Assembly: GCA_001897435.1 (NCBI GenBank)
Contig: MKSV01000004.1
Span: 434,001-498,000 of the forward strand
DNA: 64,000 bases
Source: Acidobacteriales bacterium 59-55
Lineage (GTDB): Bacteria > Acidobacteriota > Terriglobia > Terriglobales > Acidobacteriaceae
Direction: 5' to 3'
The notes under the pieces were generated by a model, which saw nothing but the letters and a program-made list of their open reading frames with translations, was not told the origin of the DNA and searched no databases. Positions 1-64,000 of this stretch are shown in pieces (the first letter of the stretch is position 1; each line of letters starts with the position of its first letter). Position numbers and translations under genes: made by a program.

Positions 1-1495
1 CGTTGCCGCCGAGCGAGAGGCCGTTGAGGCTGGTGTTATAGGCGGCGGCATAGACGAAGGGCTTGAAGATGGAGCCGGTGGGTCGCTTGGCAACAGCGTG
101 ATTGAGCTGAGAGGCGGAGTAGTTGCGCCCTCCGACCAGCGCGAGAACCTGGCCGGTATGCGGGTTGATGGCGACGAGCGCGATCTGCGGGTAGGTAATG
201 TCCTTGTCGCTCTTTTTATGCCGTTTGCGGACGAGTTCATCGACCTTCTTCATGCCGACTTCGACCGCTTCAGAGGCGGCTCGTTGGAGATCGGGGTCGA
301 GAGAGGTATAGATGCGCAGGTTCTGGTGGCTGAGGTCCTGGTCGCCGATCTTGCGTATGAGCTGGTCGTGGACGAGATCGACAAAGTAAGGGGCTTCACG
401 GGCGTCGATGTTAGACGAAGCGAGACGGAGGGGCTCGGCCTTGAAGCGACTGGCCTCGCTCGCAGTAAGGGCTCCGGTCTCGACCATGGAGTCGAGGACG
501 ACGTTGCGGCGATCCATGGCGCGCTGGAAGTGGCGATAGGGGTTCAGGCGGTTGGGGCTTTGGATCATGCCCGCAAGCAGAGCACACTCGGCGGTATCGA
601 GCTGGCGGAGATTTTTGCCGAAGTAAGATTGAGCGGCTTCGCCGAAGCCATTGATGGCGTAGCTGCCACGCTGTCCGAGGTTGATCTCGTTGGCGTACAT
701 CGCGAAGATCTGCTGCTTGGTGAAGCGGGATTCGAGCTGGAAGGTGATGAGAATTTCGATGAGCTTGCGCTTGATGAGTTTGTCGGGCGTCAGAAAGAAG
801 CCACGCGCAAGCTGCTGCGTGAGCGTGGAGCCTCCGCAGGTCATGTGGCGGGATAGGATGTCCTCGATGGCGCACTTGCCGATGCGGACGAAGTTGACGC
901 CGGAGTGCTCGAAGAAGCGACGATCCTCGATGGCGGTGACGGCCGCGACCATGCGGGGCGGAATATCGTTATAAGTGACGATGCGCCGCTTGGTGCGGCT
1001 CTTGTCTTCCGAGAGCGCGGTAATGAGCTGAGGCTCGAGATCGTAGGCGGCGAGGGCAACGCCATTTTCGGCAGTGATCTTCTGGACGGTACCGCTACTG
1101 ATGGTGATGGTGGCGCCATCGGTGCTGTGGTAGCTCTCCGGGCCTGGCTTGATGAAGATGCTGTTTCCGTCGAGCTTGAAGGTCCCCATCTTCGGGTTGT
1201 TGTTGTAGTTGGCGTGGCGAAGGTCGTCGGCGATGGCGGAGGCGGTGAGCTTCTGGCCGGGACGGACTTCGCGGGGAGCCGCGTAGATCTGCGAGACGCT
1301 GGCGAAGATGGGGCCGGCGGCAAGGCGATCATCGACCACGCGCTGGTAGTGGAAGTAGAAGTAGCCGAAGATGGCAACGCTGACAGCGAGGCAGGCCAGC
1401 ACAGCTACCAAAAGCGGACGCATGAGGCTGGAACCGAAGCCGGGTTGCCGAGGATTGGATCGGCGATTGCTGCCGTATTTGAGTTTAAGTGGCAA
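1..1495 (-). CDS. Class A penicillin-binding protein (PBP1A type), C-terminus beyond window edge
   Basis: Bifunctional peptidoglycan glycosyltransferase/transpeptidase of the inner membrane, read on the minus strand with no stop to the window edge. An N-terminal membrane helix (about residues 26-42) is followed by a UB2H-like stretch, then a GT51 domain with the motif AIEDRRFFEHSG carrying the catalytic Glu and the motif GGSTLTQQLAR. The transpeptidase SxxK motif is visible as RPTGSIFKPF near the edge; the SxN and KTG motifs lie outside the window. I chose the TTG at 1495 because GGAAGAG sits six bases upstream and the resulting N-terminus (PLKLKYGSNRR before the helix) is basic as in the family. 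The first ATG (1423) would start inside the basic tail just before the helix. The gene lies 20 bases after the proS stop, so the two are probably co-transcribed. Family assignment is very secure; the start is inferred. Confidence 0.93.
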   Translation of the reverse strand, partial: MPLKLKYGSNRRSNPRQPGFGSSLMRPLLVAVLACLAVSVAIFGYFYFHYQRVVDDRLAAGPIFASVSQIYAAPREVRPGQKLTASAIADDLRHANYNNNPKMGTFKLDGNSIFIKPGPESYHSTDGATITISSGTVQKITAENGVALAAYDLEPQLITALSEDKSRTKRRIVTYNDIPPRMVAAVTAIEDRRFFEHSGVNFVRIGKCAIEDILSRHMTCGGSTLTQQLARGFFLTPDKLIKRKLIEILITFQLESRFTKQQIFAMYANEINLGQRGSYAINGFGEAAQSYFGKNLRQLDTAECALLAGMIQSPNRLNPYRHFQRAMDRRNVVLDSMVETGALTASEASRFKAEPLRLASSNIDAREAPYFVDLVHDQLIRKIGDQDLSHQNLRIYTSLDPDLQRAASEAVEVGMKKVDELVRKRHKKSDKDITYPQIALVAINPHTGQVLALVGGRNYSASQLNHAVAKRPTGSIFKPFVYAAAYNTSLNGLSLGGN

Positions 1496-1515
1496 GTGTC
1501 TCTTCCGTTGGACGC

Positions 1516-3387
1516 CTATTTGACGGCTGCGGGGAGCGAGGTGCGCAGCGCGGATGTTATCCGAGTGGTGACATGGCCGGCTATCTCGTTCAGGGCAATG
1601 TCGTTGCTCTGGTTCTGGAGGCGGTCGACGAACTCTACTTTACCTTCTGCCACGCCGCGTCCGATGTTAATACGATAGGGAATGCCGACGAGGTCGGCGT
1701 CTTTGAACTTGACTCCGGCACGCTCGTCGCGGTCGTCGAGGAGAACGTCGAGGCCCGCGGCTTCGAGCGCGGTCGCTATTTTTTCACCTTCGGCAACAAG
1801 AGCAGCGTCTTTGATGTTGGTGATGGTGATGACAATATGGAACGGGGCAATGGCCGGGTGGAGGGCGTAGGAGGAGCCCTCGTTAGCCGCGGCTGAGCTT
1901 TCGATGGCGGCGGTGAGGATGCGTTCGACGCCGATACCGTAGCTGCCCATGATGAGGGTGACTTCCTTGCCCTCGCGATTGAGGACGGTGGCGCCCATGG
2001 ATTTGGAGTACTTGTAGCCGAGCTTGAAGATGTGGCCGATCTCGACAGCTTTGCCGATGCGCAGAGGGCTGCCGTCGATGGGGCAGCCTTCGCCCTCGTT
2101 GACGTTGCGGATATCGGCGATAAGCGTTGGGGTGAAGTCGCGGCCCGGGGTCACGTTGCGCAGGTGGTAGTCGAGCTTATTGGCGCCGGCGACGAGGTTC
2201 TTGCGGCCTTCGAGGCCGCCGTCCATGGCGACGATGGTTTTGAGGACACGATTCGGTACGTCTTCGCGGAAGATGCCTTTGATCTGCTCGAGCGCCTTTC
2301 CGGTCTTCAGACCGTTGAGCGAGCCCTGGGTCATCACTTCCGGGATGCCGATGGGACTGAGAAATCCGGCAGGGCCGCCGATGTGGAGTTCAAGCTCTTC
2401 GGCGACCATGGGGCGGAGTTCAGAGACTCCGGCGATGGCCATCAACTTGGTTTCGTTGACCTGATGATCGCCGCGGAGGAACGTAACGATGGGAAGGAGG
2501 GGAGTATCTGTTTCGGCGGCAGTCCGCGTCCCCATGAAGGCCACGCACTTGATGTCCTGCGAGGCATGGATGCCGAAGAAAGCGGTGACGTCGGCGATGG
2601 AGCCCATGCCGGGAGTGGAGACCAGCTCAGGCTGGCCGTCGCCTGTGGGAGCGAGGTCTTCGACCGGGGTGAGGCGGCTGGTTGCTTTCTCCAGGTTGGC
2701 GGCGTAGCCGGAGGCGCTGCTGGCGATGAGGTCTTCGCCTGCATCGGTGTAGACCATGAACTCCTGCGAGCCGGAACCGCCCATGGCCCCCGAGTCCGCC
2801 TCGACGGCGACGAAGTTAAGGCCGCAGCGCTCGAAGATGCGGACGTAGGCGTTATGGTGCTTGGCGTAGCTGGCGTCAAGCCCGGCTTCGTCGATGTCGA
2901 AGGAGTAGGCGTCCTTCATGATGAACTGGCGAACGCGGAGCAGGCCGGACTTGGGGCGAGGCTCGTCGCGGAACTTGGTCTGGATCTGGTACCAGATCTG
3001 GGGAAGCTGTTTATAGCTGCGCAGCTCTTTGCGGGCGATGTCGGTCATGACCTCTTCGTGGGTCATGGCGAGGCAAAGCTCCGCGCCCTTGCGGTCCTTG
3101 AGGCGGAACATGTTGTCGCCCATTACGGTCCAGCGCCCGCTGGCCTCCCAGACTTCCCTGGGATTGAGGGCGGGGAGGAGGAACTCCTGGCCGATCCGGT
3201 CCATCTCTTCGCGGATGATGGCAACGATCTTATTCATGGAGCGGTTGCCGAGGAAGAGGTAACTATAGATTCCGGCTCCAAGCTGGCGAATATAACCGGC
3301 GCGAAGGAGGAGCTTGTGGCTGGCGACTTCGGCGTCCGCAGGCGCTTCGCGGAGAGTGGGTATAAAGAGCGTGGACCAGCGATGCAT
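1516..3387 (-). CDS. proS: Prolyl-tRNA synthetase, bacterial type with insertion domain
   Basis: Charges tRNA-Pro with proline in the cytoplasm. The roughly 623-residue protein has the class II catalytic core split by the long editing/insertion domain that marks bacterial-type ProRS, followed by the C-terminal anticodon-binding domain. The N-terminal motif [21 protein letters not shown] and the later [12 protein letters not shown] are typical. The frame stays open 16 codons further upstream, but the family normally begins at [11 protein letters not shown], so I start at 3387. No strong ribosome binding site precedes either start. The PBP gene follows after 20 bases. Standard housekeeping enzyme. 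Confidence 0.95.
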
Positions 3388-3685
3388 GGACAAAGAGAGC
3401 GCTTTCCGGCCCGCTCCGGTGTGCCGTGCGGGCATAGAGGATGAGTCTTCATTCTAACCGAGCGGTTGCAGTGCTTCCGTTTGCGGAAAGAGAAGGACCG
3501 GAGCGGAGGCGCCTTGTTGTATACGTTCAAGTGTGCAATTGATTGCAGCTATGGCTATGGCGTCCATGCAATTGAGAGTATGATTACCTTCCAGTTCGAC
3601 TGATGCGAAGCGATAATCTGCTTTACTCCCGATTAAGCTGTATACCTGCCGAGGTTGAAAAACTTCTCTTTTTTACGGGTGTGCC
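3388..3685. other. Intergenic region between proS and the receiver-like gene
   Basis: About 300 bases separating two divergently read genes, so it should hold both promoters. It is AT-richer near 3560-3670 than its flanks. I see no clear operator, hairpin or RNA gene. Confidence 0.4.
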
Positions 3686-4087
3686 GTGTACAAAATTCTT
3701 TTGGCAGGACAAGACTTTCGATTATTGGCAACGCGGGCCGCGGTATTGAGCAGAACGAACGCGCGCGTCGTCTGCTGCAATGCAGCGGAGGCTTTGAAGG
3801 TATTGGAAGGTGAGGGCTTCGATCTGGTGGTCTTGTGCCACTCGCTGGCAGAGCCGGATGCGGCCGGAATTACGGTTGCGGTTCATCGACGGTGGCCTCG
3901 GATGAGAATCCTGATGGTGGTCTCCGATGCGTCGGGTGAACGGCTCTATCGTGACGTGGAGTTTGACGCGACCAGTTCGCCGGAGCCGGACCATCTGATT
4001 CGCCAGGTTACCGAATTGCTGGAAGGATTGCCGAACCATAGCATCGAAGAGACGATGCAATTGGCACATCGCCAGCATGTGTGGTGA
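3686..4087 (+). CDS. Degenerate response-regulator receiver domain protein
   Basis: A 133-residue stand-alone protein with the alternating strand/helix pattern of a CheY-like receiver: an N-terminal YKILLAGQD strand and a DLVVLCHSL strand where the phosphoacceptor Asp would normally sit. That position reads Cys/His, so phosphorylation at the usual site is unlikely. The acidic pocket near the N-terminus is also reduced. It starts at GTG (3686). No kinase or output domain is adjacent. I infer a pseudo-receiver used for protein-protein interaction; the function is unknown. Confidence 0.6.
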   Translation: MYKILLAGQDFRLLATRAAVLSRTNARVVCCNAAEALKVLEGEGFDLVVLCHSLAEPDAAGITVAVHRRWPRMRILMVVSDASGERLYRDVEFDATSSPEPDHLIRQVTELLEGLPNHSIEETMQLAHRQHVW

Positions 4088-4191
4088 GCCGGAGATACGA
4101 AGTATTCTCCACTGCGCCGTGTGATAACAATGCACGTTCCGTTCGCGAGGGTGTTTTTAAGCTTTGGACGGCTTCTGAGGTGGGGAAGTCT

Positions 4192-5190
4192 CTAGGATCG
4201 GTTAGTGGTCCAGAGGTCGTGCAGGTGGAGGACGCCCTCTACCTGGCCATCAGTGCCGGTAACGATCAATGAGGTGATCTTTTTCTCTTCCATCAGCGCG
4301 AGAGCGCTGGAGGCAAAGGCGTTGCCCGGGATGGTGAGGGGGCGCGAGTTCATGATCTCTCCAGCAGTACGTTCGAGGGCGCGGGAGCCGTCGCGTTCGA
4401 GCAGGCGGCGGAGGTCGCCGTCGGAGATCATGCCGAGCAGGGAATTGTCCTTGAGAACCGTGGTCATGCCGAGCTTCTTGTGGGACATCTCGTGGATGAC
4501 CTGCGGCAGGGGTGTATCGGGTGTGACCGCGGGCAGGGCGTCGCCGGTGTGCATGAGATCGCGGACGCGGGCGAGGCGCTTGCCGAGACAGCCTCCGGGA
4601 TGAAGATCGGCGAAGTCTTCGGCCTTCCAGCCGCGGCGGCGGCTGACTTCGAGCGCCAGAGCATCGCCGAGGGCGAGCATCACAGTGGTCGAGGCTGTGG
4701 GGGCTAGGTTGAGCGGGCAGGCTTCGGCATCGACGCTGGTATCAAGAAAGAGGTCACTGGACAGGGCGAGGGTGGATGCGGGGCAACTACAGAAGCTGAT
4801 GACCTTGGCGGAGAGGCGCTTGAGCGTGGGGAGAAGGCTGAGGAGTTCTTCCGTCTCGCCGCTGGCGGAGAGGGCGAGGACGGTGTCGCCGCGCGTGATC
4901 ATGCCGAGGTCGCCGTGCAAGGCTTCGGCGGGGTGCAGAAAGTGGGCCGGGGTTCCGGTCGAACGCAGGGTTGCGGCAATTTTACGCGCGATGATGCCGC
5001 TCTTCCCGATGCCGGTGACGACAACGCTTTGGCGGTTGTTGGCGGCATCAATAAGGAGGTCGGCGGCCGCGGTGAAGGGTTCGAGCATGGTGTTGTCGAG
5101 CCGCTGGGCGAGGCTACCGAGGGCAGCGGCTTCGACACGCACGAAGTTCGAAGCGGGAGTATCGGACGGATTGGATGCCTTGTCGTTCAT
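4192..5190 (-). CDS. kdsD: KpsF/GutQ-family arabinose-5-phosphate isomerase (SIS + two CBS domains)
   Basis: Interconverts D-ribulose 5-phosphate and D-arabinose 5-phosphate, the entry step to Kdo for lipopolysaccharide. The 332-residue protein has a SIS sugar-isomerase domain at about residues 40-175 (motifs GIGKSGIIARKIAATL and SASGETEE) and a pair of CBS domains at about 210-330. This is the full length and order of the KpsF/GutQ/KdsD family. No other Kdo gene is adjacent. Family members can also serve in capsule or sugar-alcohol metabolism, so the symbol is by best family match. Confidence 0.9.
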   Translation of the reverse strand: MNDKASNPSDTPASNFVRVEAAALGSLAQRLDNTMLEPFTAAADLLIDAANNRQSVVVTGIGKSGIIARKIAATLRSTGTPAHFLHPAEALHGDLGMITRGDTVLALSASGETEELLSLLPTLKRLSAKVISFCSCPASTLALSSDLFLDTSVDAEACPLNLAPTASTTVMLALGDALALEVSRRRGWKAEDFADLHPGGCLGKRLARVRDLMHTGDALPAVTPDTPLPQVIHEMSHKKLGMTTVLKDNSLLGMISDGDLRRLLERDGSRALERTAGEIMNSRPLTIPGNAFASSALALMEEKKITSLIVTGTDGQVEGVLHLHDLWTTNRS

Positions 5191-5311
5191 GATTGCTAAG
5201 TCATGTCGATGCTAGCAGAGGGCGCGTGGTGCGGCGTTAGAGGCAGATTTGCGTCTAAACTGAAGTAGTAGGGCCTGCGCAGAGCGTTGGCCGAAAGGAC
5301 ATCCAACCAAA

Positions 5312-5962
5312 GTGAAGCGGAATACGTTGGTTCTCGGTCTGATGATTGTTGGAATCTCGCTGATGTTGTGGGCGGGATGGCATAACCTGCGAAACCGGCG
5401 AATTGCGATGCAGAAGGCCCAGGCCAATCATGTGATGCTGACCCCGGCCCAGCCGGGACAGACGGCTGATGAGGATGACTCGGCGATGATGGACCCGGGC
5501 GCAAAATTGCGCGGGAAAACGGCGCCGGGATTCACGCTGAAGGACCTTGATGGGAAGAAAGTATCGCTGGCCGACTATAAGGGCCGTCCCGTGCTGGTGA
5601 ACTTCTGGGCTACGTGGTGCGCTCCGTGCAAGGTGGAGATGCCCTGGTTCGAGGAGTTGCGGAAGCAGTATGCGGCGCAGGGGTTTGAGATTCTCGGACT
5701 GACCGACGATGCCGATGCGGGCAAGGATGTCATTGCGAAGGTGGCGAAGAAGACCGGCGTGACCTATCCGATTCTGTTGACGGACGGAAAGGTGCAGACG
5801 GCTTATGGCGGACTGGACTATCTGCCAATGTCGTTCTATGTGGACAGGAATGGCACCATTGTTGAGGTGACCGCGGGGTTGGGCTCGAAGGACGAAATTG
5901 AAGCCAACATCAAGAAGACGATCGCTTCAGGAATGACGGCTGCCGTGAAAGGCGGCGAATAA
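5312..5962 (+). CDS. TlpA-like membrane-anchored thioredoxin
   Basis: A 216-residue thiol-disulphide oxidoreductase with one N-terminal membrane helix (about residues 7-23) that places the catalytic domain in the periplasm. The thioredoxin-fold domain starts near residue 70 and has the active site WCAPC in the context FWATWCAPCKVEMPW, plus a cis-Pro region at LPMSFYVD. It starts at GTG (5312). The next gene begins inside its stop codon region (TAATG), so the two are translationally coupled. The pair probably handles electron transfer to periplasmic thiols, for example in cytochrome c maturation. Substrates are unknown. Confidence 0.9.
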   Translation: MKRNTLVLGLMIVGISLMLWAGWHNLRNRRIAMQKAQANHVMLTPAQPGQTADEDDSAMMDPGAKLRGKTAPGFTLKDLDGKKVSLADYKGRPVLVNFWATWCAPCKVEMPWFEELRKQYAAQGFEILGLTDDADAGKDVIAKVAKKTGVTYPILLTDGKVQTAYGGLDYLPMSFYVDRNGTIVEVTAGLGSKDEIEANIKKTIASGMTAAVKGGE

Positions 5963-6453
5963 TGCGTTGGTTGTGGGCTACAGCGTTGGCGACGATCATG
6001 TTTGGCGCGGGAATGCTGCCGGCACAGATGGGGAACCTGAACGCGGGAGCCGCCAGGTCGAAGATGTACGTGACCTACGATGCGGAACCGCAAGTGGTAA
6101 CGGCCGGCAAACGGAGTGTGCTGGAGTTGCGCTTCCGTGTGCTGAATGGCTTTCATGTGAACTCGAACACGCCGAAGTCGGAGATCCTGATTCCGACGAA
6201 TCTTACGCTGCAACCGGCGGCGGGTGTGAAGACGGATCCGGCGCAATATCCGGCGGGCACCGCTTACAGCTTCGCCTTCAGTCCGAAGGAGAAGCTGGAT
6301 GTTTATATGGGAGATTTCACGGTGAAGCTGCCCGTGATAGCCAGGGCGGGGGCGCATGCGGTCGATGGGACGCTGCGCTATCAGGCATGCGACCATGCGG
6401 CGTGCTATCCGCCGAAGAATCTGCCTGTGCAGGTTATCTTTACAGCAAAGTAG
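5962..6453 (+). CDS. Orphan DsbD N-terminal (alpha) domain protein
   Basis: A 163-residue secreted protein with a signal peptide (about residues 1-21, ending near AQ) and a single immunoglobulin-like DsbD-alpha domain. The cysteine pair in CDHAACYPP corresponds to the redox pair that carries electrons in full-length DsbD. The central membrane domain and C-terminal thioredoxin domain of DsbD are absent. The gene overlaps the stop of the upstream TlpA gene by one base. I infer that TlpA and this domain form a split thiol relay, with the membrane electron donor encoded elsewhere. Confidence 0.82.
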   Translation: MRWLWATALATIMFGAGMLPAQMGNLNAGAARSKMYVTYDAEPQVVTAGKRSVLELRFRVLNGFHVNSNTPKSEILIPTNLTLQPAAGVKTDPAQYPAGTAYSFAFSPKEKLDVYMGDFTVKLPVIARAGAHAVDGTLRYQACDHAACYPPKNLPVQVIFTAK

Positions 6454-6562
6454 TGGCGGGATGGATTCCGCTTCCACAGATGTTTTAGGACTTTCGCTGC
6501 CTCGGCGGCGCGGTCATGGCATCATCAATAGAAGGCAATGAGAGTGGAGCGAGCAGGGCGCG

Positions 6563-7744
6563 ATGGATGAATTTAGAAGGCTGACACGGCTGCCGGCGTA
6601 TGTGTTCAACATAACGGGTGAGTTGAAGGCCGCGGCACGCAAGCGCGGCGAAGACATCATCGACTTCGGGATGGGCAATCCTGATGGAGCGACGCCAAAG
6701 GCAATCGTCGACAAGCTGATTGAAGCAGCGCAGCGGACGGCAACGCACCGCTATTCGCTGTCGCGCGGGGTGCCCCGTCTGAGGAAGGCGATCTGCAACT
6801 GGTACAAGACGCGCTACAACGTCGATCTCAACCCGGAGACGGAGGCGATTGTCACTATCGGCTCGAAGGAGGGCATCGCTCATCTTTGCCTGGCGGTGCT
6901 CGATGACGAGGACACGGTTGCGGTTCCGAATCCGAGCTATCCGATCCATATCTTCGGGCCGGTGATCGCTGGATCGAAGGTGCAGAGCATTCCTCTGGTG
7001 GACGGCGACGCGGACGTCCTGCTGGCGAAGCTGGAGCATGATCTTCCCTTGATGCAGCCGCGGCCGAAGCTGCTGATCCTGAACTTTCCGGCGAACCCGA
7101 CAACGCAGTGTGTCGATCTTCCGTTCTTCGAGCGCATCGTCGCGCTGTGCAAGGAACTGGGCATTTATATCGTCCACGACCTGGCGTATGCCGACATCGT
7201 GTTCGATGGATATCGCGCGCCGAGCGTGCTGGAGGTTGCGGGCGCGAAGGACATTGCGGTCGAATTTTTCACGCTCTCGAAGAGCTACAACATGCCGGGC
7301 TGGCGGGTCGGCTTCATGGTCGGCAATCCGAAGCTTGTCGCCGCGCTGGGACGCATCAAGAGCTACTTCGACTATGGGACGTTTACGCCGATCCAGGTTG
7401 CTTCGATCGCTGCTCTCGAAGGTCCGCAGGAATGCGTGGCGAAGATTCGCGACAACTACAAGGCTCGGCGAGATGTGCTGGTATCGGGGTTGAACAAACT
7501 GGGCTGGCCGGTCGAGCTGCCGAAGGCCACGATGTTTGTCTGGGCGAAGATTCCGGAGCAGTATCGGGCTCCGGGATCGGTCGAGTTCTCGAAGAAGCTG
7601 CTGCTGGAGGCTAAGACTGCGGTGAGTCCCGGGGTCGGTTTTGGAGAGCATGGTGACGGGCATGTGCGGTTCGCGCTGATTGAGAACGAAGAGCGGACAC
7701 GACAGGCGCTCCGAGGGATCAAGCAGATGTTCAAGAACGGGTAA
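6563..7744 (+). CDS. alaC: AlaC-type alanine aminotransferase (PLP-dependent fold I)
   Basis: Cytoplasmic PLP enzyme that transfers the amino group between glutamate and pyruvate to make alanine. The 393-residue sequence closely follows enterobacterial AlaC from my memory of that family: RLPAYVFNITGELK at the N-terminus, DIIDFGMGNPDGATP, the PLP-lysine region TLSKSYNMPGWRVGF, and VRFALIEN near the C-terminus. The catalytic Lys is in SKSYN. LL-diaminopimelate aminotransferases of the same subclass are an alternative, but motif agreement with AlaC is strong along the whole length. Confidence 0.9.
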   Translation: MDEFRRLTRLPAYVFNITGELKAAARKRGEDIIDFGMGNPDGATPKAIVDKLIEAAQRTATHRYSLSRGVPRLRKAICNWYKTRYNVDLNPETEAIVTIGSKEGIAHLCLAVLDDEDTVAVPNPSYPIHIFGPVIAGSKVQSIPLVDGDADVLLAKLEHDLPLMQPRPKLLILNFPANPTTQCVDLPFFERIVALCKELGIYIVHDLAYADIVFDGYRAPSVLEVAGAKDIAVEFFTLSKSYNMPGWRVGFMVGNPKLVAALGRIKSYFDYGTFTPIQVASIAALEGPQECVAKIRDNYKARRDVLVSGLNKLGWPVELPKATMFVWAKIPEQYRAPGSVEFSKKLLLEAKTAVSPGVGFGEHGDGHVRFALIENEERTRQALRGIKQMFKNG

Positions 7745-7840
7745 GTCTTTTTCTCGACTCCTTGCGCACATCGCCTTGATGAAGCCTGGCCATGAATGGG
7801 ACGCATGGTCCTGTTTGCTAAATATAGAGCAGGGGATTCG

Positions 7841-9229
7841 TTACAGGGAGTTTCTCCTTGCAATGTTTCCCAGCATTGCCCCGCTGGGCTTGATCGTTCG
7901 TCTTTGGGTGGAGCGGTCTACTGCCACGATGCCGAATTTCGGGGTATAGCCGGACATCCACTCAAAGTTATCCATCAGCGACCATGCGACGTACCCGCGC
8001 ACGTCGACGCCGCTGTCGATAGCGCGCTTCAGTCCGGAGAGCGCTCGCTGAAAATATTCCACGCGACGGCTGTCATCCGTAGTGGCGACGCCATTTTCGG
8101 TGACGTAGATGGGCACGCCCGTTTGCTTGCCTGCATAGCGGACGACGTGTTCGACGCACTCCGGATAAAACTCCATGCCATTTTGGGTAAGTTCGGCGCC
8201 CTTGGCCGGCGGCAGGTCTTTCTTTCCGACGATCGAACGCGAGTACGTTTGCACTCCCAGATAGTCGCAGTGTTTTGCGGCTTCCAGCCAGGGGCCGTAT
8301 ACGTCAGCGCGCTTCTGTTCGAGATGGCTGTCCTCAGGGGCGGGTTGATCGTCCTGCATGGCGAGGTTGAAGCCGACCGGCATATTGGGGCGAACCGACT
8401 TCATTGCTTCCTTCCCCTTGGCATGCGCGGCGAGCAGACCGTCGCGCGTCCTCTTTCCATCACCCAGAAAGAAGTTGGAAAATTCAGGCGCATTTAACTG
8501 CTTTCGCACCTGCGCTAGGTTTGACTGAAACATCTCCGAGACGGTCTTTCCTCCCGCTGAAGGCGGCAGGTTGATCCAGTTCAGTAGCTGTGGAAGATCC
8601 GGCTCATTGAGCGTTGAGGCGTATCCGACGAGATCGCCGAGATGCCTGGTAGCCTTTTCACAAAAACGCGCGTAGAGGTCGGTGGCCCCGGGGCTTTCCC
8701 AAGCGCCTTTTAAAGCAAACCATCGCGGCAGTGAGAAATGAGAGTAGGTCAGCATGGGAGTCAGGTGATGTTCGTGACAGGCCGCGAGCATGCGCCGATA
8801 GTGATCGAGTTCAGCGTTGGAAAATTGACCTTCTTCCGGCTCAATTCGCGACCATTCCAGCGAAAAGCGGTAGGTATTGAAGCCCAGATCGGCCAACATG
8901 GCGATGTCCTGCGGATAGAGGTGATAGTGGTTGCAGGCATCCCCTGAGCGCTCTTTGAAGATGGTGCCGGGGAGGTACTCCATCATCCACAGATCGCTGT
9001 TCACGTTGTTTCCCTCGACCTGGTAACCAGCCGTGGCGCAGCCCCATAGAAATTGATTTGGAAAGGCCTTCGCGGCGTCTGACGGAGCCGAAGACGCCGC
9101 CTTGTCTGCTTGCGCAAATGACGGCTTTCCAAGCATGCCCAATGCGGCGGCAGCAGAGGCTCCCTGCAGAAGATCGCGGCGTGTAATCGATTTCATATTT
9201 GATTTAGCTACAAACTCCGACTCGTTCAT
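7841..9229 (-). CDS. Tat-exported GH1 beta-glucosidase
   Basis: Glycoside hydrolase family 1 enzyme, probably releasing terminal beta-glucosyl or beta-galactosyl units in the periplasm. The Tat signal reads SITRRDLLQGASAAAALG. The (beta/alpha)8 barrel follows with the acid/base Glu in TLNEPD and the nucleophile Glu in YVTENGVA; the C-terminal motif SLMDNFEWMSGY is also typical. I start at the ATG at 9229, which leaves an 11-residue extension before MKSITRR. The ATG at 9196 is an alternative, and the reading frame stays open to 9316. It sits alone between alaC and gltX, but its Tat export matches the other hydrolases of the 11-26 kb locus. Confidence 0.9.
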   Translation of the reverse strand: MNESEFVAKSNMKSITRRDLLQGASAAAALGMLGKPSFAQADKAASSAPSDAAKAFPNQFLWGCATAGYQVEGNNVNSDLWMMEYLPGTIFKERSGDACNHYHLYPQDIAMLADLGFNTYRFSLEWSRIEPEEGQFSNAELDHYRRMLAACHEHHLTPMLTYSHFSLPRWFALKGAWESPGATDLYARFCEKATRHLGDLVGYASTLNEPDLPQLLNWINLPPSAGGKTVSEMFQSNLAQVRKQLNAPEFSNFFLGDGKRTRDGLLAAHAKGKEAMKSVRPNMPVGFNLAMQDDQPAPEDSHLEQKRADVYGPWLEAAKHCDYLGVQTYSRSIVGKKDLPPAKGAELTQNGMEFYPECVEHVVRYAGKQTGVPIYVTENGVATTDDSRRVEYFQRALSGLKRAIDSGVDVRGYVAWSLMDNFEWMSGYTPKFGIVAVDRSTQRRTIKPSGAMLGNIARRNSL

Positions 9230-9423
9230 CTGGATGACTCGCTTTCGCCGATGCTGGCATGTTTTATTTTGGCGGCATGCTGAACCACCAATAGAAGGCG
9301 GGCGCCATAGTAACATCGCTGCCGGAGCAGACGCACAAAATCGTCTGACTCCACGAGGGATGAAGTCAGCGGCGGATGAGAACGGACAAAGCTGCGCTCT
9401 GCCGTTTGGGGCTTAGCTTTCGG

Positions 9424-10911
9424 CTATTTCTTTGTATTGGCGAGCTTCTTCTGGACGTCTAGAAAGCGGCGAACGCGGTCGAGCGAACGGGCTTTGCCGA
9501 AGACTACCAGGCTTTCAAGCAGTGGGGGCGACATGGTGCTGCCGGTGATGATGGCGCGCAGCAGCATGAAGTTCTCCTTGACCGACCAGGACTTTTCTTC
9601 GCCCAGCTTTTTGAGCGCCGGCTCTAACGCTTCGTGTGTCCAGTCGGTGGCTTCGAGGACGGTGAGTTGTTCGGCGGTGAAGGCCAGCGTCTCTTCCAGG
9701 GCGCGCTTTTTGGGCAGGAAGACCTCCTGCGAGGGCATGACGTCGTCGCGGAAGAAGAAGCCGGTGAGGTCGCCGAACTGGCCGAGAGTTTCGACGCGGG
9801 TCTGGATCAGCGCCGCGATTCCGCGGAGGTAGCCGTCGGAGAGGACGGTGCTGCGCAGTGCGGTGTAGAAGTCTTCGGGAGTGATGGCGCGGAGATACTC
9901 GCCGTTGAGCCACCTGAGCTTGGTGAGGTCGAAGACGGGGCCGCCGAGACGGATGTTGGTAAAGACAAAATGCTCGACCATCTCGGCGAGGGTGAACTTT
10001 TCTGTGCCGCCGTTGAGGTCTGCCGGCACGCCGCCGCCCATCAGTCCGAGGAAGTTGATGAGGGCTTCGGGAAGGAAGCCGCTCTCGCGGTAGTAGATGA
10101 GCGAGACCGGATTTTTGCGCTTGGAGATCTTGGATTTGTCGATGTTCCGCAGCAGCGGCATGTGCCAGAAGCGGGGAAGCGGCCAGCCGAAGGCCTTGTA
10201 GAGCAGAACGTGTTTCGGCGTGGAGGAGATCCACTCCTCGGCGCGGATGACGTCGGTGATGTGCATGAGGCGGTCGTCGACGACGTTGGCGAGGTGATAG
10301 GTGGGGAAGCCGTCGGACTTCATCAGCACCTGGTCGTCAACGTTGGAATGCTCGAAGGTGATGTCGCCGCGCAGTTCATCGCGGAAGGTGGTCGAGCCTT
10401 CGGTGGGGACGGCCATGCGGATGACGTAGGGCTTGTTGGAAGCGAGATTGGCTTCGATCTGCTCGCGCGTGAGATGGCGGCAGGTGCCGGGATAGCGGGG
10501 CGGCAGCTTGGCAGCGATCTGCTGCTTGCGGGCGGCGTCGAGTTCTTCGGCGGTGCAGAAGCAGCGGTAGGCGGAGCCGTTGGTCAGCAGAATTTCAGCG
10601 TGATCGCGGTAGATTTCGGTGCGTTCGGACTGGCGGTAGGGGCCGTAGGGGCCACCGACATCGGGGCCTTCGTCCCAGCCGAGTCCAAGCCAGCGGAGGG
10701 TGTCGAAGATCATCTGCTCGGAGGTGGAGACAAAGCGGGCACGGTCGGTGTCTTCAATGCGAAGGACGAATTTTCCGCCGCGCTGGCGGGCGTAGATGTA
10801 GTTCAACAGGCCGATGTATGCGGTGCCGACGTGGGGGTCGCCGGTGGGACTGGGAGCGATGCGGACGCGGATAGGGGCTTCTGTGCTGTTCTCTGTGTTG
10901 TTCGTTGTCAT
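9424..10911 (-). CDS. gltX: Glutamyl-tRNA synthetase
   Basis: Class I aminoacyl-tRNA synthetase of 495 residues that charges tRNA-Glu. The HIGH-like motif appears as PSPTGDPHVGTAYIGL near residue 20, and the KMSKS-like motif as KSKISKRKNP near residue 255. The C-terminal alpha-helical anticodon-binding domain is complete. Monocistronic as far as can be seen. Confidence 0.96.
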   Translation of the reverse strand: MTTNNTENSTEAPIRVRIAPSPTGDPHVGTAYIGLLNYIYARQRGGKFVLRIEDTDRARFVSTSEQMIFDTLRWLGLGWDEGPDVGGPYGPYRQSERTEIYRDHAEILLTNGSAYRCFCTAEELDAARKQQIAAKLPPRYPGTCRHLTREQIEANLASNKPYVIRMAVPTEGSTTFRDELRGDITFEHSNVDDQVLMKSDGFPTYHLANVVDDRLMHITDVIRAEEWISSTPKHVLLYKAFGWPLPRFWHMPLLRNIDKSKISKRKNPVSLIYYRESGFLPEALINFLGLMGGGVPADLNGGTEKFTLAEMVEHFVFTNIRLGGPVFDLTKLRWLNGEYLRAITPEDFYTALRSTVLSDGYLRGIAALIQTRVETLGQFGDLTGFFFRDDVMPSQEVFLPKKRALEETLAFTAEQLTVLEATDWTHEALEPALKKLGEEKSWSVKENFMLLRAIITGSTMSPPLLESLVVFGKARSLDRVRRFLDVQKKLANTKK

Positions 10912-11327
10912 GATATTGGCTTAGACTTCGATGCTAGCAGAGCGAGGCGGGAGGGGTGTTCAAGCTCTCTTGTTTATCCGTCCGGGTCACAAGACGACGG
11001 AAGGGAACCGGCGACTTGCTGGCGCGTATCTTATGAGTGCAAGCCACGTTCTTCATCCGGAGGATGGACAGGAAGCCTGAGTGTTACCCCTAAACTTCTG
11101 AAATCAGAGAGTAAGTTATGATGAGAATAGTTAGCGGTCGGCGTAGGCCCGGTGGATGCGCTGGACTAACTTTCTTTATAGAGAAAAACTTGATTTTACA
11201 TGTTGGACTGCAACTTTTAACGGCCAGACGATGCCATCTTGTTGCACCTATGACACTTACAATCGGGATATTGGCAGGGGAACGCTCCTGAGCCCGGGGT
11301 TGTGGAATAGGACTGGATCGTCCAAAT
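10912..11327. other. Intergenic region between gltX and the LacI-type regulator
   Basis: About 415 bases between divergent genes, which should include both promoters. The part from 11090 to 11230 is AT-rich. I see no convincing palindrome matching the LacI-type boxes found at 14647 and 25861, and no RNA gene. Confidence 0.4.
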
Positions 11328-12377
11328 ATGAATATCAAAGCTGTCGCCCGAAGAGCAGGCGTCTCCACTGCTACTGTGTCGCGGACCATCAACGGCTCCG
11401 ACAAAGTTACACCGAAGACCGCGGAACGGGTTCGCCGCGCGGTCGAAGCTCTGCAGTTTTATCCCGACACGAACGCGCGCTCTCTCGGCTCGGGCCGAAG
11501 CAGCCTCTACGGACTCATCATCTCAGATATCACCAACCCTTTCTTTCCGGAGCTGGTGAAGGCTTTTGAGGATATAGCCGTCGAGCATGGCCAGGAGGTG
11601 CTGGTCGCCAACACCAACTACGATCCGGCGCGGATGGAGAGTTGTGTCACACGCATGATGCAGCGCAAGGTGGATGGCGTAGCCATCATGACCTCGGAGA
11701 TGGAAGATCGCCTTATCAGGGTCTTCAATCACCGGAATATTCCCTTGGTTTTTATGGACGTCGGCGCGCCGGGCCCTGGCGTGAGTCGTGTGCGCGTGGA
11801 CCATGCCGCCGGCGTTGCCATGTCGATGGATCATTTGATTGGCCTCGGCCACCGGAAGATTGCCTTCATCAGTGGACCGCTTGACCTGTTCTCAGCCCGC
11901 AGGCGCTTCGAAGGGTTCCTTGAGAGCCTCGATCGCCATGGCCTCAAGCGTGATTCCGCCATGATTGAAGAAGCTAACCACCGTGCGGATGGCGGTCATG
12001 ACGCGATGAAGCGCATTCTTGATTCAGGAGCGAAGCCGACAGCGATTGTCGCCTCGAACGATCTGACGGCGATTGGAGCGATGGGTGCTATCCACGAGCG
12101 CGGGCTGCGTATTCCTGAAGATATTTCGATCGTGGGTTATGACGACATCCAACTGAGCGCCTACACGCAGCCGTCGTTAACAACCTTGCGACTGCCGCGA
12201 GCCGAGATTGCAAACGCGGCTTTTCGCGCCCTTTATAGTGCGTTACAGTCTGAGGCGAAGAAGCCCTATGTGGGGCAGGACTACGACATTCAGCCCACGT
12301 TGATCCCGCGTGAATCGACGGGGCCGATTCCTCGAGGTGAGGCTAAACAGACTCGGAAGGGGAAGCCGTCCAACTGA
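11328..12377 (+). CDS. LacI-family transcriptional regulator
   Basis: A 349-residue regulator with the N-terminal LacI helix-turn-helix ([20 protein letters not shown]), the hinge helix, and a periplasmic-binding-protein-like effector domain (motifs [15 protein letters not shown] and [12 protein letters not shown]). It precedes a convergent GH35 gene and a receptor/hydrolase locus. Two near-identical palindromes, GAAAACGTTTTC at 14647 and its one-base variant at 25863, lie in front of the receptor and the GH127-GH31 operon and have the central CG expected of LacI-family sites. I infer that this protein represses that locus until a sugar from the target glycan binds. The effector is unknown. 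Confidence 0.92.
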
Positions 12378-12685
12378 ACTCGACGGTCTGCGAGCCGAGG
12401 GTGTTTTGCCGTGAGCCTCGCAGTTTCGGCCTGCTCCTCCGCGCCAATCCATACCGCTCCGGTTCCACCGATCAATGCGAATGGATTATCTCCGATGAAC
12501 TCCGCCGGCCCTTGAATTGGAATGGGACCGTTGGCGTAGGTTCGCACGGTGTATTTGCAGGAATGCAGAGTCCGGCCATGCAGAACAGCAAGGAAGGACG
12601 GCGAATAAGCGGATACATAAGTTAGAAGTCCTCAGGCTGTACTGATCATCCTAGGGAGAAAACCAGAGAGACGCTGACAGAGATG
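12378..12685. other. Intergenic region between convergent LacI regulator and GH35
   Basis: About 308 bases with no believable gene. It holds one arm of an inverted repeat at 12654-12662 whose other arm overlaps the GH35 stop codon (see the terminator entry). Nothing else is recognised. Confidence 0.4.
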
Positions 12686-12697
12686 CTATTTTCTCCC
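12654..12697 (-). terminator. Possible terminator-like inverted repeat at the end of the GH35 gene
   Basis: Arms GGGAGAAAA at 12654-12662 and TTTTCTCCC at 12689-12697 are perfectly complementary over nine bases with a 26-base loop. The upstream arm (on the minus strand) spans the last GH35 codons. The long loop and lack of a clear U-tract after the stem make it weak. Confidence 0.3.
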
Positions 12698-14374
12698 TCG
12701 AATACTGTCGTCGTAGAGTGGTAGTTTGTGCAGGAGGATGCGGACTACAGACTTATTCGGCCCTCTGAAATTGAGTCCGCGATCCGTCTGATCCCCATTC
12801 CATATACGGGAAGTCTGCCAGCTGCCGTCAACATACTGTCCTTCATCCGCCCGCAGAATCTCGATCTGCTCGGTCGGCGATGGGGTTCCGGATGTATCGC
12901 GAAGGCTGAAGCTGACGCTGGCGTCGAAGCCGGTTACCAGAAATTCAAGCGGCCCTAATTGGGCAACGATCGCTCTGCCATGTTGATCCCCGGTTCCGGG
13001 TGGCGTCTCTCCGTCTCGCTGCGGGAAGCCGAAGGAGACAATCGCATCCACATCGCCGAAGTGCAGGCGTTGGCGAGGCATCCCCCTTTGTTCAACGGCG
13101 GTTTGCAGCTTGCCGTCGAAGTTGAGTTGCGCAAGTTCAGCAGCCATTGGCTTGAGAAGGGCGTAGTTCTCCGACAAGGTCTCAGGCACTTTATGTTCGC
13201 CGCCCCACCAGCCGGTATAGTCCACCCCGAACGGAGAGAAACCGATGGCACCATGACCGAGCGCGTAAAAGAAAAACGCCCCAAAGTTTGCGCCTCTTCC
13301 AGTCTCCGGAATGAAGAGGGCATTGTCGTCGCGATGGTAGGTGGCGATCACAGCGTGGTACAGGTCTCTATTGTCTGAATAAAAATCAGGGGCCAGAACA
13401 TCGATTGACGGGGCAGCTGCCTTCCAGATGGCGATATTGCCCTGCTGGGGGCCGCCACTTGGATACTCCTGCCCGGGACTCGGATGGTCGCGATTTTCGA
13501 GCGCGGCGACAGGGTAAGTGATCCACACATTGCAATACATCGGCAAGGGATATTCTGCCTTGCCGGCACGAGCGACCTCGCCGATGTAGTGTGCGGTTGA
13601 ATAGGCTGCAAAGCGCTCATCCGCATCCGCGCCGAAGACCTTAGACCAGGTTCCGTTTTCCTTGTGCAGGGAGCGTGTCAGGTCTGGAGGAACTTGCCCG
13701 TCAAACTCCTTCTGGGCAGTTGCGGAGAAGTCGCGCACGGAGCCGATTGAGCCCGACTCGTTCTCGACCTGGATCATGATGACGGTATGCTGGGCCGCGT
13801 CAATCTCCTTGACATGCCGCATCAGCGCAGAGAAGGCGTGTTTGTCTGCTTCCAGGTTATTCGTCGAGTTGGGCGAAAGGACGTCGAGAACTTTTCCGTA
13901 GGAACTGATCTCGCGCGGATACTTCTGGGGATTGTTTTTCACCCACTCCGGCACATAATGCGCCTGGCCGTTCTTCCATGTTCCGAACCAGAGCAATACC
14001 AGATGCAGATGGTGTTTCCGCGCGCCGTTGACCAGCAGATCGACTGTTGCAAAGTCGAATTTGCCGGGCTCCGGCTCCATCGTCTCCCAATAGACGGGGG
14101 CCTCGACCGTGTTGACATGCATATCCTCGAGCGCAGGCCAGACCTTGGGAAGTTCGCTCGCCCATGAACTGGAGTTGTTGATTTGTGCGCCAAGCATGAG
14201 GAATGGCTTGCCTTCGACCATGAGCGCAAATCGGCCATCTTTTTTCTCCAGCCGGGGCATATCCTGGGCGAGAGAAGGTACGGTCAGGCAGCAAAGAAGA
14301 GGCAAGAGTCCGAGAGCGCAAGTAAACTTTTTCAAGGAATCTCCAATCCTGTCCAATTTAGTACCGGCATCCAT
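12686..14374 (-). CDS. Secreted GH35-type beta-galactosidase
   Basis: A 562-residue glycosidase with a signal peptide (about residues 17-36, ending SLAQ). The barrel carries the GH35 acid/base motif as IQVENESGS and the putative nucleophile Glu in FIPETGRGAN. After the barrel comes a C-terminal beta-rich region containing a conserved LVTGFDASVSF stretch, like the small extra domain of Caulobacter-type GH35 enzymes. It probably removes terminal beta-galactose from plant glycans. It is convergent with the LacI regulator and divergent from the TonB receptor, so it shares the 14375-14712 control region. Confidence 0.85.
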   Translation of the reverse strand: MDAGTKLDRIGDSLKKFTCALGLLPLLCCLTVPSLAQDMPRLEKKDGRFALMVEGKPFLMLGAQINNSSSWASELPKVWPALEDMHVNTVEAPVYWETMEPEPGKFDFATVDLLVNGARKHHLHLVLLWFGTWKNGQAHYVPEWVKNNPQKYPREISSYGKVLDVLSPNSTNNLEADKHAFSALMRHVKEIDAAQHTVIMIQVENESGSIGSVRDFSATAQKEFDGQVPPDLTRSLHKENGTWSKVFGADADERFAAYSTAHYIGEVARAGKAEYPLPMYCNVWITYPVAALENRDHPSPGQEYPSGGPQQGNIAIWKAAAPSIDVLAPDFYSDNRDLYHAVIATYHRDDNALFIPETGRGANFGAFFFYALGHGAIGFSPFGVDYTGWWGGEHKVPETLSENYALLKPMAAELAQLNFDGKLQTAVEQRGMPRQRLHFGDVDAIVSFGFPQRDGETPPGTGDQHGRAIVAQLGPLEFLVTGFDASVSFSLRDTSGTPSPTEQIEILRADEGQYVDGSWQTSRIWNGDQTDRGLNFRGPNKSVVRILLHKLPLYDDSIRGRK

Positions 14375-14438
14375 GGCTTTCGCGCGGTGCAGTCCAATCT
14401 ATTTTGGCCGTTACCACTAAACGACAAAAGCGATGCTG

Positions 14439-14453
14439 TGTAAAGCGGTTACA
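14439..14453. promoter_or_regulatory. Palindromic operator candidate TGTAA-N5-TTACA
   Basis: Perfect five-base arms TGTAA and TTACA separated by AGCGG, centred about 72 bases upstream of the GH35 start codon. Its layout resembles a LacI/CcpA-type site, but it differs from the GAAAACGTTTTC boxes, so a second regulator is possible. Confidence 0.35.
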
Positions 14454-14522
14454 TGGGTTGGGAACTACGGGTCATTGCGGGATTTGTGCTTTATGGGTGG
14501 GAAAAGGTGTTTGAAACCTCGA

Positions 14523-14546
14523 ATTAAAACGTATTTACGTTTAAAT
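14523..14546. promoter_or_regulatory. AT-rich palindrome in the GH35/TonB receptor divergent region
   Basis: The core AAACGTA-TT-TACGTTT (14527-14542) is a perfect inverted repeat and extends to 24 bases with a single mismatched pair. It is upstream of the candidate receptor promoter at 14568. Activator or repressor binding is inferred from symmetry only. Confidence 0.4.
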
Positions 14547-14567
14547 GCATTTAAGTATATTTTCCTC

Positions 14568-14597
14568 TTGACCACACTTCTGGGATGCGCCTATGCT
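14568..14597 (+). promoter_or_regulatory. Candidate sigma-70 promoter of the TonB receptor gene
   Basis: TTGACC (14568-14573) and TATGCT (14592-14597) are spaced by 18 bases. A transcript from here would begin near 14604, placing the LacI-type palindrome at 14647 downstream of the start as a roadblock. Confidence 0.4.
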
Positions 14598-14646
14598 TCT
14601 CTTCAGATTTTTCTTCAAGTTGTTGAGTGAGTTTTGCTTTATTTGA

Positions 14647-14658
14647 GAAAACGTTTTC
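14647..14658. promoter_or_regulatory. LacI-type operator candidate GAAAACGTTTTC
   Basis: A perfect 12-base palindrome with central CG, centred 60 bases upstream of the TonB receptor start. A copy with one changed base lies 69 bases upstream of the GH127-GH31 operon at 25861. Repetition of the same box before two carbohydrate transcription units, near a LacI-family gene, supports an operator. Confidence 0.65.
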
Positions 14659-14712
14659 GCTACCCTTTCTTTTTCATTAGCCCAAAGCCAATGGAAATAG
14701 GGAGGGGAGCTT

Positions 14713-17700
14713 ATGGAGGGTGTCCAGATGGATCGTATTAAGTATTTCTTTTCGCTGTGTTTTCTGTTGAGTTTTCTATTCATCGTTCCAAGCGCTCATG
14801 CGCAATTCAGTGGAACGATCTCCGGCGTTGTCCTCGACCCCAGCGGCGCGATGGTGCCCGGAGCTACCATCTCCCTTCGCAACACTGCGACCGGACAACA
14901 GCGAACTGCCGTTACAACCGATGCGGGTGTCTATCAATTTGTCAGCCTGGCTCCGGGGCCCTACGAACTCTCGGCGACGATGAGGGGATTCAGCGCATCG
15001 CGAACCACGGTGACGCTCCAGACTAACCAGACCATGAATGTCCCCATCAACCTCGCCGTGGGCAGCGCGACGCAGGTGGTCGATGTCACCTCGACCGCTC
15101 CGCTGCTGGATACGGCGGATACACGCCTCCAGGAGACTCTCTCGACTCAAGTCCTCTCGTCCTTGCCTCTTGCCGGCCGGAGCATGATCTCCCTGGTGAC
15201 GCTCGCCCCCGGCGTGACCGGGACGGGTATTACGTCAAACGGAAGCCCCGGATCGGGCCGCGACAATTTCTCGACCGAGACGCAGGTCGATGCCAGCGCG
15301 AACGGACAGGGCGCAGTCGGCAATATGTACATCGTGGATGGGTTGGATGTCAGCAGCTCGATTCGCCCCGGTGTTCTGAATATGACTCCTAACCCGGACT
15401 CGATTCAGGAGACCACGATCCAGACCAATACCTATAACGTCGACTACGGCCGCGCCAGTTCCATTCAGATGACGATGACGACCAAATCCGGCGGGAATCA
15501 ATATCACGGCAATGCGAGCGACTACTTCACCTATCAAAAGCTCTTTGCCGGCACGCATTTCACGAAGAAATATAAGCCATTTCATAGCAATAACATCTCG
15601 GCTACGATTGGCGGCCCGATTATTCCGCATCACGACGGTTTCTTCTTCTTTGGAATTGAGCCGTTGAGGGCGTCGAACGCGACATCGTCCAGCATTACCT
15701 TTGAAGATCCGGCTTTTACCGCTTTTGCTGCTAAAACCTTTCCCGACACGATTGGGACAAAGCTGCTTACAACATATCCAGTAAGCAAGGTCTCCAATGT
15801 GCAGGTCGTGTCGACAGCGGCATCTCTCTATCCGGTAAATACGGATGGCACACCCATCTGCGGAACGCCCTCTACGTTCAATCTGCCGTGCGACACAGCC
15901 ATGCTGGACAGCGGAAACTATTCGGATACGTCCTATCGCAATGGTCTACAGTTCAACCTGCGCCTGGACAAAAACTTCAGCAAGGACCGCTTGTATGGCA
16001 CGTATTACCGGACGACGCTCAAGAGCAATGGAACGAACCCGCGCGCCGCGTTCAATACCACCAATACCTTCAGCCAGTATGCGATTCAGGTGAACGAAAC
16101 CCACACTTTCAGCCCGGACACATTGAATGAAGCGGCATTCGCAGCGATGCGCGTTGAAGGAATTCAGCCCGCAACGGGTCTGTTCAGCGTTCCGGTGGTG
16201 AATGTGACCGGCGTAGGCCGGGGCTTCGGCGCTGGATTCGCTCAAGGAGATTTCATCCAGCACAACTATCACTGGCGTGACGTGTTGACTCACATCTTCC
16301 GTTCGCACGATGTAAAGATTGGCTACGAAGGTCTCTTTGCCGATGACGTCGAAGTATTCAACGGGCCATACGATCAGCCGACGTTCAACTTCGACAGCCT
16401 GCTGGATCTCGCCAATGACGACGTCCATACCGAATCGGGCATCGCCTATAATCCGGTTACCGGTGAGAAGACGCAGTATGACTGGAATGCAGCCGGAGTG
16501 ACCCATGGCCTCTTTGTCGAAGATACATGGAAGATCAGCCAGAGAGTTACTCTCAACTATGGGCTGCGGTGGGATAACTATGGCAACCCCTACTCGCGGA
16601 GCGAGAACACGGCATTCGGAAATTTCTTCTATGGCCCGGGAGCAAATTTGCAGGAGAGGATCGCAAATGGCCTGGTGATCCAGCACCACCATGCTCTCAA
16701 CCGCTCCATCACCGATGTCTTCAGTCCACGCGCGGGCATTGCGTGGGATCCGGGTGGCGATGGGAAGTGGGTGGTCAAGGGCGGCGCGGGAATCTTCCAT
16801 AACTGGCCAACCCTTGCCAATCTGCAGGAACAGTATCGCGGCAATCCTCCCGGCAATATCTTTCCGACTTTCTTCCGGGGCGAGACGCCTGCTCCAATCT
16901 TCGGTCTGGGAACCTCGAACGACAAGCCGTTCAATTTCCCCTACCCGGAACTTCCGGCACGGCCTTTGAATGCCAAGGGCGGCATCGAGGGACTTCAATT
17001 CGCTATCGGGGGCATTGATCCTAACCTTGTCTCACCGGTGACCTATACCTACTCAGGGTCGGTAGACCGCGAACTTTCTTCCCATCTTGTTGCGAGCCTG
17101 GCTTACTCCGGATCCGTCGGTCGCAAGCTTCTCTCGGGCGGCGGGCAGGTCTACAACGTCAGCTATGGACAGGACATCAACGTACAGCAGGGCGATCTGA
17201 TTATTCACAACAGCACCGTTCCTACCCGGTTGAATACGAGCTTCGGATCGGTCTATTACACGCAGAACGATCGTGAGTCGAACTACAATGCATTCATCGC
17301 CGCCTTGCGTGGGCGGTTCCATCGCGCATTCTTCAACGCCTCGTACACCCGTTCTGCGTCAAAGGACGATACACAGGTCTACCCCACGTATCTGAACCCG
17401 CACCAGTACTATGGCCCATCGATATGGGATGCTCCGAACCGGTTCTCGTTGGCCTGGAGCTATGAGTTGCCCGAGGTCAATGGAGCGAGAGGCCTGGTTG
17501 GAAGGGTGGCGAGCGGATGGCAACTGAGCGGGACGACGATCCTGCAAAGCGGAAATCCGATCAACGTCTATACCAATGCTCCCTTTAAACCACTGGAGGA
17601 CGGCAGCGGGAAGTTCATCGGCTTTGCTCCCGGAAGCGGCGACTATAACGCCGATGGAGATAACTTTGACTTCCCGGATGTCGCCAGCTATAGCTATAAG

Positions 17701-18012
17701 AACGGAAGGCAGGATTATCTCAAAGGCATCTTTACGCCCGCGAACTTCACCACTCCGGCCTTTGGAACGGAAGGCAATGAGAAGTACAACAGCTTCCGCA
17801 CGCCCGGCTTCCAGCAGTGGGATGCGGCGTTGCTCAAGAATACGAGAATACGGGAGTCCGTGGCCTTCCAGCTTCGTTTCGAGTTCTTCAACGTCTTCAA
17901 CCATCCCAACCTGATCAACGTCGTCACCAATCAGGCAGACGGCAACTTTGGCAAGGCGACAAGTCAGGCAGTGCCGCGCTTTATCCAGATTGGTGGCAAT
18001 CTCACCTTCTGA
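14713..18012 (+). CDS. Oar-like TonB-dependent outer-membrane receptor with carboxypeptidase-regulatory domain
   Basis: A 1,099-residue outer-membrane protein with a signal peptide ending AHAQF. A carboxypeptidase-regulatory-like beta-sandwich spans about residues 35-115 (SGVVLDPSGAMVPGATISLRNTATG), then comes a plug-like region with YIVDGLDVSSS, and finally a long beta-barrel ending in the aromatic residue F. This architecture is the typical acidobacterial substitute for SusC; no SusD partner is adjacent. It probably imports oligosaccharides made by the neighbouring hydrolases. A second in-frame ATG at 14728 has GGAGG eight bases upstream and is an equally good start. A hairpin lies between its stop and the TPR gene. 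Confidence 0.9.
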   Translation: MEGVQMDRIKYFFSLCFLLSFLFIVPSAHAQFSGTISGVVLDPSGAMVPGATISLRNTATGQQRTAVTTDAGVYQFVSLAPGPYELSATMRGFSASRTTVTLQTNQTMNVPINLAVGSATQVVDVTSTAPLLDTADTRLQETLSTQVLSSLPLAGRSMISLVTLAPGVTGTGITSNGSPGSGRDNFSTETQVDASANGQGAVGNMYIVDGLDVSSSIRPGVLNMTPNPDSIQETTIQTNTYNVDYGRASSIQMTMTTKSGGNQYHGNASDYFTYQKLFAGTHFTKKYKPFHSNNISATIGGPIIPHHDGFFFFGIEPLRASNATSSSITFEDPAFTAFAAKTFPDTIGTKLLTTYPVSKVSNVQVVSTAASLYPVNTDGTPICGTPSTFNLPCDTAMLDSGNYSDTSYRNGLQFNLRLDKNFSKDRLYGTYYRTTLKSNGTNPRAAFNTTNTFSQYAIQVNETHTFSPDTLNEAAFAAMRVEGIQPATGLFSVPVVNVTGVGRGFGAGFAQGDFIQHNYHWRDVLTHIFRSHDVKIGYEGLFADDVEVFNGPYDQPTFNFDSLLDLANDDVHTESGIAYNPVTGEKTQYDWNAAGVTHGLFVEDTWKISQRVTLNYGLRWDNYGNPYSRSENTAFGNFFYGPGANLQERIANGLVIQHHHALNRSITDVFSPRAGIAWDPGGDGKWVVKGGAGIFHNWPTLANLQEQYRGNPPGNIFPTFFRGETPAPIFGLGTSNDKPFNFPYPELPARPLNAKGGIEGLQFAIGGIDPNLVSPVTYTYSGSVDRELSSHLVASLAYSGSVGRKLLSGGGQVYNVSYGQDINVQQGDLIIHNSTVPTRLNTSFGSVYYTQNDRESNYNAFIAALRGRFHRAFFNASYTRSASKDDTQVYPTYLNPHQYYGPSIWDAPNRFSLAWSYELPEVNGARGLVGRVASGWQLSGTTILQSGNPINVYTNAPFKPLEDGSGKFIGFAPGSGDYNADGDNFDFPDVASYSYKNGRQDYLKGIFTPANFTTPAFGTEGNEKYNSFRTPGFQQWDAALLKNTRIRESVAFQLRFEFFNVFNHPNLINVVTNQADGNFGKATSQAVPRFIQIGGNLTF

Positions 18013-18019
18013 TGCAGTC

Positions 18020-18051
18020 AAACCGTGGGCGGCTGATGCTGCCCACGGTTT
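18020..18051 (+). terminator. Stem-loop between TonB receptor and TPR gene
   Basis: Eleven-base perfect stem, AAACCGTGGGC at 18020-18030 and GCCCACGGTTT at 18041-18051, with a ten-base loop, eight bases after the receptor stop. It is followed by ATTGT, not a long U-run. It may be a partial terminator or a mRNA 3'-end stabiliser that lowers expression of the downstream TPR and GH127 genes. Confidence 0.6.
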
Positions 18052-18063
18052 ATTGTAGGAACC

Positions 18064-19554
18064 ATGACGTTGATCTACCGGAGAACACGCATTCCCGCTC
18101 TCGGCATTTTCGGCTTATGGCTCCTCCTCTTCGCTTTGCCTCAACTGTCGCGAGCGGCGGCGCCGCCACAGAAGCAGGAGATCTATCAACTTCTCGAAAT
18201 GCATCGCTATCCTCAGGCAGAGCAGTCGGCATCGGCATATCTCGCGGCGAATCCCGGAGATTGCAGCGTCAATGCGATGCTTGGTCTGGCGTTGCGCGGC
18301 CAGCAGAAGCTGGAGCCGGCGTATAAGGCGTTTCGTGCCGCAATGAATCGGTGCCCGAAATCGCTTGCTGCCGCAGAGGGCGCGGCGGAGACCGCCTTTC
18401 TTCTCAATCGTCCGGAGGCCAAAGGTCTCCTTGTTACAGTGCTTGCGCTTCGCCCTGGAGATGAGACGAGCTACGCCATGCTTGGCGCGATCGATGTGCG
18501 CTCAGGAAATTGCGCTGGAGCCGTCGAAAATTATGCGAAGGCTCCGAACAGCATCAATCAGAACGCGGCTGCGCTCAGGCAGTACGGTGGCTGCCTGCTT
18601 GCTGTGGATAAGGCTGCGGAAGCTGTGCCGGTACTGACGCAACTTCTCTCGCTGAAGGACGATAGCGCAAACAGGCTGGCATTGGCCCAGGCTCAGAGTA
18701 AGGCGGGAGATTCCAAAGCGGCGCTGGCCACACTTCAGCCATTGTTAGGCGCTGGCGCGAACGACAGCAACGCGCTTTTATTGGCTGCTCAATTGGCAGA
18801 GGCCAATGAGAATACTCCTCAGGCAGTTGCGTGGCTGCGAAAGGCGATTGAAGTTGATCCGCAGAATGTGGATGCCTATCTTTTCTTCTCCGAGTTGTCG
18901 TTCAATCACGGGTCATTCAAGATTGGCATTGATTTTCTCAACCTGGGCATAGGACAACTCCCCAAGGAGGCACGGCTTTACCTCGCACGCGGCGTTCTTG
19001 AGGTACAGACGTCGCAGACGGAGAAGGCTCTTCTCGATTTCGAGGAAGCTCATCGCCTGGATCCGAAGCTATCTTTCGCCAAGGACGCGCAGGGCATGCT
19101 CTTCTCGCAAAAGCATGACTCTGCCGCCGCCCTTGCGATCTTCGAGCAGCAGAGCAAGCTGCATCCCAATGACGCCATGGTCCAATATCTCTACGCAGAA
19201 GCACTCTCCGAAGCGGGGGAGAGGCGGGAGACCCTGGAGAAGGCGCTGGTCGCGGCAACACGCGCGGTCAAGCTGGAACCCGGATATCAGGCTGCCCGCG
19301 ATCTCCTCTGTGTCCTGTTGCTGCGCCATAATGATCTCAACGCGGTGATTGAGCAGGCCGAGGAGGCTCTGCGACGAGATCCGTACGATGAAGCAGCACT
19401 GTATCAGGAGCTGCTCGCGGAAAGCAGGCTAAAACATACGGAGAGGACGCAGGCACTCGTCAAGCGGCTTCAGGTAGTAAAAGCACACAATCAACAGGCG
19501 AAGACGAAGTATCTCCTCCAGGAGGGGCAGCCCTCGTCTTCAGCTTCAGAATAG
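18064..19554 (+). CDS. Secreted tetratricopeptide-repeat protein
   Basis: A 496-residue protein with a signal peptide (hydrophobic run about residues 12-28, cut near SRAAA). It is followed by at least nine TPR-like helical pairs, with repeated A-x-x-x-F/Y patterns and the phrase AIEVDPQNVDAYLFF as a clear repeat. No catalytic motif is visible. It lies 51 bases after the TonB receptor and 35 bases before a GH127 gene on the same strand. I infer a periplasmic scaffold, perhaps holding hydrolases near the receptor and taking a role that SusD-like lipoproteins play in Bacteroidetes. Confidence 0.8.
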   Translation: MTLIYRRTRIPALGIFGLWLLLFALPQLSRAAAPPQKQEIYQLLEMHRYPQAEQSASAYLAANPGDCSVNAMLGLALRGQQKLEPAYKAFRAAMNRCPKSLAAAEGAAETAFLLNRPEAKGLLVTVLALRPGDETSYAMLGAIDVRSGNCAGAVENYAKAPNSINQNAAALRQYGGCLLAVDKAAEAVPVLTQLLSLKDDSANRLALAQAQSKAGDSKAALATLQPLLGAGANDSNALLLAAQLAEANENTPQAVAWLRKAIEVDPQNVDAYLFFSELSFNHGSFKIGIDFLNLGIGQLPKEARLYLARGVLEVQTSQTEKALLDFEEAHRLDPKLSFAKDAQGMLFSQKHDSAAALAIFEQQSKLHPNDAMVQYLYAEALSEAGERRETLEKALVAATRAVKLEPGYQAARDLLCVLLLRHNDLNAVIEQAEEALRRDPYDEAALYQELLAESRLKHTERTQALVKRLQVVKAHNQQAKTKYLLQEGQPSSSASE

Positions 19555-19589
19555 TTTCGTAATATCGAATTAAGGAAGCAGGTTGGATC

Positions 19590-21428
19590 ATGTCGAAATC
19601 AAGTCGTCGAAATTTTCTAAAGGGCGGAGCAGCCCTGGCCGCAGGCGTAGCTGTTCTCCGTAATGCCAACTCGCTCGCGGCTACCACAGTCGAGTCGAAG
19701 CCAGGAACCCGGCTCGCCCAGTTCGATTACAAGGATGTCCAGCTTCTGGATGGGCCGATGCTGGAGCAATTCAAGCATAATCACAATCTCTTCCTGAATC
19801 TCGACGACGACAAGTTGCTCAAACCCTTTCGTCAACTGGTCGGATTGCCGGCTCCCGGAGAGGATATGGGAGGGTGGTATACGCCATCGAGCAAATTTGA
19901 CCCGCCTAAAGATATGACCGGATATATTCCCGGCCATAGCTTCGGGCAATATCTCTCCGGCCTTTCGCGGGCCTATGCCGCAACGGGAGACAAGGCGACG
20001 CAAGCCAAGGTGCATAGGCTGGTTGCCGGTTTTGCCCCAACAGTCAGCAAAAAGTTCTATAGTGACTACTGTCTTCCGGCCTATACCTTCGACAAGACGA
20101 ACTGCGGGCTTATCGATGCCTATCAGTTTGCAGGTGCTCCTCACGCGCTCGAGGTGCTCAACCATGCGACGGACGCAGTTCTTCCCTATCTTCCTGAGAA
20201 GGCACTTAACCGCGCGGAGATGGCGGCGCGCCCGCACAAGAATATTGCTTACACCTGGGATGAGAGCTACACCCTGCCCGAGAACTTCTATCTGGCCTAC
20301 CAGCGTGGCGCAGGCGCACGTTACCGAAAGCTCGCTGAGCGTTTTCTGGAAGATGACACCTACTTCAACCCGCTGGCCGACAATCGCAATGTGCTGCCGG
20401 GAGAACATGCCTATAGCCATGTGAATGCCCTCTGCTCGGCGATGCAGTCATACCTTGTCGATGGCAGCGAAAAGCACCTGCGAGCCGCACGTAACGGCTT
20501 TGCCTTCGTCCAGGAGCAGAGCTTTGCAACGGGTGGCTGGGGACCTAATGAGAGCTTCCGCACGCCGGGGACAGACCAACTCGCCGACAGCCTCTCCTCG
20601 ACGCACCATAGCTTCGAGACTCCATGCGGAGCCTACGGCCACTTCAAGGTCACCCGCTACCTGCTGCGTGTCACGGGAGACAGCAAGTATGGCGACAGCA
20701 TGGAGACGGTGCTCTACAACACGATCCTGGGGGCCAAACCGATTCAGCCTGATGGCACCAGCTTCTACTATGCCGACTACAACAATAACGGCGCGTCAAA
20801 GTTCTACTATGAGCAGAAGTGGCCGTGCTGTTCCGGAACGTTTCCGCAACTCACGGCGGACTATGGAATAAGCTCGTACTTCCGCAGTCCCAAGGGGATT
20901 CATCTCAATCTCTATGTTCCGTCGCACGTATCCTGGCAGCAGGGAGGGACACGGGTTGCGCTTACCCAGCACACGCAATATCCCGACAATGGTGACAGCA
21001 GTATGCAACTGGCCATGACGCGGCCGGAACGCTTTACCATTGCGCTGCGAATTCCGGCATGGGCAGGCAGACAGACGCGCGTCGCCATCAACGGCAAGCG
21101 CGTTGACACTCAACTTACTCCGGGTACCTGGGCCGAGGTCGATCGCACATGGAAAAACGGCGACCGCGTTGAAGTAAGTCTGGATATGCCTCTTCGCCTC
21201 GTGCCGATCGATCCGCAACATCCAGATATCGTTGCTCTTCTGTCAGGTCCGCAGGCTCTTTTCGCCATCGAGCAGGGCGCTCAGTCAATTACAAAAAAAC
21301 AATTGCTTGCGGCCCAGCGTGTTGGATCCTCCGGTGCCTGGGAAGTTGCGGCATCAGCGGGGAAGATTCGCATGATTTCATATCCCTCGATCAAGGAAGA
21401 ACAGTATCGCCTCTACCAATCGACCTAA
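19590..21428 (+). CDS. Tat-exported GH127-like enzyme (DUF1680), putative beta-L-arabinofuranosidase
   Basis: A 612-residue enzyme with a Tat signal SSRRNFLKGGAALAAG. It has the (alpha/alpha)6 barrel of DUF1680 with the metal-site candidates Glu343/Cys346 in SFETPCGAY and Cys413-Cys414 in WPCCSGT, then a C-terminal beta domain (LRIPAWAG). In characterised GH127 enzymes one Glu and three Cys bind zinc and one Cys is the nucleophile. Here the first pair is spaced E-x-x-C instead of E-x-C, so this is a different subgroup from the second copy at 23708. It ends nine bases from the convergent GH31 gene. Beta-L-arabinofuranoside is the likely but unproven substrate. Confidence 0.8.
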   Translation: MSKSSRRNFLKGGAALAAGVAVLRNANSLAATTVESKPGTRLAQFDYKDVQLLDGPMLEQFKHNHNLFLNLDDDKLLKPFRQLVGLPAPGEDMGGWYTPSSKFDPPKDMTGYIPGHSFGQYLSGLSRAYAATGDKATQAKVHRLVAGFAPTVSKKFYSDYCLPAYTFDKTNCGLIDAYQFAGAPHALEVLNHATDAVLPYLPEKALNRAEMAARPHKNIAYTWDESYTLPENFYLAYQRGAGARYRKLAERFLEDDTYFNPLADNRNVLPGEHAYSHVNALCSAMQSYLVDGSEKHLRAARNGFAFVQEQSFATGGWGPNESFRTPGTDQLADSLSSTHHSFETPCGAYGHFKVTRYLLRVTGDSKYGDSMETVLYNTILGAKPIQPDGTSFYYADYNNNGASKFYYEQKWPCCSGTFPQLTADYGISSYFRSPKGIHLNLYVPSHVSWQQGGTRVALTQHTQYPDNGDSSMQLAMTRPERFTIALRIPAWAGRQTRVAINGKRVDTQLTPGTWAEVDRTWKNGDRVEVSLDMPLRLVPIDPQHPDIVALLSGPQALFAIEQGAQSITKKQLLAAQRVGSSGAWEVAASAGKIRMISYPSIKEEQYRLYQST

Positions 21429-21437
21429 GGCCGGCAG

Positions 21438-23678
21438 TTACAGGCGAATGGAGATCATCTTTCCTGAGAAGGTAATTCGCTTGCTGCCCGGATTACCGAC
21501 TGCCTCGATCGACAGGACTTTAGTTATTGGCAATCTTCCGCTTGTGTCCGCCTTTAGCGTGAGTGTGTGTTCTGCGTTGTTCCATGAGCATTCGATGCGC
21601 CTAAACTCGCCTCGCTGGTAATCGTAGCTGGAGCCGTCGTCCTCATAGAGAGACATCGTGCCATCGGCACCTGGATAAATTCTCAGGGTCAGTGGCTCTT
21701 TGCTTTCTTCCTGCGCATACTGCTTGACCGGGCCAATCGGCAGGATCGTTCCGGCCTTTACATAGAGAGGAAGGGTTTCGAGATCAACATCGCGCGTTAC
21801 TTCCTTTCCGCCTTCCGTCCGAGCGTTGTTCCAGTAGTCCCACCACACTCCCCGCGGAAGATAGGTCGCTCTGTGCGTCGCTCCCTGCTCCACGACCGGG
21901 GCGACCAACAGATTGCTTCCCCATAGATAAGCATCGTCCGTAGCCACAGCCTTCGCGTCATCCGGATAAGCAAGCCAGAGAGCGCGCATCAGCGGTAGGC
22001 CGGTCGCGTGCGCTTCGGCGACCATCGAGTAGAGATAGGGAAGAAGCTGGTAGCGAAGGTTCAGATATTTTCTGCAAATGCCTTCTACCGCAGTGTTGTG
22101 TAGGTCTTCAGGCTTCGGCAGGATGTCTGCCGCGAACTGGCTGGTGAATTCCGATGGTTCATAGCTCCCCAGATCCCAACCCCACGGCAGACGCAGTTTC
22201 CATGTTCGTCCATGACAACGGAAGGAGGGGCAGAAGGAACTGAATTGAAACCATCGCACGAAAAGTTCGGCGGTAAACTCCTTGGTTGGCACGAAGCCGC
22301 CGGTATCGCTGCCCCAATACGGCATACCGCAAAGGCCAACGTTAATTCCGTCCATAATCTGTCCTGCCAGTGTCTTCCAGGTGGACCGAGTATCACCGGA
22401 CCACATCCATCCATAGCGCTGGATTCCGGCATACCCATTCCGATGCAAGGCAAAAGGCCGAACATTCGGTTGAAAGAGTTGCGACCCCTCCCAGTACATT
22501 CGATTTCTTGCCAGCCGCGATGCCGGAACCAGTTCGTCTCCTTCATCGGGCCACCATCCGTCTACACCAGTTCTTTGTACCTCTCGATGCTTCGGCCAGT
22601 AGACCGCGGCATCGCTGGGATCTTTGAGTGCCTCCCCCGTGTCGCCTACTTCGCCATGAAGGTCTTCGGGAGGACTGACAACATGCAGGACAACCTTCAA
22701 ATGCTCATCGTGCATCTGCCTGAACATCGCAGCGGGATCGGGGAAAACGGCCGGATTGAATGTGAAAGACCCATGGCCCGTATTCCATCCGGACGGACAA
22801 AATCCCGTGCCAAGATAGATCATCGCGTCGCAGGGCAGCTTCTTCTCTCGAAAAGTCTTCGCCTCATTTAACACTTCATCCCGGCTTGCCAGGGTACGGT
22901 GCGATTGCTGATAGCCCAGCGCCCACAACGGCGGCATGTGAGGATACCCGGTAAGTTCGGCACACTCCCGCATCAACTCCGCGGGTGTATCTGCCAGCAC
23001 CAGAAAGATGTCACGGGTTGGGGTGCTTTCACTCGGGATAAATTTCCCATCTGCTCCGCTCAGATCGAAAGTCCCCCACGGATGCGCGAAGAACAGACCC
23101 CAGGTATCCGTTGCTCCAATCACCCAGGGAATCGGCACACGAGTTCCATACGTCGCCAGATCAGGTTCATGCTGGCCATTGCGCATCGAGTCCAATGTGC
23201 CGCGGCGATTGAGAGGGTGGCTACCTTCGCCCAGGCCAAACAACGGGCCTTCCGCTATCTCAAAGTGAATCGCGCCCGTAGAGGGATCGAACCGAAGTTG
23301 TTGTCGCAGTTTTCCTGCATCATCCTCGATGCTGATTCGCCACGGCCTTTCCTCGATTTTGATCTTATGACTGCCCCAGATCGCCGTACTGTGTCCTGCA
23401 TCTGTATCGGCTAGCGAGAGCGGTTCCGGCCATGTTCGCGGAACAATCCCGATCTCGCTCGCGAGCCCATGCTTCCCTTGCTGGACAACGCGCAGCCGCA
23501 GCGTCTTTGCGCTGACCGCAACCAGCGTCAGCAGGTGAGTGTTGCCCACTGCAGGGACTCCCTGCAAAGGGCCAAAGACTTCAGCCGCATTAACGCTTCG
23601 AGCGAAGAGAAGATTGGAAGCTCCCAACGCCAAGCCAGCAAGAACATCACGTCGCGTAATCCACTCTCTCATCTTCAC
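21438..23678 (-). CDS. Tat-exported GH31 alpha-glycosidase
   Basis: A 746-residue GH31 enzyme with a Tat signal (ITRRDVLAGLALGASNLL). The catalytic barrel shows the nucleophile Asp378 in WWPDEGDE and the acid/base Asp458 in WGSDTGGF, flanked by an N-terminal beta-sandwich and C-terminal beta domains. GH31 members act as alpha-glucosidases, alpha-xylosidases or alpha-galactosidases; I cannot distinguish these from sequence alone. An alpha-xylosidase would fit a xyloglucan-type target. It follows the second GH127 gene by 29 bases, so the two form one transcription unit. Confidence 0.9.
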   Translation of the reverse strand: MKMREWITRRDVLAGLALGASNLLFARSVNAAEVFGPLQGVPAVGNTHLLTLVAVSAKTLRLRVVQQGKHGLASEIGIVPRTWPEPLSLADTDAGHSTAIWGSHKIKIEERPWRISIEDDAGKLRQQLRFDPSTGAIHFEIAEGPLFGLGEGSHPLNRRGTLDSMRNGQHEPDLATYGTRVPIPWVIGATDTWGLFFAHPWGTFDLSGADGKFIPSESTPTRDIFLVLADTPAELMRECAELTGYPHMPPLWALGYQQSHRTLASRDEVLNEAKTFREKKLPCDAMIYLGTGFCPSGWNTGHGSFTFNPAVFPDPAAMFRQMHDEHLKVVLHVVSPPEDLHGEVGDTGEALKDPSDAAVYWPKHREVQRTGVDGWWPDEGDELVPASRLARNRMYWEGSQLFQPNVRPFALHRNGYAGIQRYGWMWSGDTRSTWKTLAGQIMDGINVGLCGMPYWGSDTGGFVPTKEFTAELFVRWFQFSSFCPSFRCHGRTWKLRLPWGWDLGSYEPSEFTSQFAADILPKPEDLHNTAVEGICRKYLNLRYQLLPYLYSMVAEAHATGLPLMRALWLAYPDDAKAVATDDAYLWGSNLLVAPVVEQGATHRATYLPRGVWWDYWNNARTEGGKEVTRDVDLETLPLYVKAGTILPIGPVKQYAQEESKEPLTLRIYPGADGTMSLYEDDGSSYDYQRGEFRRIECSWNNAEHTLTLKADTSGRLPITKVLSIEAVGNPGSKRITFSGKMISIRL

Positions 23679-23707
23679 CTTCGCGTTAAGGATGAACCAC
23701 TGGCCAT

Positions 23708-25798
23708 CTAGCTGCGCTCATAAGGAATCCAGACTTGCATCGCAGACGGATTGCGGTTCGCCCACGCATAGTAGGGAATCAGCCTTACGGAGGTTGGACT
23801 CTCCTGCGGCTTTTCAACCATCTTCGCGGAGTAATAGAGACTCGATACTTGACTTGAGCTGACGTAGCCGGGATGATCCAGCACCATGACTCCATCGAGG
23901 AGGTGCGGTTCGAATTGCGAGGCCGTGTTGCCCGCGATGTCTACACGGTAGCCGGTGAGATTCTTGTGATCACCTTGATTCGGCTGATCCAGGTGCTCCA
24001 TGCAGAACACAACCGGTCCGCGTTGAAAAGCTACCCGGCCTCTATCTTCGTTGACCGCAGGATTCGCCTTGAGCAGGTGGGTTGTCATGTCGAAGCTTAG
24101 CTCCACCTTGTCGTTTGCAGACCAGCGACGTCGAATCGCGAGATACTCTCCGCGCTTCGCTCCGCTGAGCGGAGTTCCGTTGACCTTAACCTCGTTCTTC
24201 ACCGACCAGCCTGGAATGCGGACGTATACCGTGAATTCACTCGGAGTCTCGGGACTCACCGTCATCGCGATATCGCCGTTCCATGGATAGTTTGTCTTCT
24301 GCTCGATTTTCAGGGGGGTCCCGTCATGCAGATGCCAGTTCATCTCCGAGTTGTCATAGAAGTGGACATAGACGCCATCTTCGCTGGTGCTGTAGAAGTA
24401 GCCGGGCAACGAAGCAAAGGTTCGCTCCAGGTTGGGCGGGCAGCACGTTGTGTCGTACCAGTGATTACGAATCTTTCCCTCCGGCGAATGCCGGTCGCTC
24501 GAGTCGCCGGACGGATCGAATGCCAGTGGATTCCGATAGCAATATGTCGTCCCATCGAGCGACATGCCGGAGTTGATACCGTTATAGAGCGCTCGTTCCA
24601 TCACGTCCGTAAACCGCGCTTCGCCAGAGGCGGCAAGCATGCGTGAGTTCCACATCATGTTGCCAATCGCAGCGCAGCTCTCGCCATAGGCGCGCGCATT
24701 GGGCAGTTCATAGGGATCGCCGAACGCTTCGCCGCTCTCTCTCGCTCCGACTCCACCTGTGACATAAAGTTGATGCGAATTAAGATCGTTCCAAAGGATA
24801 TTGAGAGTCTTCCAATAGGCCGGATCCCCCGTTTCGAGGTAGTAATCCGTTGCGCCGCAGCATGCATACATGGCGCGGACCGCATGTCCTTCGAGCCTGG
24901 TGCGAGAGGTAAAGGGGATGCCGCAGAACATATAGGTTATCTGCTGCTGCGTCAGAGGAATTCGATCGTCGCCATGCAGGATGTAGCCTGCCAGATCGAC
25001 ATACTGACGTTTGCCGGTTGTGCGGTAAAGCTCAATCAAGGCCATCTCAATCTCCGGATGACCGGAGACAATACCTTTCTGGTTCTTCCCCGGTCCATAG
25101 TTAGGAATGAGAAAGTCATCGACGAAGCGCATGCCGGCATCGAGCAGCGTTGGGTCACCCGTCGCGCGATAGTAAGCAATCGCACCTTGCAGCATATGGC
25201 CGATGTTGTAGAGTTCGTGTCCCCGCTCTTGTGTGGGGTATAACATCCGCTCAGACTTTCTATCGCCGACATAGTAGGTATTGAGATACCCGCTGGGCTC
25301 TTGAATCGCGACCACTTCGCGGATCGTCTTTTCGACGGTGCTCCGTAGTTGAGGCTCGTTGTTCGTCTGTAAGGTAAACGCGGCGGCCTCAGTCCACTTG
25401 TAGATATCCGAGTCGGCGAATACCGGTCCCTTTTGCGGTTCGGGAGATTTGCCTTCAAGCCGCAGAAAATTATCCATGCGTCCATGAGCCAGTAATTCCC
25501 GATGCATACTCGGAATACTGGATGCAATATTGGTCTTTCGGCGCTGGGACCAGAACCCATCTTGAATCGTCACCGCCCGTACCGGAACTGTCTTCAACTT
25601 GGCATACGGCGAGTTGGTCAGGTCGATCACGCCGGCATCTTTCCAGTCTTTCTTTATAGAGGTTGCTGCCTGGGACGACTCTCCAGACAGCGAGGAGATC
25701 GCGCTCCCCTCTTTCGGCCGTCCATAAGCAGCCGAGGCTGGGACAAGTGAGGCGGCAGCAGAAGCGATGAAGGTGCGGCGAGTGAACTGGTTTTTCAT
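23708..25798 (-). CDS. Tat-exported GH127 beta-L-arabinofuranosidase
   Basis: A 696-residue enzyme with a Tat signal (FTRRTFIASAAASL). The zinc-site residues of characterised GH127 members are all in place: Glu373 and Cys375 in YGESCAA, and the Cys452-Cys453 pair in DTTCCPPN. A C-terminal beta-sandwich with VYVRIPGW follows. It likely releases beta-L-arabinofuranose, for example from hydroxyproline-linked arabino-oligosaccharides or arabinogalactan side chains. It heads an operon with GH31, and a LacI-type box lies 69 bases upstream of its start. Confidence 0.9.
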   Translation of the reverse strand: MKNQFTRRTFIASAAASLVPASAAYGRPKEGSAISSLSGESSQAATSIKKDWKDAGVIDLTNSPYAKLKTVPVRAVTIQDGFWSQRRKTNIASSIPSMHRELLAHGRMDNFLRLEGKSPEPQKGPVFADSDIYKWTEAAAFTLQTNNEPQLRSTVEKTIREVVAIQEPSGYLNTYYVGDRKSERMLYPTQERGHELYNIGHMLQGAIAYYRATGDPTLLDAGMRFVDDFLIPNYGPGKNQKGIVSGHPEIEMALIELYRTTGKRQYVDLAGYILHGDDRIPLTQQQITYMFCGIPFTSRTRLEGHAVRAMYACCGATDYYLETGDPAYWKTLNILWNDLNSHQLYVTGGVGARESGEAFGDPYELPNARAYGESCAAIGNMMWNSRMLAASGEARFTDVMERALYNGINSGMSLDGTTYCYRNPLAFDPSGDSSDRHSPEGKIRNHWYDTTCCPPNLERTFASLPGYFYSTSEDGVYVHFYDNSEMNWHLHDGTPLKIEQKTNYPWNGDIAMTVSPETPSEFTVYVRIPGWSVKNEVKVNGTPLSGAKRGEYLAIRRRWSANDKVELSFDMTTHLLKANPAVNEDRGRVAFQRGPVVFCMEHLDQPNQGDHKNLTGYRVDIAGNTASQFEPHLLDGVMVLDHPGYVSSSQVSSLYYSAKMVEKPQESPTSVRLIPYYAWANRNPSAMQVWIPYERS

Positions 25799-25860
25799 GG
25801 CAACCCCTTGAGGAGAAAATCTCGATTCCTAGTTCTATTCCTCCGGAAGGAAGATGGTCA

Positions 25861-25874
25861 AGAGAACGTTTTCT
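25861..25874. promoter_or_regulatory. LacI-type operator candidate upstream of the GH127-GH31 operon
   Basis: AGAGAACGTTTTCT is a 14-base inverted repeat with one mismatched pair and central CG. It matches the box at 14647 in 11 of 12 core positions and is centred 69 bases from the GH127 start codon. Confidence 0.62.
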
Positions 25875-25927
25875 GCAAGGATTTTGGGCAGAAAATCGAA
25901 ACGGAGCGGTTGCAGGCTAAGGTGGGC

Positions 25928-27235
25928 TTATCTGGTCGATCCTGTCACCAATCGAGGATCGATCGCCGAATCGATGACCTTGCTCAATCCCTCAACGGTG
26001 CATGCGTACCCTGGTGCCGAGCTACTGCAGCCAGGTACAAAGACGGGCGCAACCGAAGGATGTTCGGCGCCGGTGAGTTGGCGAAGATTACGAATCTGAT
26101 CCAGCGTTTGACTGATGAATAGAACCTGCACCGTAGAGCGATGATTGGATCGATTCTGTCGGACTTCAAAGACGAGCGCGCTACCCGGGGGAGTTGCATT
26201 GAACGTCTGGTCAGGTAGAAGCCAGTCAAGATGAAGGAGGCCGCCCAGCCAACTGAGATTGGAATCGTGTCCGTCCAGCAGGATAAAGCGATCGTTCGGG
26301 GTTCCCAACTCATTGGGCGTTGGCTTGCCTGATGAAGCGCTGATAATGGTGTCGCGAAGATGTGCCGCGAGGTCGGATGCCGCTACCTGAGCCTCATAGG
26401 GGGTTCGGAGCATGAAGTCGTGGTACTGCGTATTCATCTGCATCAGATCGTTGAGATCCGCTCGGGAGACCCTCCCCCAGCCAACCTGAGACATGGGCAT
26501 GCCCTCGGTGTACTGAAGCAGGAAGTTCTCGGCAAAGTCTGCACCAAGTGCAACAGGACCTTCTATAGCCGGATCACGAGATACTGGGATACCGTTCTCT
26601 ACTCTTACACTGCGGAAATCCGGAACGGAGCGATTGCAGGCGGGCCCCTGGCAATCGATGAGGATACGGTGCAGCTTTTCCAATGGCCGGGCGAACGCAT
26701 TGGTGAACCATTGCGGCTGGTCCGCCATTCGTCCTAGAGTCGCGGCCTTGATGTGTTGTTGATCGACAGCGCTGCTCCTCGATGGAGAAAAGAGAGGATT
26801 GAAAGCGCCGCGAACCGAATGCACCTCCACCGTGCAACCAGGCGAGAGGCCGCTGAGAACTGCTTTGGCAGAGGCAATCGTGCGTTGGGTGCTGTTCGCC
26901 TCGACATACAGTCGAGGATGTTTGCAGGAATCATCTTGTAGAAGCGGGTGATAACGCGAACGGTAGAATTCGCCGAGCAGGTGCAGAGCTTCGGCACCGT
27001 GCGGCGTCAGCACTCCGGGTTTGGTTGGCCAGTTGGGCCATGCCTGTGCGTTGTAGGCACTGGAGCGCGTTTCACTCTCAATGGGCGCTCGCACACCATG
27101 CCGCATGATGACAATGACGGCCTGAAGATCGCTGTCGTCATGCGCTTTGTCAGTCTGCCCCGCTGCGGTATGGCCACAAAGCGCAACAAGCAGAATGACG
27201 AGAAAAAAATGTCGACGATAAGCCGTAAAAATCAT
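25928..27235 (-). CDS. Secreted histidine acid phosphatase (phytase-like)
   Basis: A histidine-type phosphatase of about 435 residues with a signal peptide (about residues 8-26). The catalytic RHGVRAP motif follows near residue 45, and the C-terminal HD motif appears in LLDGHDSNLS. These two motifs define the histidine acid phosphatase clan-2 group that includes phytases and glucose-1-phosphatases. I chose the ATG at 27235 because AAGGAAGG lies just upstream; the frame stays open to 27301. It follows the PLC-like phosphodiesterase gene by 87 bases on the same strand, suggesting a joint role in phosphate release from organic esters. Confidence 0.88.
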   Translation of the reverse strand: MIFTAYRRHFFLVILLVALCGHTAAGQTDKAHDDSDLQAVIVIMRHGVRAPIESETRSSAYNAQAWPNWPTKPGVLTPHGAEALHLLGEFYRSRYHPLLQDDSCKHPRLYVEANSTQRTIASAKAVLSGLSPGCTVEVHSVRGAFNPLFSPSRSSAVDQQHIKAATLGRMADQPQWFTNAFARPLEKLHRILIDCQGPACNRSVPDFRSVRVENGIPVSRDPAIEGPVALGADFAENFLLQYTEGMPMSQVGWGRVSRADLNDLMQMNTQYHDFMLRTPYEAQVAASDLAAHLRDTIISASSGKPTPNELGTPNDRFILLDGHDSNLSWLGGLLHLDWLLPDQTFNATPPGSALVFEVRQNRSNHRSTVQVLFISQTLDQIRNLRQLTGAEHPSVAPVFVPGCSSSAPGYACTVEGLSKVIDSAIDPRLVTGSTR

Positions 27236-27322
27236 CTGGCCTTCCTTGCGCGACGAATATGCATTGAAACTGCCGCGGCTTGCACATGGGGCAGAGACCA
27301 CGGCACTGGCAGATACGGAGGA

Positions 27323-28384
27323 CTATTTGGCTGGTGAGGAGGATGAGGGGCGAAGATCCTTCGCATCCTGTTTCAGGTGGGTAGCGAGTTCTTCGTACTG
27401 ATTGGTGGCAATGAAGTTCACTCCGGCTGCGATTGCTGCCTTCCAACGCAGAGTAACCGCTTCGCGCGAGCCGAAGTTGTAGCTCGATCCCCAACCCTGA
27501 TCCTCTGCCGGGGCAAATCCATCCAGCGCGTAGAAGCGCACCCAGTATCCCATTGCGTGAGCATGATCGACGAGCGAATGCAGCCGCTTGTTGTCGGCGG
27601 CGGTCCAGTCTCCAGCACGCGGCTCGCCGCCTTCTTCCACGGCATACCAGGAACTATTCCACCACCGCCGGTAGTTGGTGGGCTTTTCGTGCAGCAACTC
27701 TTCGGGTGTCACGGTCACGGCCCAATGCATTGCCTGCTCCTTCGTCATTCCCTTGGGCGTCGGGTGTGTGTGCGCGGAACCGAAGAGACGAAGGCGGGCA
27801 CCGACGGGGAGATCGTCATAAAAGACCTTCTGTTGTTCGTTGGCCTCTTCTGTAACCACCAGAATGGGCTTACGGTCGATCGGAGAGAGTTTGTTTGGAT
27901 CGCTCGTCTTCACCGCCGTCGAGAGCCAGGCCTCATGCTTGCCAAGCACCTGCCAGACAGCCTGAAGCAGTGCAGTCTGATTGTCTTTGAAATCGAAGTG
28001 CAGGACGATAAGCGGCCATTCGTTGCGCTTGTTCTCCGCGATAGCCTTTTCGACGACCGGGCTTACCTGTTTGAAGAAATAGTCTTCGAGCGTGGGTTCC
28101 TTGCCTGTCGGATGAGGCGTATGGGAGACGACTGCGCGTCCCTTGCCCGTGGCGGGATCGACGTACCAGGCAAGGTCCTGCTCGATGGAGACCGGAAAGC
28201 CCGAGTTAAGAGCGCGCTTGATGCGGTCGTTCCAATGGCCTTCGTAGGGGTAGCAGTTGTGCGCATCGAGTATGGGCTGATTGTGATTCAGAAAATTCAG
28301 ATCGGGGCCTTGTCCCAAAGCCAAAGAGGTAGACAAGGCGAGTGACATGAATAAAGCGACAAAGGAGGCGAATTTATGGCGCAT
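27323..28384 (-). CDS. Secreted PLC-like phosphodiesterase
   Basis: A protein of about 353 residues with a signal peptide ending near LALGQ. It has a PLC-like TIM-barrel pattern, with an early DAHNCYPYEG strand, EQDLAWY, and a His in VVSHTPHP. The C-terminal FIATNQYE strand resembles the last barrel strand of glycerophosphodiesterase and PI-PLC families. I start at 28384 because AAAAGGAA precedes it; the open frame extends to 28564. The substrate could be phosphatidylinositol, glycerophosphodiesters or related lipids. Its pairing with a histidine phosphatase supports phosphate scavenging. Confidence 0.7.
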   Translation of the reverse strand: MRHKFASFVALFMSLALSTSLALGQGPDLNFLNHNQPILDAHNCYPYEGHWNDRIKRALNSGFPVSIEQDLAWYVDPATGKGRAVVSHTPHPTGKEPTLEDYFFKQVSPVVEKAIAENKRNEWPLIVLHFDFKDNQTALLQAVWQVLGKHEAWLSTAVKTSDPNKLSPIDRKPILVVTEEANEQQKVFYDDLPVGARLRLFGSAHTHPTPKGMTKEQAMHWAVTVTPEELLHEKPTNYRRWWNSSWYAVEEGGEPRAGDWTAADNKRLHSLVDHAHAMGYWVRFYALDGFAPAEDQGWGSSYNFGSREAVTLRWKAAIAAGVNFIATNQYEELATHLKQDAKDLRPSSSSPAK

Positions 28385-28675
28385 GGTCAAATTCCTTTTC
28401 CGGTTACGCAAGGTGTACAAGACGCGACATAGCCATTCAACCATGCCATGGGGCTTTAGCGCTAACGGGATTCGATAAAACGATGATTGTGATTTGAAAG
28501 GACAGGAGACAAGATGCGTCTGGAGGACTTGATACCTGCAGCAACGGCCTCCGGAACGGAGCAATTGGTAGAGTGGTATCTAACATTTGTAGTCGTCCGG
28601 AGCCTGCAATGATCTCCGGGTGCTTCAGGTCTGACCGATTGAATGGAATACGAAAGATAAGAGGTCAATCACAAG

Positions 28676-29716
28676 ATGAAAGCGTTGGTGAAGTCCAGGG
28701 CACAGCGAGGCCTTTGGATCGAGGATGTTCCGGAGCCGCAGATCGGCATCAATGATGTCAAGATTCGCGTTCTTGCGACCGGTATCTGCGGAACGGACCT
28801 TCATATCTACGAGTGGGACGCATGGGCACAGAAGACCATCCCGGTTCCCCTCGTCATCGGGCACGAGTTCGTTGGCGAGATTGTGGAGACCGGCTCGAAC
28901 GTCACGGACTTTCATCCAGGCGATCGGGTCAGCGGAGAGGGGCACGTCGTTTGCGGCCGTTGCCGGAATTGTCTGGCAGGTAGACGTCATCTATGCGCGC
29001 ATACAGAAGGAGTCGGCGTAAGCCGTGCCGGCGCGTTTGCCGAATACATCGTCCTGCCGATGACTAATATCTGGCGTCACACCCCGGAGATACCGCTTGA
29101 TGTCGCGGCCATCTTCGATCCCTTTGGTAACGCTGTCCATACCGCGCTGTCTTTTCCAGTTCTTGGAGAAGATGTTCTCGTCACCGGCGCGGGTCCCATT
29201 GGAATCATGGCTGCGGCGGTTGCGCGCCATGCCGGAGCGCGAAACGTTGTCATCACCGACTTGAATCCATATCGTCTCGATCTCGCGAAGAAAGCGGCCA
29301 AGGTGACGGAGGCAGTCGACCCGCGAGAGACGACGCTCGATGCAGTGCAGAGCAAACTGGGGATGCAGGAGGGGTTCGACATCGGCCTGGAGATGTCGGG
29401 AAATCCTCACGCTTTCAGGGATATGCTGGCAAATCTCAGCCATGGAGCGAAGGTAGCGATGCTGGGCATCCCCTCTCCTTCGGAGATGTCGATTGACTGG
29501 GCCAGGGTCATCTTCAATCAACTCACTCTCCGCGGTATCTATGGCCGGGAGATGTACGAGACGTGGTACAAGATGACGGTGATGCTCGAGTCCGGGCTCG
29601 ATATCAGCGAGGTCATTACGCATCGCTTTCCGTGGAATGAATTTGAGTCGGGCTTCGATGTGATGAGGTCCGGCAACTCCGGAAAGGTGATCCTTGATTG
29701 GCAGGCTGCTGGATGA
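28676..29716 (+). CDS. tdh: L-threonine 3-dehydrogenase
   Basis: Zinc-dependent medium-chain dehydrogenase of 346 residues that oxidises threonine to 2-amino-3-ketobutyrate with NAD. Visible are the catalytic zinc site in [13 protein letters not shown] and GHEFVGE, the structural four-cysteine loop [15 protein letters not shown], and the Rossmann motif [12 protein letters not shown]. The next gene, kbl, encodes the enzyme for the following step, so product identity is well supported by context. Confidence 0.96.
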
Positions 29717-29764
29717 GATGACCCATCTGCGAGTTTTAGCATCGCAACAGGGAAGGAGATTCGC

Positions 29765-30973
29765 TTGAGTACAACACCCCGCAATCCTCTTGCACATCTT
29801 ACGCAAGAGCTCGCCACGCTGCGAAGCAACGGAACCTACTTTGAACTTCGGATTCTTGAGGACGAGCAGGCTGCCGTCTGTGTCTATGATGGCAAGCGAG
29901 TCATCAATCTCGCCTCAAACAACTATCTGGGATTCGCCAATCACCCAAAGCTTCGCGAGGCGGCAATCGCGGCAGTTCGAAAGTATGGCGTTGGGTCGGG
30001 AGCTGTCCGGACCATCGCCGGGACCATGCGTATCCACATGGAACTCGAAGAGAAGATTGCCCGATTCAAGGACGTTGAAGCCTGCGTCGTCTTTCAATCT
30101 GGATTCGCGGCAAATGCTGGTACTGTCTCTTCTGTCCTCGGTCGAGAGGACTTTATCATCTCGGATGAACTAAATCACGCCAGCATCATCGACGGAGCGC
30201 GGCTCTCACGCGCAAAGATAAAGGTCTTTCGCCATAAGGATGTCGCACACGCTGAAGAGTTGCTGCAGGAAGTACAGAATGAGCCGGGAAGGAAGCTGAT
30301 TATCACCGATGGCGTGTTTTCGATGGATGGCGATATCGGTCCTGTAGATAGGCTCTGCGCCCTCGCTGAAAAATACGAAGCCATTATGATGGTCGACGAT
30401 GCCCACGCCTCAGGCGTGTTAGGCCGCAACGGCAGAGGCAGCGTGGATCACTTTCATTGCCACGGCAAGGTGGACATCCAGGTAGGAACACTCTCAAAGG
30501 CGATTGGAGCGCTTGGCGGATACGTTTGCGGTTCGCGCGATCTGATCGACTATCTGCGCCACCGTGCCAGACCTTTCCTCTTTTCTACTTCGCACCCGCC
30601 TTCAGTGGCGGCTACCTGCATTGCCGCATTCGATCTGCTCGAACAGGAGCCCGAACGCATCGAGAGGCTCTGGGACAATACTCGTTATCTGAAAAAGGGC
30701 TTTGAAGCAGCCGGCTTCGATGTTGGAGGAAGGACGACGCCGGCCAGTGAGAGTCCCATTACGCCCATCATCATTGGAGATAGTGCAAAGACCATGGAGT
30801 TTAGCCGGCGCTTGTTTGATGTGGGCGTTATGGCAACGGGGATCGTCTTTCCAACCGTGCCGGAAGGAAAGGCTAGGATACGCACTATTGTCACGAGCGA
30901 GCATACGCAGGGACAGATGGACGAGGCCTTGGATAAGTTCGTGCGCGTCGGTAAAGAGATGTCAATTCTATGA
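29765..30973 (+). CDS. kbl: 2-amino-3-ketobutyrate CoA ligase (glycine C-acetyltransferase)
   Basis: PLP enzyme of the alpha-oxoamine synthase family, 402 residues, splitting 2-amino-3-ketobutyrate with CoA into glycine and acetyl-CoA. The PLP-lysine motif is TLSKAIGALGGY, with FQSGFAANAG and DDAHASGVLG upstream. It starts at TTG (29765), supported by GGAAGGAG six bases before. It lies 48 bases after tdh and completes the threonine degradation pathway. It ends nine bases before a convergent TonB receptor gene. Confidence 0.95.
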   Translation: MSTTPRNPLAHLTQELATLRSNGTYFELRILEDEQAAVCVYDGKRVINLASNNYLGFANHPKLREAAIAAVRKYGVGSGAVRTIAGTMRIHMELEEKIARFKDVEACVVFQSGFAANAGTVSSVLGREDFIISDELNHASIIDGARLSRAKIKVFRHKDVAHAEELLQEVQNEPGRKLIITDGVFSMDGDIGPVDRLCALAEKYEAIMMVDDAHASGVLGRNGRGSVDHFHCHGKVDIQVGTLSKAIGALGGYVCGSRDLIDYLRHRARPFLFSTSHPPSVAATCIAAFDLLEQEPERIERLWDNTRYLKKGFEAAGFDVGGRTTPASESPITPIIIGDSAKTMEFSRRLFDVGVMATGIVFPTVPEGKARIRTIVTSEHTQGQMDEALDKFVRVGKEMSIL

Positions 30974-30982
30974 CGTTGGCAG

Positions 30983-33715
30983 CTAGAGGTGGAAGCTGAC
31001 GCGGAGGCCACCGAAGACGGTGAAGGGAGCGCCAGGCGACAGGAACGTAGTATTCCGCAAGGGATACTGGGTGTCGCCATGGTACTTCACGGAAGGGAAT
31101 GGGCGCGGGGTAAAGACTCCATTCGCATCGTAGGGCGTAGCTCCGAGCTGGGCGGCGGTGGCGTAGTGGTTGTTGAAGAGGTTATTCATCTGCACGAAGA
31201 GTTGCAGGTTCCGTGTCACTTGGTACCGGCCTCCCAGATTGGCAATCGCATACGCATCGGTTGAGCCGACACCAAGATAGTAGATGCCGTCGGGCTTATG
31301 CTGATTGTTCTCATTGCCGCGAGCGAAGGTGCCTGACGTCGAGGTGATATTGAAGAGGACCGCCGCTTTGCTGACGGGTTTATAGTCCGCATTGAACTTG
31401 AAGATGTGTTGCGGGGTCTGGGGCAGACGATTGCCGGGCGAGATAGTGATGTCGCCTTCAAGACCAGAGAAGCCGTCCTGCGCGGCATTGTTGGAGCTAT
31501 TGCTGGAGCCGTCGACCTCTCCGCTGGAGCCGTAGGTGGCTGCGAGAAAAGTGTAGTCGGCACTGAGGTCAAATGGGTGACGCTGATAGTCGATCGAGGC
31601 CTCGATTCCCTTACGGATCGTCTTGCCGAAGTTGGTGAAGTATCCGAAGCCAGTCTGCTCCGACGCGATAAAGAGCAGGTCGTTGGAGTTCTGGCCGCGG
31701 AAGAAGCCTGCGGACCATTGCAGCCGGCCCTCAAGGCGGCTGCGAATGCCGGCTTCGACTGTGCGGGAGACGACCTGAGCGAGCGGCGGATCGCTGACCA
31801 GCGCATTGGGCAGATTGCAGGGAAAGTCAGGATCGGCGCAACCGAGTTCAATCGACGTGGGAGCGCGGTTGCTCTCGCTGTAGTCGCCGTAAAAGGTATA
31901 GAGGCGGCCCGGACTATAGGTGAAGCCGATGGCCGGGTTGAAGCGCTGGAACGTATTGACGGCGGTGAGGGTTCCGCGGGCGCGACTGGCGGGCAGACGG
32001 TCCACGTTATTGACATTGGTGCGGTTGTAGCGGCCCGAAGCGGTGATCGTCCACTGGCCGAGAGTTAAGGTATCCGTGGCATAGAAGCTTGGAGTATTGA
32101 CGACACCGTGCAGATTGACGCGGGTATCGAAGGGTAGGTCATCGACCTCCGTCGAACCGTCGGCATAGGTTGGGATGCCGGTCACCGTCTTGCCACCGGG
32201 ATTGAGGTAGCCGAGTTGAGAGAGTTGTGAGTAGGTCAGTGAACTGTGGTCCCAGGACGCTCCAAAGGCGAAGCGATTGCGAGCGGTGCGGTAGGAGACA
32301 AGGCCCGAGAGTCCGTAGTTGTGCTGCTTGTTCTGGGTGTTGGTGATGACACCGGTGCACTTTTCGCCCGGCTCATCTCCTTCAAGACCCTGGGCAATGC
32401 AGCGCCAGTAGGGATAGGGTTCGGTGGTGGGGTCGCCGTCGGTGGGAAAACCGGTATAGCCAGCGGCGGTGAGGGCCGCAATGTCAGCAGAACTGAGCTT
32501 ATAGAGCGACTGGTCGAAGGAGTCGTCGTTGATATCGCCATTGGTGGTATCGGCGCGTATGTAGCGGAAGTATGCGTTGCCGGACAGAGTGAGGCGGTCT
32601 GAAAGCTCATGGGTGGCGTTGAAGGTCAGCGACGGGTTGTGGTTCCATGTAGTATCCGGGATGGTGTAGACGCTGTTGTATTTTTTGGCGAGAGCGCGGA
32701 AGTCCTGGGCGCCGTTACCGGTGAGGTTGTTCTGAGAATAGATGCCAGAGAGGGAGAGCATGGTCTTTCCGAATATGTAGCCCAGCTTGGCAAAAGACTG
32801 GCGGACGCTTGAAGGAGAGAACTCTCGCCATCCGTCTTCATGGTAGAGATTTCCGGCGATGAACCAGTCGAGGCCGCGCGAGTTGGATCCCCCGTATTCC
32901 CCCTGCATGGCGCGACGGCCGTATGCGCCGCCGGTGGCCTGGACGCTGAGGCCGGAGTTGGTAAAACCGCTCTTGGTGCGAAGGGCGAGAGCGCCGCCGA
33001 GGGAGTTAAGCCCGTAAAGCGGATTGGCGCCGGGGATCAGTTCTATGTCCTCGATGGCAACGGTGGGGATCAGATCCCAGGAGACGACATCGCCGAAGGG
33101 TTGATTCTGACGGACTCCGTCAAGATAGACAGAGAGGCCCTGGGGAGTGCCAAGCAGAGGGGAAGCCGTATAGCCGCGGTAGTTGACGTCAGGCTGAAAA
33201 GGGTTGTTCTGGTTCTCGTTGATGTAGACGCCATTGATACGTTTATTGAGCGTGTCAGCAAGGTCGAGGGCATTCGAGTCCTGAATCTGCTGGGCGGTCA
33301 CTCCCTGGACGGGGACCGGAATCTGGTCGGCGGGCTGGTCGGCGCGGCCAATCGGAGTTTCTGAGAAGACCGTGACGGACGATGAGATGGAAGAGATGGC
33401 AAGAGTGACGTTTTGAGCAACGGGTTCACTGGAGCGAACCTCGATGACTCGATTCTCAGCCGCGAATCCATTGCGAAAGAGCTGAAGTTGGTAGCGGCCG
33501 AAGGCCAGGTGGGAGAAGTTGCGCAGCCCCGCAGCATCCGTAGAGAACTGCTGCAGGTAGTGCGGACCTGAGAGAGTGCCGGCAGTGCGGAGACCGGCGC
33601 CTGAGGAATCTTTCACCTGGAGGTGGATGCTGCCGACGCCCTGGGCACTGCCAAAGCAGGGAGAGAATACTAGAAACAGAAATACGAAAAAGCGGGACAG
33701 AGACAAAAGACGCAT
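30983..33715 (-). CDS. TonB-dependent receptor with N-terminal carboxypeptidase-regulatory-like domain
   Basis: A 910-residue outer-membrane receptor with a signal peptide (ending GSAQG) and a short regulatory-like beta domain. A recognisable plug spans about residues 130-245 (VPVQGVTAQQIQDSNALDLADTL in part, VYLDGVRQNQPFGDVV, LYGLNSLGGALALRTK). The beta-barrel ends in the motif FGGLRVSFHL. It is a more classical siderophore/nutrient type than the Oar-like receptor at 14713. It is divergent from an ECF sigma/anti-sigma pair 200 bases away. The ligand cannot be read from sequence; I see no cobalamin or Fur box at its start. Confidence 0.9.
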   Translation of the reverse strand: MRLLSLSRFFVFLFLVFSPCFGSAQGVGSIHLQVKDSSGAGLRTAGTLSGPHYLQQFSTDAAGLRNFSHLAFGRYQLQLFRNGFAAENRVIEVRSSEPVAQNVTLAISSISSSVTVFSETPIGRADQPADQIPVPVQGVTAQQIQDSNALDLADTLNKRINGVYINENQNNPFQPDVNYRGYTASPLLGTPQGLSVYLDGVRQNQPFGDVVSWDLIPTVAIEDIELIPGANPLYGLNSLGGALALRTKSGFTNSGLSVQATGGAYGRRAMQGEYGGSNSRGLDWFIAGNLYHEDGWREFSPSSVRQSFAKLGYIFGKTMLSLSGIYSQNNLTGNGAQDFRALAKKYNSVYTIPDTTWNHNPSLTFNATHELSDRLTLSGNAYFRYIRADTTNGDINDDSFDQSLYKLSSADIAALTAAGYTGFPTDGDPTTEPYPYWRCIAQGLEGDEPGEKCTGVITNTQNKQHNYGLSGLVSYRTARNRFAFGASWDHSSLTYSQLSQLGYLNPGGKTVTGIPTYADGSTEVDDLPFDTRVNLHGVVNTPSFYATDTLTLGQWTITASGRYNRTNVNNVDRLPASRARGTLTAVNTFQRFNPAIGFTYSPGRLYTFYGDYSESNRAPTSIELGCADPDFPCNLPNALVSDPPLAQVVSRTVEAGIRSRLEGRLQWSAGFFRGQNSNDLLFIASEQTGFGYFTNFGKTIRKGIEASIDYQRHPFDLSADYTFLAATYGSSGEVDGSSNSSNNAAQDGFSGLEGDITISPGNRLPQTPQHIFKFNADYKPVSKAAVLFNITSTSGTFARGNENNQHKPDGIYYLGVGSTDAYAIANLGGRYQVTRNLQLFVQMNNLFNNHYATAAQLGATPYDANGVFTPRPFPSVKYHGDTQYPLRNTTFLSPGAPFTVFGGLRVSFHL

Positions 33716-33915
33716 GGCACCTTGGCGCGGCCAGCGGTGGCTCGCGTAAAAAACAGAGTAATGAAGGCCGGAGAACGTAAATCCCTGGCACTGAGTGTGT
33801 ATTATTTCGAGCTTCTATGGAGATATTCCCAAAGCACAGGTTTTGTTCAACCTTTTTAAATTTTGCGGGAATGGCACGCAGGATGAAGATTCATGAATAA
33901 TGAGCATTCAAGGTG

Positions 33916-34491
33916 ATGGATCTCTTACTTGCAAATTCGGTGGCGGAACTCTCGGCTATAACGGAAGATCTGGGAGCTAAGGAAGCCACGCCCCTGCTTG
34001 AGGATGAGCTGCTGGCCATGTATGACGATCTGTGGAGGCCTCTGCTGCGCTACGCAGTCTCTTTCGGATTGCCGGTGCAGGACGGAGAGGATGTTATCCA
34101 GGAGACTTTCCTGGCGCTATTCCGGCACTTGCAGAGTGGGCGGCCACGGCAGAATCTGCGCAGTTGGGTCTTCCGGGTCACACATAATCAGGCGCTCAAG
34201 CGGCGCATGCAGCAGAAGAGTGAGATATGGCTGGCGGAGGCAGAAGAGAGACCCCTCGTGGACTGCGATCCCGCTCCCGGGCCAGAGGGCTCGCTGTTAT
34301 TCCGGGAGCGGCAGGATCGGTTGCGCCGGGTAGTGCAAGCCCTGTCCACGAACGATCAGGCCTGTCTTCGGCTGCGGGCTGAGGGTTTACGCTATCGCGA
34401 GATCGCCGAAATTGTTGGAATTTCACTGGGCTCGGTATCGAATTCGCTGTCTCGTTCGCTCGAACGGCTGGAACGAATGGACAGGAGGTAA
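33916..34491 (+). CDS. ECF-type RNA polymerase sigma factor
   Basis: A sigma-70 family protein of about 191 residues with region 2 (DGEDVIQETFLALFRHLQ) and region 4 (EGLRYREIAEIVGISLGSVSNSL in part), and no regions 1 or 3. GTG at 33913 and ATG at 33916 are adjacent possible starts. The next gene, an anti-sigma factor, starts three bases after its stop, and that gene's ribosome binding site (AGGAGG) overlaps the end of this one, so they are translationally coupled. It may direct transcription of the divergent TonB receptor; I did not find a promoter motif to prove this. Confidence 0.9.
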   Translation: MDLLLANSVAELSAITEDLGAKEATPLLEDELLAMYDDLWRPLLRYAVSFGLPVQDGEDVIQETFLALFRHLQSGRPRQNLRSWVFRVTHNQALKRRMQQKSEIWLAEAEERPLVDCDPAPGPEGSLLFRERQDRLRRVVQALSTNDQACLRLRAEGLRYREIAEIVGISLGSVSNSLSRSLERLERMDRR

Positions 34492-34494
34492 GTG

Positions 34495-35334
34495 ATGAGC
34501 ATCGACCAACAACACCTGACGCGTGAAGAGCTGCTGCTGTTTATGGATGGAGAGATGGACGACAAAGCGGCGACGCAGGCGGGTGTTCATCTGGCGCGAT
34601 GCAGGGAATGCTCCATGGCTCTGGAGAGGGTCGAAGAGTCCATGAAGAAGTTAGACGCACTCTACCGCGCCGAAAATTTACATGCAAGTGAAGGGGAGAG
34701 GCAGCGGTCGCTCTTGCAGGCGCGGTTGCGGCAAGAGACGAAAGAACGCAGCCTGCGATGGTGGCAGTCGCCGCTGCTGCAGCCGATGACCTACGCCGCG
34801 GCCGCGCTGCTGGTGGCTATTCTGAGTGTGGGATTGATTCAGCGTCACGCCATGGAGCAGAGCGGCTATTCGGCAGGCAAACTGGTTCCGAACCCGAAGT
34901 TTACGCCCGGAGCCACGAGACAGGTTGCTTATGAAGAGATTTGCCCGGCCCAGAATGATGATAAGGATCCCGCAGTGCCGACGAGTATGCAGCAGGCCGT
35001 GTTCAAGGAATATAGAGTGCGGAGAAGCGCTCGGGCACACGAGTTCCAGGTTGATTATCTGATCAACCCTCAATTAGGCGGGACCGGCGAGATTCGCAAT
35101 CTATGGCCGCAGCCCTATGGACCGACCTTGTGGAATGCACATGCCAAAGATGATCTTGAGGACCGCTTGCATCAGATGGTCTGCAACCGGGAGATCGGTA
35201 TCTCCGAAGCGCAGCATGAGCTCGCAACAAACTGGATTGCCGCTTACAAGAAGTACTTCAATACGCAAACTCCCCTTCGTAAAGAGGCAGCTCTCGCAGC
35301 CGTCCGCGACGATGAAGCCTGGATGCAGCGATAG
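34495..35334 (+). CDS. Anti-sigma factor with zinc finger, membrane helix and HNH-like C-terminal domain
   Basis: A 279-residue predicted inner-membrane protein. The N-terminal anti-sigma zinc finger has His32, Cys36 and Cys39 (HLARCREC), and a membrane helix spans about residues 99-116. The C-terminal part (about 184-255) has the pattern VDYLINPQLGGTGEIRNLWP and later WNAHAKDDLE, which resembles a small HNH-like family in which the first motif usually reads DHLI. Here the key His is Tyr188, so nuclease activity is unlikely. By topology this domain should face the periplasm. The ATG at 34495 is chosen because AGGAGG lies six bases upstream. Confidence 0.78.
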   Translation: MSIDQQHLTREELLLFMDGEMDDKAATQAGVHLARCRECSMALERVEESMKKLDALYRAENLHASEGERQRSLLQARLRQETKERSLRWWQSPLLQPMTYAAAALLVAILSVGLIQRHAMEQSGYSAGKLVPNPKFTPGATRQVAYEEICPAQNDDKDPAVPTSMQQAVFKEYRVRRSARAHEFQVDYLINPQLGGTGEIRNLWPQPYGPTLWNAHAKDDLEDRLHQMVCNREIGISEAQHELATNWIAAYKKYFNTQTPLRKEAALAAVRDDEAWMQR

Positions 35335-35381
35335 ATCGTGCATCCACCACGTCAAAAATGGGCAACGGAAGCGAGCCGCTC

Positions 35382-36506
35382 TCAGTCCCAGGCGAGCGAG
35401 CCGCCGCTCTGATACTCGATCACACGGGTTTCGAAGAAATTCTTCTCTTTCTTCAGGTCCATTGCTTCACTCATCCAGAGAAAAGGGTTGTCGGTCTCCG
35501 CGAATACCGGTGTCAATCCGAGCTGGACGCAACGGCGATTTGCGATGAAGTGCATATATTGTTCGCAAAGCGCTGCACCAAGTCCCAGGAAGCCATTTGG
35601 CATCGTATCGCGACCATAGGCTGCCTCAAGCTCGGCAGCCGAGCGGAGCATGCCGCGGACCTCTTCCTGAAACTCGTCGCTCCACAGATGTGAATTCTCG
35701 GCCTTAATCTTATTGATGACGTCGATACCGAAGTTCAAGTGAATGCTCTCATCGCGCAGAATGTACTGATACTGCTCCGCAATGCCTGTCATCTTGTTGC
35801 GGCGACCGAGCGATAGAATCTGCGCGAACCCGGTGTAAAACCACATGCCTTCAAAGACCACATAAAAGGCGATCAGATCGCGAAGAAACGCACGGTCGTT
35901 GACCTCGGTGCCGGTATGGAACGCAGGGTCAGAGAGATGCTGGGTATATTTGATTGCCCATGCCGCCTTCTCCGTAATTGATGGCACCTCACGATACATG
36001 TTGAAGAGTTCGCCTTCGTCCAAACCCAGACTCTCCACGACGTACTGGAAGGTATGCGTGTGCACGGCTTCCTCGAATGCCTGGCGAAGCAGATACTGCC
36101 TGCACTCGGGATTAGTGAGATGGCGGTAGATGGCTAGCACGATGTTATTGGCGACCAGAGACTCGGAGGCCGCGAAGAAGCCCAGGTTTCGCTTGATCGC
36201 GCGACGCTCGTCCGGTGTCAGTCCATTCGGACTCTTCCATAGTGCAATGTCGGCCTGCATCGAGATCTCTGTCGGCATCCAGTGGTTGTTGCAGGCAGCA
36301 AGGTACTTTTCCCAGGCCCAACGATATTTCAGTGGAAGAAGCTGATTGACGTCTGCACGGCAATTGATCATTGCCTTGTCGTCGACGCGCACTCGCGCGG
36401 CTCCACGCGCGATCTCTCCCAGGCCGGCGACATCGACGGCTTCGCTCTCTTCCTGCACCCTTGTGACTTCTTCCTCGGTCTCAGCCCAATTCAACACACT
36501 CATCAT
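35382..36506 (-). CDS. nrdB: Ribonucleotide reductase R2 subunit, class Ic type (Tyr replaced by Phe)
   Basis: Small, dimetal-cofactor subunit of aerobic ribonucleoside-diphosphate reductase, 374 residues. Metal ligands are visible at Glu146 and His149 in [10 protein letters not shown] and at [10 protein letters not shown]. The position of the radical-carrying Tyr in class Ia enzymes is Phe153. The same substitution and nearly the same surrounding residues occur in the Chlamydia trachomatis enzyme, which uses a Mn(IV)/Fe(III) cofactor. Tyr155, which matches the chlamydial electron-relay Tyr129, is kept. The C-terminal tail should bind R1. It lies 30 bases after nrdA in one operon. Confidence 0.93.
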
Positions 36507-36536
36507 GATTCCTTTCCGGTTTTGCTTCGTGATTGA

Positions 36537-39395
<2,859 letters not shown>

Positions 39396-39402
39396 GGTGC
39401 GT

Positions 39403-39433
39403 CTCCCTGGCCTCGGAAAGCGGAACGAGGGAG
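39403..39433 (-). promoter_or_regulatory. Possible Shine-Dalgarno-sequestering hairpin before nrdA
   Basis: On the minus strand CTCCCT (39428-39433) is complementary to AGGGAG (39403-39408), which is the nrdA ribosome binding site. The stem could hide the site when the upstream cobalamin aptamer is occupied, giving translational control. Six base pairs only; an inference. Confidence 0.4.
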
Positions 39434-39511
39434 CAGGGTGCGTGCATGGATCGATGCACAAGTGCAGAAGCCCTGGCCACCTCGCCCCCCCTCGGAGGCG
39501 CTAGCGAATAT

Positions 39512-39685
39512 CTCCAAGGCAGGTCTTCGGACTCTGCAGGCTCAACCCTACTTGCCGTACTTCCCAGCCATTTCTTCGGCCAGTGTCTTCTTCGGCGTTC
39601 GTACCTGCATACCGCTGCGGGGCAGCTCCGGAGTCTCACCGGATTCCCTTTTTCACCTCCGGCCGAAGCCGGAGAACCGTGGAGT
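39512..39685 (-). promoter_or_regulatory. Cobalamin riboswitch in the nrdA leader
   Basis: Read on the minus strand, the leader contains the conserved aptamer elements in order: GGTTCTCC, AAAAAGGGAATCCGGTG, the core GCTGCCCCGCAGCGGT, the CACTGG/GGGAAG arm, and the B12 box AGTCCGAAGACCTGCC ending at 39516. Order and spacing match the AdoCbl-type class. The predicted transcript start (about 39685) falls right before the first element. Binding of cobalamin should lower nrdAB expression, as known for the class Ia operon of Streptomyces coelicolor, where a B12-dependent class II enzyme takes over. Confidence 0.93.
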
Positions 39686-39691
39686 GGTCCC

Positions 39692-39720
39692 ACTATATCG
39701 CGCTATGCAGCTAGACACAA
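39692..39720 (-). promoter_or_regulatory. Candidate promoter of the nrdAB leader
   Basis: On the minus strand TTGTGT (39715-39720) and TATAGT (39692-39697) are spaced by 17 bases, just upstream of the aptamer. The -10 match is good and the -35 match moderate. Confidence 0.55.
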
Positions 39721-39733
39721 CAAGATGTTGTGG
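39718..39733 (-). promoter_or_regulatory. Candidate NrdR box
   Basis: The minus strand reads CAACATCTTG at 39721-39730, a full match to the NrdR core CwAnATnTwG, inside a longer CACAACA-N3-TGTTGTG inverted repeat. It overlaps the -35 element. A weaker second copy (CGATATAGTG, 39691-39700) sits 30 bases away over the -10, close to the three-turn spacing usual for paired NrdR boxes. Confidence 0.55.
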
Positions 39734-39926
39734 ATATCAGGAAATAATACCTCTCAAAGGAGCAAGCGTGGAGCTTCGGCCGGAACGAGTGAAAGAGTGC
39801 CAAAACGCAGCACGCCTATAGTCTTTTGCGGGCGGATATTTTCATCCCTATAGAATTTGTTCGGCGGATTTAATGTTCCATTAGCTGAGCAGGAATGTGT
39901 TGCTGGCTAGAAAGAGAAGGGAAGAG
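39734..39926. other. Remaining intergenic region between nrdA leader and oxidoreductase
   Basis: Together with the riboswitch this forms a 531-base gap between divergent coding regions. This part is AT-rich near 39720-39880 and should contain the promoter of the oxidoreductase gene. No further motif is recognised. Confidence 0.35.
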
Positions 39927-40865
39927 ATGAAGGCTGCATATCTGCTCGATAATTCCGATCGCCGGGAACTGACGCTCGGAGATGTATCCACGCCAATCGC
40001 AGGCGATGGAGAGGTTCTCATTCGGGTCGTCAGCGTGGGAGTTACGCCGACAGAGTTGTCCTGGTATCCAACCTTTAATACAAAGGATGGACAGCCGCGC
40101 CACCATGCAATCCCGGGACACGAGTTTTCTGGCGTAATCGCAGGGCTTGGCAAAGACGTCATCGGGTTTTCGGTCGGCGATGAGGTCTATGGAATGAATG
40201 ATTGGTTTGCACAGGGCGCAACCGCCGAATATTGTGTTGCCGCTCCATCCGGAATCGCTGCCAAACCGGCGTCGTTGTCGCATTCGGAGGCAGCCACAGT
40301 GCCAATCAGCGCGCTGACAGCATGGCAAGGCCTGGTGGACAGGGCAAAGCTTCAGGGCGGCGAGCGGGTACTGGTGCACGGAAGCGCGGGTGCGGTTGGA
40401 GTTTTTGTCGTACAGATCGCGAAACTTCAGGGAGCTTATGTGATTGCGACGGCGGCCGGACCGAATATCGAGTTCGTCAAATCGCTGGGAGCGGACGAGA
40501 TAATAGATTACAAGACCACAGCCTTTGAACACTCTGTTGCGAACGTGGACATCGTATTTGACGCCGTGGGTGGAGAGACGCTACAGAGATCCTGGCAGTT
40601 GTTGAGCCCCAACGGGCGCGTTGTGACCATCGCGGCTGAGAGTGAAGGTGTATCCGATGAAAGGATCAAGGCCGCCTTCTTCATTGTCGAGCCTGATCGG
40701 GAGCAACTTGAGAAGCTCAGCATCCTGATCCACAAGGGTGCTCTTCGCCCCTTTCTTGCGGGAGTAGTCTCATTGGAAGATGCGCCCGCAGCCTATGCAG
40801 GAAGAATCCCCCGAAAGGATGGTCATGGCAAGATTGTCGTTGCGGTGGTGGCTTCTGAAAATTGA
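39927..40865 (+). CDS. Zinc-independent NADP-dependent alcohol dehydrogenase/quinone oxidoreductase family protein
   Basis: A medium-chain dehydrogenase/reductase of about 312 residues. It has the N-terminal GroES-like domain (GHEFSGVIAGLG) and a Rossmann domain with VLVHGSAGAVGVFVVQIAK, the quinone-oxidoreductase version of the nucleotide-binding motif. No zinc-binding cysteine loop is present. I start at 39927, with AAGGGAAGAG directly upstream; the frame is open to 39897. The substrate is probably a quinone or an enone, but not determinable here. Confidence 0.85.
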   Translation: MKAAYLLDNSDRRELTLGDVSTPIAGDGEVLIRVVSVGVTPTELSWYPTFNTKDGQPRHHAIPGHEFSGVIAGLGKDVIGFSVGDEVYGMNDWFAQGATAEYCVAAPSGIAAKPASLSHSEAATVPISALTAWQGLVDRAKLQGGERVLVHGSAGAVGVFVVQIAKLQGAYVIATAAGPNIEFVKSLGADEIIDYKTTAFEHSVANVDIVFDAVGGETLQRSWQLLSPNGRVVTIAAESEGVSDERIKAAFFIVEPDREQLEKLSILIHKGALRPFLAGVVSLEDAPAAYAGRIPRKDGHGKIVVAVVASEN

Positions 40866-40956
40866 GTCTGCCGATCAGATGGTCTCGCCTTACTTAATCG
40901 ACGCCATAAAGAAGCCGTCGCTTGTCGCGTAAAGACCGGATGGAAGATGAACCTCG

Positions 40957-42102
40957 TTACAGCTCCATCGCAAACTGATGGGAGGATTGGTAGGTGATGG
41001 GCTTCGGTTCGGCGGAGAGGTCGAGGATAAGCCGCTCCAGAACCAGCAGCTTGTTGGCGGGGCTCGAACGGAGTTCGAGGTCGGCACGGGCTACAAGTCG
41101 AATGGCCCGAGTAAGTTCGCGGCGAGATTTGTAGCGGCGCGCTTGCTTGATGAGATCTTCGGCGGCGAAGGGCGGCATGCGGAAGCCCTGCCATAACGCC
41201 TGCCAGATGGCTCGGCTGTCGCGCACGTTCTTCTCGGAGATGATGAGCATCTGGCGGAAGGTGCGGGCGAGCATGTACAGATGGCCGATGGCGGCGTCTT
41301 CGCCACCGTCGGAGGCGTTGAGCAGCCCGTGGAGCAGGAGCAGGGCGCGGGGGCGGTCCTTGGCGCTGATGGCGTCGGTGAGTTCGTATAGACTGCGCTG
41401 TTTGGCGGCGAGGACCATGGTCTCCACGTCGCCGAGGGTGACGCGATTCTTTCCTTCGACGTAGAGGAGCAGCTTTTCAAACTCGCTGGCGATAAGCATC
41501 ATGTCGGCGCCGAGCGCGTCGACCAGCTCGCGGGCGGCGTCGGGGTCGAACTTGACGCCGCGTGATTCGGCGGTGGAGACGAGCCACTTGATTGCGTCGG
41601 TGTCATCGACGCGGGCCAGTTCGACAAAGCCGCACCAGTCGCCGAGTGTCTCCCGGATGCGCTCGTAGCGCTCCTTGTCCTGGTAGTCCATCCTGCGGAG
41701 GTCGGTGGGGATGCGAAGGTGGTCGGCGACGAAGAGAATCACCGCCGAGGGATTGGGCGAGCGGAAGTAGGCGTCAATGGCCGCAAACTCTTCCTTCTTG
41801 CTGCCGCGTCCATAGAGAGCTTTGAGGCCGCGGACGAAGAGGACCTGGAAGGGAGCCATCAGCGACGGAGTCTGAGCGCGGTCGAGTATATCGAAGATAC
41901 TGGTCTCGGCAAGATCAAGATCGTGGAGGCAGAAGTCGCGGGTTTCTTCTGGAGCGAGGGTCGAGAGGACGGCTTTGCGACAGTGGTCGTAGAGGAAGAT
42001 CTCGTCGCCGATCAGGACGTAGCCTGCCCGGAGTGCGGTGGGATCGGCGATCTCGGCGATGAAACGGTCGGTGCTGGCGAAGCTGCGGAGTGAGGTGGGC
42101 AT
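40957..42102 (-). CDS. holA: DNA polymerase III delta subunit
   Basis: Clamp-loader wrench subunit, 381 residues, which opens the beta sliding clamp. The AAA-like N-terminal part (GYVLIGDEIFLYDHC, with no functional Walker A motif as usual for delta) and the helical collar domain at the C-terminus are visible. The conserved stretch ELVDALGADMMLIASEFEKL is typical. It follows lptE by 142 bases on the same strand, an order common for this pair in bacteria. Confidence 0.92.
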   Translation of the reverse strand: MPTSLRSFASTDRFIAEIADPTALRAGYVLIGDEIFLYDHCRKAVLSTLAPEETRDFCLHDLDLAETSIFDILDRAQTPSLMAPFQVLFVRGLKALYGRGSKKEEFAAIDAYFRSPNPSAVILFVADHLRIPTDLRRMDYQDKERYERIRETLGDWCGFVELARVDDTDAIKWLVSTAESRGVKFDPDAARELVDALGADMMLIASEFEKLLLYVEGKNRVTLGDVETMVLAAKQRSLYELTDAISAKDRPRALLLLHGLLNASDGGEDAAIGHLYMLARTFRQMLIISEKNVRDSRAIWQALWQGFRMPPFAAEDLIKQARRYKSRRELTRAIRLVARADLELRSSPANKLLVLERLILDLSAEPKPITYQSSHQFAMEL

Positions 42103-42244
42103 CGTTTAGTGAAAGTCAGACTAGGGGATGATGCAAATCAAAAGCAAAGACTTAACACCGATTCTACCGATCTTAAAAACGATAGAGACGAATGGGGCAG
42201 AAGCAAAGGGCGATTAAGACTGGAAGTGCCTGATCCGATACTAG

Positions 42245-42760
42245 TTAGAAGGACTCCAGCATGTCGCTGACCAGTGCCTGCGCGAAGTCGCGGGCGACGC
42301 GATTGACGGCTGCCGTGTCCTCCTGGATGAAGCCGTTGAGGTCCTGGGTGGATTGGTACTGCTCATGAAAGGTGATGGCGTCGTTGCGGTAGAGAGTATG
42401 ACCGTCGTGTGCGGTGAGCAGGACTTTGGCGGTAATGGTGACAAGGTAGCTGGAAGACTGACCGCTGGTGGCGTCGTAGGTGAGCGGCGCGACAGTCTGC
42501 GAGAGAATCGTGCCGCTCAGGGTAGCGTCGGCGTCGGGGGAGTTGGTGTTGAGAATGCGATATTTCGTCCGGGTATTCAACTCGCGAATCGTCGCCTGCG
42601 TGAAGGCCATTTCAGTGTGGAAAGCCTGAGCCCTGGTGGCAAAGATGGGCACAGAGAGGGTGCGGACATTGCCGGGGATGTGCGTGGCCGAACCAACGGT
42701 ATGGTAGCCGCATCCAGCGAGAGGGAATAGGAGCAGCAGAGTGAGGGTGCGGAGGCGCAT
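42245..42760 (-). CDS. lptE: LptE-type LPS assembly lipoprotein
   Basis: A 171-residue outer-membrane lipoprotein that partners LptD in lipopolysaccharide export. The signal peptide ends in the lipobox LAGC followed by GYH, and the next stretch VPIFATRAQAF and the alpha/beta pattern match the LptE family (DUF/RlpB type). Location upstream of holA agrees with the usual gene order. A strong terminator separates it from ftsH. Confidence 0.88.
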   Translation of the reverse strand: MRLRTLTLLLLFPLAGCGYHTVGSATHIPGNVRTLSVPIFATRAQAFHTEMAFTQATIRELNTRTKYRILNTNSPDADATLSGTILSQTVAPLTYDATSGQSSSYLVTITAKVLLTAHDGHTLYRNDAITFHEQYQSTQDLNGFIQEDTAAVNRVARDFAQALVSDMLESF

Positions 42761-42792
42761 TCGTCTTTAGCTATTGTCGCATTGAGGGCAAC

Positions 42793-42823
42793 AAAAAGAG
42801 GCAGCCATTAGCTGCCTCTTTTT
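42793..42823 (-). terminator. Strong intrinsic terminator after ftsH
   Basis: A 13-base perfect stem (AAAAAGAGGCAGC and GCTGCCTCTTTTT) with a five-base loop, ending in a T-run on the minus strand. It lies 27 bases past the ftsH stop and 32 bases before lptE. The A-run on the other arm would also allow termination on the plus strand. Confidence 0.93.
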
Positions 42824-42849
42824 ATTGTTTATCTACTGTTTATGTCTGT

Positions 42850-44772
<1,923 letters not shown>

Positions 44773-44975
44773 GCGAATTTCCTCATTTTCCGGTCTTGCA
44801 GCGGCTTCAAAAGATCGTGCTGGCGTCTGCCGGACCCGGCTGCCGAAATGCCGAAAACTTCGGGAGCCTTCATCGTTAGACGTCTCTTGCAGGGGAAAGT
44901 CTAGGGGAGGGAGTTGAGGCCCGGCCCTCGATGACCACCCTACCGAGTCAAGTAGTTAGATTCTACTCTCTGGCC

Positions 44976-44999
44976 GAGGATTCGGGGCACTGAATCCTC
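44976..44999 (-). terminator. Stem-loop in the tilS-ftsH gap
   Basis: Perfect eight-base arms GAGGATTC and GAATCCTC around an eight-base loop, 60 bases after the tilS stop. No U-tract follows, so it may be a processing or attenuation hairpin and not a full terminator. The rest of the 44773-45058 gap shows nothing else recognisable. Confidence 0.45.
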
Positions 45000-45058
45000 A
45001 ATGTTGGGGGTGACTAAAGTATTGGGGGCTGGACGAGCGGCTTTTGGGTGGTGTGAGC

Positions 45059-46120
45059 TTATTTCTGGAAAAAGAGGCGAAGTTCGCGGTGGGAGCGCTC
45101 GGCACGAAGCTGATTGGAGAGGTGGAGGGTGGATCCGGTCCGGGCGGCAACTGTGGGATTGGAGAGAAATCCACAGAGCGCGAGCAGGCGGGAGGTCTCG
45201 TCGAAGCTGAGGCGGGACCCCAGATGGCGAGCAGCGGCGCGAAGGACGCGGCGACGAAGGGCGGGGTCGAAGGCGCGTAGGCGGTCGAGTTCGATGGCCA
45301 CAGCAGCCGGGCCGGGCGCGGTGCTGACCGAACGGCCTCCGCCGCGGACGGGCTTGCCGGGGAGGAGTATCTGTGGGAGCAGGCGACTTAGCTCGGTCTG
45401 CCAGCGCGCCTCTTCTTCGCGGGCTAGTTCGGCGAGGTTGGCAAGGGTCTGGTCGAGGTTGGGATTGTAGTCGCGTAGCTGGGGGAGAAGTTCGTGGCGG
45501 ATGCGATTGCGGGTGTAAGCCGTATCGGCGTTGCTGGAATCTTCGCGCCAGGGCTGGTTGATTTGTTTCAGGTAGGCTTCGATCTCGGCACGGCGGGTGC
45601 CGAGGAAGGGGCGGAGAATCTTTCCGGGGCGGGAGCCGGCGACTTGTATGACCGGGTGAATGGCACTGAGGCCCTCGGTCCAGGCTCCGCGGAGAAGCTT
45701 CATCAGAACGGTTTCGGCTTGGTCGTCGAGGGTGTGGGCGGTCAGGACCGAGTTGGCATGGCCGGCGGCAATGAGGGAGGAAAAAAAGTCATAGCGGACG
45801 TTGCGGGCGGCCTCTTCGATGGTTTCCCCGGTTTGAGCAGCACGCTCGGGGATACTGGTGCGATGAATATGTAGGGGAATGTCGAGACGAACGCAGAGGT
45901 CTTCGACGAACTGCTGGTCGGTATCGGCCTCACCGGGGCGAATGCCGTGGTGGACGTGGGCGGCACTGAGGCCGACGCCGAGCGAGTCGTGCTTTGTGGT
46001 GTTAGCAGAGTGGAGAGCGCGCAGGAGAGCGACCGAGTCTGCGCCACCGGAGACAGCGACGCAGACGCGATCGCCGGGCTGGATGGAGCTTCTGTTGAAC
46101 GGGATCGCGGGAGATGGCAT
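45059..46120 (-). CDS. tilS: tRNA(Ile)-lysidine synthase
   Basis: Modifies C34 of the tRNA-Ile CAU anticodon to lysidine. The 353-residue protein has the PP-loop ATP pyrophosphatase motif SGGADSVAL near residue 25, HHGIRPGEAD, and NRIRHELLPQLRDYNP, which are typical TilS motifs, followed by a short C-terminal domain. It is shorter than the Escherichia coli protein but within the range for the family. It is divergent from the GNAT gene. Confidence 0.93.
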   Translation of the reverse strand: MPSPAIPFNRSSIQPGDRVCVAVSGGADSVALLRALHSANTTKHDSLGVGLSAAHVHHGIRPGEADTDQQFVEDLCVRLDIPLHIHRTSIPERAAQTGETIEEAARNVRYDFFSSLIAAGHANSVLTAHTLDDQAETVLMKLLRGAWTEGLSAIHPVIQVAGSRPGKILRPFLGTRRAEIEAYLKQINQPWREDSSNADTAYTRNRIRHELLPQLRDYNPNLDQTLANLAELAREEEARWQTELSRLLPQILLPGKPVRGGGRSVSTAPGPAAVAIELDRLRAFDPALRRRVLRAAARHLGSRLSFDETSRLLALCGFLSNPTVAARTGSTLHLSNQLRAERSHRELRLFFQK

Positions 46121-46182
46121 CGTGTCTATGGTACTTGGACACTTGTGAACAGCGTGAAGGAGAGGCTTCTTATACTGGATTC

Positions 46183-46668
46183 ATGTTCGAAACGAGGCTG
46201 GCAACTGAGGCAGATGCAGGAACGATTGGAGAACAGCGGCGCCGGATGTTTTTGGATTCCGGCCAGGCGGATGAGGCACGGATTGAAGAGGTGATTGCGA
46301 GTTTTGTTCCGTGGGCGCGGGCGAAGCTGATCGATGGCAGCTATGTGGGCTGGCTGACAGAAGAAGATGGACGCGTGGTGGCCGGCGCGGGGATGCTGTT
46401 GATGGATTTTCCCCCGCACTGGATGGACTCGCAGCCCATTCGCGCCTATTTATTGAATGTCTACGTCGAACCTGCTTTCCGGAGGCGCGGGCTGGCCAGC
46501 CATCTGTTGGAGACAGCGGTGAACGACGCCCATCGGCGGGGGATCAAGGTGGTGTCGCTTCACGCTTCGAAGTTCGGCCGACCGCTTTATGCGCTCAACG
46601 GGTTTGCATCGACGAACGAGATGATTCTCTGGAGCGAGGGCGATGCGGCGGGCGGAGGAATTTCCTGA
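46183..46668 (+). CDS. GNAT-family N-acetyltransferase
   Basis: A small cytoplasmic acetyltransferase of about 161 residues. The acetyl-CoA-binding motif reads VEPAFRRRGLASHLL and the C-terminal FGRPLYALNGF strand is typical. I start at 46183 (MFETRLATEADAG), as the family usually begins at the first beta-strand; the frame is open to 46114. The substrate is unknown. Genes on both sides point away from or toward it, so it is monocistronic. Confidence 0.85.
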   Translation: MFETRLATEADAGTIGEQRRRMFLDSGQADEARIEEVIASFVPWARAKLIDGSYVGWLTEEDGRVVAGAGMLLMDFPPHWMDSQPIRAYLLNVYVEPAFRRRGLASHLLETAVNDAHRRGIKVVSLHASKFGRPLYALNGFASTNEMILWSEGDAAGGGIS

Positions 46669-46691
46669 ACCCCCCACCACATCCGGCTCGG

Positions 46692-47642
46692 CTATTGTTG
46701 GGGAGCGCTGCGGCGTCGGCGTCCGCTGATGAGATAGACAGCGGCGCGCAGTTCGAGCAGAGGGTCGTCGGACGGTTCGACGCCATCGATGCGAGGGATG
46801 GGATCGAAGATAAGGTGCTGCTGTTCGCGGGCGTTGTCCGCGACCGGTTCGGTGAGGGCGAGGGTGCCGAGTTCAATCTGGGTACGTTCTTCGGGCCAGT
46901 GGATGGTCGCGTCGTCAACGACGTCTCCTTCCTCGGCTAACTGGACAAGAATGTGGAATTTGATGGGCCCTTTGGCCACTCTTTCGGCAATTTCGTCGAA
47001 GAGGTAGTCAGGGCTTTTTGCGGCGGCAGTTGCGTCGTCAAGGAAGTCGTTGCCAGCCTCGGGAACGATGCGGTAGCGGCCATAGCGGCTGACTCCATCC
47101 TGATTCATAAAGCGCATAGCGGTGACGCCGAAGTAGGACTCGCGGGAGAAGCTGGAAGGGTTGGGCTTGGGAGCCTGCACGAAGGCGAGCGCGGCGGGGT
47201 GCGCGCCAAGGAAAGCTTCGATGGGCGAGGGGTGCGGGCTGGAGGGTGTAGTGGCGGCGACGGCGCGGAGAAATTCGAGGAACTCCTGGCCGGTGCGAGT
47301 GGGGAAGCCGTCGGTCGAATGGCTGACAATATCGGTGTGGCTGTGCTCTGCGAGGTGGAATCGGATAGCGAGGCCGCGGGGGCTTGAGTTGGGATCGTTG
47401 TCGGGGATCAGCGGAAGGCCGGTGGAATTGGAGAACCGCACCGTGACCGGCGTGGACGAGCGCACGGCATGGGAGGCGCGGGTAAGGGAGGCGGCTCCGG
47501 GCGAGGGCGTGAATGTTCCCGTTAGCAGCGTGCCTTTGGCGTGTGCGGGGCGGAAGCCGGGATACTGGCCGAAGATGGTTTCGAATTGTTGGAGGAGGTC
47601 GTTGCTGAGGGCTAGCAGTTTTTCGTCGCTGGGAAGAGGCAT
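46692..47642 (-). CDS. Catalase-core peroxidase (SrpA-like)
   Basis: A 316-residue haem peroxidase made of a reduced catalase core. The distal His lies in AHAKGTLLTGTF, the FSNSTG region matches the catalase haem pocket, and the proximal haem ligand Tyr is in ELRAAVYLIS (R-x-x-x-Y). It lacks the C-terminal extensions of true catalases and has no signal peptide. Such mini-catalases mostly act as organic-substrate peroxidases. It is one of three haem oxidant enzymes in the window, with DyP and the P450. Confidence 0.85.
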   Translation of the reverse strand: MPLPSDEKLLALSNDLLQQFETIFGQYPGFRPAHAKGTLLTGTFTPSPGAASLTRASHAVRSSTPVTVRFSNSTGLPLIPDNDPNSSPRGLAIRFHLAEHSHTDIVSHSTDGFPTRTGQEFLEFLRAVAATTPSSPHPSPIEAFLGAHPAALAFVQAPKPNPSSFSRESYFGVTAMRFMNQDGVSRYGRYRIVPEAGNDFLDDATAAAKSPDYLFDEIAERVAKGPIKFHILVQLAEEGDVVDDATIHWPEERTQIELGTLALTEPVADNAREQQHLIFDPIPRIDGVEPSDDPLLELRAAVYLISGRRRRSAPQQ

Positions 47643-47722
47643 GGTCTATCTCCTTGATTTTGAGAGGCAACTTACCTTTAGAGACTACTTGGTCCCTTAA
47701 CGATTCGGATGAAGCGTGAAAT

Positions 47723-49525
47723 TCAGACTTTGAGGCCGATGAGCCGCATCAACTCGACGCCGTTGCTTTTGGTAACGACGCCCGGACGCAGCTTGAAGTC
47801 GAACTTCATCTTACCGTCTTCAATCTCGTCCTGGAGGTGCATATTTTGGAGGCGGCCTTTGCCGGAATGCTGCATGTCGGTGAGAGCAAGGTCGTGGGTG
47901 CTGACGATGCCGATTGCGCCGCTGTCGATCAGTTCGCGGACAACGGCTTCGGCCCCGGTGAGGCGGTCTTTGGAGTTGGTGCCCTGCAGAAGTTCGTCGA
48001 GCAGGAAGAGGACGGGGGGGTGCTGCTCGGCCAGGTCGCAGATGCGGCGCAGGCGGGTGATCTCGGCGTAAAAGCGGGAACTGCCCTCTTGCAGGGAGTC
48101 GTTGACAAGAATGCTTGCGCCTACGCGCAGTGGAGTGAGCCGCAGGCACCGCGCACGGACCGGCGCGCCCGCCATAGCAAGAACAGTATTGATACCGACG
48201 GAGCGCATGAGCGTGCTTTTGCCGGACATGTTGGAGCCGCTGATAAGCAGTGCTCTCGTCTCTCCGCGGATGCTGACAGTGTTGCGGACGCATTTTGCAA
48301 CGGGGATGAGGGGGTGGCCGAGTTCTTCAGCATGAAAGGTCGGCGCGCCTTCGACGAACTCGGGGAAGGGGTCGGCAGGATGTTCGTAGCTGTAGGCGGC
48401 GAGGGAGAGGAGCGCTTCCATCTCCCCGACGGCGTTGAGCCACGCGCCTACGGCTTTGCCGTGGGCGCGACGCCATGCCTCGGCGGCGAAGGCGATCTGC
48501 ACGGAGTACATCAAAGGAACATCGAATAGGCGGATGAACAGGTTGTCGCGTGACTCGATCAACTGCACGATGGTTTCAAGGTGGGCGATGGCTTTGGAGC
48601 CGGGGACCGAGTGAGAGGTCAACTGCTGCTTGAGAAGTTGCAGCCCGGGCGAGTGGAACGGCTCGCGCTCCAGTCGCGACAGCAGGGAGGAGAGAAGATG
48701 CAAGTCTGCGAGAGCGCGGTCGGTTCCCGCGAAAACCCGGTTCAAGCGATCTTTGAGGGAGAAGGCGATGAACGACTCGACGACCAGAACAAGCAGGAAC
48801 GGCGTCTTGATTCCTGTCTCGCCCCAGACGATGGCTCCGGCAATGGACAGGATGGCGAGCAGGAGCGCGGTCCAGCGCAGGCTTTGCCGCTTCAATTGCG
48901 CTGGCTGTTCGGCCCATTCGAGCAGCGCTTTGGGGTGGACGCCGGTCTTCAGCTTTTCTTCTTCGCCGGAGATGGCCATGTCTTCGCGGAGGTCCAGCCG
49001 GTTGCGAAGTTCGGCGACGGAGGCGTGGCGGTCGGTGATTGCAGTGACAGGAAAAGGACTGAGGAGCCAGTGTGCAAGGGTGTCTTCGCCCATGCAGGTG
49101 CGGGCCTGGGAGAGAAGCTCGAAGAGGCTGCCGGCTCCGAAGAGATCGAGATCGGTCGCGTAGAGGCTGGCCTCGGCGTCGGCCCGCTTTGTCTGCTGGC
49201 TATTGCCGATCCAGCGATCTTCGATGCGGGCGAGGCCTTTGCGGTAGACAGCGGCCGCGCGTTCAGCAAGGGACCTTTTACGGAGAATCTTTGCATGATA
49301 GGTAGCGACCGCGACAAATGCGGCGAAGGGGAGCAGCAGCCACCACGCGGAGAGTTCGCGCCGGTAGAGAGACCACCATGCGATAAATAGTGCTGCGATG
49401 ACGAGCAGAAGCCGTAGATTTCCGAGAGAGCGGTGCAGCTTTTCAAAGTGCGCGACAGTGGCTTCGCGGGCTTGCTGGCGTTGTCTGTATTCTTCTGTCG
49501 GCGTCGAGGCAATGGGAAGAGGCAC
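47723..49525 (-). CDS. Membrane-anchored MutS-like ATPase
   Basis: A 600-residue protein with a C-terminal MutS ATPase domain: Walker A GSNMSGKST (about 430-438), Walker B LFLLDELLQGTNS (506-518) and STHD (542-545). Part of the MutS core (clamp/lever helices) precedes it. The mismatch-recognition domain I is absent. Four hydrophobic segments (about 37-53, 60-76, 218-234 and 241-257) suggest two membrane hairpins. It is neither MutS1 nor MutS2 (no Smr domain). The function of this group is not established; it sits alone, divergent from ispD. Confidence 0.85.
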   Translation of the reverse strand: MPLPIASTPTEEYRQRQQAREATVAHFEKLHRSLGNLRLLLVIAALFIAWWSLYRRELSAWWLLLPFAAFVAVATYHAKILRKRSLAERAAAVYRKGLARIEDRWIGNSQQTKRADAEASLYATDLDLFGAGSLFELLSQARTCMGEDTLAHWLLSPFPVTAITDRHASVAELRNRLDLREDMAISGEEEKLKTGVHPKALLEWAEQPAQLKRQSLRWTALLLAILSIAGAIVWGETGIKTPFLLVLVVESFIAFSLKDRLNRVFAGTDRALADLHLLSSLLSRLEREPFHSPGLQLLKQQLTSHSVPGSKAIAHLETIVQLIESRDNLFIRLFDVPLMYSVQIAFAAEAWRRAHGKAVGAWLNAVGEMEALLSLAAYSYEHPADPFPEFVEGAPTFHAEELGHPLIPVAKCVRNTVSIRGETRALLISGSNMSGKSTLMRSVGINTVLAMAGAPVRARCLRLTPLRVGASILVNDSLQEGSSRFYAEITRLRRICDLAEQHPPVLFLLDELLQGTNSKDRLTGAEAVVRELIDSGAIGIVSTHDLALTDMQHSGKGRLQNMHLQDEIEDGKMKFDFKLRPGVVTKSNGVELMRLIGLKV

Positions 49526-49575
49526 GTGGCTATTATCACTTACGAAGGCAGGCCATCTTGTATACTCCGTTGGTT

Positions 49576-50292
49576 ATGCGAGTTTTTGTGATTCTTCCGG
49601 CAGCAGGAATAGGGACGCGGATGGCCGCGCATGGAGCGACGGCGGTTGCGCCGAAGCAGTTTCTCGAGGTCGGCGGCGTGCCGGTGCTGGTCCGCTCCGT
49701 GCGAGCGTTTCTTGAGGTTCCGCGGGTCAGCGCGATCTATGTTGCTGTGCGTGCGCAGGAGAAGGAGCGGCTTGAGGCCCAGATGAAGGAGTTCGGGCTT
49801 GACGATCGGGTCAAGGTGGTAGAGGGCGGCGATAACCGGCAGGAATCGGTGAGCCACGCTCTCGCGGCAGTGAAGTGTGACGAGGATGACATCGTACTTG
49901 TGCATGATGCGGTGCGCCCGCTGATCGATCCGGCGACGATCGAACGGACTATCGATGCGGTGGTGAGGCATGGCGCGGCGATTGTGGGCCTGCCTGCCGT
50001 GGATACGATCAAGCAGGTAGAGCGGACGGCGGATGGAGCGATTGTGACATCGACCATTCCCCGGGAGCGGGTGGTGCTGGCACAGACGCCGCAGGGAGCC
50101 CGTTGTAGCCTGTTGCTCCGTGCTTTCAGGGAGGCTGAGGCAGACGGATTTGCCGGAACCGATGAGGCAAGCGTGCTCGAACGGGCGGGGATCGAAGTGG
50201 CCGTGGTGGCGGGTTCTGCGCGGAACTTCAAGATTACGCAACCGGGGGATATCGAACTGGCAGAGTTTTATCTGGCGCAGGAGAAGCAGTAG
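49576..50292 (+). CDS. ispD: 2-C-methyl-D-erythritol 4-phosphate cytidylyltransferase
   Basis: Third step of the MEP isoprenoid pathway. About 238 residues, with the nucleotidyltransferase motif LPAAGIGTRM at the N-terminus, HDAVRPLID in the middle, and QTPQGARCSLL. The start at 49576 (MRVFVILPAAG) fits the family; the frame is open to 49558. ispF follows after 135 bases on the same strand. Confidence 0.95.
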   Translation: MRVFVILPAAGIGTRMAAHGATAVAPKQFLEVGGVPVLVRSVRAFLEVPRVSAIYVAVRAQEKERLEAQMKEFGLDDRVKVVEGGDNRQESVSHALAAVKCDEDDIVLVHDAVRPLIDPATIERTIDAVVRHGAAIVGLPAVDTIKQVERTADGAIVTSTIPRERVVLAQTPQGARCSLLLRAFREAEADGFAGTDEASVLERAGIEVAVVAGSARNFKITQPGDIELAEFYLAQEKQ

Positions 50293-50311
50293 CACGGATC
50301 GAAAGCAGACA

Positions 50312-50330
50312 CCCGGGAAGGGTACCCGGG
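50312..50330 (+). terminator. Weak hairpin between ispD and ispF
   Basis: CCCGGG arms at 50312-50317 and 50325-50330 with a seven-base loop, extended by ACA/TGT after one mismatch. No clear U-tract. It may reduce read-through from ispD to ispF. Confidence 0.3.
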
Positions 50331-50427
50331 ATGTTTGCGAGGTCCGCCGCTGCGTGACTTCTATGCACAAAACGCTCCAATCGGTGACAATCGTGGTTGA
50401 GCCTTTTGCGGCTCCTGAGATGATTTC

Positions 50428-51039
50428 ATGATGAGAATTGGGTACGGATTTGATTCGCACGCGTTCAAGGCGGGCGTTCCGCTCGTGATCGGCGGCTTGG
50501 CGATCGAGCATAGCGAAGGACTGGCCGGCCATTCTGATGGCGATGTGCTGCTTCATGCGATTACAGATGCACTGCTCGGCGCGGTTTCGGCGGGAGATAT
50601 CGGGACGTTCTTTCCTCCGAGCGATCCGCGGTGGAAGGGTGCGGCTTCGAGCTTGTTCCTGAAGACGGCGCTCGAAGAGGTGGCAACGGCGGGGTACAGG
50701 ATCGTCAACATCGACACGGTTCTGGTGATGGCGCGGCCCAAGATCGTGCCGATTGCGGGCGAGTTGCGGGAACGGGTGGCAGAGTTGCTGGGAGTGCAGC
50801 CGGGCGAGGTCGGCATCAAGGCTAAGACTCCAGAGGGATTGAATCAGGACCATGTCGCTGTTGCCCACGCGACAGTTCTGCTGGAAAGCCTGTCTGTTCC
50901 CGAGCCGGTGAAGAAGTTGTCGGCAACCGCGGATGTGGACGAGGTGAACCAGGTGGTGGAGAGTCTGGTGCAGGGGGTTCAGGAACCGTCTGCTCTGGGT
51001 CGAAAGAGGCCGGCCTTCGACGCGGACGACCTAACCTAA
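50428..51039 (+). CDS. ispF: 2-C-methyl-D-erythritol 2,4-cyclodiphosphate synthase
   Basis: Fifth step of the MEP pathway, 203 residues. The zinc-site motif GYGFDSHAF, then HSDGDVLLHAITDALLGA, DIGTFFP and KAKTPEGL are all present. The usual family length is about 160 residues; the extra 40 residues at the C-terminus are hydrophilic and not part of the known fold. ATG codons at 50428 and 50431 are both possible starts. Confidence 0.95.
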   Translation: MMRIGYGFDSHAFKAGVPLVIGGLAIEHSEGLAGHSDGDVLLHAITDALLGAVSAGDIGTFFPPSDPRWKGAASSLFLKTALEEVATAGYRIVNIDTVLVMARPKIVPIAGELRERVAELLGVQPGEVGIKAKTPEGLNQDHVAVAHATVLLESLSVPEPVKKLSATADVDEVNQVVESLVQGVQEPSALGRKRPAFDADDLT

Positions 51040-51103
51040 AGATTGCTTGATACCTAAAAGGTCGGCGAATTTTTATCGGTTAATTTTTCGAAGAGGAGGA
51101 GGC

Positions 51104-52996
51104 TTGGCAGCTTCTGTTCGGTTTTTGGCCTTGATCTTATGTTTGGGTTCGGTCGGCGCTGTTGCTCAGACAGTGGCGGATGTGAGCTTGCAACCGCGCG
51201 CGAAATCGGCTTCTGCCTGTGTGCCGGGCGGCGATGCGCAGTGGCTGACTCCTGCGGAGAAAGCTTGCTATGCCACGACTCCTGATTACGACGCCACGAT
51301 GGCGTATCTGCGCCGGGTAGAGGCTGCGGCTCCGGGACAGGTGAAGATCGAGGGCTTCGGCAAGACCGGCGAGGGACGCGAACTGGATATCGTGATTGTC
51401 TCGCGGAACGGAGTCTTCGATCCGGCAGCGATTCATGCGGCGAAGAGGCCGATTGTGCTGGTACAGAACTCGATTCACGCGGGCGAGATGGATGGTAAGG
51501 ATGCCTGTCTTGCCCTGCTGCGGGATATGGTGATCTCAAAGACGAAGGCCTCGCTGCTGGATCGAGCGGTGTTCGTCTTTATTCCGATCTACAACGCCGA
51601 TGGCCATGAGCGGCGGAGCCCCTATAGCCGGATCAATCAGAACGGCCCGGCAGAGATGGGTTGGCGAGGCAATGGAACGAACCTGAACCTGAACCGTGAC
51701 TACCTGAAGGCGGACGCGCCGGAGACGCGGGCGTTCATGGCAATGTTTCACCACTGGCTGCCGGACTTCTTCGTCGATGACCATGTGACTGACGGCGCGG
51801 ACTATCAATATGACGTCACCTTTACAATCGACGACGGCCCAAATCTTCAGGCGGCCACGGCGAAGTGGGTGGATGAGACGGCGGCGCCGGCGCTTGAAAA
51901 ATACGTGGATGCACATGGGCATCTGGCGTTTCCGAACTACATCACGCTGGTCAATGACAATGACCCGGCGCAGGGGCTGTCATTCGTCGACGACCCGCCG
52001 CGGTTTTCCACCGGATACATGGTGCTCGAAGGACGGCCCGGGATGCTGGTCGAGCTCCACATGCTGAAGGACTACAAGACGCGTGTGACAGGGAACTATC
52101 AGATTCTTGCCGGTCTGATGGAGTTGATGAACCGCGATGCGGATAAGGTGATCGCCCTGAATGCGGCGGCGGATAAAGAGGCCGAGAGGCTGGGAGCGCA
52201 TCCGCTGAGCAATATCAAATTTCCCCTGGCGCTGGGATGGGGCGGGCAGACGACTCCGGTGCTGTTTCGGGGATATAAGTACACGCGAGCATTGAGCGAA
52301 GTTTCAGGCGGGATGTGGGTGAAGTATTCGCATGAGCCGTGGAATGTCTCGCTGCCGATGCAGACGGGATTCAAGGTGACCGCGGAGGCGGCTCCTCCGG
52401 CGGCCTACATCATTCCGGCGCAGTGGACGGACGTGATCGGCGTACTGGCAGCGCACCAGGTGGAGATGAAGCGAACGGTGAAGGCGTGGACGGGCAATGT
52501 TGAGACCTACCAGTGCGCGGGGATGGAGTGGCAGGAGCCTCCGTTTGAGGGGCGGCATCCGACGTTCAACGGCGAGGCGACGCACGATCCGGGAAAGTTC
52601 GGAAGCTGCGTTCTGGTGCGGCAGAAGATGAGTTTTCCGGCAGGTTCTGCAGTGGTGCGGCTGAATCAGAGGCTCTCGAAGGTGGTGATGGAGTGGCTGG
52701 AACCGGCGGCGCCCGACTCGGCGTTGCAGTGGGGCTTCTTCGACTCGATCTTCGAGCAGAAGGAGTATGGAGAGGCTTATGTGCTGGAGTCTCTAGCGCG
52801 GGAGATGATGGCCAAAGACCCGAAGCTGAAGGAAGAGTTCGAGAAGAAGGTCGCCGCCGACCCGGCGTTTGCCGGGAATGCCAATGCGCGGCTGGAGTTT
52901 TTCTATGAGCGGTCGCCGTGGTTTGCGGCCAATCATGTGGGCCTGTATCCGGTAGGCCGGTTGGATAGCGTGGAGCAGCTTGGAGAATTGCAATGA
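51104..52996 (+). CDS. Secreted M14-family zinc carboxypeptidase
   Basis: A peptidase of about 630 residues with a signal peptide (AASVRFLALILCLGSVGAVAQ region). Zinc ligands His and Glu are in SIHAGEMDG, with the Asn/Arg site in LNLNRDYLK and a further His in DDHVTDG. The catalytic Glu is probably in LVELHMLKDY. The C-terminal 270 residues form an additional domain. I chose the TTG at 51104 because AGAGGAGGAGG lies directly before it; the frame stays open to a TTG at 51047, which would add 19 non-signal-like residues. Its stop overlaps the start of the next small gene (ATGA). Confidence 0.87.
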   Translation: MAASVRFLALILCLGSVGAVAQTVADVSLQPRAKSASACVPGGDAQWLTPAEKACYATTPDYDATMAYLRRVEAAAPGQVKIEGFGKTGEGRELDIVIVSRNGVFDPAAIHAAKRPIVLVQNSIHAGEMDGKDACLALLRDMVISKTKASLLDRAVFVFIPIYNADGHERRSPYSRINQNGPAEMGWRGNGTNLNLNRDYLKADAPETRAFMAMFHHWLPDFFVDDHVTDGADYQYDVTFTIDDGPNLQAATAKWVDETAAPALEKYVDAHGHLAFPNYITLVNDNDPAQGLSFVDDPPRFSTGYMVLEGRPGMLVELHMLKDYKTRVTGNYQILAGLMELMNRDADKVIALNAAADKEAERLGAHPLSNIKFPLALGWGGQTTPVLFRGYKYTRALSEVSGGMWVKYSHEPWNVSLPMQTGFKVTAEAAPPAAYIIPAQWTDVIGVLAAHQVEMKRTVKAWTGNVETYQCAGMEWQEPPFEGRHPTFNGEATHDPGKFGSCVLVRQKMSFPAGSAVVRLNQRLSKVVMEWLEPAAPDSALQWGFFDSIFEQKEYGEAYVLESLAREMMAKDPKLKEEFEKKVAADPAFAGNANARLEFFYERSPWFAANHVGLYPVGRLDSVEQLGELQ

Positions 52997-53262
52997 GTGT
53001 TAGTGAGGAGTTCAGTGCGGTTGTCACCGACATTCGCGAGGAGTCGCGCATTGCGGGGCGGCAGCGCTGGCAGATGGCGCTGGATCGAACGGAGTTCGGC
53101 GCAGGCGATGTCGGGACGATGGAAGCAGTCGCGCGGAGCGGTGTAAGACTGGTGGTTCCGGTGCTTGATGTAGTGGTCGATGCGGCGGGCGATGTCTGGC
53201 ATGTGGTGGAAAAGCCGCTGGCAGCCGGTACCGCGGTGACGGCCCGGGTGGGCGCAGTTTGA
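52993..53262 (+). CDS. Small hypothetical protein coupled to the M14 peptidase
   Basis: An 89-residue protein I do not recognise. It overlaps the peptidase stop by four bases (ATGA), a sign of translational coupling. The N-terminal half is charged and helical; the C-terminal half is rich in Val and Ala (VRLVVPVLDVVVDAAGDVWHVV), like a beta-hairpin. No signal peptide or metal motif. A role linked to the peptidase is inferred from position only. Confidence 0.55.
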   Translation: MSVSEEFSAVVTDIREESRIAGRQRWQMALDRTEFGAGDVGTMEAVARSGVRLVVPVLDVVVDAAGDVWHVVEKPLAAGTAVTARVGAV

Positions 53263-53354
53263 GGGTGGAATGGCGGGCCGCTTGCTGATACACTCGGAGA
53301 TGTCGTTTGATGGCGCGCATGGCTCGCGAAAGCGAGTGCGATGCGGGTCCGGTG

Positions 53355-53430
53355 GGGGCTGTAGCTCAGCTGGGAGAGCGCCTCGTTCGCAACGAGGAGG
53401 TCAGCGGTTCGATCCCGCTCAGCTCCACCA
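53355..53430 (+). tRNA. tRNA-Ala (anticodon CGC)
   Basis: A 76-base cloverleaf with CCA encoded. The anticodon stem is CCTCG/CGAGG around the loop TTCGCAA, giving anticodon CGC for GCG codons. The T-loop is TTCGATC. The acceptor stem contains a G3-U70 wobble pair, the main identity element for alanyl-tRNA synthetase. Confidence 0.97.
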
Positions 53431-53488
53431 ATAAAATCAATCACATGCGGCATGGGTATAGTCTTTCGACGTGCCTTGCCGTTAGTTT

Positions 53489-54337
53489 TCATAGAAATTG
53501 TTTGATAGCCTGTTTCAGAAAGTGAACGCCCTTATAGGCGATAGCGGATGGAGTGGATTCGATATCCCGCCAGATTGCGGCCGCGGCGCTTAGGTCGCCC
53601 AGCGCGAATCCGAAGCTCTCGATGGTAAGCCAGCCGTCGTATCCAATTTTGTCAATCGCGCTGAAGACACTAGGCCACTCAACATGCCCTGAGCCAGGAA
53701 TTCCACGATCGTTCTCGCATGTGTGGATGAGCTTGACATGCCTTCCGACCGTGAGCAATCCGGCTGCAATACTCTTCTCTTCGATGTTGGCGTGAAAGGT
53801 GTCGTACAGAATTCCGACATTTGTATGGCCTACCTGGTCTGCCAGAAGGGCGGCATCGGCGGCTGTATTCAGAAAAAATGTTTCGAAGCGGTTCAATGGC
53901 TCGATGGCAAGGGTGACGTTGTGCTCCGAGAGCGTGTCGCCTATTTTCTGGTAGGCTTCGACGGCCCATGACCACTCATCGGCGGTGCGGCGTCTGCCCG
54001 GGAGGTAACCCACGGGGCAGTACAAAGGCCCGGCAATGGTGTTCCCACCACACTCCGACGTAATCGCAATCAGGTCTTTCAACCATTGAATCGACCGATT
54101 GCGAATCGTGGCGTCATCGCTGATGACGCTCAACCCATCTACAAAGATGCCGACCGTGTTGCATTCGAGTCCATTCCTGTCCATTGCCCTGCGAACGCGC
54201 GCAGGAGAGACATCGCCAGCCCGGAAGACGGGGAATTCAATTCCGTCGAAGCCCTCTTCCTTTATCGTCGGTAAAACTTCCTCAACCGAATTGTCGTAGG
54301 CCGCCGACCAGATCAACGTATTGACACCGAGTTTCAT
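53489..54337 (-). CDS. Sugar-phosphate isomerase/epimerase family protein (D-tagatose 3-epimerase-like)
   Basis: A TIM-barrel enzyme of about 282 residues. Metal-site motifs of the ketose 3-epimerase group are visible: IEPLNRFETFF (Glu), DTFHANIEE (Asp and His), CENDRGIPGSGH, and TIESFG (Glu). I start at 54337 (MKLGVNTLIWSA), with GGAG ten bases upstream; the frame is open to 54391. The natural substrate may be a ketose or hydroxypyruvate. No pathway partner is adjacent. Confidence 0.85.
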   Translation of the reverse strand: MKLGVNTLIWSAAYDNSVEEVLPTIKEEGFDGIEFPVFRAGDVSPARVRRAMDRNGLECNTVGIFVDGLSVISDDATIRNRSIQWLKDLIAITSECGGNTIAGPLYCPVGYLPGRRRTADEWSWAVEAYQKIGDTLSEHNVTLAIEPLNRFETFFLNTAADAALLADQVGHTNVGILYDTFHANIEEKSIAAGLLTVGRHVKLIHTCENDRGIPGSGHVEWPSVFSAIDKIGYDGWLTIESFGFALGDLSAAAAIWRDIESTPSAIAYKGVHFLKQAIKQFL

Positions 54338-54509
54338 AGCGTGTGCTCCAGGCGCATTGAAGGGATAGCTTCCTGACCCCAAAGTGTACAAGACCTGTCA
54401 CCTCCCATCCGTAGGAAGCATTGTGTGCTCATCCATTTTCCGTTTCCGCCGATGATGGGGATGTGCCACAACGCACAACTTCAGAACGGGTAGATTCGGG
54501 AGACAGGGG

Positions 54510-54995
54510 ATGATCCGGCAGGCGATCAATTGCGATATGTGCGGTGTGGAGAAGCAGGAGGCCACGAGCCACTGGTTCGTAGCCTATGAGCAGGGTGGAG
54601 AACTGAAGCTGCGTGGGTGGGAGTCTCCGAAGATCTCACGAAAGAATGTGAAGCATTTGTGCGGGCAAAAATGCGCGCAGCGCCTGACGGCGAACTTTAC
54701 CGCGTCGGTGATGTCGGCGGGGAGTGTGCCTGAGAGTGGAAAGGCGACCGTACCCGAGAGCGTGGAACAGAGTGCCGTAGACGTCTCTGGCTGCGAGGCG
54801 GCGCCCATTTTGGAGCGAATGGGCTACGACCGTGCCACTGCGGCCTTGATCGAGGCAGAGTCCTGGGCCGGCCCGGCGAAGTTCAAGCAAGGCCCGCGCA
54901 ACGGGGAGAGTAAGCTCAAGATCGAACGCGAGAGTTTTGTGGAGGCTGCCCGTGTCAAACCGCAGGTTGCACGGGCTTTCCAGCGCATGGCCTGA
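54510..54995 (+). CDS. Zinc-ribbon-like hypothetical protein
   Basis: A 161-residue protein with no family I can name. Two cysteine pairs near the N-terminus, CDMCG (about residue 9) and CGQKC (about residue 51), suggest one zinc ribbon of about 45 residues. A variable Ser/Val-rich linker follows, then a helical C-terminus with basic residues. Cytoplasmic by appearance. It starts well after the epimerase promoter region and is convergent with the transporter gene. Confidence 0.6.
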   Translation: MIRQAINCDMCGVEKQEATSHWFVAYEQGGELKLRGWESPKISRKNVKHLCGQKCAQRLTANFTASVMSAGSVPESGKATVPESVEQSAVDVSGCEAAPILERMGYDRATAALIEAESWAGPAKFKQGPRNGESKLKIERESFVEAARVKPQVARAFQRMA

Positions 54996-55015
54996 AAGAG
55001 GTCTGAGCTAATCTT

Positions 55016-55049
55016 CTGAACTCGGATTCCATCCCGAGGGATGGTTCAG
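55016..55049. terminator. Hairpin between convergent genes
   Basis: CCATCC/GGATGG (55029-55044) with a CGAG loop, framed by outer CTGAA (55016-55020) and TTCAG (55045-55049). It sits between the two convergent stop codons and could end both transcripts. No T-tract. Confidence 0.4.
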
Positions 55050-55050
55050 C

Positions 55051-55488
55051 TTAGCGCGTGGCCAGAATAACGCCTGCAAACATAACCAGCGTTCCCAGGA
55101 AGCCGTGCACCGAGATCGGTTCGCGTGGAGAACCCAGCCATCCAAAGTGCGACAGAATCAGACCGCCGACGATCTGCCCGGCCAGCATAATCAAGGTCAG
55201 CTTGCCCGCGCCGATTCGAGGAATCAGGAAGGCGATGCCAAAGACCAGGCAGGCGCCGAAGACTCCAGCCATCAGCAGCACCGGACTGATCTCGCGCAGC
55301 GGCTTCAGTGCGCCCGCCTCCCAACCGGTGAGGCCGATCAGCAGAGCAGTTATAGCGCCAATGCACCAGAACAGCGCGTTGCCCACGCGTGGGTTATTGA
55401 GCGCCAGGCCTACCTTGCCATTCATTGCCAGATGTACCGTCAAGACAATGCCAATCACTACCGTCAGCGCGTAAAAGGGAAGCTTCAT
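55051..55488 (-). CDS. DMT-family membrane transporter (DUF606/YdcZ type)
   Basis: A small integral membrane protein of about 145 residues with five predicted helices (about residues 5-22, 33-52, 67-85, 94-114 and 125-143). The pattern MAGVFGACLVFGIAFLIPRIGAG and LAGQIVGGLILSHFGWLG is typical of DUF606, half-length relatives of EamA transporters that work as dimers. The start at 55488 has AGAGAAA upstream. The substrate is unknown. Confidence 0.82.
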   Translation of the reverse strand: MKLPFYALTVVIGIVLTVHLAMNGKVGLALNNPRVGNALFWCIGAITALLIGLTGWEAGALKPLREISPVLLMAGVFGACLVFGIAFLIPRIGAGKLTLIMLAGQIVGGLILSHFGWLGSPREPISVHGFLGTLVMFAGVILATR

Positions 55489-55690
55489 CGCTTTTCTCTC
55501 CATCGGATTCCCAAAAATGAAGGGCCATCGCTTGGGTCATTCATTGGGTACCGTGCAATATGAGTTGCGTAATAAGCGAGGAGTACACCATCCTTCAATA
55601 AGAACTGTCAACGCAAAAGAGCGCAGTACATAAGATTGCTCGTAAAATGTGACCTGCGCGGCGGTGAGATGTATCGATCGGGAGAGAATC

Positions 55691-56728
55691 GTGAAGGGGA
55701 TGCTTTATCTCGCGATGCTGATGCTGATGACCAGCTCTAGCCACGGCCAAAGTGTTCCCGCTGGGCAAAACTCTCTACCCGATATTACGTCTACGTCGAC
55801 CCTGGTGATTGTCCCCACTCTGGTTCGCTCTCCAGCAGGTGAACTTGTGACCAATTTAGACGCAAAGGACTTTCGTCTTACGGACAATGGCGTCGAACAA
55901 AAAGTCTCCATTGAAGAGGTCGAGCGCCAGCCCCTTTCTGTTGTTGTGCTTCTACAAACCGGCGGGGCTGCACCTCGCCAGTTTCAGAATTATCGCGATC
56001 TCGGCACGATGCTCGATTACATGATGGGGAGTTCGAAGCACCAGGTTGCGGTGGTGACGTTTGATAGCCAACCGGAAGAGATGTGGAATTTCACGGGCAA
56101 CGTCGAAGATCTGAAAGATGCCTTTACGAATCCCGGTCATGGCGACGGCGGCGCGGCGATCGTTGATGCGGTGAACTATGGCATAGACCTGCTCAAGCAG
56201 CAGCCAGCGAATGCCCGCCGCATTCTCCTCCTGTTCAGCCAGTCGCAGGATGATGGGAGCAGAGCCCGTGCGGAAGACGTAGTGCGCCGCCTGGGAGAGA
56301 GCAACACGATCATTTATAGCATTGCGTTCTCGCCTGAAAAGACGTGGCTGAAAGACCAGTTCACCAAGCCTCGGCATGAAAACGCTCCCTATCAGTTCTC
56401 GCCCAATATGGCGCCATTACTGCATACATTCGATCTGGGAACACCTTTGGGCGTCGCCTTAAAAGCGATGCGTAAAGACACGGCCGCTGAGGTAGCGGAG
56501 TTGTCCGGCGGGGAACACGTGCGGTTTAACGACAAGCGCGACCTGGAGCGGCAATTGGCAATCCTGGCAAACCATATCCCCAATCGATACATCCTGAGTT
56601 TTCGTCCTTCCGCGAATGTGCCGGGATTTCACGCGATCAAGGTTGAAGTAGTCCATCATCCGAAAATGACTCTTGATGTCACAGCCCGCACGAGTTATTG
56701 GGTGGCCGGAGCGGTGCCTCGCTCGTAG
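55691..56728 (+). CDS. Secreted VWFA-related domain protein
   Basis: A protein of about 345 residues with a signal peptide (MLYLAMLMLMTSSSHGQ). An N-terminal segment shows FRLTDNGVEQKVSIEEVERQ in part, typical of the VWFA-related family common in Acidobacteria. The A-domain follows, but the strand that should carry the DxSxS metal site reads VVLLQTGGAA, so the MIDAS motif is lost. I start at the GTG (55691) with GGAGAG four bases upstream; the frame is open to 55649. The function is unknown. Confidence 0.8.
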   Translation: MKGMLYLAMLMLMTSSSHGQSVPAGQNSLPDITSTSTLVIVPTLVRSPAGELVTNLDAKDFRLTDNGVEQKVSIEEVERQPLSVVVLLQTGGAAPRQFQNYRDLGTMLDYMMGSSKHQVAVVTFDSQPEEMWNFTGNVEDLKDAFTNPGHGDGGAAIVDAVNYGIDLLKQQPANARRILLLFSQSQDDGSRARAEDVVRRLGESNTIIYSIAFSPEKTWLKDQFTKPRHENAPYQFSPNMAPLLHTFDLGTPLGVALKAMRKDTAAEVAELSGGEHVRFNDKRDLERQLAILANHIPNRYILSFRPSANVPGFHAIKVEVVHHPKMTLDVTARTSYWVAGAVPRS

Positions 56729-56840
56729 GGGCGCAGGGATGCCACACGCCTTTTGGAAACATTGGGATAGCGGTAGATTCGTGTCGCCCACAGTGCCATT
56801 TTCATGCTAAGGTAGCTGGCAATACCGAGAGCCTGAATCT

Positions 56841-57437
56841 ATGAGCAATATCAACGGCAAAGTTTATGCCATGAATGCGATCACGCCTATGAAGCCATGG
56901 AAGACATGGATTCTGCGCGGATTCTTCTTTGTGCTCGGGCGCGTGAAGCCGCTGCAACAAGACCTGATTAATCTGTCCTTCATCGAATTCGCTCGCTGGG
57001 TCGTTCTGCCGCGCAGGGGATTCCCTTTTTTAGGCAATGGGCAGAAAAGGGAAGAGCTTCAGTACGACTATCTCCTGTTCTTCAGCAACTTCAACGGGAC
57101 TTGGAATCAATACATCGATGCGTTTTCAGCGGTGCTGAGTCGTGGCCTGAACCTGATCTGGCGTTGGAGCGAAAAGTTTCCCGGCTCCGTGCCTGTGACC
57201 CCTTTCAAGAATTACATTGCACAGGTGCAGTTCGACACGGACTACTACTACACTGCCTATCCTCGGGCCACGGCAAACGATCTCAAGTCCGCCCATATCG
57301 TGCAGACTTCGCTGGACGCGCTCAGCCTTCGTGCTCAGGATTACACGCCGGCGCAGTTCGCGGAGGCCTACCTCCACTTCGTGATCCAGGTGCAGGCGCA
57401 TCTGGGCGAGACGGGCGACGCTCCCGTGGTGTTCTAG
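56841..57437 (+). CDS. Hypothetical protein A of the DyP-P450 operon
   Basis: A 198-residue protein of unknown function. The N-terminus has a hydrophobic/aromatic segment (TWILRGFFFVLG, about residues 22-33) that could touch a membrane. The central part (FFSNFNGTWNQYIDAF, then LIWRWSEKFPG, then FDTDYYYTAYP) matches, motif by motif, a part of the next protein (SNFDGELDDYL, SIWGHCVAYPG, IDTTFYFAAIN). The two are therefore distant paralogues. First gene of a four-gene unit: 8 bases to the next gene. I cannot name the family. Confidence 0.7.
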   Translation: MSNINGKVYAMNAITPMKPWKTWILRGFFFVLGRVKPLQQDLINLSFIEFARWVVLPRRGFPFLGNGQKREELQYDYLLFFSNFNGTWNQYIDAFSAVLSRGLNLIWRWSEKFPGSVPVTPFKNYIAQVQFDTDYYYTAYPRATANDLKSAHIVQTSLDALSLRAQDYTPAQFAEAYLHFVIQVQAHLGETGDAPVVF

Positions 57438-57445
57438 GAAAATCC

Positions 57446-58078
57446 ATGCCAAATAAAAGCGGCAGTCTTTATGGCCTTACGATTCTTTCGCCCATCATCG
57501 ACGATGAGAAGGCGACGCCTTCGCACGACCTGCAAATTCGTAAATATCTTGCAGGTCTGGCGACCGATGACGGGAGTCCCTTCGCGCTTGCGCCCGGCAC
57601 GCATCTTGCCAGGCTGGTGGTGATGGACGACGTCATCTACGTCGGGATGCCTGCGTGTGAAGAGCATCTCAAATCGAAGTATTTGGTGCTCGAATCCAAC
57701 TTCGACGGCGAACTGGATGACTATCTGGGTGGCCTTGCCGATCATGTGCCGGAACAACTGGATTCGATCTGGGGGCACTGCGTCGCTTATCCGGGCGCGG
57801 GCAACCGGCAGGCATTCATCGACTATATGAAGGCGTGTCAGATCGACACGACGTTCTACTTCGCGGCGATCAACGATAAGTCGTTGCCGGAGACGTTGCG
57901 TGCCCTGCATACGCGAACTGCCGTGGCGGACTTTATCGCAAACCATCAGGGAATGGAACCGGCGCGGTTGCAGGCTGAGTTTGTGCAGTTCGTCGCTCAA
58001 CTACGCTCGGAGCCCATTCCGGGGCCGGGGACAGGCGGAATCGCTCGCGATATCAAGACTGGCGGTCGAAATGAGTAA
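57446..58078 (+). CDS. Hypothetical protein B, paralogue of protein A
   Basis: A 210-residue soluble protein sharing the order of conserved motifs with protein A: SNFDG, IW..., YPG, F-x-x-Y, D-T-x-F/Y-Y. No catalytic signature or signal peptide. AGGA precedes the ATG at 57446. Its last eight bases overlap the start of the DyP gene (ATGAGTAA), so translation of the two is linked. Position suggests that it forms a complex with, or delivers substrate to, the peroxidase or P450; this is inference. Confidence 0.7.
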   Translation: MPNKSGSLYGLTILSPIIDDEKATPSHDLQIRKYLAGLATDDGSPFALAPGTHLARLVVMDDVIYVGMPACEEHLKSKYLVLESNFDGELDDYLGGLADHVPEQLDSIWGHCVAYPGAGNRQAFIDYMKACQIDTTFYFAAINDKSLPETLRALHTRTAVADFIANHQGMEPARLQAEFVQFVAQLRSEPIPGPGTGGIARDIKTGGRNE

Positions 58079-59456
58079 GCTGAACGCTACAGACATTCAG
58101 GGATTCGTTCTGCGGGGATACAACCTTCCGGTTGGGCGGTATCTCTTCCTGCATCTTGAAGATGCAACTCGTGCGCGCAAGATGATTGGGCAGTTGCTGG
58201 GACAGGTGACGACTGGCCAGCGCTGGGACGGCGGCAAGCCGGACAGCACCATGAACATTGCGTTTACGCACAAGGGATTGGCTGCGCTGGATCTACCGCT
58301 TGCTACGCTGATTACCTTTCCCGTTGAGTTTCAGGACGGTATGAAGGAGCGCTCCGGGATTCTGGGCGATACCGGCTTGAATGCGCCGGAGCGCTGGGAC
58401 GATGTCTGGCGCGGCGACCGGGTTCATATGTGGCTGGGCGTCAATGCGAAGTCGCCGGAGGCGCTGGAAGCGCGCTGCGCAAAGTTGCTGGCCACGATTC
58501 AGGAGAGCGGCGGAGCGACCCTGCTCGGTTCACAGGATGCCGCTGCCGTGGTCATCGACGGCAAGCCGACGACGCGCGAACACTTCGGCTACACCGACGG
58601 CTTTGGCAATCCGGAGTATCTCGGAGTCGAGCGAAGCTCGCAACCTGGGCAGGGCAAGCTGCTGGCGGATGGAACCTGGGCGCCACTAGCGACTGGAGAG
58701 TTGCTGCTCGGGTACGCCGATGAGGCGGGCGAATTACCGGTGGCGCCGGTCCCTCATCTGCTCGCAGCCAATGGGACATTCATGGTCTATCGTAAGCTGC
58801 ACCAGAATCTCGCAACCTTTCGCGCCTACCTCGACGAGCAGGCTGCGTTGTATGGTGGCGGCAAGGAGAAGCTGGCGGCTAAATTTATCGGTCGCTGGCG
58901 GGATGGGACACCCCTCGAACTCTCACCCGACAAGCCGGATTTCCCCCTTACACAGGACCCGAAGCGGAGCACTAACTTCACCTACGGTGCGGACCCCGAA
59001 GGTACTCGCTGCCCGCTCGGCGCGCACGTCCGCCGTGTACATCCCCGCGACGACTTCGGCTTCCATGGCAAATTGATCGACCGCCGCCGCATCACTCGTC
59101 GCGGGCTGCCCTATGGAGCCTTTGTTCCCGAGGGCGAGCCGGTCTCCGATTCGGAGGATCGCGGGGTTATCTTCATGGCACTCAACGCCAGCATCTCACG
59201 CCAGTTTGAGTTTGTGCAGCAGCAGTGGATCGGCTATGGCAACGATGCACATCTGGGAAACGATAAGGACATGCTGATCGGCAATCACGGCGGACGCGGC
59301 AGGTTTGTCGTGCAAGGCGATACCAGGCCGGAGAATCCACCGTTTATATGTAGCAACATGCCGAACTTTGTTGAACTGCGCGGCGGGGAGTACTTCTTTT
59401 TGCCCAGTATCACCGCACTGGGAATGATTGCCCTGAGTCTTGTAGACCCACGCTAG
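58071..59456 (+). CDS. DyP-type haem peroxidase
   Basis: A 461-residue dye-decolourising-type peroxidase without signal peptide. The distal GxxDG motif is GYTDG (173-177, with Asp176), and the proximal haem ligand His319 lies in CPLGAHVRRVHPR. A later distal Arg region is RRGLPYG. The usual NPR after the His is HPR here. The length and insertions resemble the longer (C/D or V) DyP subfamilies. It overlaps the upstream gene by eight bases and lies eight bases before the P450 gene. Cytosolic location without an encapsulin gene nearby makes a biosynthetic or lipid-hydroperoxide role plausible. Confidence 0.9.
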   Translation: MSKLNATDIQGFVLRGYNLPVGRYLFLHLEDATRARKMIGQLLGQVTTGQRWDGGKPDSTMNIAFTHKGLAALDLPLATLITFPVEFQDGMKERSGILGDTGLNAPERWDDVWRGDRVHMWLGVNAKSPEALEARCAKLLATIQESGGATLLGSQDAAAVVIDGKPTTREHFGYTDGFGNPEYLGVERSSQPGQGKLLADGTWAPLATGELLLGYADEAGELPVAPVPHLLAANGTFMVYRKLHQNLATFRAYLDEQAALYGGGKEKLAAKFIGRWRDGTPLELSPDKPDFPLTQDPKRSTNFTYGADPEGTRCPLGAHVRRVHPRDDFGFHGKLIDRRRITRRGLPYGAFVPEGEPVSDSEDRGVIFMALNASISRQFEFVQQQWIGYGNDAHLGNDKDMLIGNHGGRGRFVVQGDTRPENPPFICSNMPNFVELRGGEYFFLPSITALGMIALSLVDPR

Positions 59457-59464
59457 GAGAACGA

Positions 59465-60757
59465 ATGAGCCTGATCGACAATCTTAAGAGCACGCTTGAG
59501 AAGATGGAATCCTCCGGCAGCTTTCACTTTGCGCATATCGAGTCCGAGGTCATGGAGATGCTCGAACGCGCCAAGCAACACGTGCTCGACAACCCGGAGC
59601 CCGTCTTCGCCATTTTGCGGCGCATCAAGCCGGTGCTGATCGTGAAGAATATCGCTCTGGTTACGCGCTTCGACGATGTGCAGGACGTGCTTGTACGCGA
59701 CGACATCTTTCAGGTGACCTACGGGGAGAAGATGCGCGTCGTTACCGGAGGAAATGATTTCTTTCTGGGGATGCAGAATTCGCCGGAGTACGAGCGCGAT
59801 ACGACGCATATGCGGTCGGTCATCCGGCGCAGTGATATCGCGGATGTGATTGCCCCTTTCGTCGCGAACGCGGCGAAGTCGATTGTGGATTCGGCGGCGG
59901 GCGGCCTGGATGTCGTCTCTCAACTGGGTTTGGTTGTTCCTACGCGGCTGGTAGGCGCGTACTTCGGCACGAAGCCGGTTTCAGAGACGGACGTAGCAGG
60001 CTGGGCCAGCACCATCTTCCAATATCTCTTCACCGACCTGAACAACGATCCTGCTGTCGATGCCGCGGCAAGAGACGCTTCCGCCCGCACCCGGGCGTGG
60101 CTCGATGACGCGATCAAAGAGGTGAAGAGTCGGGACGCGTCAAAGCGGGAAGACACAGTGCTGACGCGCTGCCTCGCGTTGCAGGCTGCGGGACTTCCCG
60201 GAATGACGGACGTGGACATTCGCAATAACCTGCTCGGCCTGCTGGTTGGCGCGATTCCAACGACCTCCAAATGCTGCGCGCAGGCACTCGACGAACTATT
60301 GAAGCGGCCTGCCGAGTTGGCGAAGGCACAGGTCGCCGCGCGGACAGGGGACGACGCCACCTTTGCGCAGTATGTCTTCGAGGCACTGCGTTTTCACCCG
60401 AACAACCCCGGAGTCTTCCGTGTGGCTGCCGAGGAGTATGTCGTAGGAAAAGGGCAGATGCACGCCACGCGCATTCCTGCGGGGACCTCCGTACTGGCAG
60501 CGACCCAGTCGGCCATGTTTGACGAGCGTGTGGTGGAGTCTTCGAAGGAGTTCAGGATCGACCGGCCGGCGTACAACTATATGCATTGGGGCGTGGGACT
60601 TCATACCTGCTTTGGACAGTACATCAATCAGGTGCAGATTCCCGGCATCCTGAAGCCCCTTTTGCAGCGCGGCAACCTGAGGCGGGCAGATGGCGACGCA
60701 GGCACGCTCAAGTTCGCCGGTCCCTTCCCCTCGTCGCTGGGGGTACAGTTCGACTAA
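59465..60757 (+). CDS. Cytochrome P450 with atypical I-helix
   Basis: A 430-residue soluble P450. The haem-thiolate motif is HWGVGLHTCFG with Cys382, and the K-helix ExxR is Glu306-Arg309 (EALR). The I-helix reads VGAIPTT (261-267): Pro265 replaces the acidic residue of the usual acid-alcohol pair, while Thr266 is kept. That pair delivers protons for oxygen activation, and its loss is known in peroxygenases (CYP152 has Arg-Pro) and in hydroperoxide-rearranging P450s. No ferredoxin or reductase gene is near. I infer peroxide or hydroperoxide chemistry in partnership with the DyP. The start codon follows a GGAG overlapping the DyP stop. Confidence 0.9.
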   Translation: MSLIDNLKSTLEKMESSGSFHFAHIESEVMEMLERAKQHVLDNPEPVFAILRRIKPVLIVKNIALVTRFDDVQDVLVRDDIFQVTYGEKMRVVTGGNDFFLGMQNSPEYERDTTHMRSVIRRSDIADVIAPFVANAAKSIVDSAAGGLDVVSQLGLVVPTRLVGAYFGTKPVSETDVAGWASTIFQYLFTDLNNDPAVDAAARDASARTRAWLDDAIKEVKSRDASKREDTVLTRCLALQAAGLPGMTDVDIRNNLLGLLVGAIPTTSKCCAQALDELLKRPAELAKAQVAARTGDDATFAQYVFEALRFHPNNPGVFRVAAEEYVVGKGQMHATRIPAGTSVLAATQSAMFDERVVESSKEFRIDRPAYNYMHWGVGLHTCFGQYINQVQIPGILKPLLQRGNLRRADGDAGTLKFAGPFPSSLGVQFD

Positions 60758-60922
60758 ATAATGGAAACGCGTTTTGGTTACAGGTTAGTTATTAGTGGCA
60801 GTTTGCCTATGGATGTTTTTTGTTGTGCCGGGAAGCAGGATGGGGGTACAAAGAATGTGCCGGATTGATTGGGTTGGTCCGGTATTTCCCCGCTTTGCTT
60901 TGGGGATTGGGAGAGTTCTCTA

Positions 60923-61177
60923 ATGGCGGGCATGGCACAGGCGGCGACACGCGAGGTAATGGATATCCGGCAGGCGTCGGAGTATCTGGGCATCAGCGGA
61001 GATACGCTGTACCGCTATGCGTCGGAGGGATTTATCCCGGCATTCAAACTCGGCAACCGCTGGCGCTTCAAGAAAAGCCTGTTGGACGCCTGGATGGACG
61101 AGAAGTCGGGCGTAAAAGTAAGTGCTCCTGCTATAGTGACTTCCAAGCAGAAGAAGCCGGCAGGGCGTGCCCGCTAA
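60923..61177 (+). CDS. MerR/excisionase-type helix-turn-helix protein
   Basis: An 84-residue DNA-binding protein with one HTH_17-like domain: MDIRQASEYLGISGDTLYRY, then FKLGNRWRFKKSLLDAWM. The C-terminus is a basic tail (KQKKPAGRAR). I start at 60923 because GGGAGAG lies seven bases before it; the frame is open to 60869. Without integrase or other mobile genes nearby, a regulatory role is more likely than excision. It may control the upstream P450 operon. Confidence 0.78.
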   Translation: MAGMAQAATREVMDIRQASEYLGISGDTLYRYASEGFIPAFKLGNRWRFKKSLLDAWMDEKSGVKVSAPAIVTSKQKKPAGRAR

Positions 61178-61261
61178 GAGTTTATTTCAACCGCAAGCAA
61201 TTGATTTCAGTGGAGATACATGGTCATCATCAAGATGATGTTGCATGTCTAACGATCTATC

Positions 61262-62152
61262 TCAGGCAGACTGCAGCGTGAAAATGGTGATCTCCGGCGG
61301 GCAGTTGAGGCGGAAGGGAACGCCTACCGTGCCAATGCCGCGGTTCACATAGAGTTGCATGTGCTCTAACTGGAAGTGGCCTTCGACATAATTCTTTCCC
61401 ATGGGGGGCAGTATAAGCGCGCCGAGGAAGGGAAGCCGGACTTGACCGCCGTGGGTGTGGCCGGCGAGCATGACATCGACGAGTTTGCCGCGCGGGTGCT
61501 CCAGAACAGCGTCGGCGTAGTCAGGTTCATGCGCCATCAGAATGACGGGAGCGTTGGGCTGGGGCGGTACTGCAATGTCGAGGCGGGGATTGGTGGTGCC
61601 GGGATCGTTGACTCCACAAAGCCAGAAGCGGGAGCCGTTGCGCTCGATGGGGACATGCTGGTCGACAAGGACCGGAATGCCGTTGCTGGTGAGGGAACTG
61701 ATGACGAGCGGAGCGCCGACGGCGGTATCGTGGTTGCCGAGGCAGGCATAGCGCAGGGGGCAGGTAAGGGTGCTGAGGATCTCGGCGCAGCGGTGGGCCG
61801 CGCGTTGTCCAACCATAAAGCTGAGGGAGCCGTGGGTGACGAAGTCCCCGGTGAGCAGGACCATGTCCGCAGCTAGGGCATTGACGTGGTGGACGACACG
61901 CTCAAGAAAGAATGGCTCCGTGAATTCCTCCAGGTGAATGTCGCTGATCTGAGCGATGCGGAAACCCTGGAAAGCGGTGGGGAGGTTCGCGATAGGGAGA
62001 GTCTGAGAAATCAGATCGATCTCGTGCCGTGCGATCTCTCCGGAATAGAGTGCGAGACCTGCCGCCGTGGCTCCCGAGCCGATCAGAAAGTGGCGCCGGG
62101 TAAATGGCCGCGATGTGACAGGGCGCGATGTGACAGGGGAGGAGCCGGGCAT
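61262..62152 (-). CDS. Tat-exported metallophosphoesterase
   Basis: A 296-residue calcineurin-like phosphoesterase. The Tat signal is TRRHFLIGSGATAAGLAL. Metal-binding motifs appear in the standard order: SDIHLEEF, LLTGDFV, LGNHD, and AGHTHGGQ. It resembles the YkuE/LpxG-type group that hydrolyses UDP-diacylglucosamine or other phospho-esters. A 15-base duplication in the region before the Tat motif (62110-62139) encodes the repeat SRPVTSRPF. The start at 62152 is the first ATG; family members begin closer to the RR motif. Confidence 0.88.
   Translation of the reverse strand: MPGSSPVTSRPVTSRPFTRRHFLIGSGATAAGLALYSGEIARHEIDLISQTLPIANLPTAFQGFRIAQISDIHLEEFTEPFFLERVVHHVNALAADMVLLTGDFVTHGSLSFMVGQRAAHRCAEILSTLTCPLRYACLGNHDTAVGAPLVISSLTSNGIPVLVDQHVPIERNGSRFWLCGVNDPGTTNPRLDIAVPPQPNAPVILMAHEPDYADAVLEHPRGKLVDVMLAGHTHGGQVRLPFLGALILPPMGKNYVEGHFQLEHMQLYVNRGIGTVGVPFRLNCPPEITIFTLQSA
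62110..62139. repeat. Tandem 15-base duplication in the phosphoesterase N-terminus
   Basis: CGCGATGTGACAGGG occurs twice in direct succession. It is in frame (five codons) and falls between the start codon and the Tat motif, so copy number could vary without breaking the gene. Confidence 0.8.
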
Positions 62153-62221
62153 ACATCATGATACCGGGTTATAGGACTCTCAGACCAGTTTCAAAAGCAC
62201 AAGTTCGGTAGAATCAATGTG

Positions 62222-63307
62222 ATGAGTTTAAGTCTGCGAAAGAAGAGCGCAGTGGCTGCGGCCAAGGCTGCCGGGATGGACGGTCTGCTGGTGACGCATC
62301 TGCCCGACGTGCGCTATCTCTGCGGGTTTACGGGGTCGAACGCGGCGCTGGCGCTGGCAGGCGGACGCGCGGTGCTGTTTACTGACGGTCGTTACACCGC
62401 TCAAGCTAAAGCGGAGGCAGTGGGGACGCGGGTGGTGATCGCGAAGAAACCTGCGGTCGCGGCGGCTTGCGAATGGCTGGACAACGCCGGTGTACGCCGG
62501 TGCGGATTCGACCCCGCCCAGACTACGGTGGCCGCGCTGGAGGGGATGCGAAAGGCGGTTTCCGCGAAGGTTCGCCGGAGTATGTTTCAGGCTACGGGAC
62601 CGCTGGTAGCCCGGCTGCGGGAGGTCAAGGATGTCGAAGAGATTGCCACGATGTGGAAGGCGGCCCGGTTGGGATGCCGGCTGTTTGACGGGATGCTCAG
62701 CTATATGCAACCGGGCCTGACCGAGATTGCAGTGGCGGCGGAACTGGAACATGCGGCGCGGCTGGCTGGGGCGGAGGCGATGTCGTTCGAAACGATCGTT
62801 GCGAGCGGAGAACGAAGCTCCCTGCCGCATGGTCGCGCTACGCAGGCGAAGTTGCCGCGCAGAGGTTTCGTGACGTTGGACTTCGGGGTGGTTGTGGACG
62901 GCTATGCGAGCGACATGACACGTACCGTCCATATGGGCAAAGCGCTTCCGGACGAGCGGGAAGTGTATGATGCGGTTCTGGAAGCGCAGGAGGCCGCGGT
63001 TGCGAAGGTGGCTCCGGGTGTGACCGCTGGCGAGGTCGATGAAGCGGCGCGAAGTGTGTTGCGGAAGGCTCGGCTGGACAGATATTTCAGGCACTCGACC
63101 GGACATGGTGTCGGGCTGGAGATTCACGAAGGACCGAGGCTTGCGGCGAAGCAGACGCAGGCTTTAGAGCAGGGGATGGTCGTCACGATCGAGCCCGGCG
63201 TGTATATGCCGGGCAGATTCGGGGTGCGGATCGAAGACATGGTCCTGGTTACCGCGACGGGAGGCGAAGTTCTGACGCCAAGCGTGAAGGCCTGGATCGA
63301 ATTGTAA
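62222..63307 (+). CDS. M24-family Xaa-Pro aminopeptidase
   Basis: A cytoplasmic metallopeptidase of about 361 residues that removes N-terminal residues before proline. The creatinase-like N-terminal domain is followed by the pita-bread fold with dimetal ligands Asp in LDFGVVVDGYASD, His in HSTGHGVGLEIHE, and Glu in TIEPGVY and RIEDMVLV. GTG at 62219 and ATG at 62222 are adjacent starts. accB follows after 36 bases. Confidence 0.93.
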   Translation: MSLSLRKKSAVAAAKAAGMDGLLVTHLPDVRYLCGFTGSNAALALAGGRAVLFTDGRYTAQAKAEAVGTRVVIAKKPAVAAACEWLDNAGVRRCGFDPAQTTVAALEGMRKAVSAKVRRSMFQATGPLVARLREVKDVEEIATMWKAARLGCRLFDGMLSYMQPGLTEIAVAAELEHAARLAGAEAMSFETIVASGERSSLPHGRATQAKLPRRGFVTLDFGVVVDGYASDMTRTVHMGKALPDEREVYDAVLEAQEAAVAKVAPGVTAGEVDEAARSVLRKARLDRYFRHSTGHGVGLEIHEGPRLAAKQTQALEQGMVVTIEPGVYMPGRFGVRIEDMVLVTATGGEVLTPSVKAWIEL

Positions 63308-63343
63308 TTGCTAGAGTGCCGCGACAGGCACAGGAGAGATTGG

Positions 63344-63841
<498 letters not shown>

Positions 63842-63876
63842 CAACTGCTACTCGATGAGAAGAGAACAGGAAAAGC

Positions 63877-64000
63877 ATGTTTCGTAAGGTATTGATTGCA
63901 AATCGCGGGGAGATTGCGCTACGGGTCATCAGCGCGTGCAAGGAGATGGGCATCCGCACTGTCGCGGTGTATAGCGAGGCGGACAGGAACAGCCTTCATG
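63877..64000 (+). CDS. accC: Biotin carboxylase subunit of acetyl-CoA carboxylase, 5' part only
   Basis: The first 41 codons of Acc[18 protein letters not shown] and [16 protein letters not shown] match the N-terminus of biotin carboxylases. AGGAAAAGC precedes the ATG. The gene runs past the window edge. Confidence 0.95.

Follow-up and report, generated by a model that had tools for sequence, protein, structure and literature searches.

A widespread bacterial gene module joining a DyP-type peroxidase and a P450 through a new protein family, probably acting on oxidised lipids

Related heme-enzyme systems and the four-gene operon

DyP-type peroxidases are common in bacteria and, to our knowledge, their natural substrates are mostly unknown; the usual oxidant is H2O2, not lipid peroxides, and we know of no DyP that produces fatty-acid hydroperoxides. 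Among P450s, the CYP152 peroxygenases carry Arg-Pro as the acid-alcohol pair, and in plants a P450, CYP74, takes the place of second enzyme that a catalase-like protein has in corals. The catalase-related hydroperoxide enzymes are fused to a lipoxygenase or heme dioxygenase (PMC5617202, PMC11719350). In the fungal dioxygenase-P450 fusions of the linoleate diol synthase type, a COX-related enzyme (An_peroxidase) comes first and the P450 is, to the extent known, self-sufficient (PMC13049297). The Pseudomonas oleate diol synthase system uses RoxA-like di-heme cytochromes (PMC4496055).

The window, the whole 64,000-nucleotide stretch of DNA analysed, comes from a soil acidobacterium and includes four neighbouring plus-strand genes, confirmed at 56841-60757. 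These encode protein A (56841..57437, 198 aa) and protein B (57446..58078, 210 aa), the first and second paralogues of the A/B family, followed by a DyP-type peroxidase (58071..59456, 461 aa) and a cytochrome P450 with an atypical I-helix (59465..60757, 430 aa). The intergenic gaps of +8, -8 and +8 bases (A/B, B/DyP and DyP/P450) are just as an earlier, sequence-only reading had given them. Like the fungal fusions, the module places a heme peroxidase-family enzyme next to, or in one chain with, a P450, but here the putative first component is a DyP together with A/B. It also has the alternation of P450 and catalase-like protein as putative second enzyme, although the bacterial catalase-like proteins are very divergent. 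The operon has no RoxA-like gene, and An_peroxidase (PF03098) is absent from its four proteins.

Both heme enzymes have intact heme motifs. The peroxidase scores above the cut-offs of the DyP profiles PF21105 (42.1 bits, cut-off 27.5), PF20628 (27.3, cut-off 20) and TIGR01413 (106.4, cut-off 100.5), and its motifs GYTDG, GAHVRR and RRGLPYG align to a solved putative peroxidase, 8re3. Asp176 (58596-58598), Arg344 (59100-59102) and His319 (59025-59027), all on the plus strand and numbered by hand count, are what we take to be the catalytic Asp, distal Arg and proximal His. An alignment of 69 DyPs, the window's own and those of 68 scan loci, keeps Asp in 68, His in 68 and Arg in 66, the misses being a cut sequence (L057), a short ORF lacking Arg (L043) and a Cys in place of Arg (L111). 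No N-terminal signal is visible by eye. The P450 scores 40.1 bits against PF00067 (cut-off 22.8) and has the ExxR motif as EALR and an unbroken Cys loop, WGVGLHTCFG, with the heme-thiolate ligand Cys382 at 60608..60610 on the plus strand.

Among the literature matches listed (titles and abstract starts of open papers) no DyP plus P450 gene module is described, and the module is apparently new. It would be a widespread bacterial module in which two different heme enzymes are joined via a new protein family, probably for making or removing oxidised lipids.

The A/B family and its predicted fold

Paralogy of A and B, claimed earlier from motifs, is upheld by alignment: B aligns to A at 22.5% identity over 191 columns, with E 4e-11 (tblastn, small set of loci), and the common motif series runs SNFNG/SNFDG, IW, FPG/YPG, DTDYYY/DTTFYF. 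SNFNG, W88, Y91, D93 and Y136-Y137 are invariant in 29 aligned A-family sequences. The underlying alignments hold 28 of 44 A homologues (A2) and 16 of 37 B homologues (A3), with L058-L060 left out of both, and 16 of the 20 loci labelled AB (A4, omitting L046, L097, L098 and L112). Membership in a known family was rejected: Pfam and NCBIfam profiles and the PDB searched by sequence gave no convincing match, with no family for protein A and a sub-threshold chance match for protein B. The antibiotic-biosynthesis-monooxygenase (ABM) and SchA-CurD sequence families likewise gave no model at E 1 for A, B or 16 fused AB members.

The model of protein A, predicted with moderate confidence, shows a ferredoxin-like core of the order beta-alpha-beta-beta-alpha-beta, to which further helices are added at the C-terminus. 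Alone it was too weak for fold assignment (pLDDT 71.8, best Foldseek E 0.67, best VIA Z 5.9), and a fused AB relative was therefore folded. The AF2 model of this protein (L101:9179-10447; pLDDT 84.7, pTM 0.83) confidently predicts two ferredoxin-like domains separated by a long hydrophobic helix. Its best structural match is the ABM/SchA-like WhiE-ORFI (9lmn; Z 15.6, rmsd 3.8 over 221 residues) and its second the polyketide decarboxylase Abx(+)O; DyP chains do not occur among the matches listed, which lends no support to a close kinship of A/B with DyP domains. An ABM-like dimeric alpha+beta barrel is thus predicted, for this one fused relative. The fused protein shares that predicted fold with the ABM/SchA-like proteins but differs from them in its lack of sequence match, its interdomain hydrophobic helix and its association with DyP.

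Profile matches suggest that protein B is the counterpart of the N-terminal domain of the fused proteins, and in the window's genome A and B would form a heterodimeric ABM-like barrel. The earlier description of the pathway as cytosolic is now doubtful, because a strongly hydrophobic segment is present in 16 of 16 fused AB relatives tested; it is absent from the split A and B of the window. The fused proteins of many relatives are probably membrane-anchored, and the split pair would be at most peripheral. A role for A and B as scaffold or carrier, also proposed from the sequence, suits an ABM-like fold but becomes one option among others.

Conservation, fusions and exchange of partners

A public genome collection was searched for relatives of the P450, and 64 of the 80 best have A/B-family and DyP genes alongside. 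The complete sets span seven phyla, so that co-occurrence reaches far past close relatives, as the sequence-only reading needed. The 64 include one locus with only a cut B-like piece (L079), one with a single short A/B gene (L046), one in which A and B form one ORF (L076) and four with the core on the opposite strand. Six of the other 16 relatives are cut by contig ends and ten have no local A/B; all ten have an A-family gene elsewhere in the genome (weakest E 4e-10). The background frequency of the A family is 9/297 in Acidobacteriota (E 1e-8) and 4/185 in genomes of another class (E 1e-5), each count including its own search centre. All 13 genomes that the A profile detects have DyP adjoining or fused to A/B, as do all 11 that are left once the two search centres are removed. 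The scan of P450 relatives and this census rule out a chance neighbourhood.

Natural fusions link the same components in single chains. P450-AB-DyP fusions, of which the Novosphingobium pNL2 protein is an example, occur at L019, L026, L027 and L155, and the profiles applied to them reveal no reductase domain; DyP-P450 fusions occur at L066 and L159, and an AB-DyP-catalase-like fusion at L151. DyP and P450 distances are correlated (Spearman 0.794 over 66 sequences; 0/999 permutations as high), which fits joint inheritance but plain host kinship as well. The P450 tree is a quick one with several long branches, from which L022 and L040 were left out as duplicates.

The module core is A/B plus DyP, and the P450 is optional and exchangeable with a catalase-like protein. 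All seven congeners with A-B-DyP lack an adjoining P450, and at E 1e-20 the P450 is missing from each of the 99 other relatives; the core thus works without it. The self-contained four-gene pathway first envisaged therefore fails as the general rule. Catalase-like proteins accompany the core in other genomes, where they seem to take the position of the P450. Pfam Catalase exceeds its cut-off in one of five such partners scanned, and for two of them no solved relatives were found by sequence.

Lipid links and competing readings

At 25 of the 80 loci a glutathione S-transferase (GST) gene lies inside or no more than 1 kb away, and nine have a patatin gene close by, in six of these cases beside a P450 that stands alone. 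Flanks farther out, 4.6 times as long in total, contain neither, the queries themselves being taken from module neighbours. The counts are not independent, because many close relatives (Nitrosomonas, Undibacterium) are included; the Pfam scan covered three patatins and two GSTs, the remainder being assigned by similarity to those. Lipase_3 adjoins all three of L157-L159, and its queries have no match in the 80 scan loci. Sister P450s adjoin An_peroxidase in Rhizobium and Sinorhizobium and, on plasmids of Bradyrhizobium and Methylobacterium, have RoxA-like cytochromes nearby; both of these partner families include known fatty-acid dioxygenases (PMC13049297, PMC4496055). The lipid substrate suggested earlier draws circumstantial support from these lipase and GST neighbours and from the partners of the sister P450s, but beside the window's own operon no lipase or GST was recognised.

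The reading that we favour, at a probability of about 45%, is a membrane-associated, oxylipin-like module for lipid hydroperoxides, with A/B and DyP as core and a peroxide-type P450 acting afterwards. The A/B barrel would partner an active DyP, and this core would make or handle fatty-acid hydroperoxides at the membrane, DyP or A/B being the candidate maker. The P450 would be a self-sufficient heme-thiolate enzyme, devoid of the O2-activating acid, that rearranges or uses the hydroperoxide. In a bolder and rather unlikely version, A/B and DyP would constitute a new lipid oxygenase, the membrane-held ABM-like barrel and DyP inserting O2 into fatty acids and feeding the hydroperoxide directly to the P450 or catalase-like partner. 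If true, this would be an oxylipin pathway that uses neither lipoxygenase nor cyclooxygenase-type enzymes, in at least seven bacterial phyla. One DyP group gains a fixed context, with the new family as constant neighbour, a P450 or catalase-like partner and in places a lipase or GST gene; a direct test on lipid hydroperoxides, each part being added or omitted, thereby becomes feasible. The module also offers putative peroxide-type P450s that have a peroxidase as natural partner.

Detoxification follows close behind, though on the unlikely side. In it, DyP, the P450 or catalase-like protein and GST clear stress-born lipid hydroperoxides while patatin or lipase excises damaged chains, and no signal or product results. 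The catalase-like partners and GST neighbours speak for such a membrane defence, as does Granulicella tundricola, whose A-B-DyP set has katG, a Fur-family regulator and a TonB receptor in its vicinity. Against it stand the conserved pairing and fusion with a single P450 family, which point to a defined substrate, and the usual DyP preference for H2O2 over lipid peroxides.

A module in which DyP and P450 use H2O2 to tailor a non-lipid small molecule, with A/B binding or oxygenating the substrate like the ABM proteins of aromatic polyketides, is quite unlikely. The WhiE-ORFI match (entered as polyketide ABM/SchA-like), with Abx(+)O next, would suit it, and a role other than catalysis is described for an ABM protein in a type II PKS assembly (PMC6689052), but no polyketide synthase occurs in the 13 Pfam-scanned of 18 neighbour clusters shared by at least four loci.

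Similarly improbable is a conventional monooxygenase, merely co-transcribed with A-B-DyP, whose redox partners are encoded elsewhere. The window's I-helix reads GAIPTTS, with Pro265 (60257..60259, plus strand) at the conserved acid position, and thus has Pro-Thr instead of Asp/Glu-Thr. Proline replaces the acid in 73 of the 80 P450s, with the alcohol lost too in 17, and the change is consistent with peroxide use, leaving the peroxide-type P450 of the sequence-only reading plausible. CYP152 has its acid-alcohol pair altered likewise, whereas the module P450 has Pro at the acid position and mostly keeps the Thr; no CYP152 entry stands among the P450 matches listed (in one list, the best 60 of 153). 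On the conventional side, six P450s (five D, one E), all within modules, keep the acid, 56 more retain Thr at the alcohol position, and the window organism's genome has three P450 genes. Because these six keep the acid and one more P450 has Thr-Leu, acid loss is not required, and its standing as a module-defining trait is weakened.

A flavin enzyme, pyridine nucleotide-disulphide reductase, is encoded at a distance of 0.3-3.3 kb from either the module or the P450 at seven loci (five Nitrosomonas), which also suits a conventional P450; the P450-AB-DyP fusions, in which no reductase profile matched, do not, nor does the failure to recognise a ferredoxin among shared neighbours (ORFs of at least 90 aa called). 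A loose six-frame ferredoxin motif of the 2Fe-2S type occurs at 10/80 loci in the real sequence and 5/80 in the reversed sequence.

Organization of the operon and its A-B-DyP core

Four plus-strand genes, A (56841-57437), B (57446-58078), DyP (58071-59456) and P450 (59465-60757), follow one another at gaps of +8, -8 and +8 bases; the gene coordinates reproduce these gaps, and the four genes lie at the place given in the sequence-only reading. That reading also took A and B for paralogues, and the two align at 22.5% over 191 columns (E 4e-11, from a small search set). The profile search that it proposed for A and B found no Pfam or NCBIfam family above cut-off. The remaining products pass the DyP and P450 models of these databases, respectively. 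The DyP carries the family's Asp, His and Arg, its closest solved relatives by sequence being 8re3 and 8re2, named 'Peroxidase, putative', and the P450 has an intact ExxR motif and Cys loop, with proline replacing the I-helix acid (GAIPTTS). Residue 49 of A is Glu (FIEFARW), a position held by His in the other 28 aligned homologues.

Among 100 related genomes a B relative (E 0.001) occurs in ten: the window's own, seven congeners with adjacent A and B, and two (G018, G057) in which AB is a single protein of two domains. All seven split-gene congeners keep the order A-B-DyP with no P450 within the 12-16 kb examined, and at E 1e-20 the P450 is confined, among the 100, to the window's genome. A-B-DyP is thus the core, and the P450 was either gained in that genome or lost from the congeners. 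A second type of A/B-DyP cluster occurs within the same genus (L038, L039, L160), in which AB-DyP is accompanied by a GMC oxidoreductase (Pfam assignment based on L160 alone), a catalase-like protein and a further, unknown protein of ~146-168 aa. Congener G035 has an An_peroxidase gene (PF03098, E 3e-105; L035 9358-11265) close upstream of A-B-DyP. On the Granulicella tundricola plasmid pACIX901 (L029 5394-12630), genes for a TonB receptor, a Fur-family regulator and katG lie downstream of A-B-DyP, and P450 is absent.

Distribution and gene fusions

A P450 alignment used to scan 84,980 species, one genome each, matched 276 relatives; the best 80 were retained, and the locus counts in this paragraph refer to them. 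An A/B-family gene, split or fused, accompanies DyP at 64 loci, which supplies the co-occurrence count that the sequence-only reading had called for. Six further loci are incomplete (four with DyP only, two with A/B only), all truncated by a contig end on the side where the gene is missing, and ten have neither gene. For these ten, an A-family gene lies elsewhere in the genome (weakest E 4e-10), with DyP beside or fused to it in all seven of the regions fetched; for L084, the coordinates suggest that this gene belongs to L094, where the same organism has another module that includes its own P450. The commonest order is A-B-DyP-P450 (34 loci, plus the window), followed by AB-DyP-P450 (14) and P450 first (8); in four loci (L058-L060, L098) the core is on the opposite strand. 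Eight NCBI phyla are represented: Pseudomonadota (63 loci), Acidobacteriota (7), Planctomycetota, Myxococcota, Actinomycetota and Armatimonadota (2 each), and Cyanobacteriota and Chloroflexota (1 each). Complete sets occur in seven, the exception being Chloroflexota, whose truncated contig is almost identical to a contig labelled Alphaproteobacteria; because many records are MAGs, individual taxon labels may be wrong.

An A profile used without P450 bait detected 9 of 297 Acidobacteriota genomes (E 1e-8) and 4 of 185 in the class of an Undibacterium (E 1e-5), including the search centres G000 and G381, which were known beforehand to carry A. DyP is adjacent or fused to A in all 13 (11 of 11 if the centres are set aside). 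A P450 gene adjoins them or is fused to them in five (the window's genome, L157, L158 and, as fusions, L159 and L155), a catalase-like gene is nearby in three (adjacent in L156, ~3 kb away in L038 and L160), and neither was found in five (G014, G029, G031, G381, G564). On Sphingomonas, Agrobacterium and Acinetobacter plasmids, too, three consecutive genes encode an A-family protein, DyP and a catalase family member.

Fusion ORFs with the order P450-AB-DyP occur on plasmids of Novosphingobium, Pararhizobium and Sulfitobacter and in L155, and DyP is joined to P450 in Neorhodopirellula (L066) and in L159. In a Polyangia MAG (L151 2803-6708), a 1301 aa ORF comprises AB (9-460), DyP (480-961) and a catalase-like domain (about 950-1300). 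The four fusion ORFs of L155, L066, L159 and L151 contain no internal stops.

Fold and location of A/B

The AF2 model of a fused AB protein (L101:9179-10447), built with 16 sequences (pLDDT 84.7, pTM 0.83), predicts two beta-alpha-beta-beta-alpha-beta domains and a long helix (192-232) in the intervening part, the end of which is less sure (pLDDT 60-65 around 231-260). Its top VIA-align match, covering both domains, is WhiE-ORFI (9lmn; antibiotic-biosynthesis-monooxygenase/SchA-like; Z 15.6, rmsd 3.8, 221 aligned; Foldseek E 6e-6), followed by Abx(+)O (Z 11.7), 3mcs (10.6) and 3f44 (10.0). A model of the window's A alone looks similar, though the match is weak. By analogy, A and B should each supply one half of a shared barrel.

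A 19-residue stretch above Kyte-Doolittle 1.6 is found in 16 of 16 fused AB proteins, 5 of 29 A (the window's not among them) and 0 of 17 B. Fused forms are therefore probably membrane proteins, whereas the window's split A and B, which have no such stretch, would be at most peripheral.

P450 chemistry, neighbouring genes and a candidate lipid-hydroperoxide module

These sequences are best read as a membrane-associated module for lipid hydroperoxides. A/B and DyP would form its front part, which may either make or consume the hydroperoxide, and the back part would be the P450 or a catalase-like protein. This proposed layout resembles that of the DOX-P450 and catalase-containing oxylipin fusions described in PMC13049297 and PMC11719350, respectively. 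Lipid hydroperoxides are indicated, short of proof, by acyl hydrolases of two unrelated types in the vicinity of some members and by two dioxygenase-containing families, likewise unrelated, that accompany sister P450s; the closest rival is that the genes serve detoxification instead. The DyP and P450 families are already known, as are peroxidase-P450 couples with other peroxidases. In the literature searched, no description was found of the A/B family, of its association with DyP or of the whole module, and there is a real chance that this module is more than a variant of the known couples.

The acid-alcohol position reads Pro-Thr in 56 of the best 80 P450s, Pro-Gln in 17, Asp-Thr in 5, Glu-Thr in 1 and Thr-Leu in 1. 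Since the six D/E forms are also located in A/B/DyP modules, acid loss characterizes most, not all, module P450s. In conventional P450s, according to PMC9112060, disruption of the pair impairs normal O2-driven turnover. Together with L116, a Pro-Thr form, the six cluster with Glu-Thr sister P450s found near An_peroxidase in Rhizobium and Sinorhizobium and near RoxA-like cytochromes in Bradyrhizobium and Methylobacterium. In the plasmid-borne loci of Sinorhizobium medicae and Rhizobium etli (L020 5911-8828; L025 5917-8819) the sister P450 directly precedes the An_peroxidase gene, which makes the pair a split, bacterial equivalent of the dioxygenase-P450 fusions of fungi. In those of Bradyrhizobium and Methylobacterium (L023 3835-7194; L024 2772-7227), also on plasmids, a RoxA-like cytochrome precedes the sister P450, with an oleate hydratase upstream in L023 and a regulator intervening in L024.

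Within the module or 1 kb of it, a GST-like gene occurs at 25 of the best 80 loci and a patatin at nine (Pfam on representatives), counts that include many close relatives and favour near matches because the queries were taken from beside modules; farther flanks, 4.6 times larger, held neither, nor does either lie beside the window's operon. Six patatins adjoin P450 alone, in Undibacterium and kin, where A-B-DyP lies elsewhere in four examined genomes; three adjoin complete sets (two Vibrio, one Planctomycetota). The loci concerned in Undibacterium and kin are L061, L063-L065, L071, L099 and L147-L150. A class 3 lipase follows P450 in L157 and L158, and in L159 it is found 0.8 kb downstream of the fused DyP-P450 gene; queries with it matched none of the best 80 loci. 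Of 18 neighbour clusters common to at least four loci, 13 are covered by annotation; others among them encode an ABC transporter (at 9 loci, mostly at a distance), a flavin reductase of the disulphide type (7 loci), prolyl oligopeptidase and regulators. In four loci, L049 (13184-13648) and L058-L060, an SxtJ family gene (PF19588) recurs at 3-4 kb from the module.
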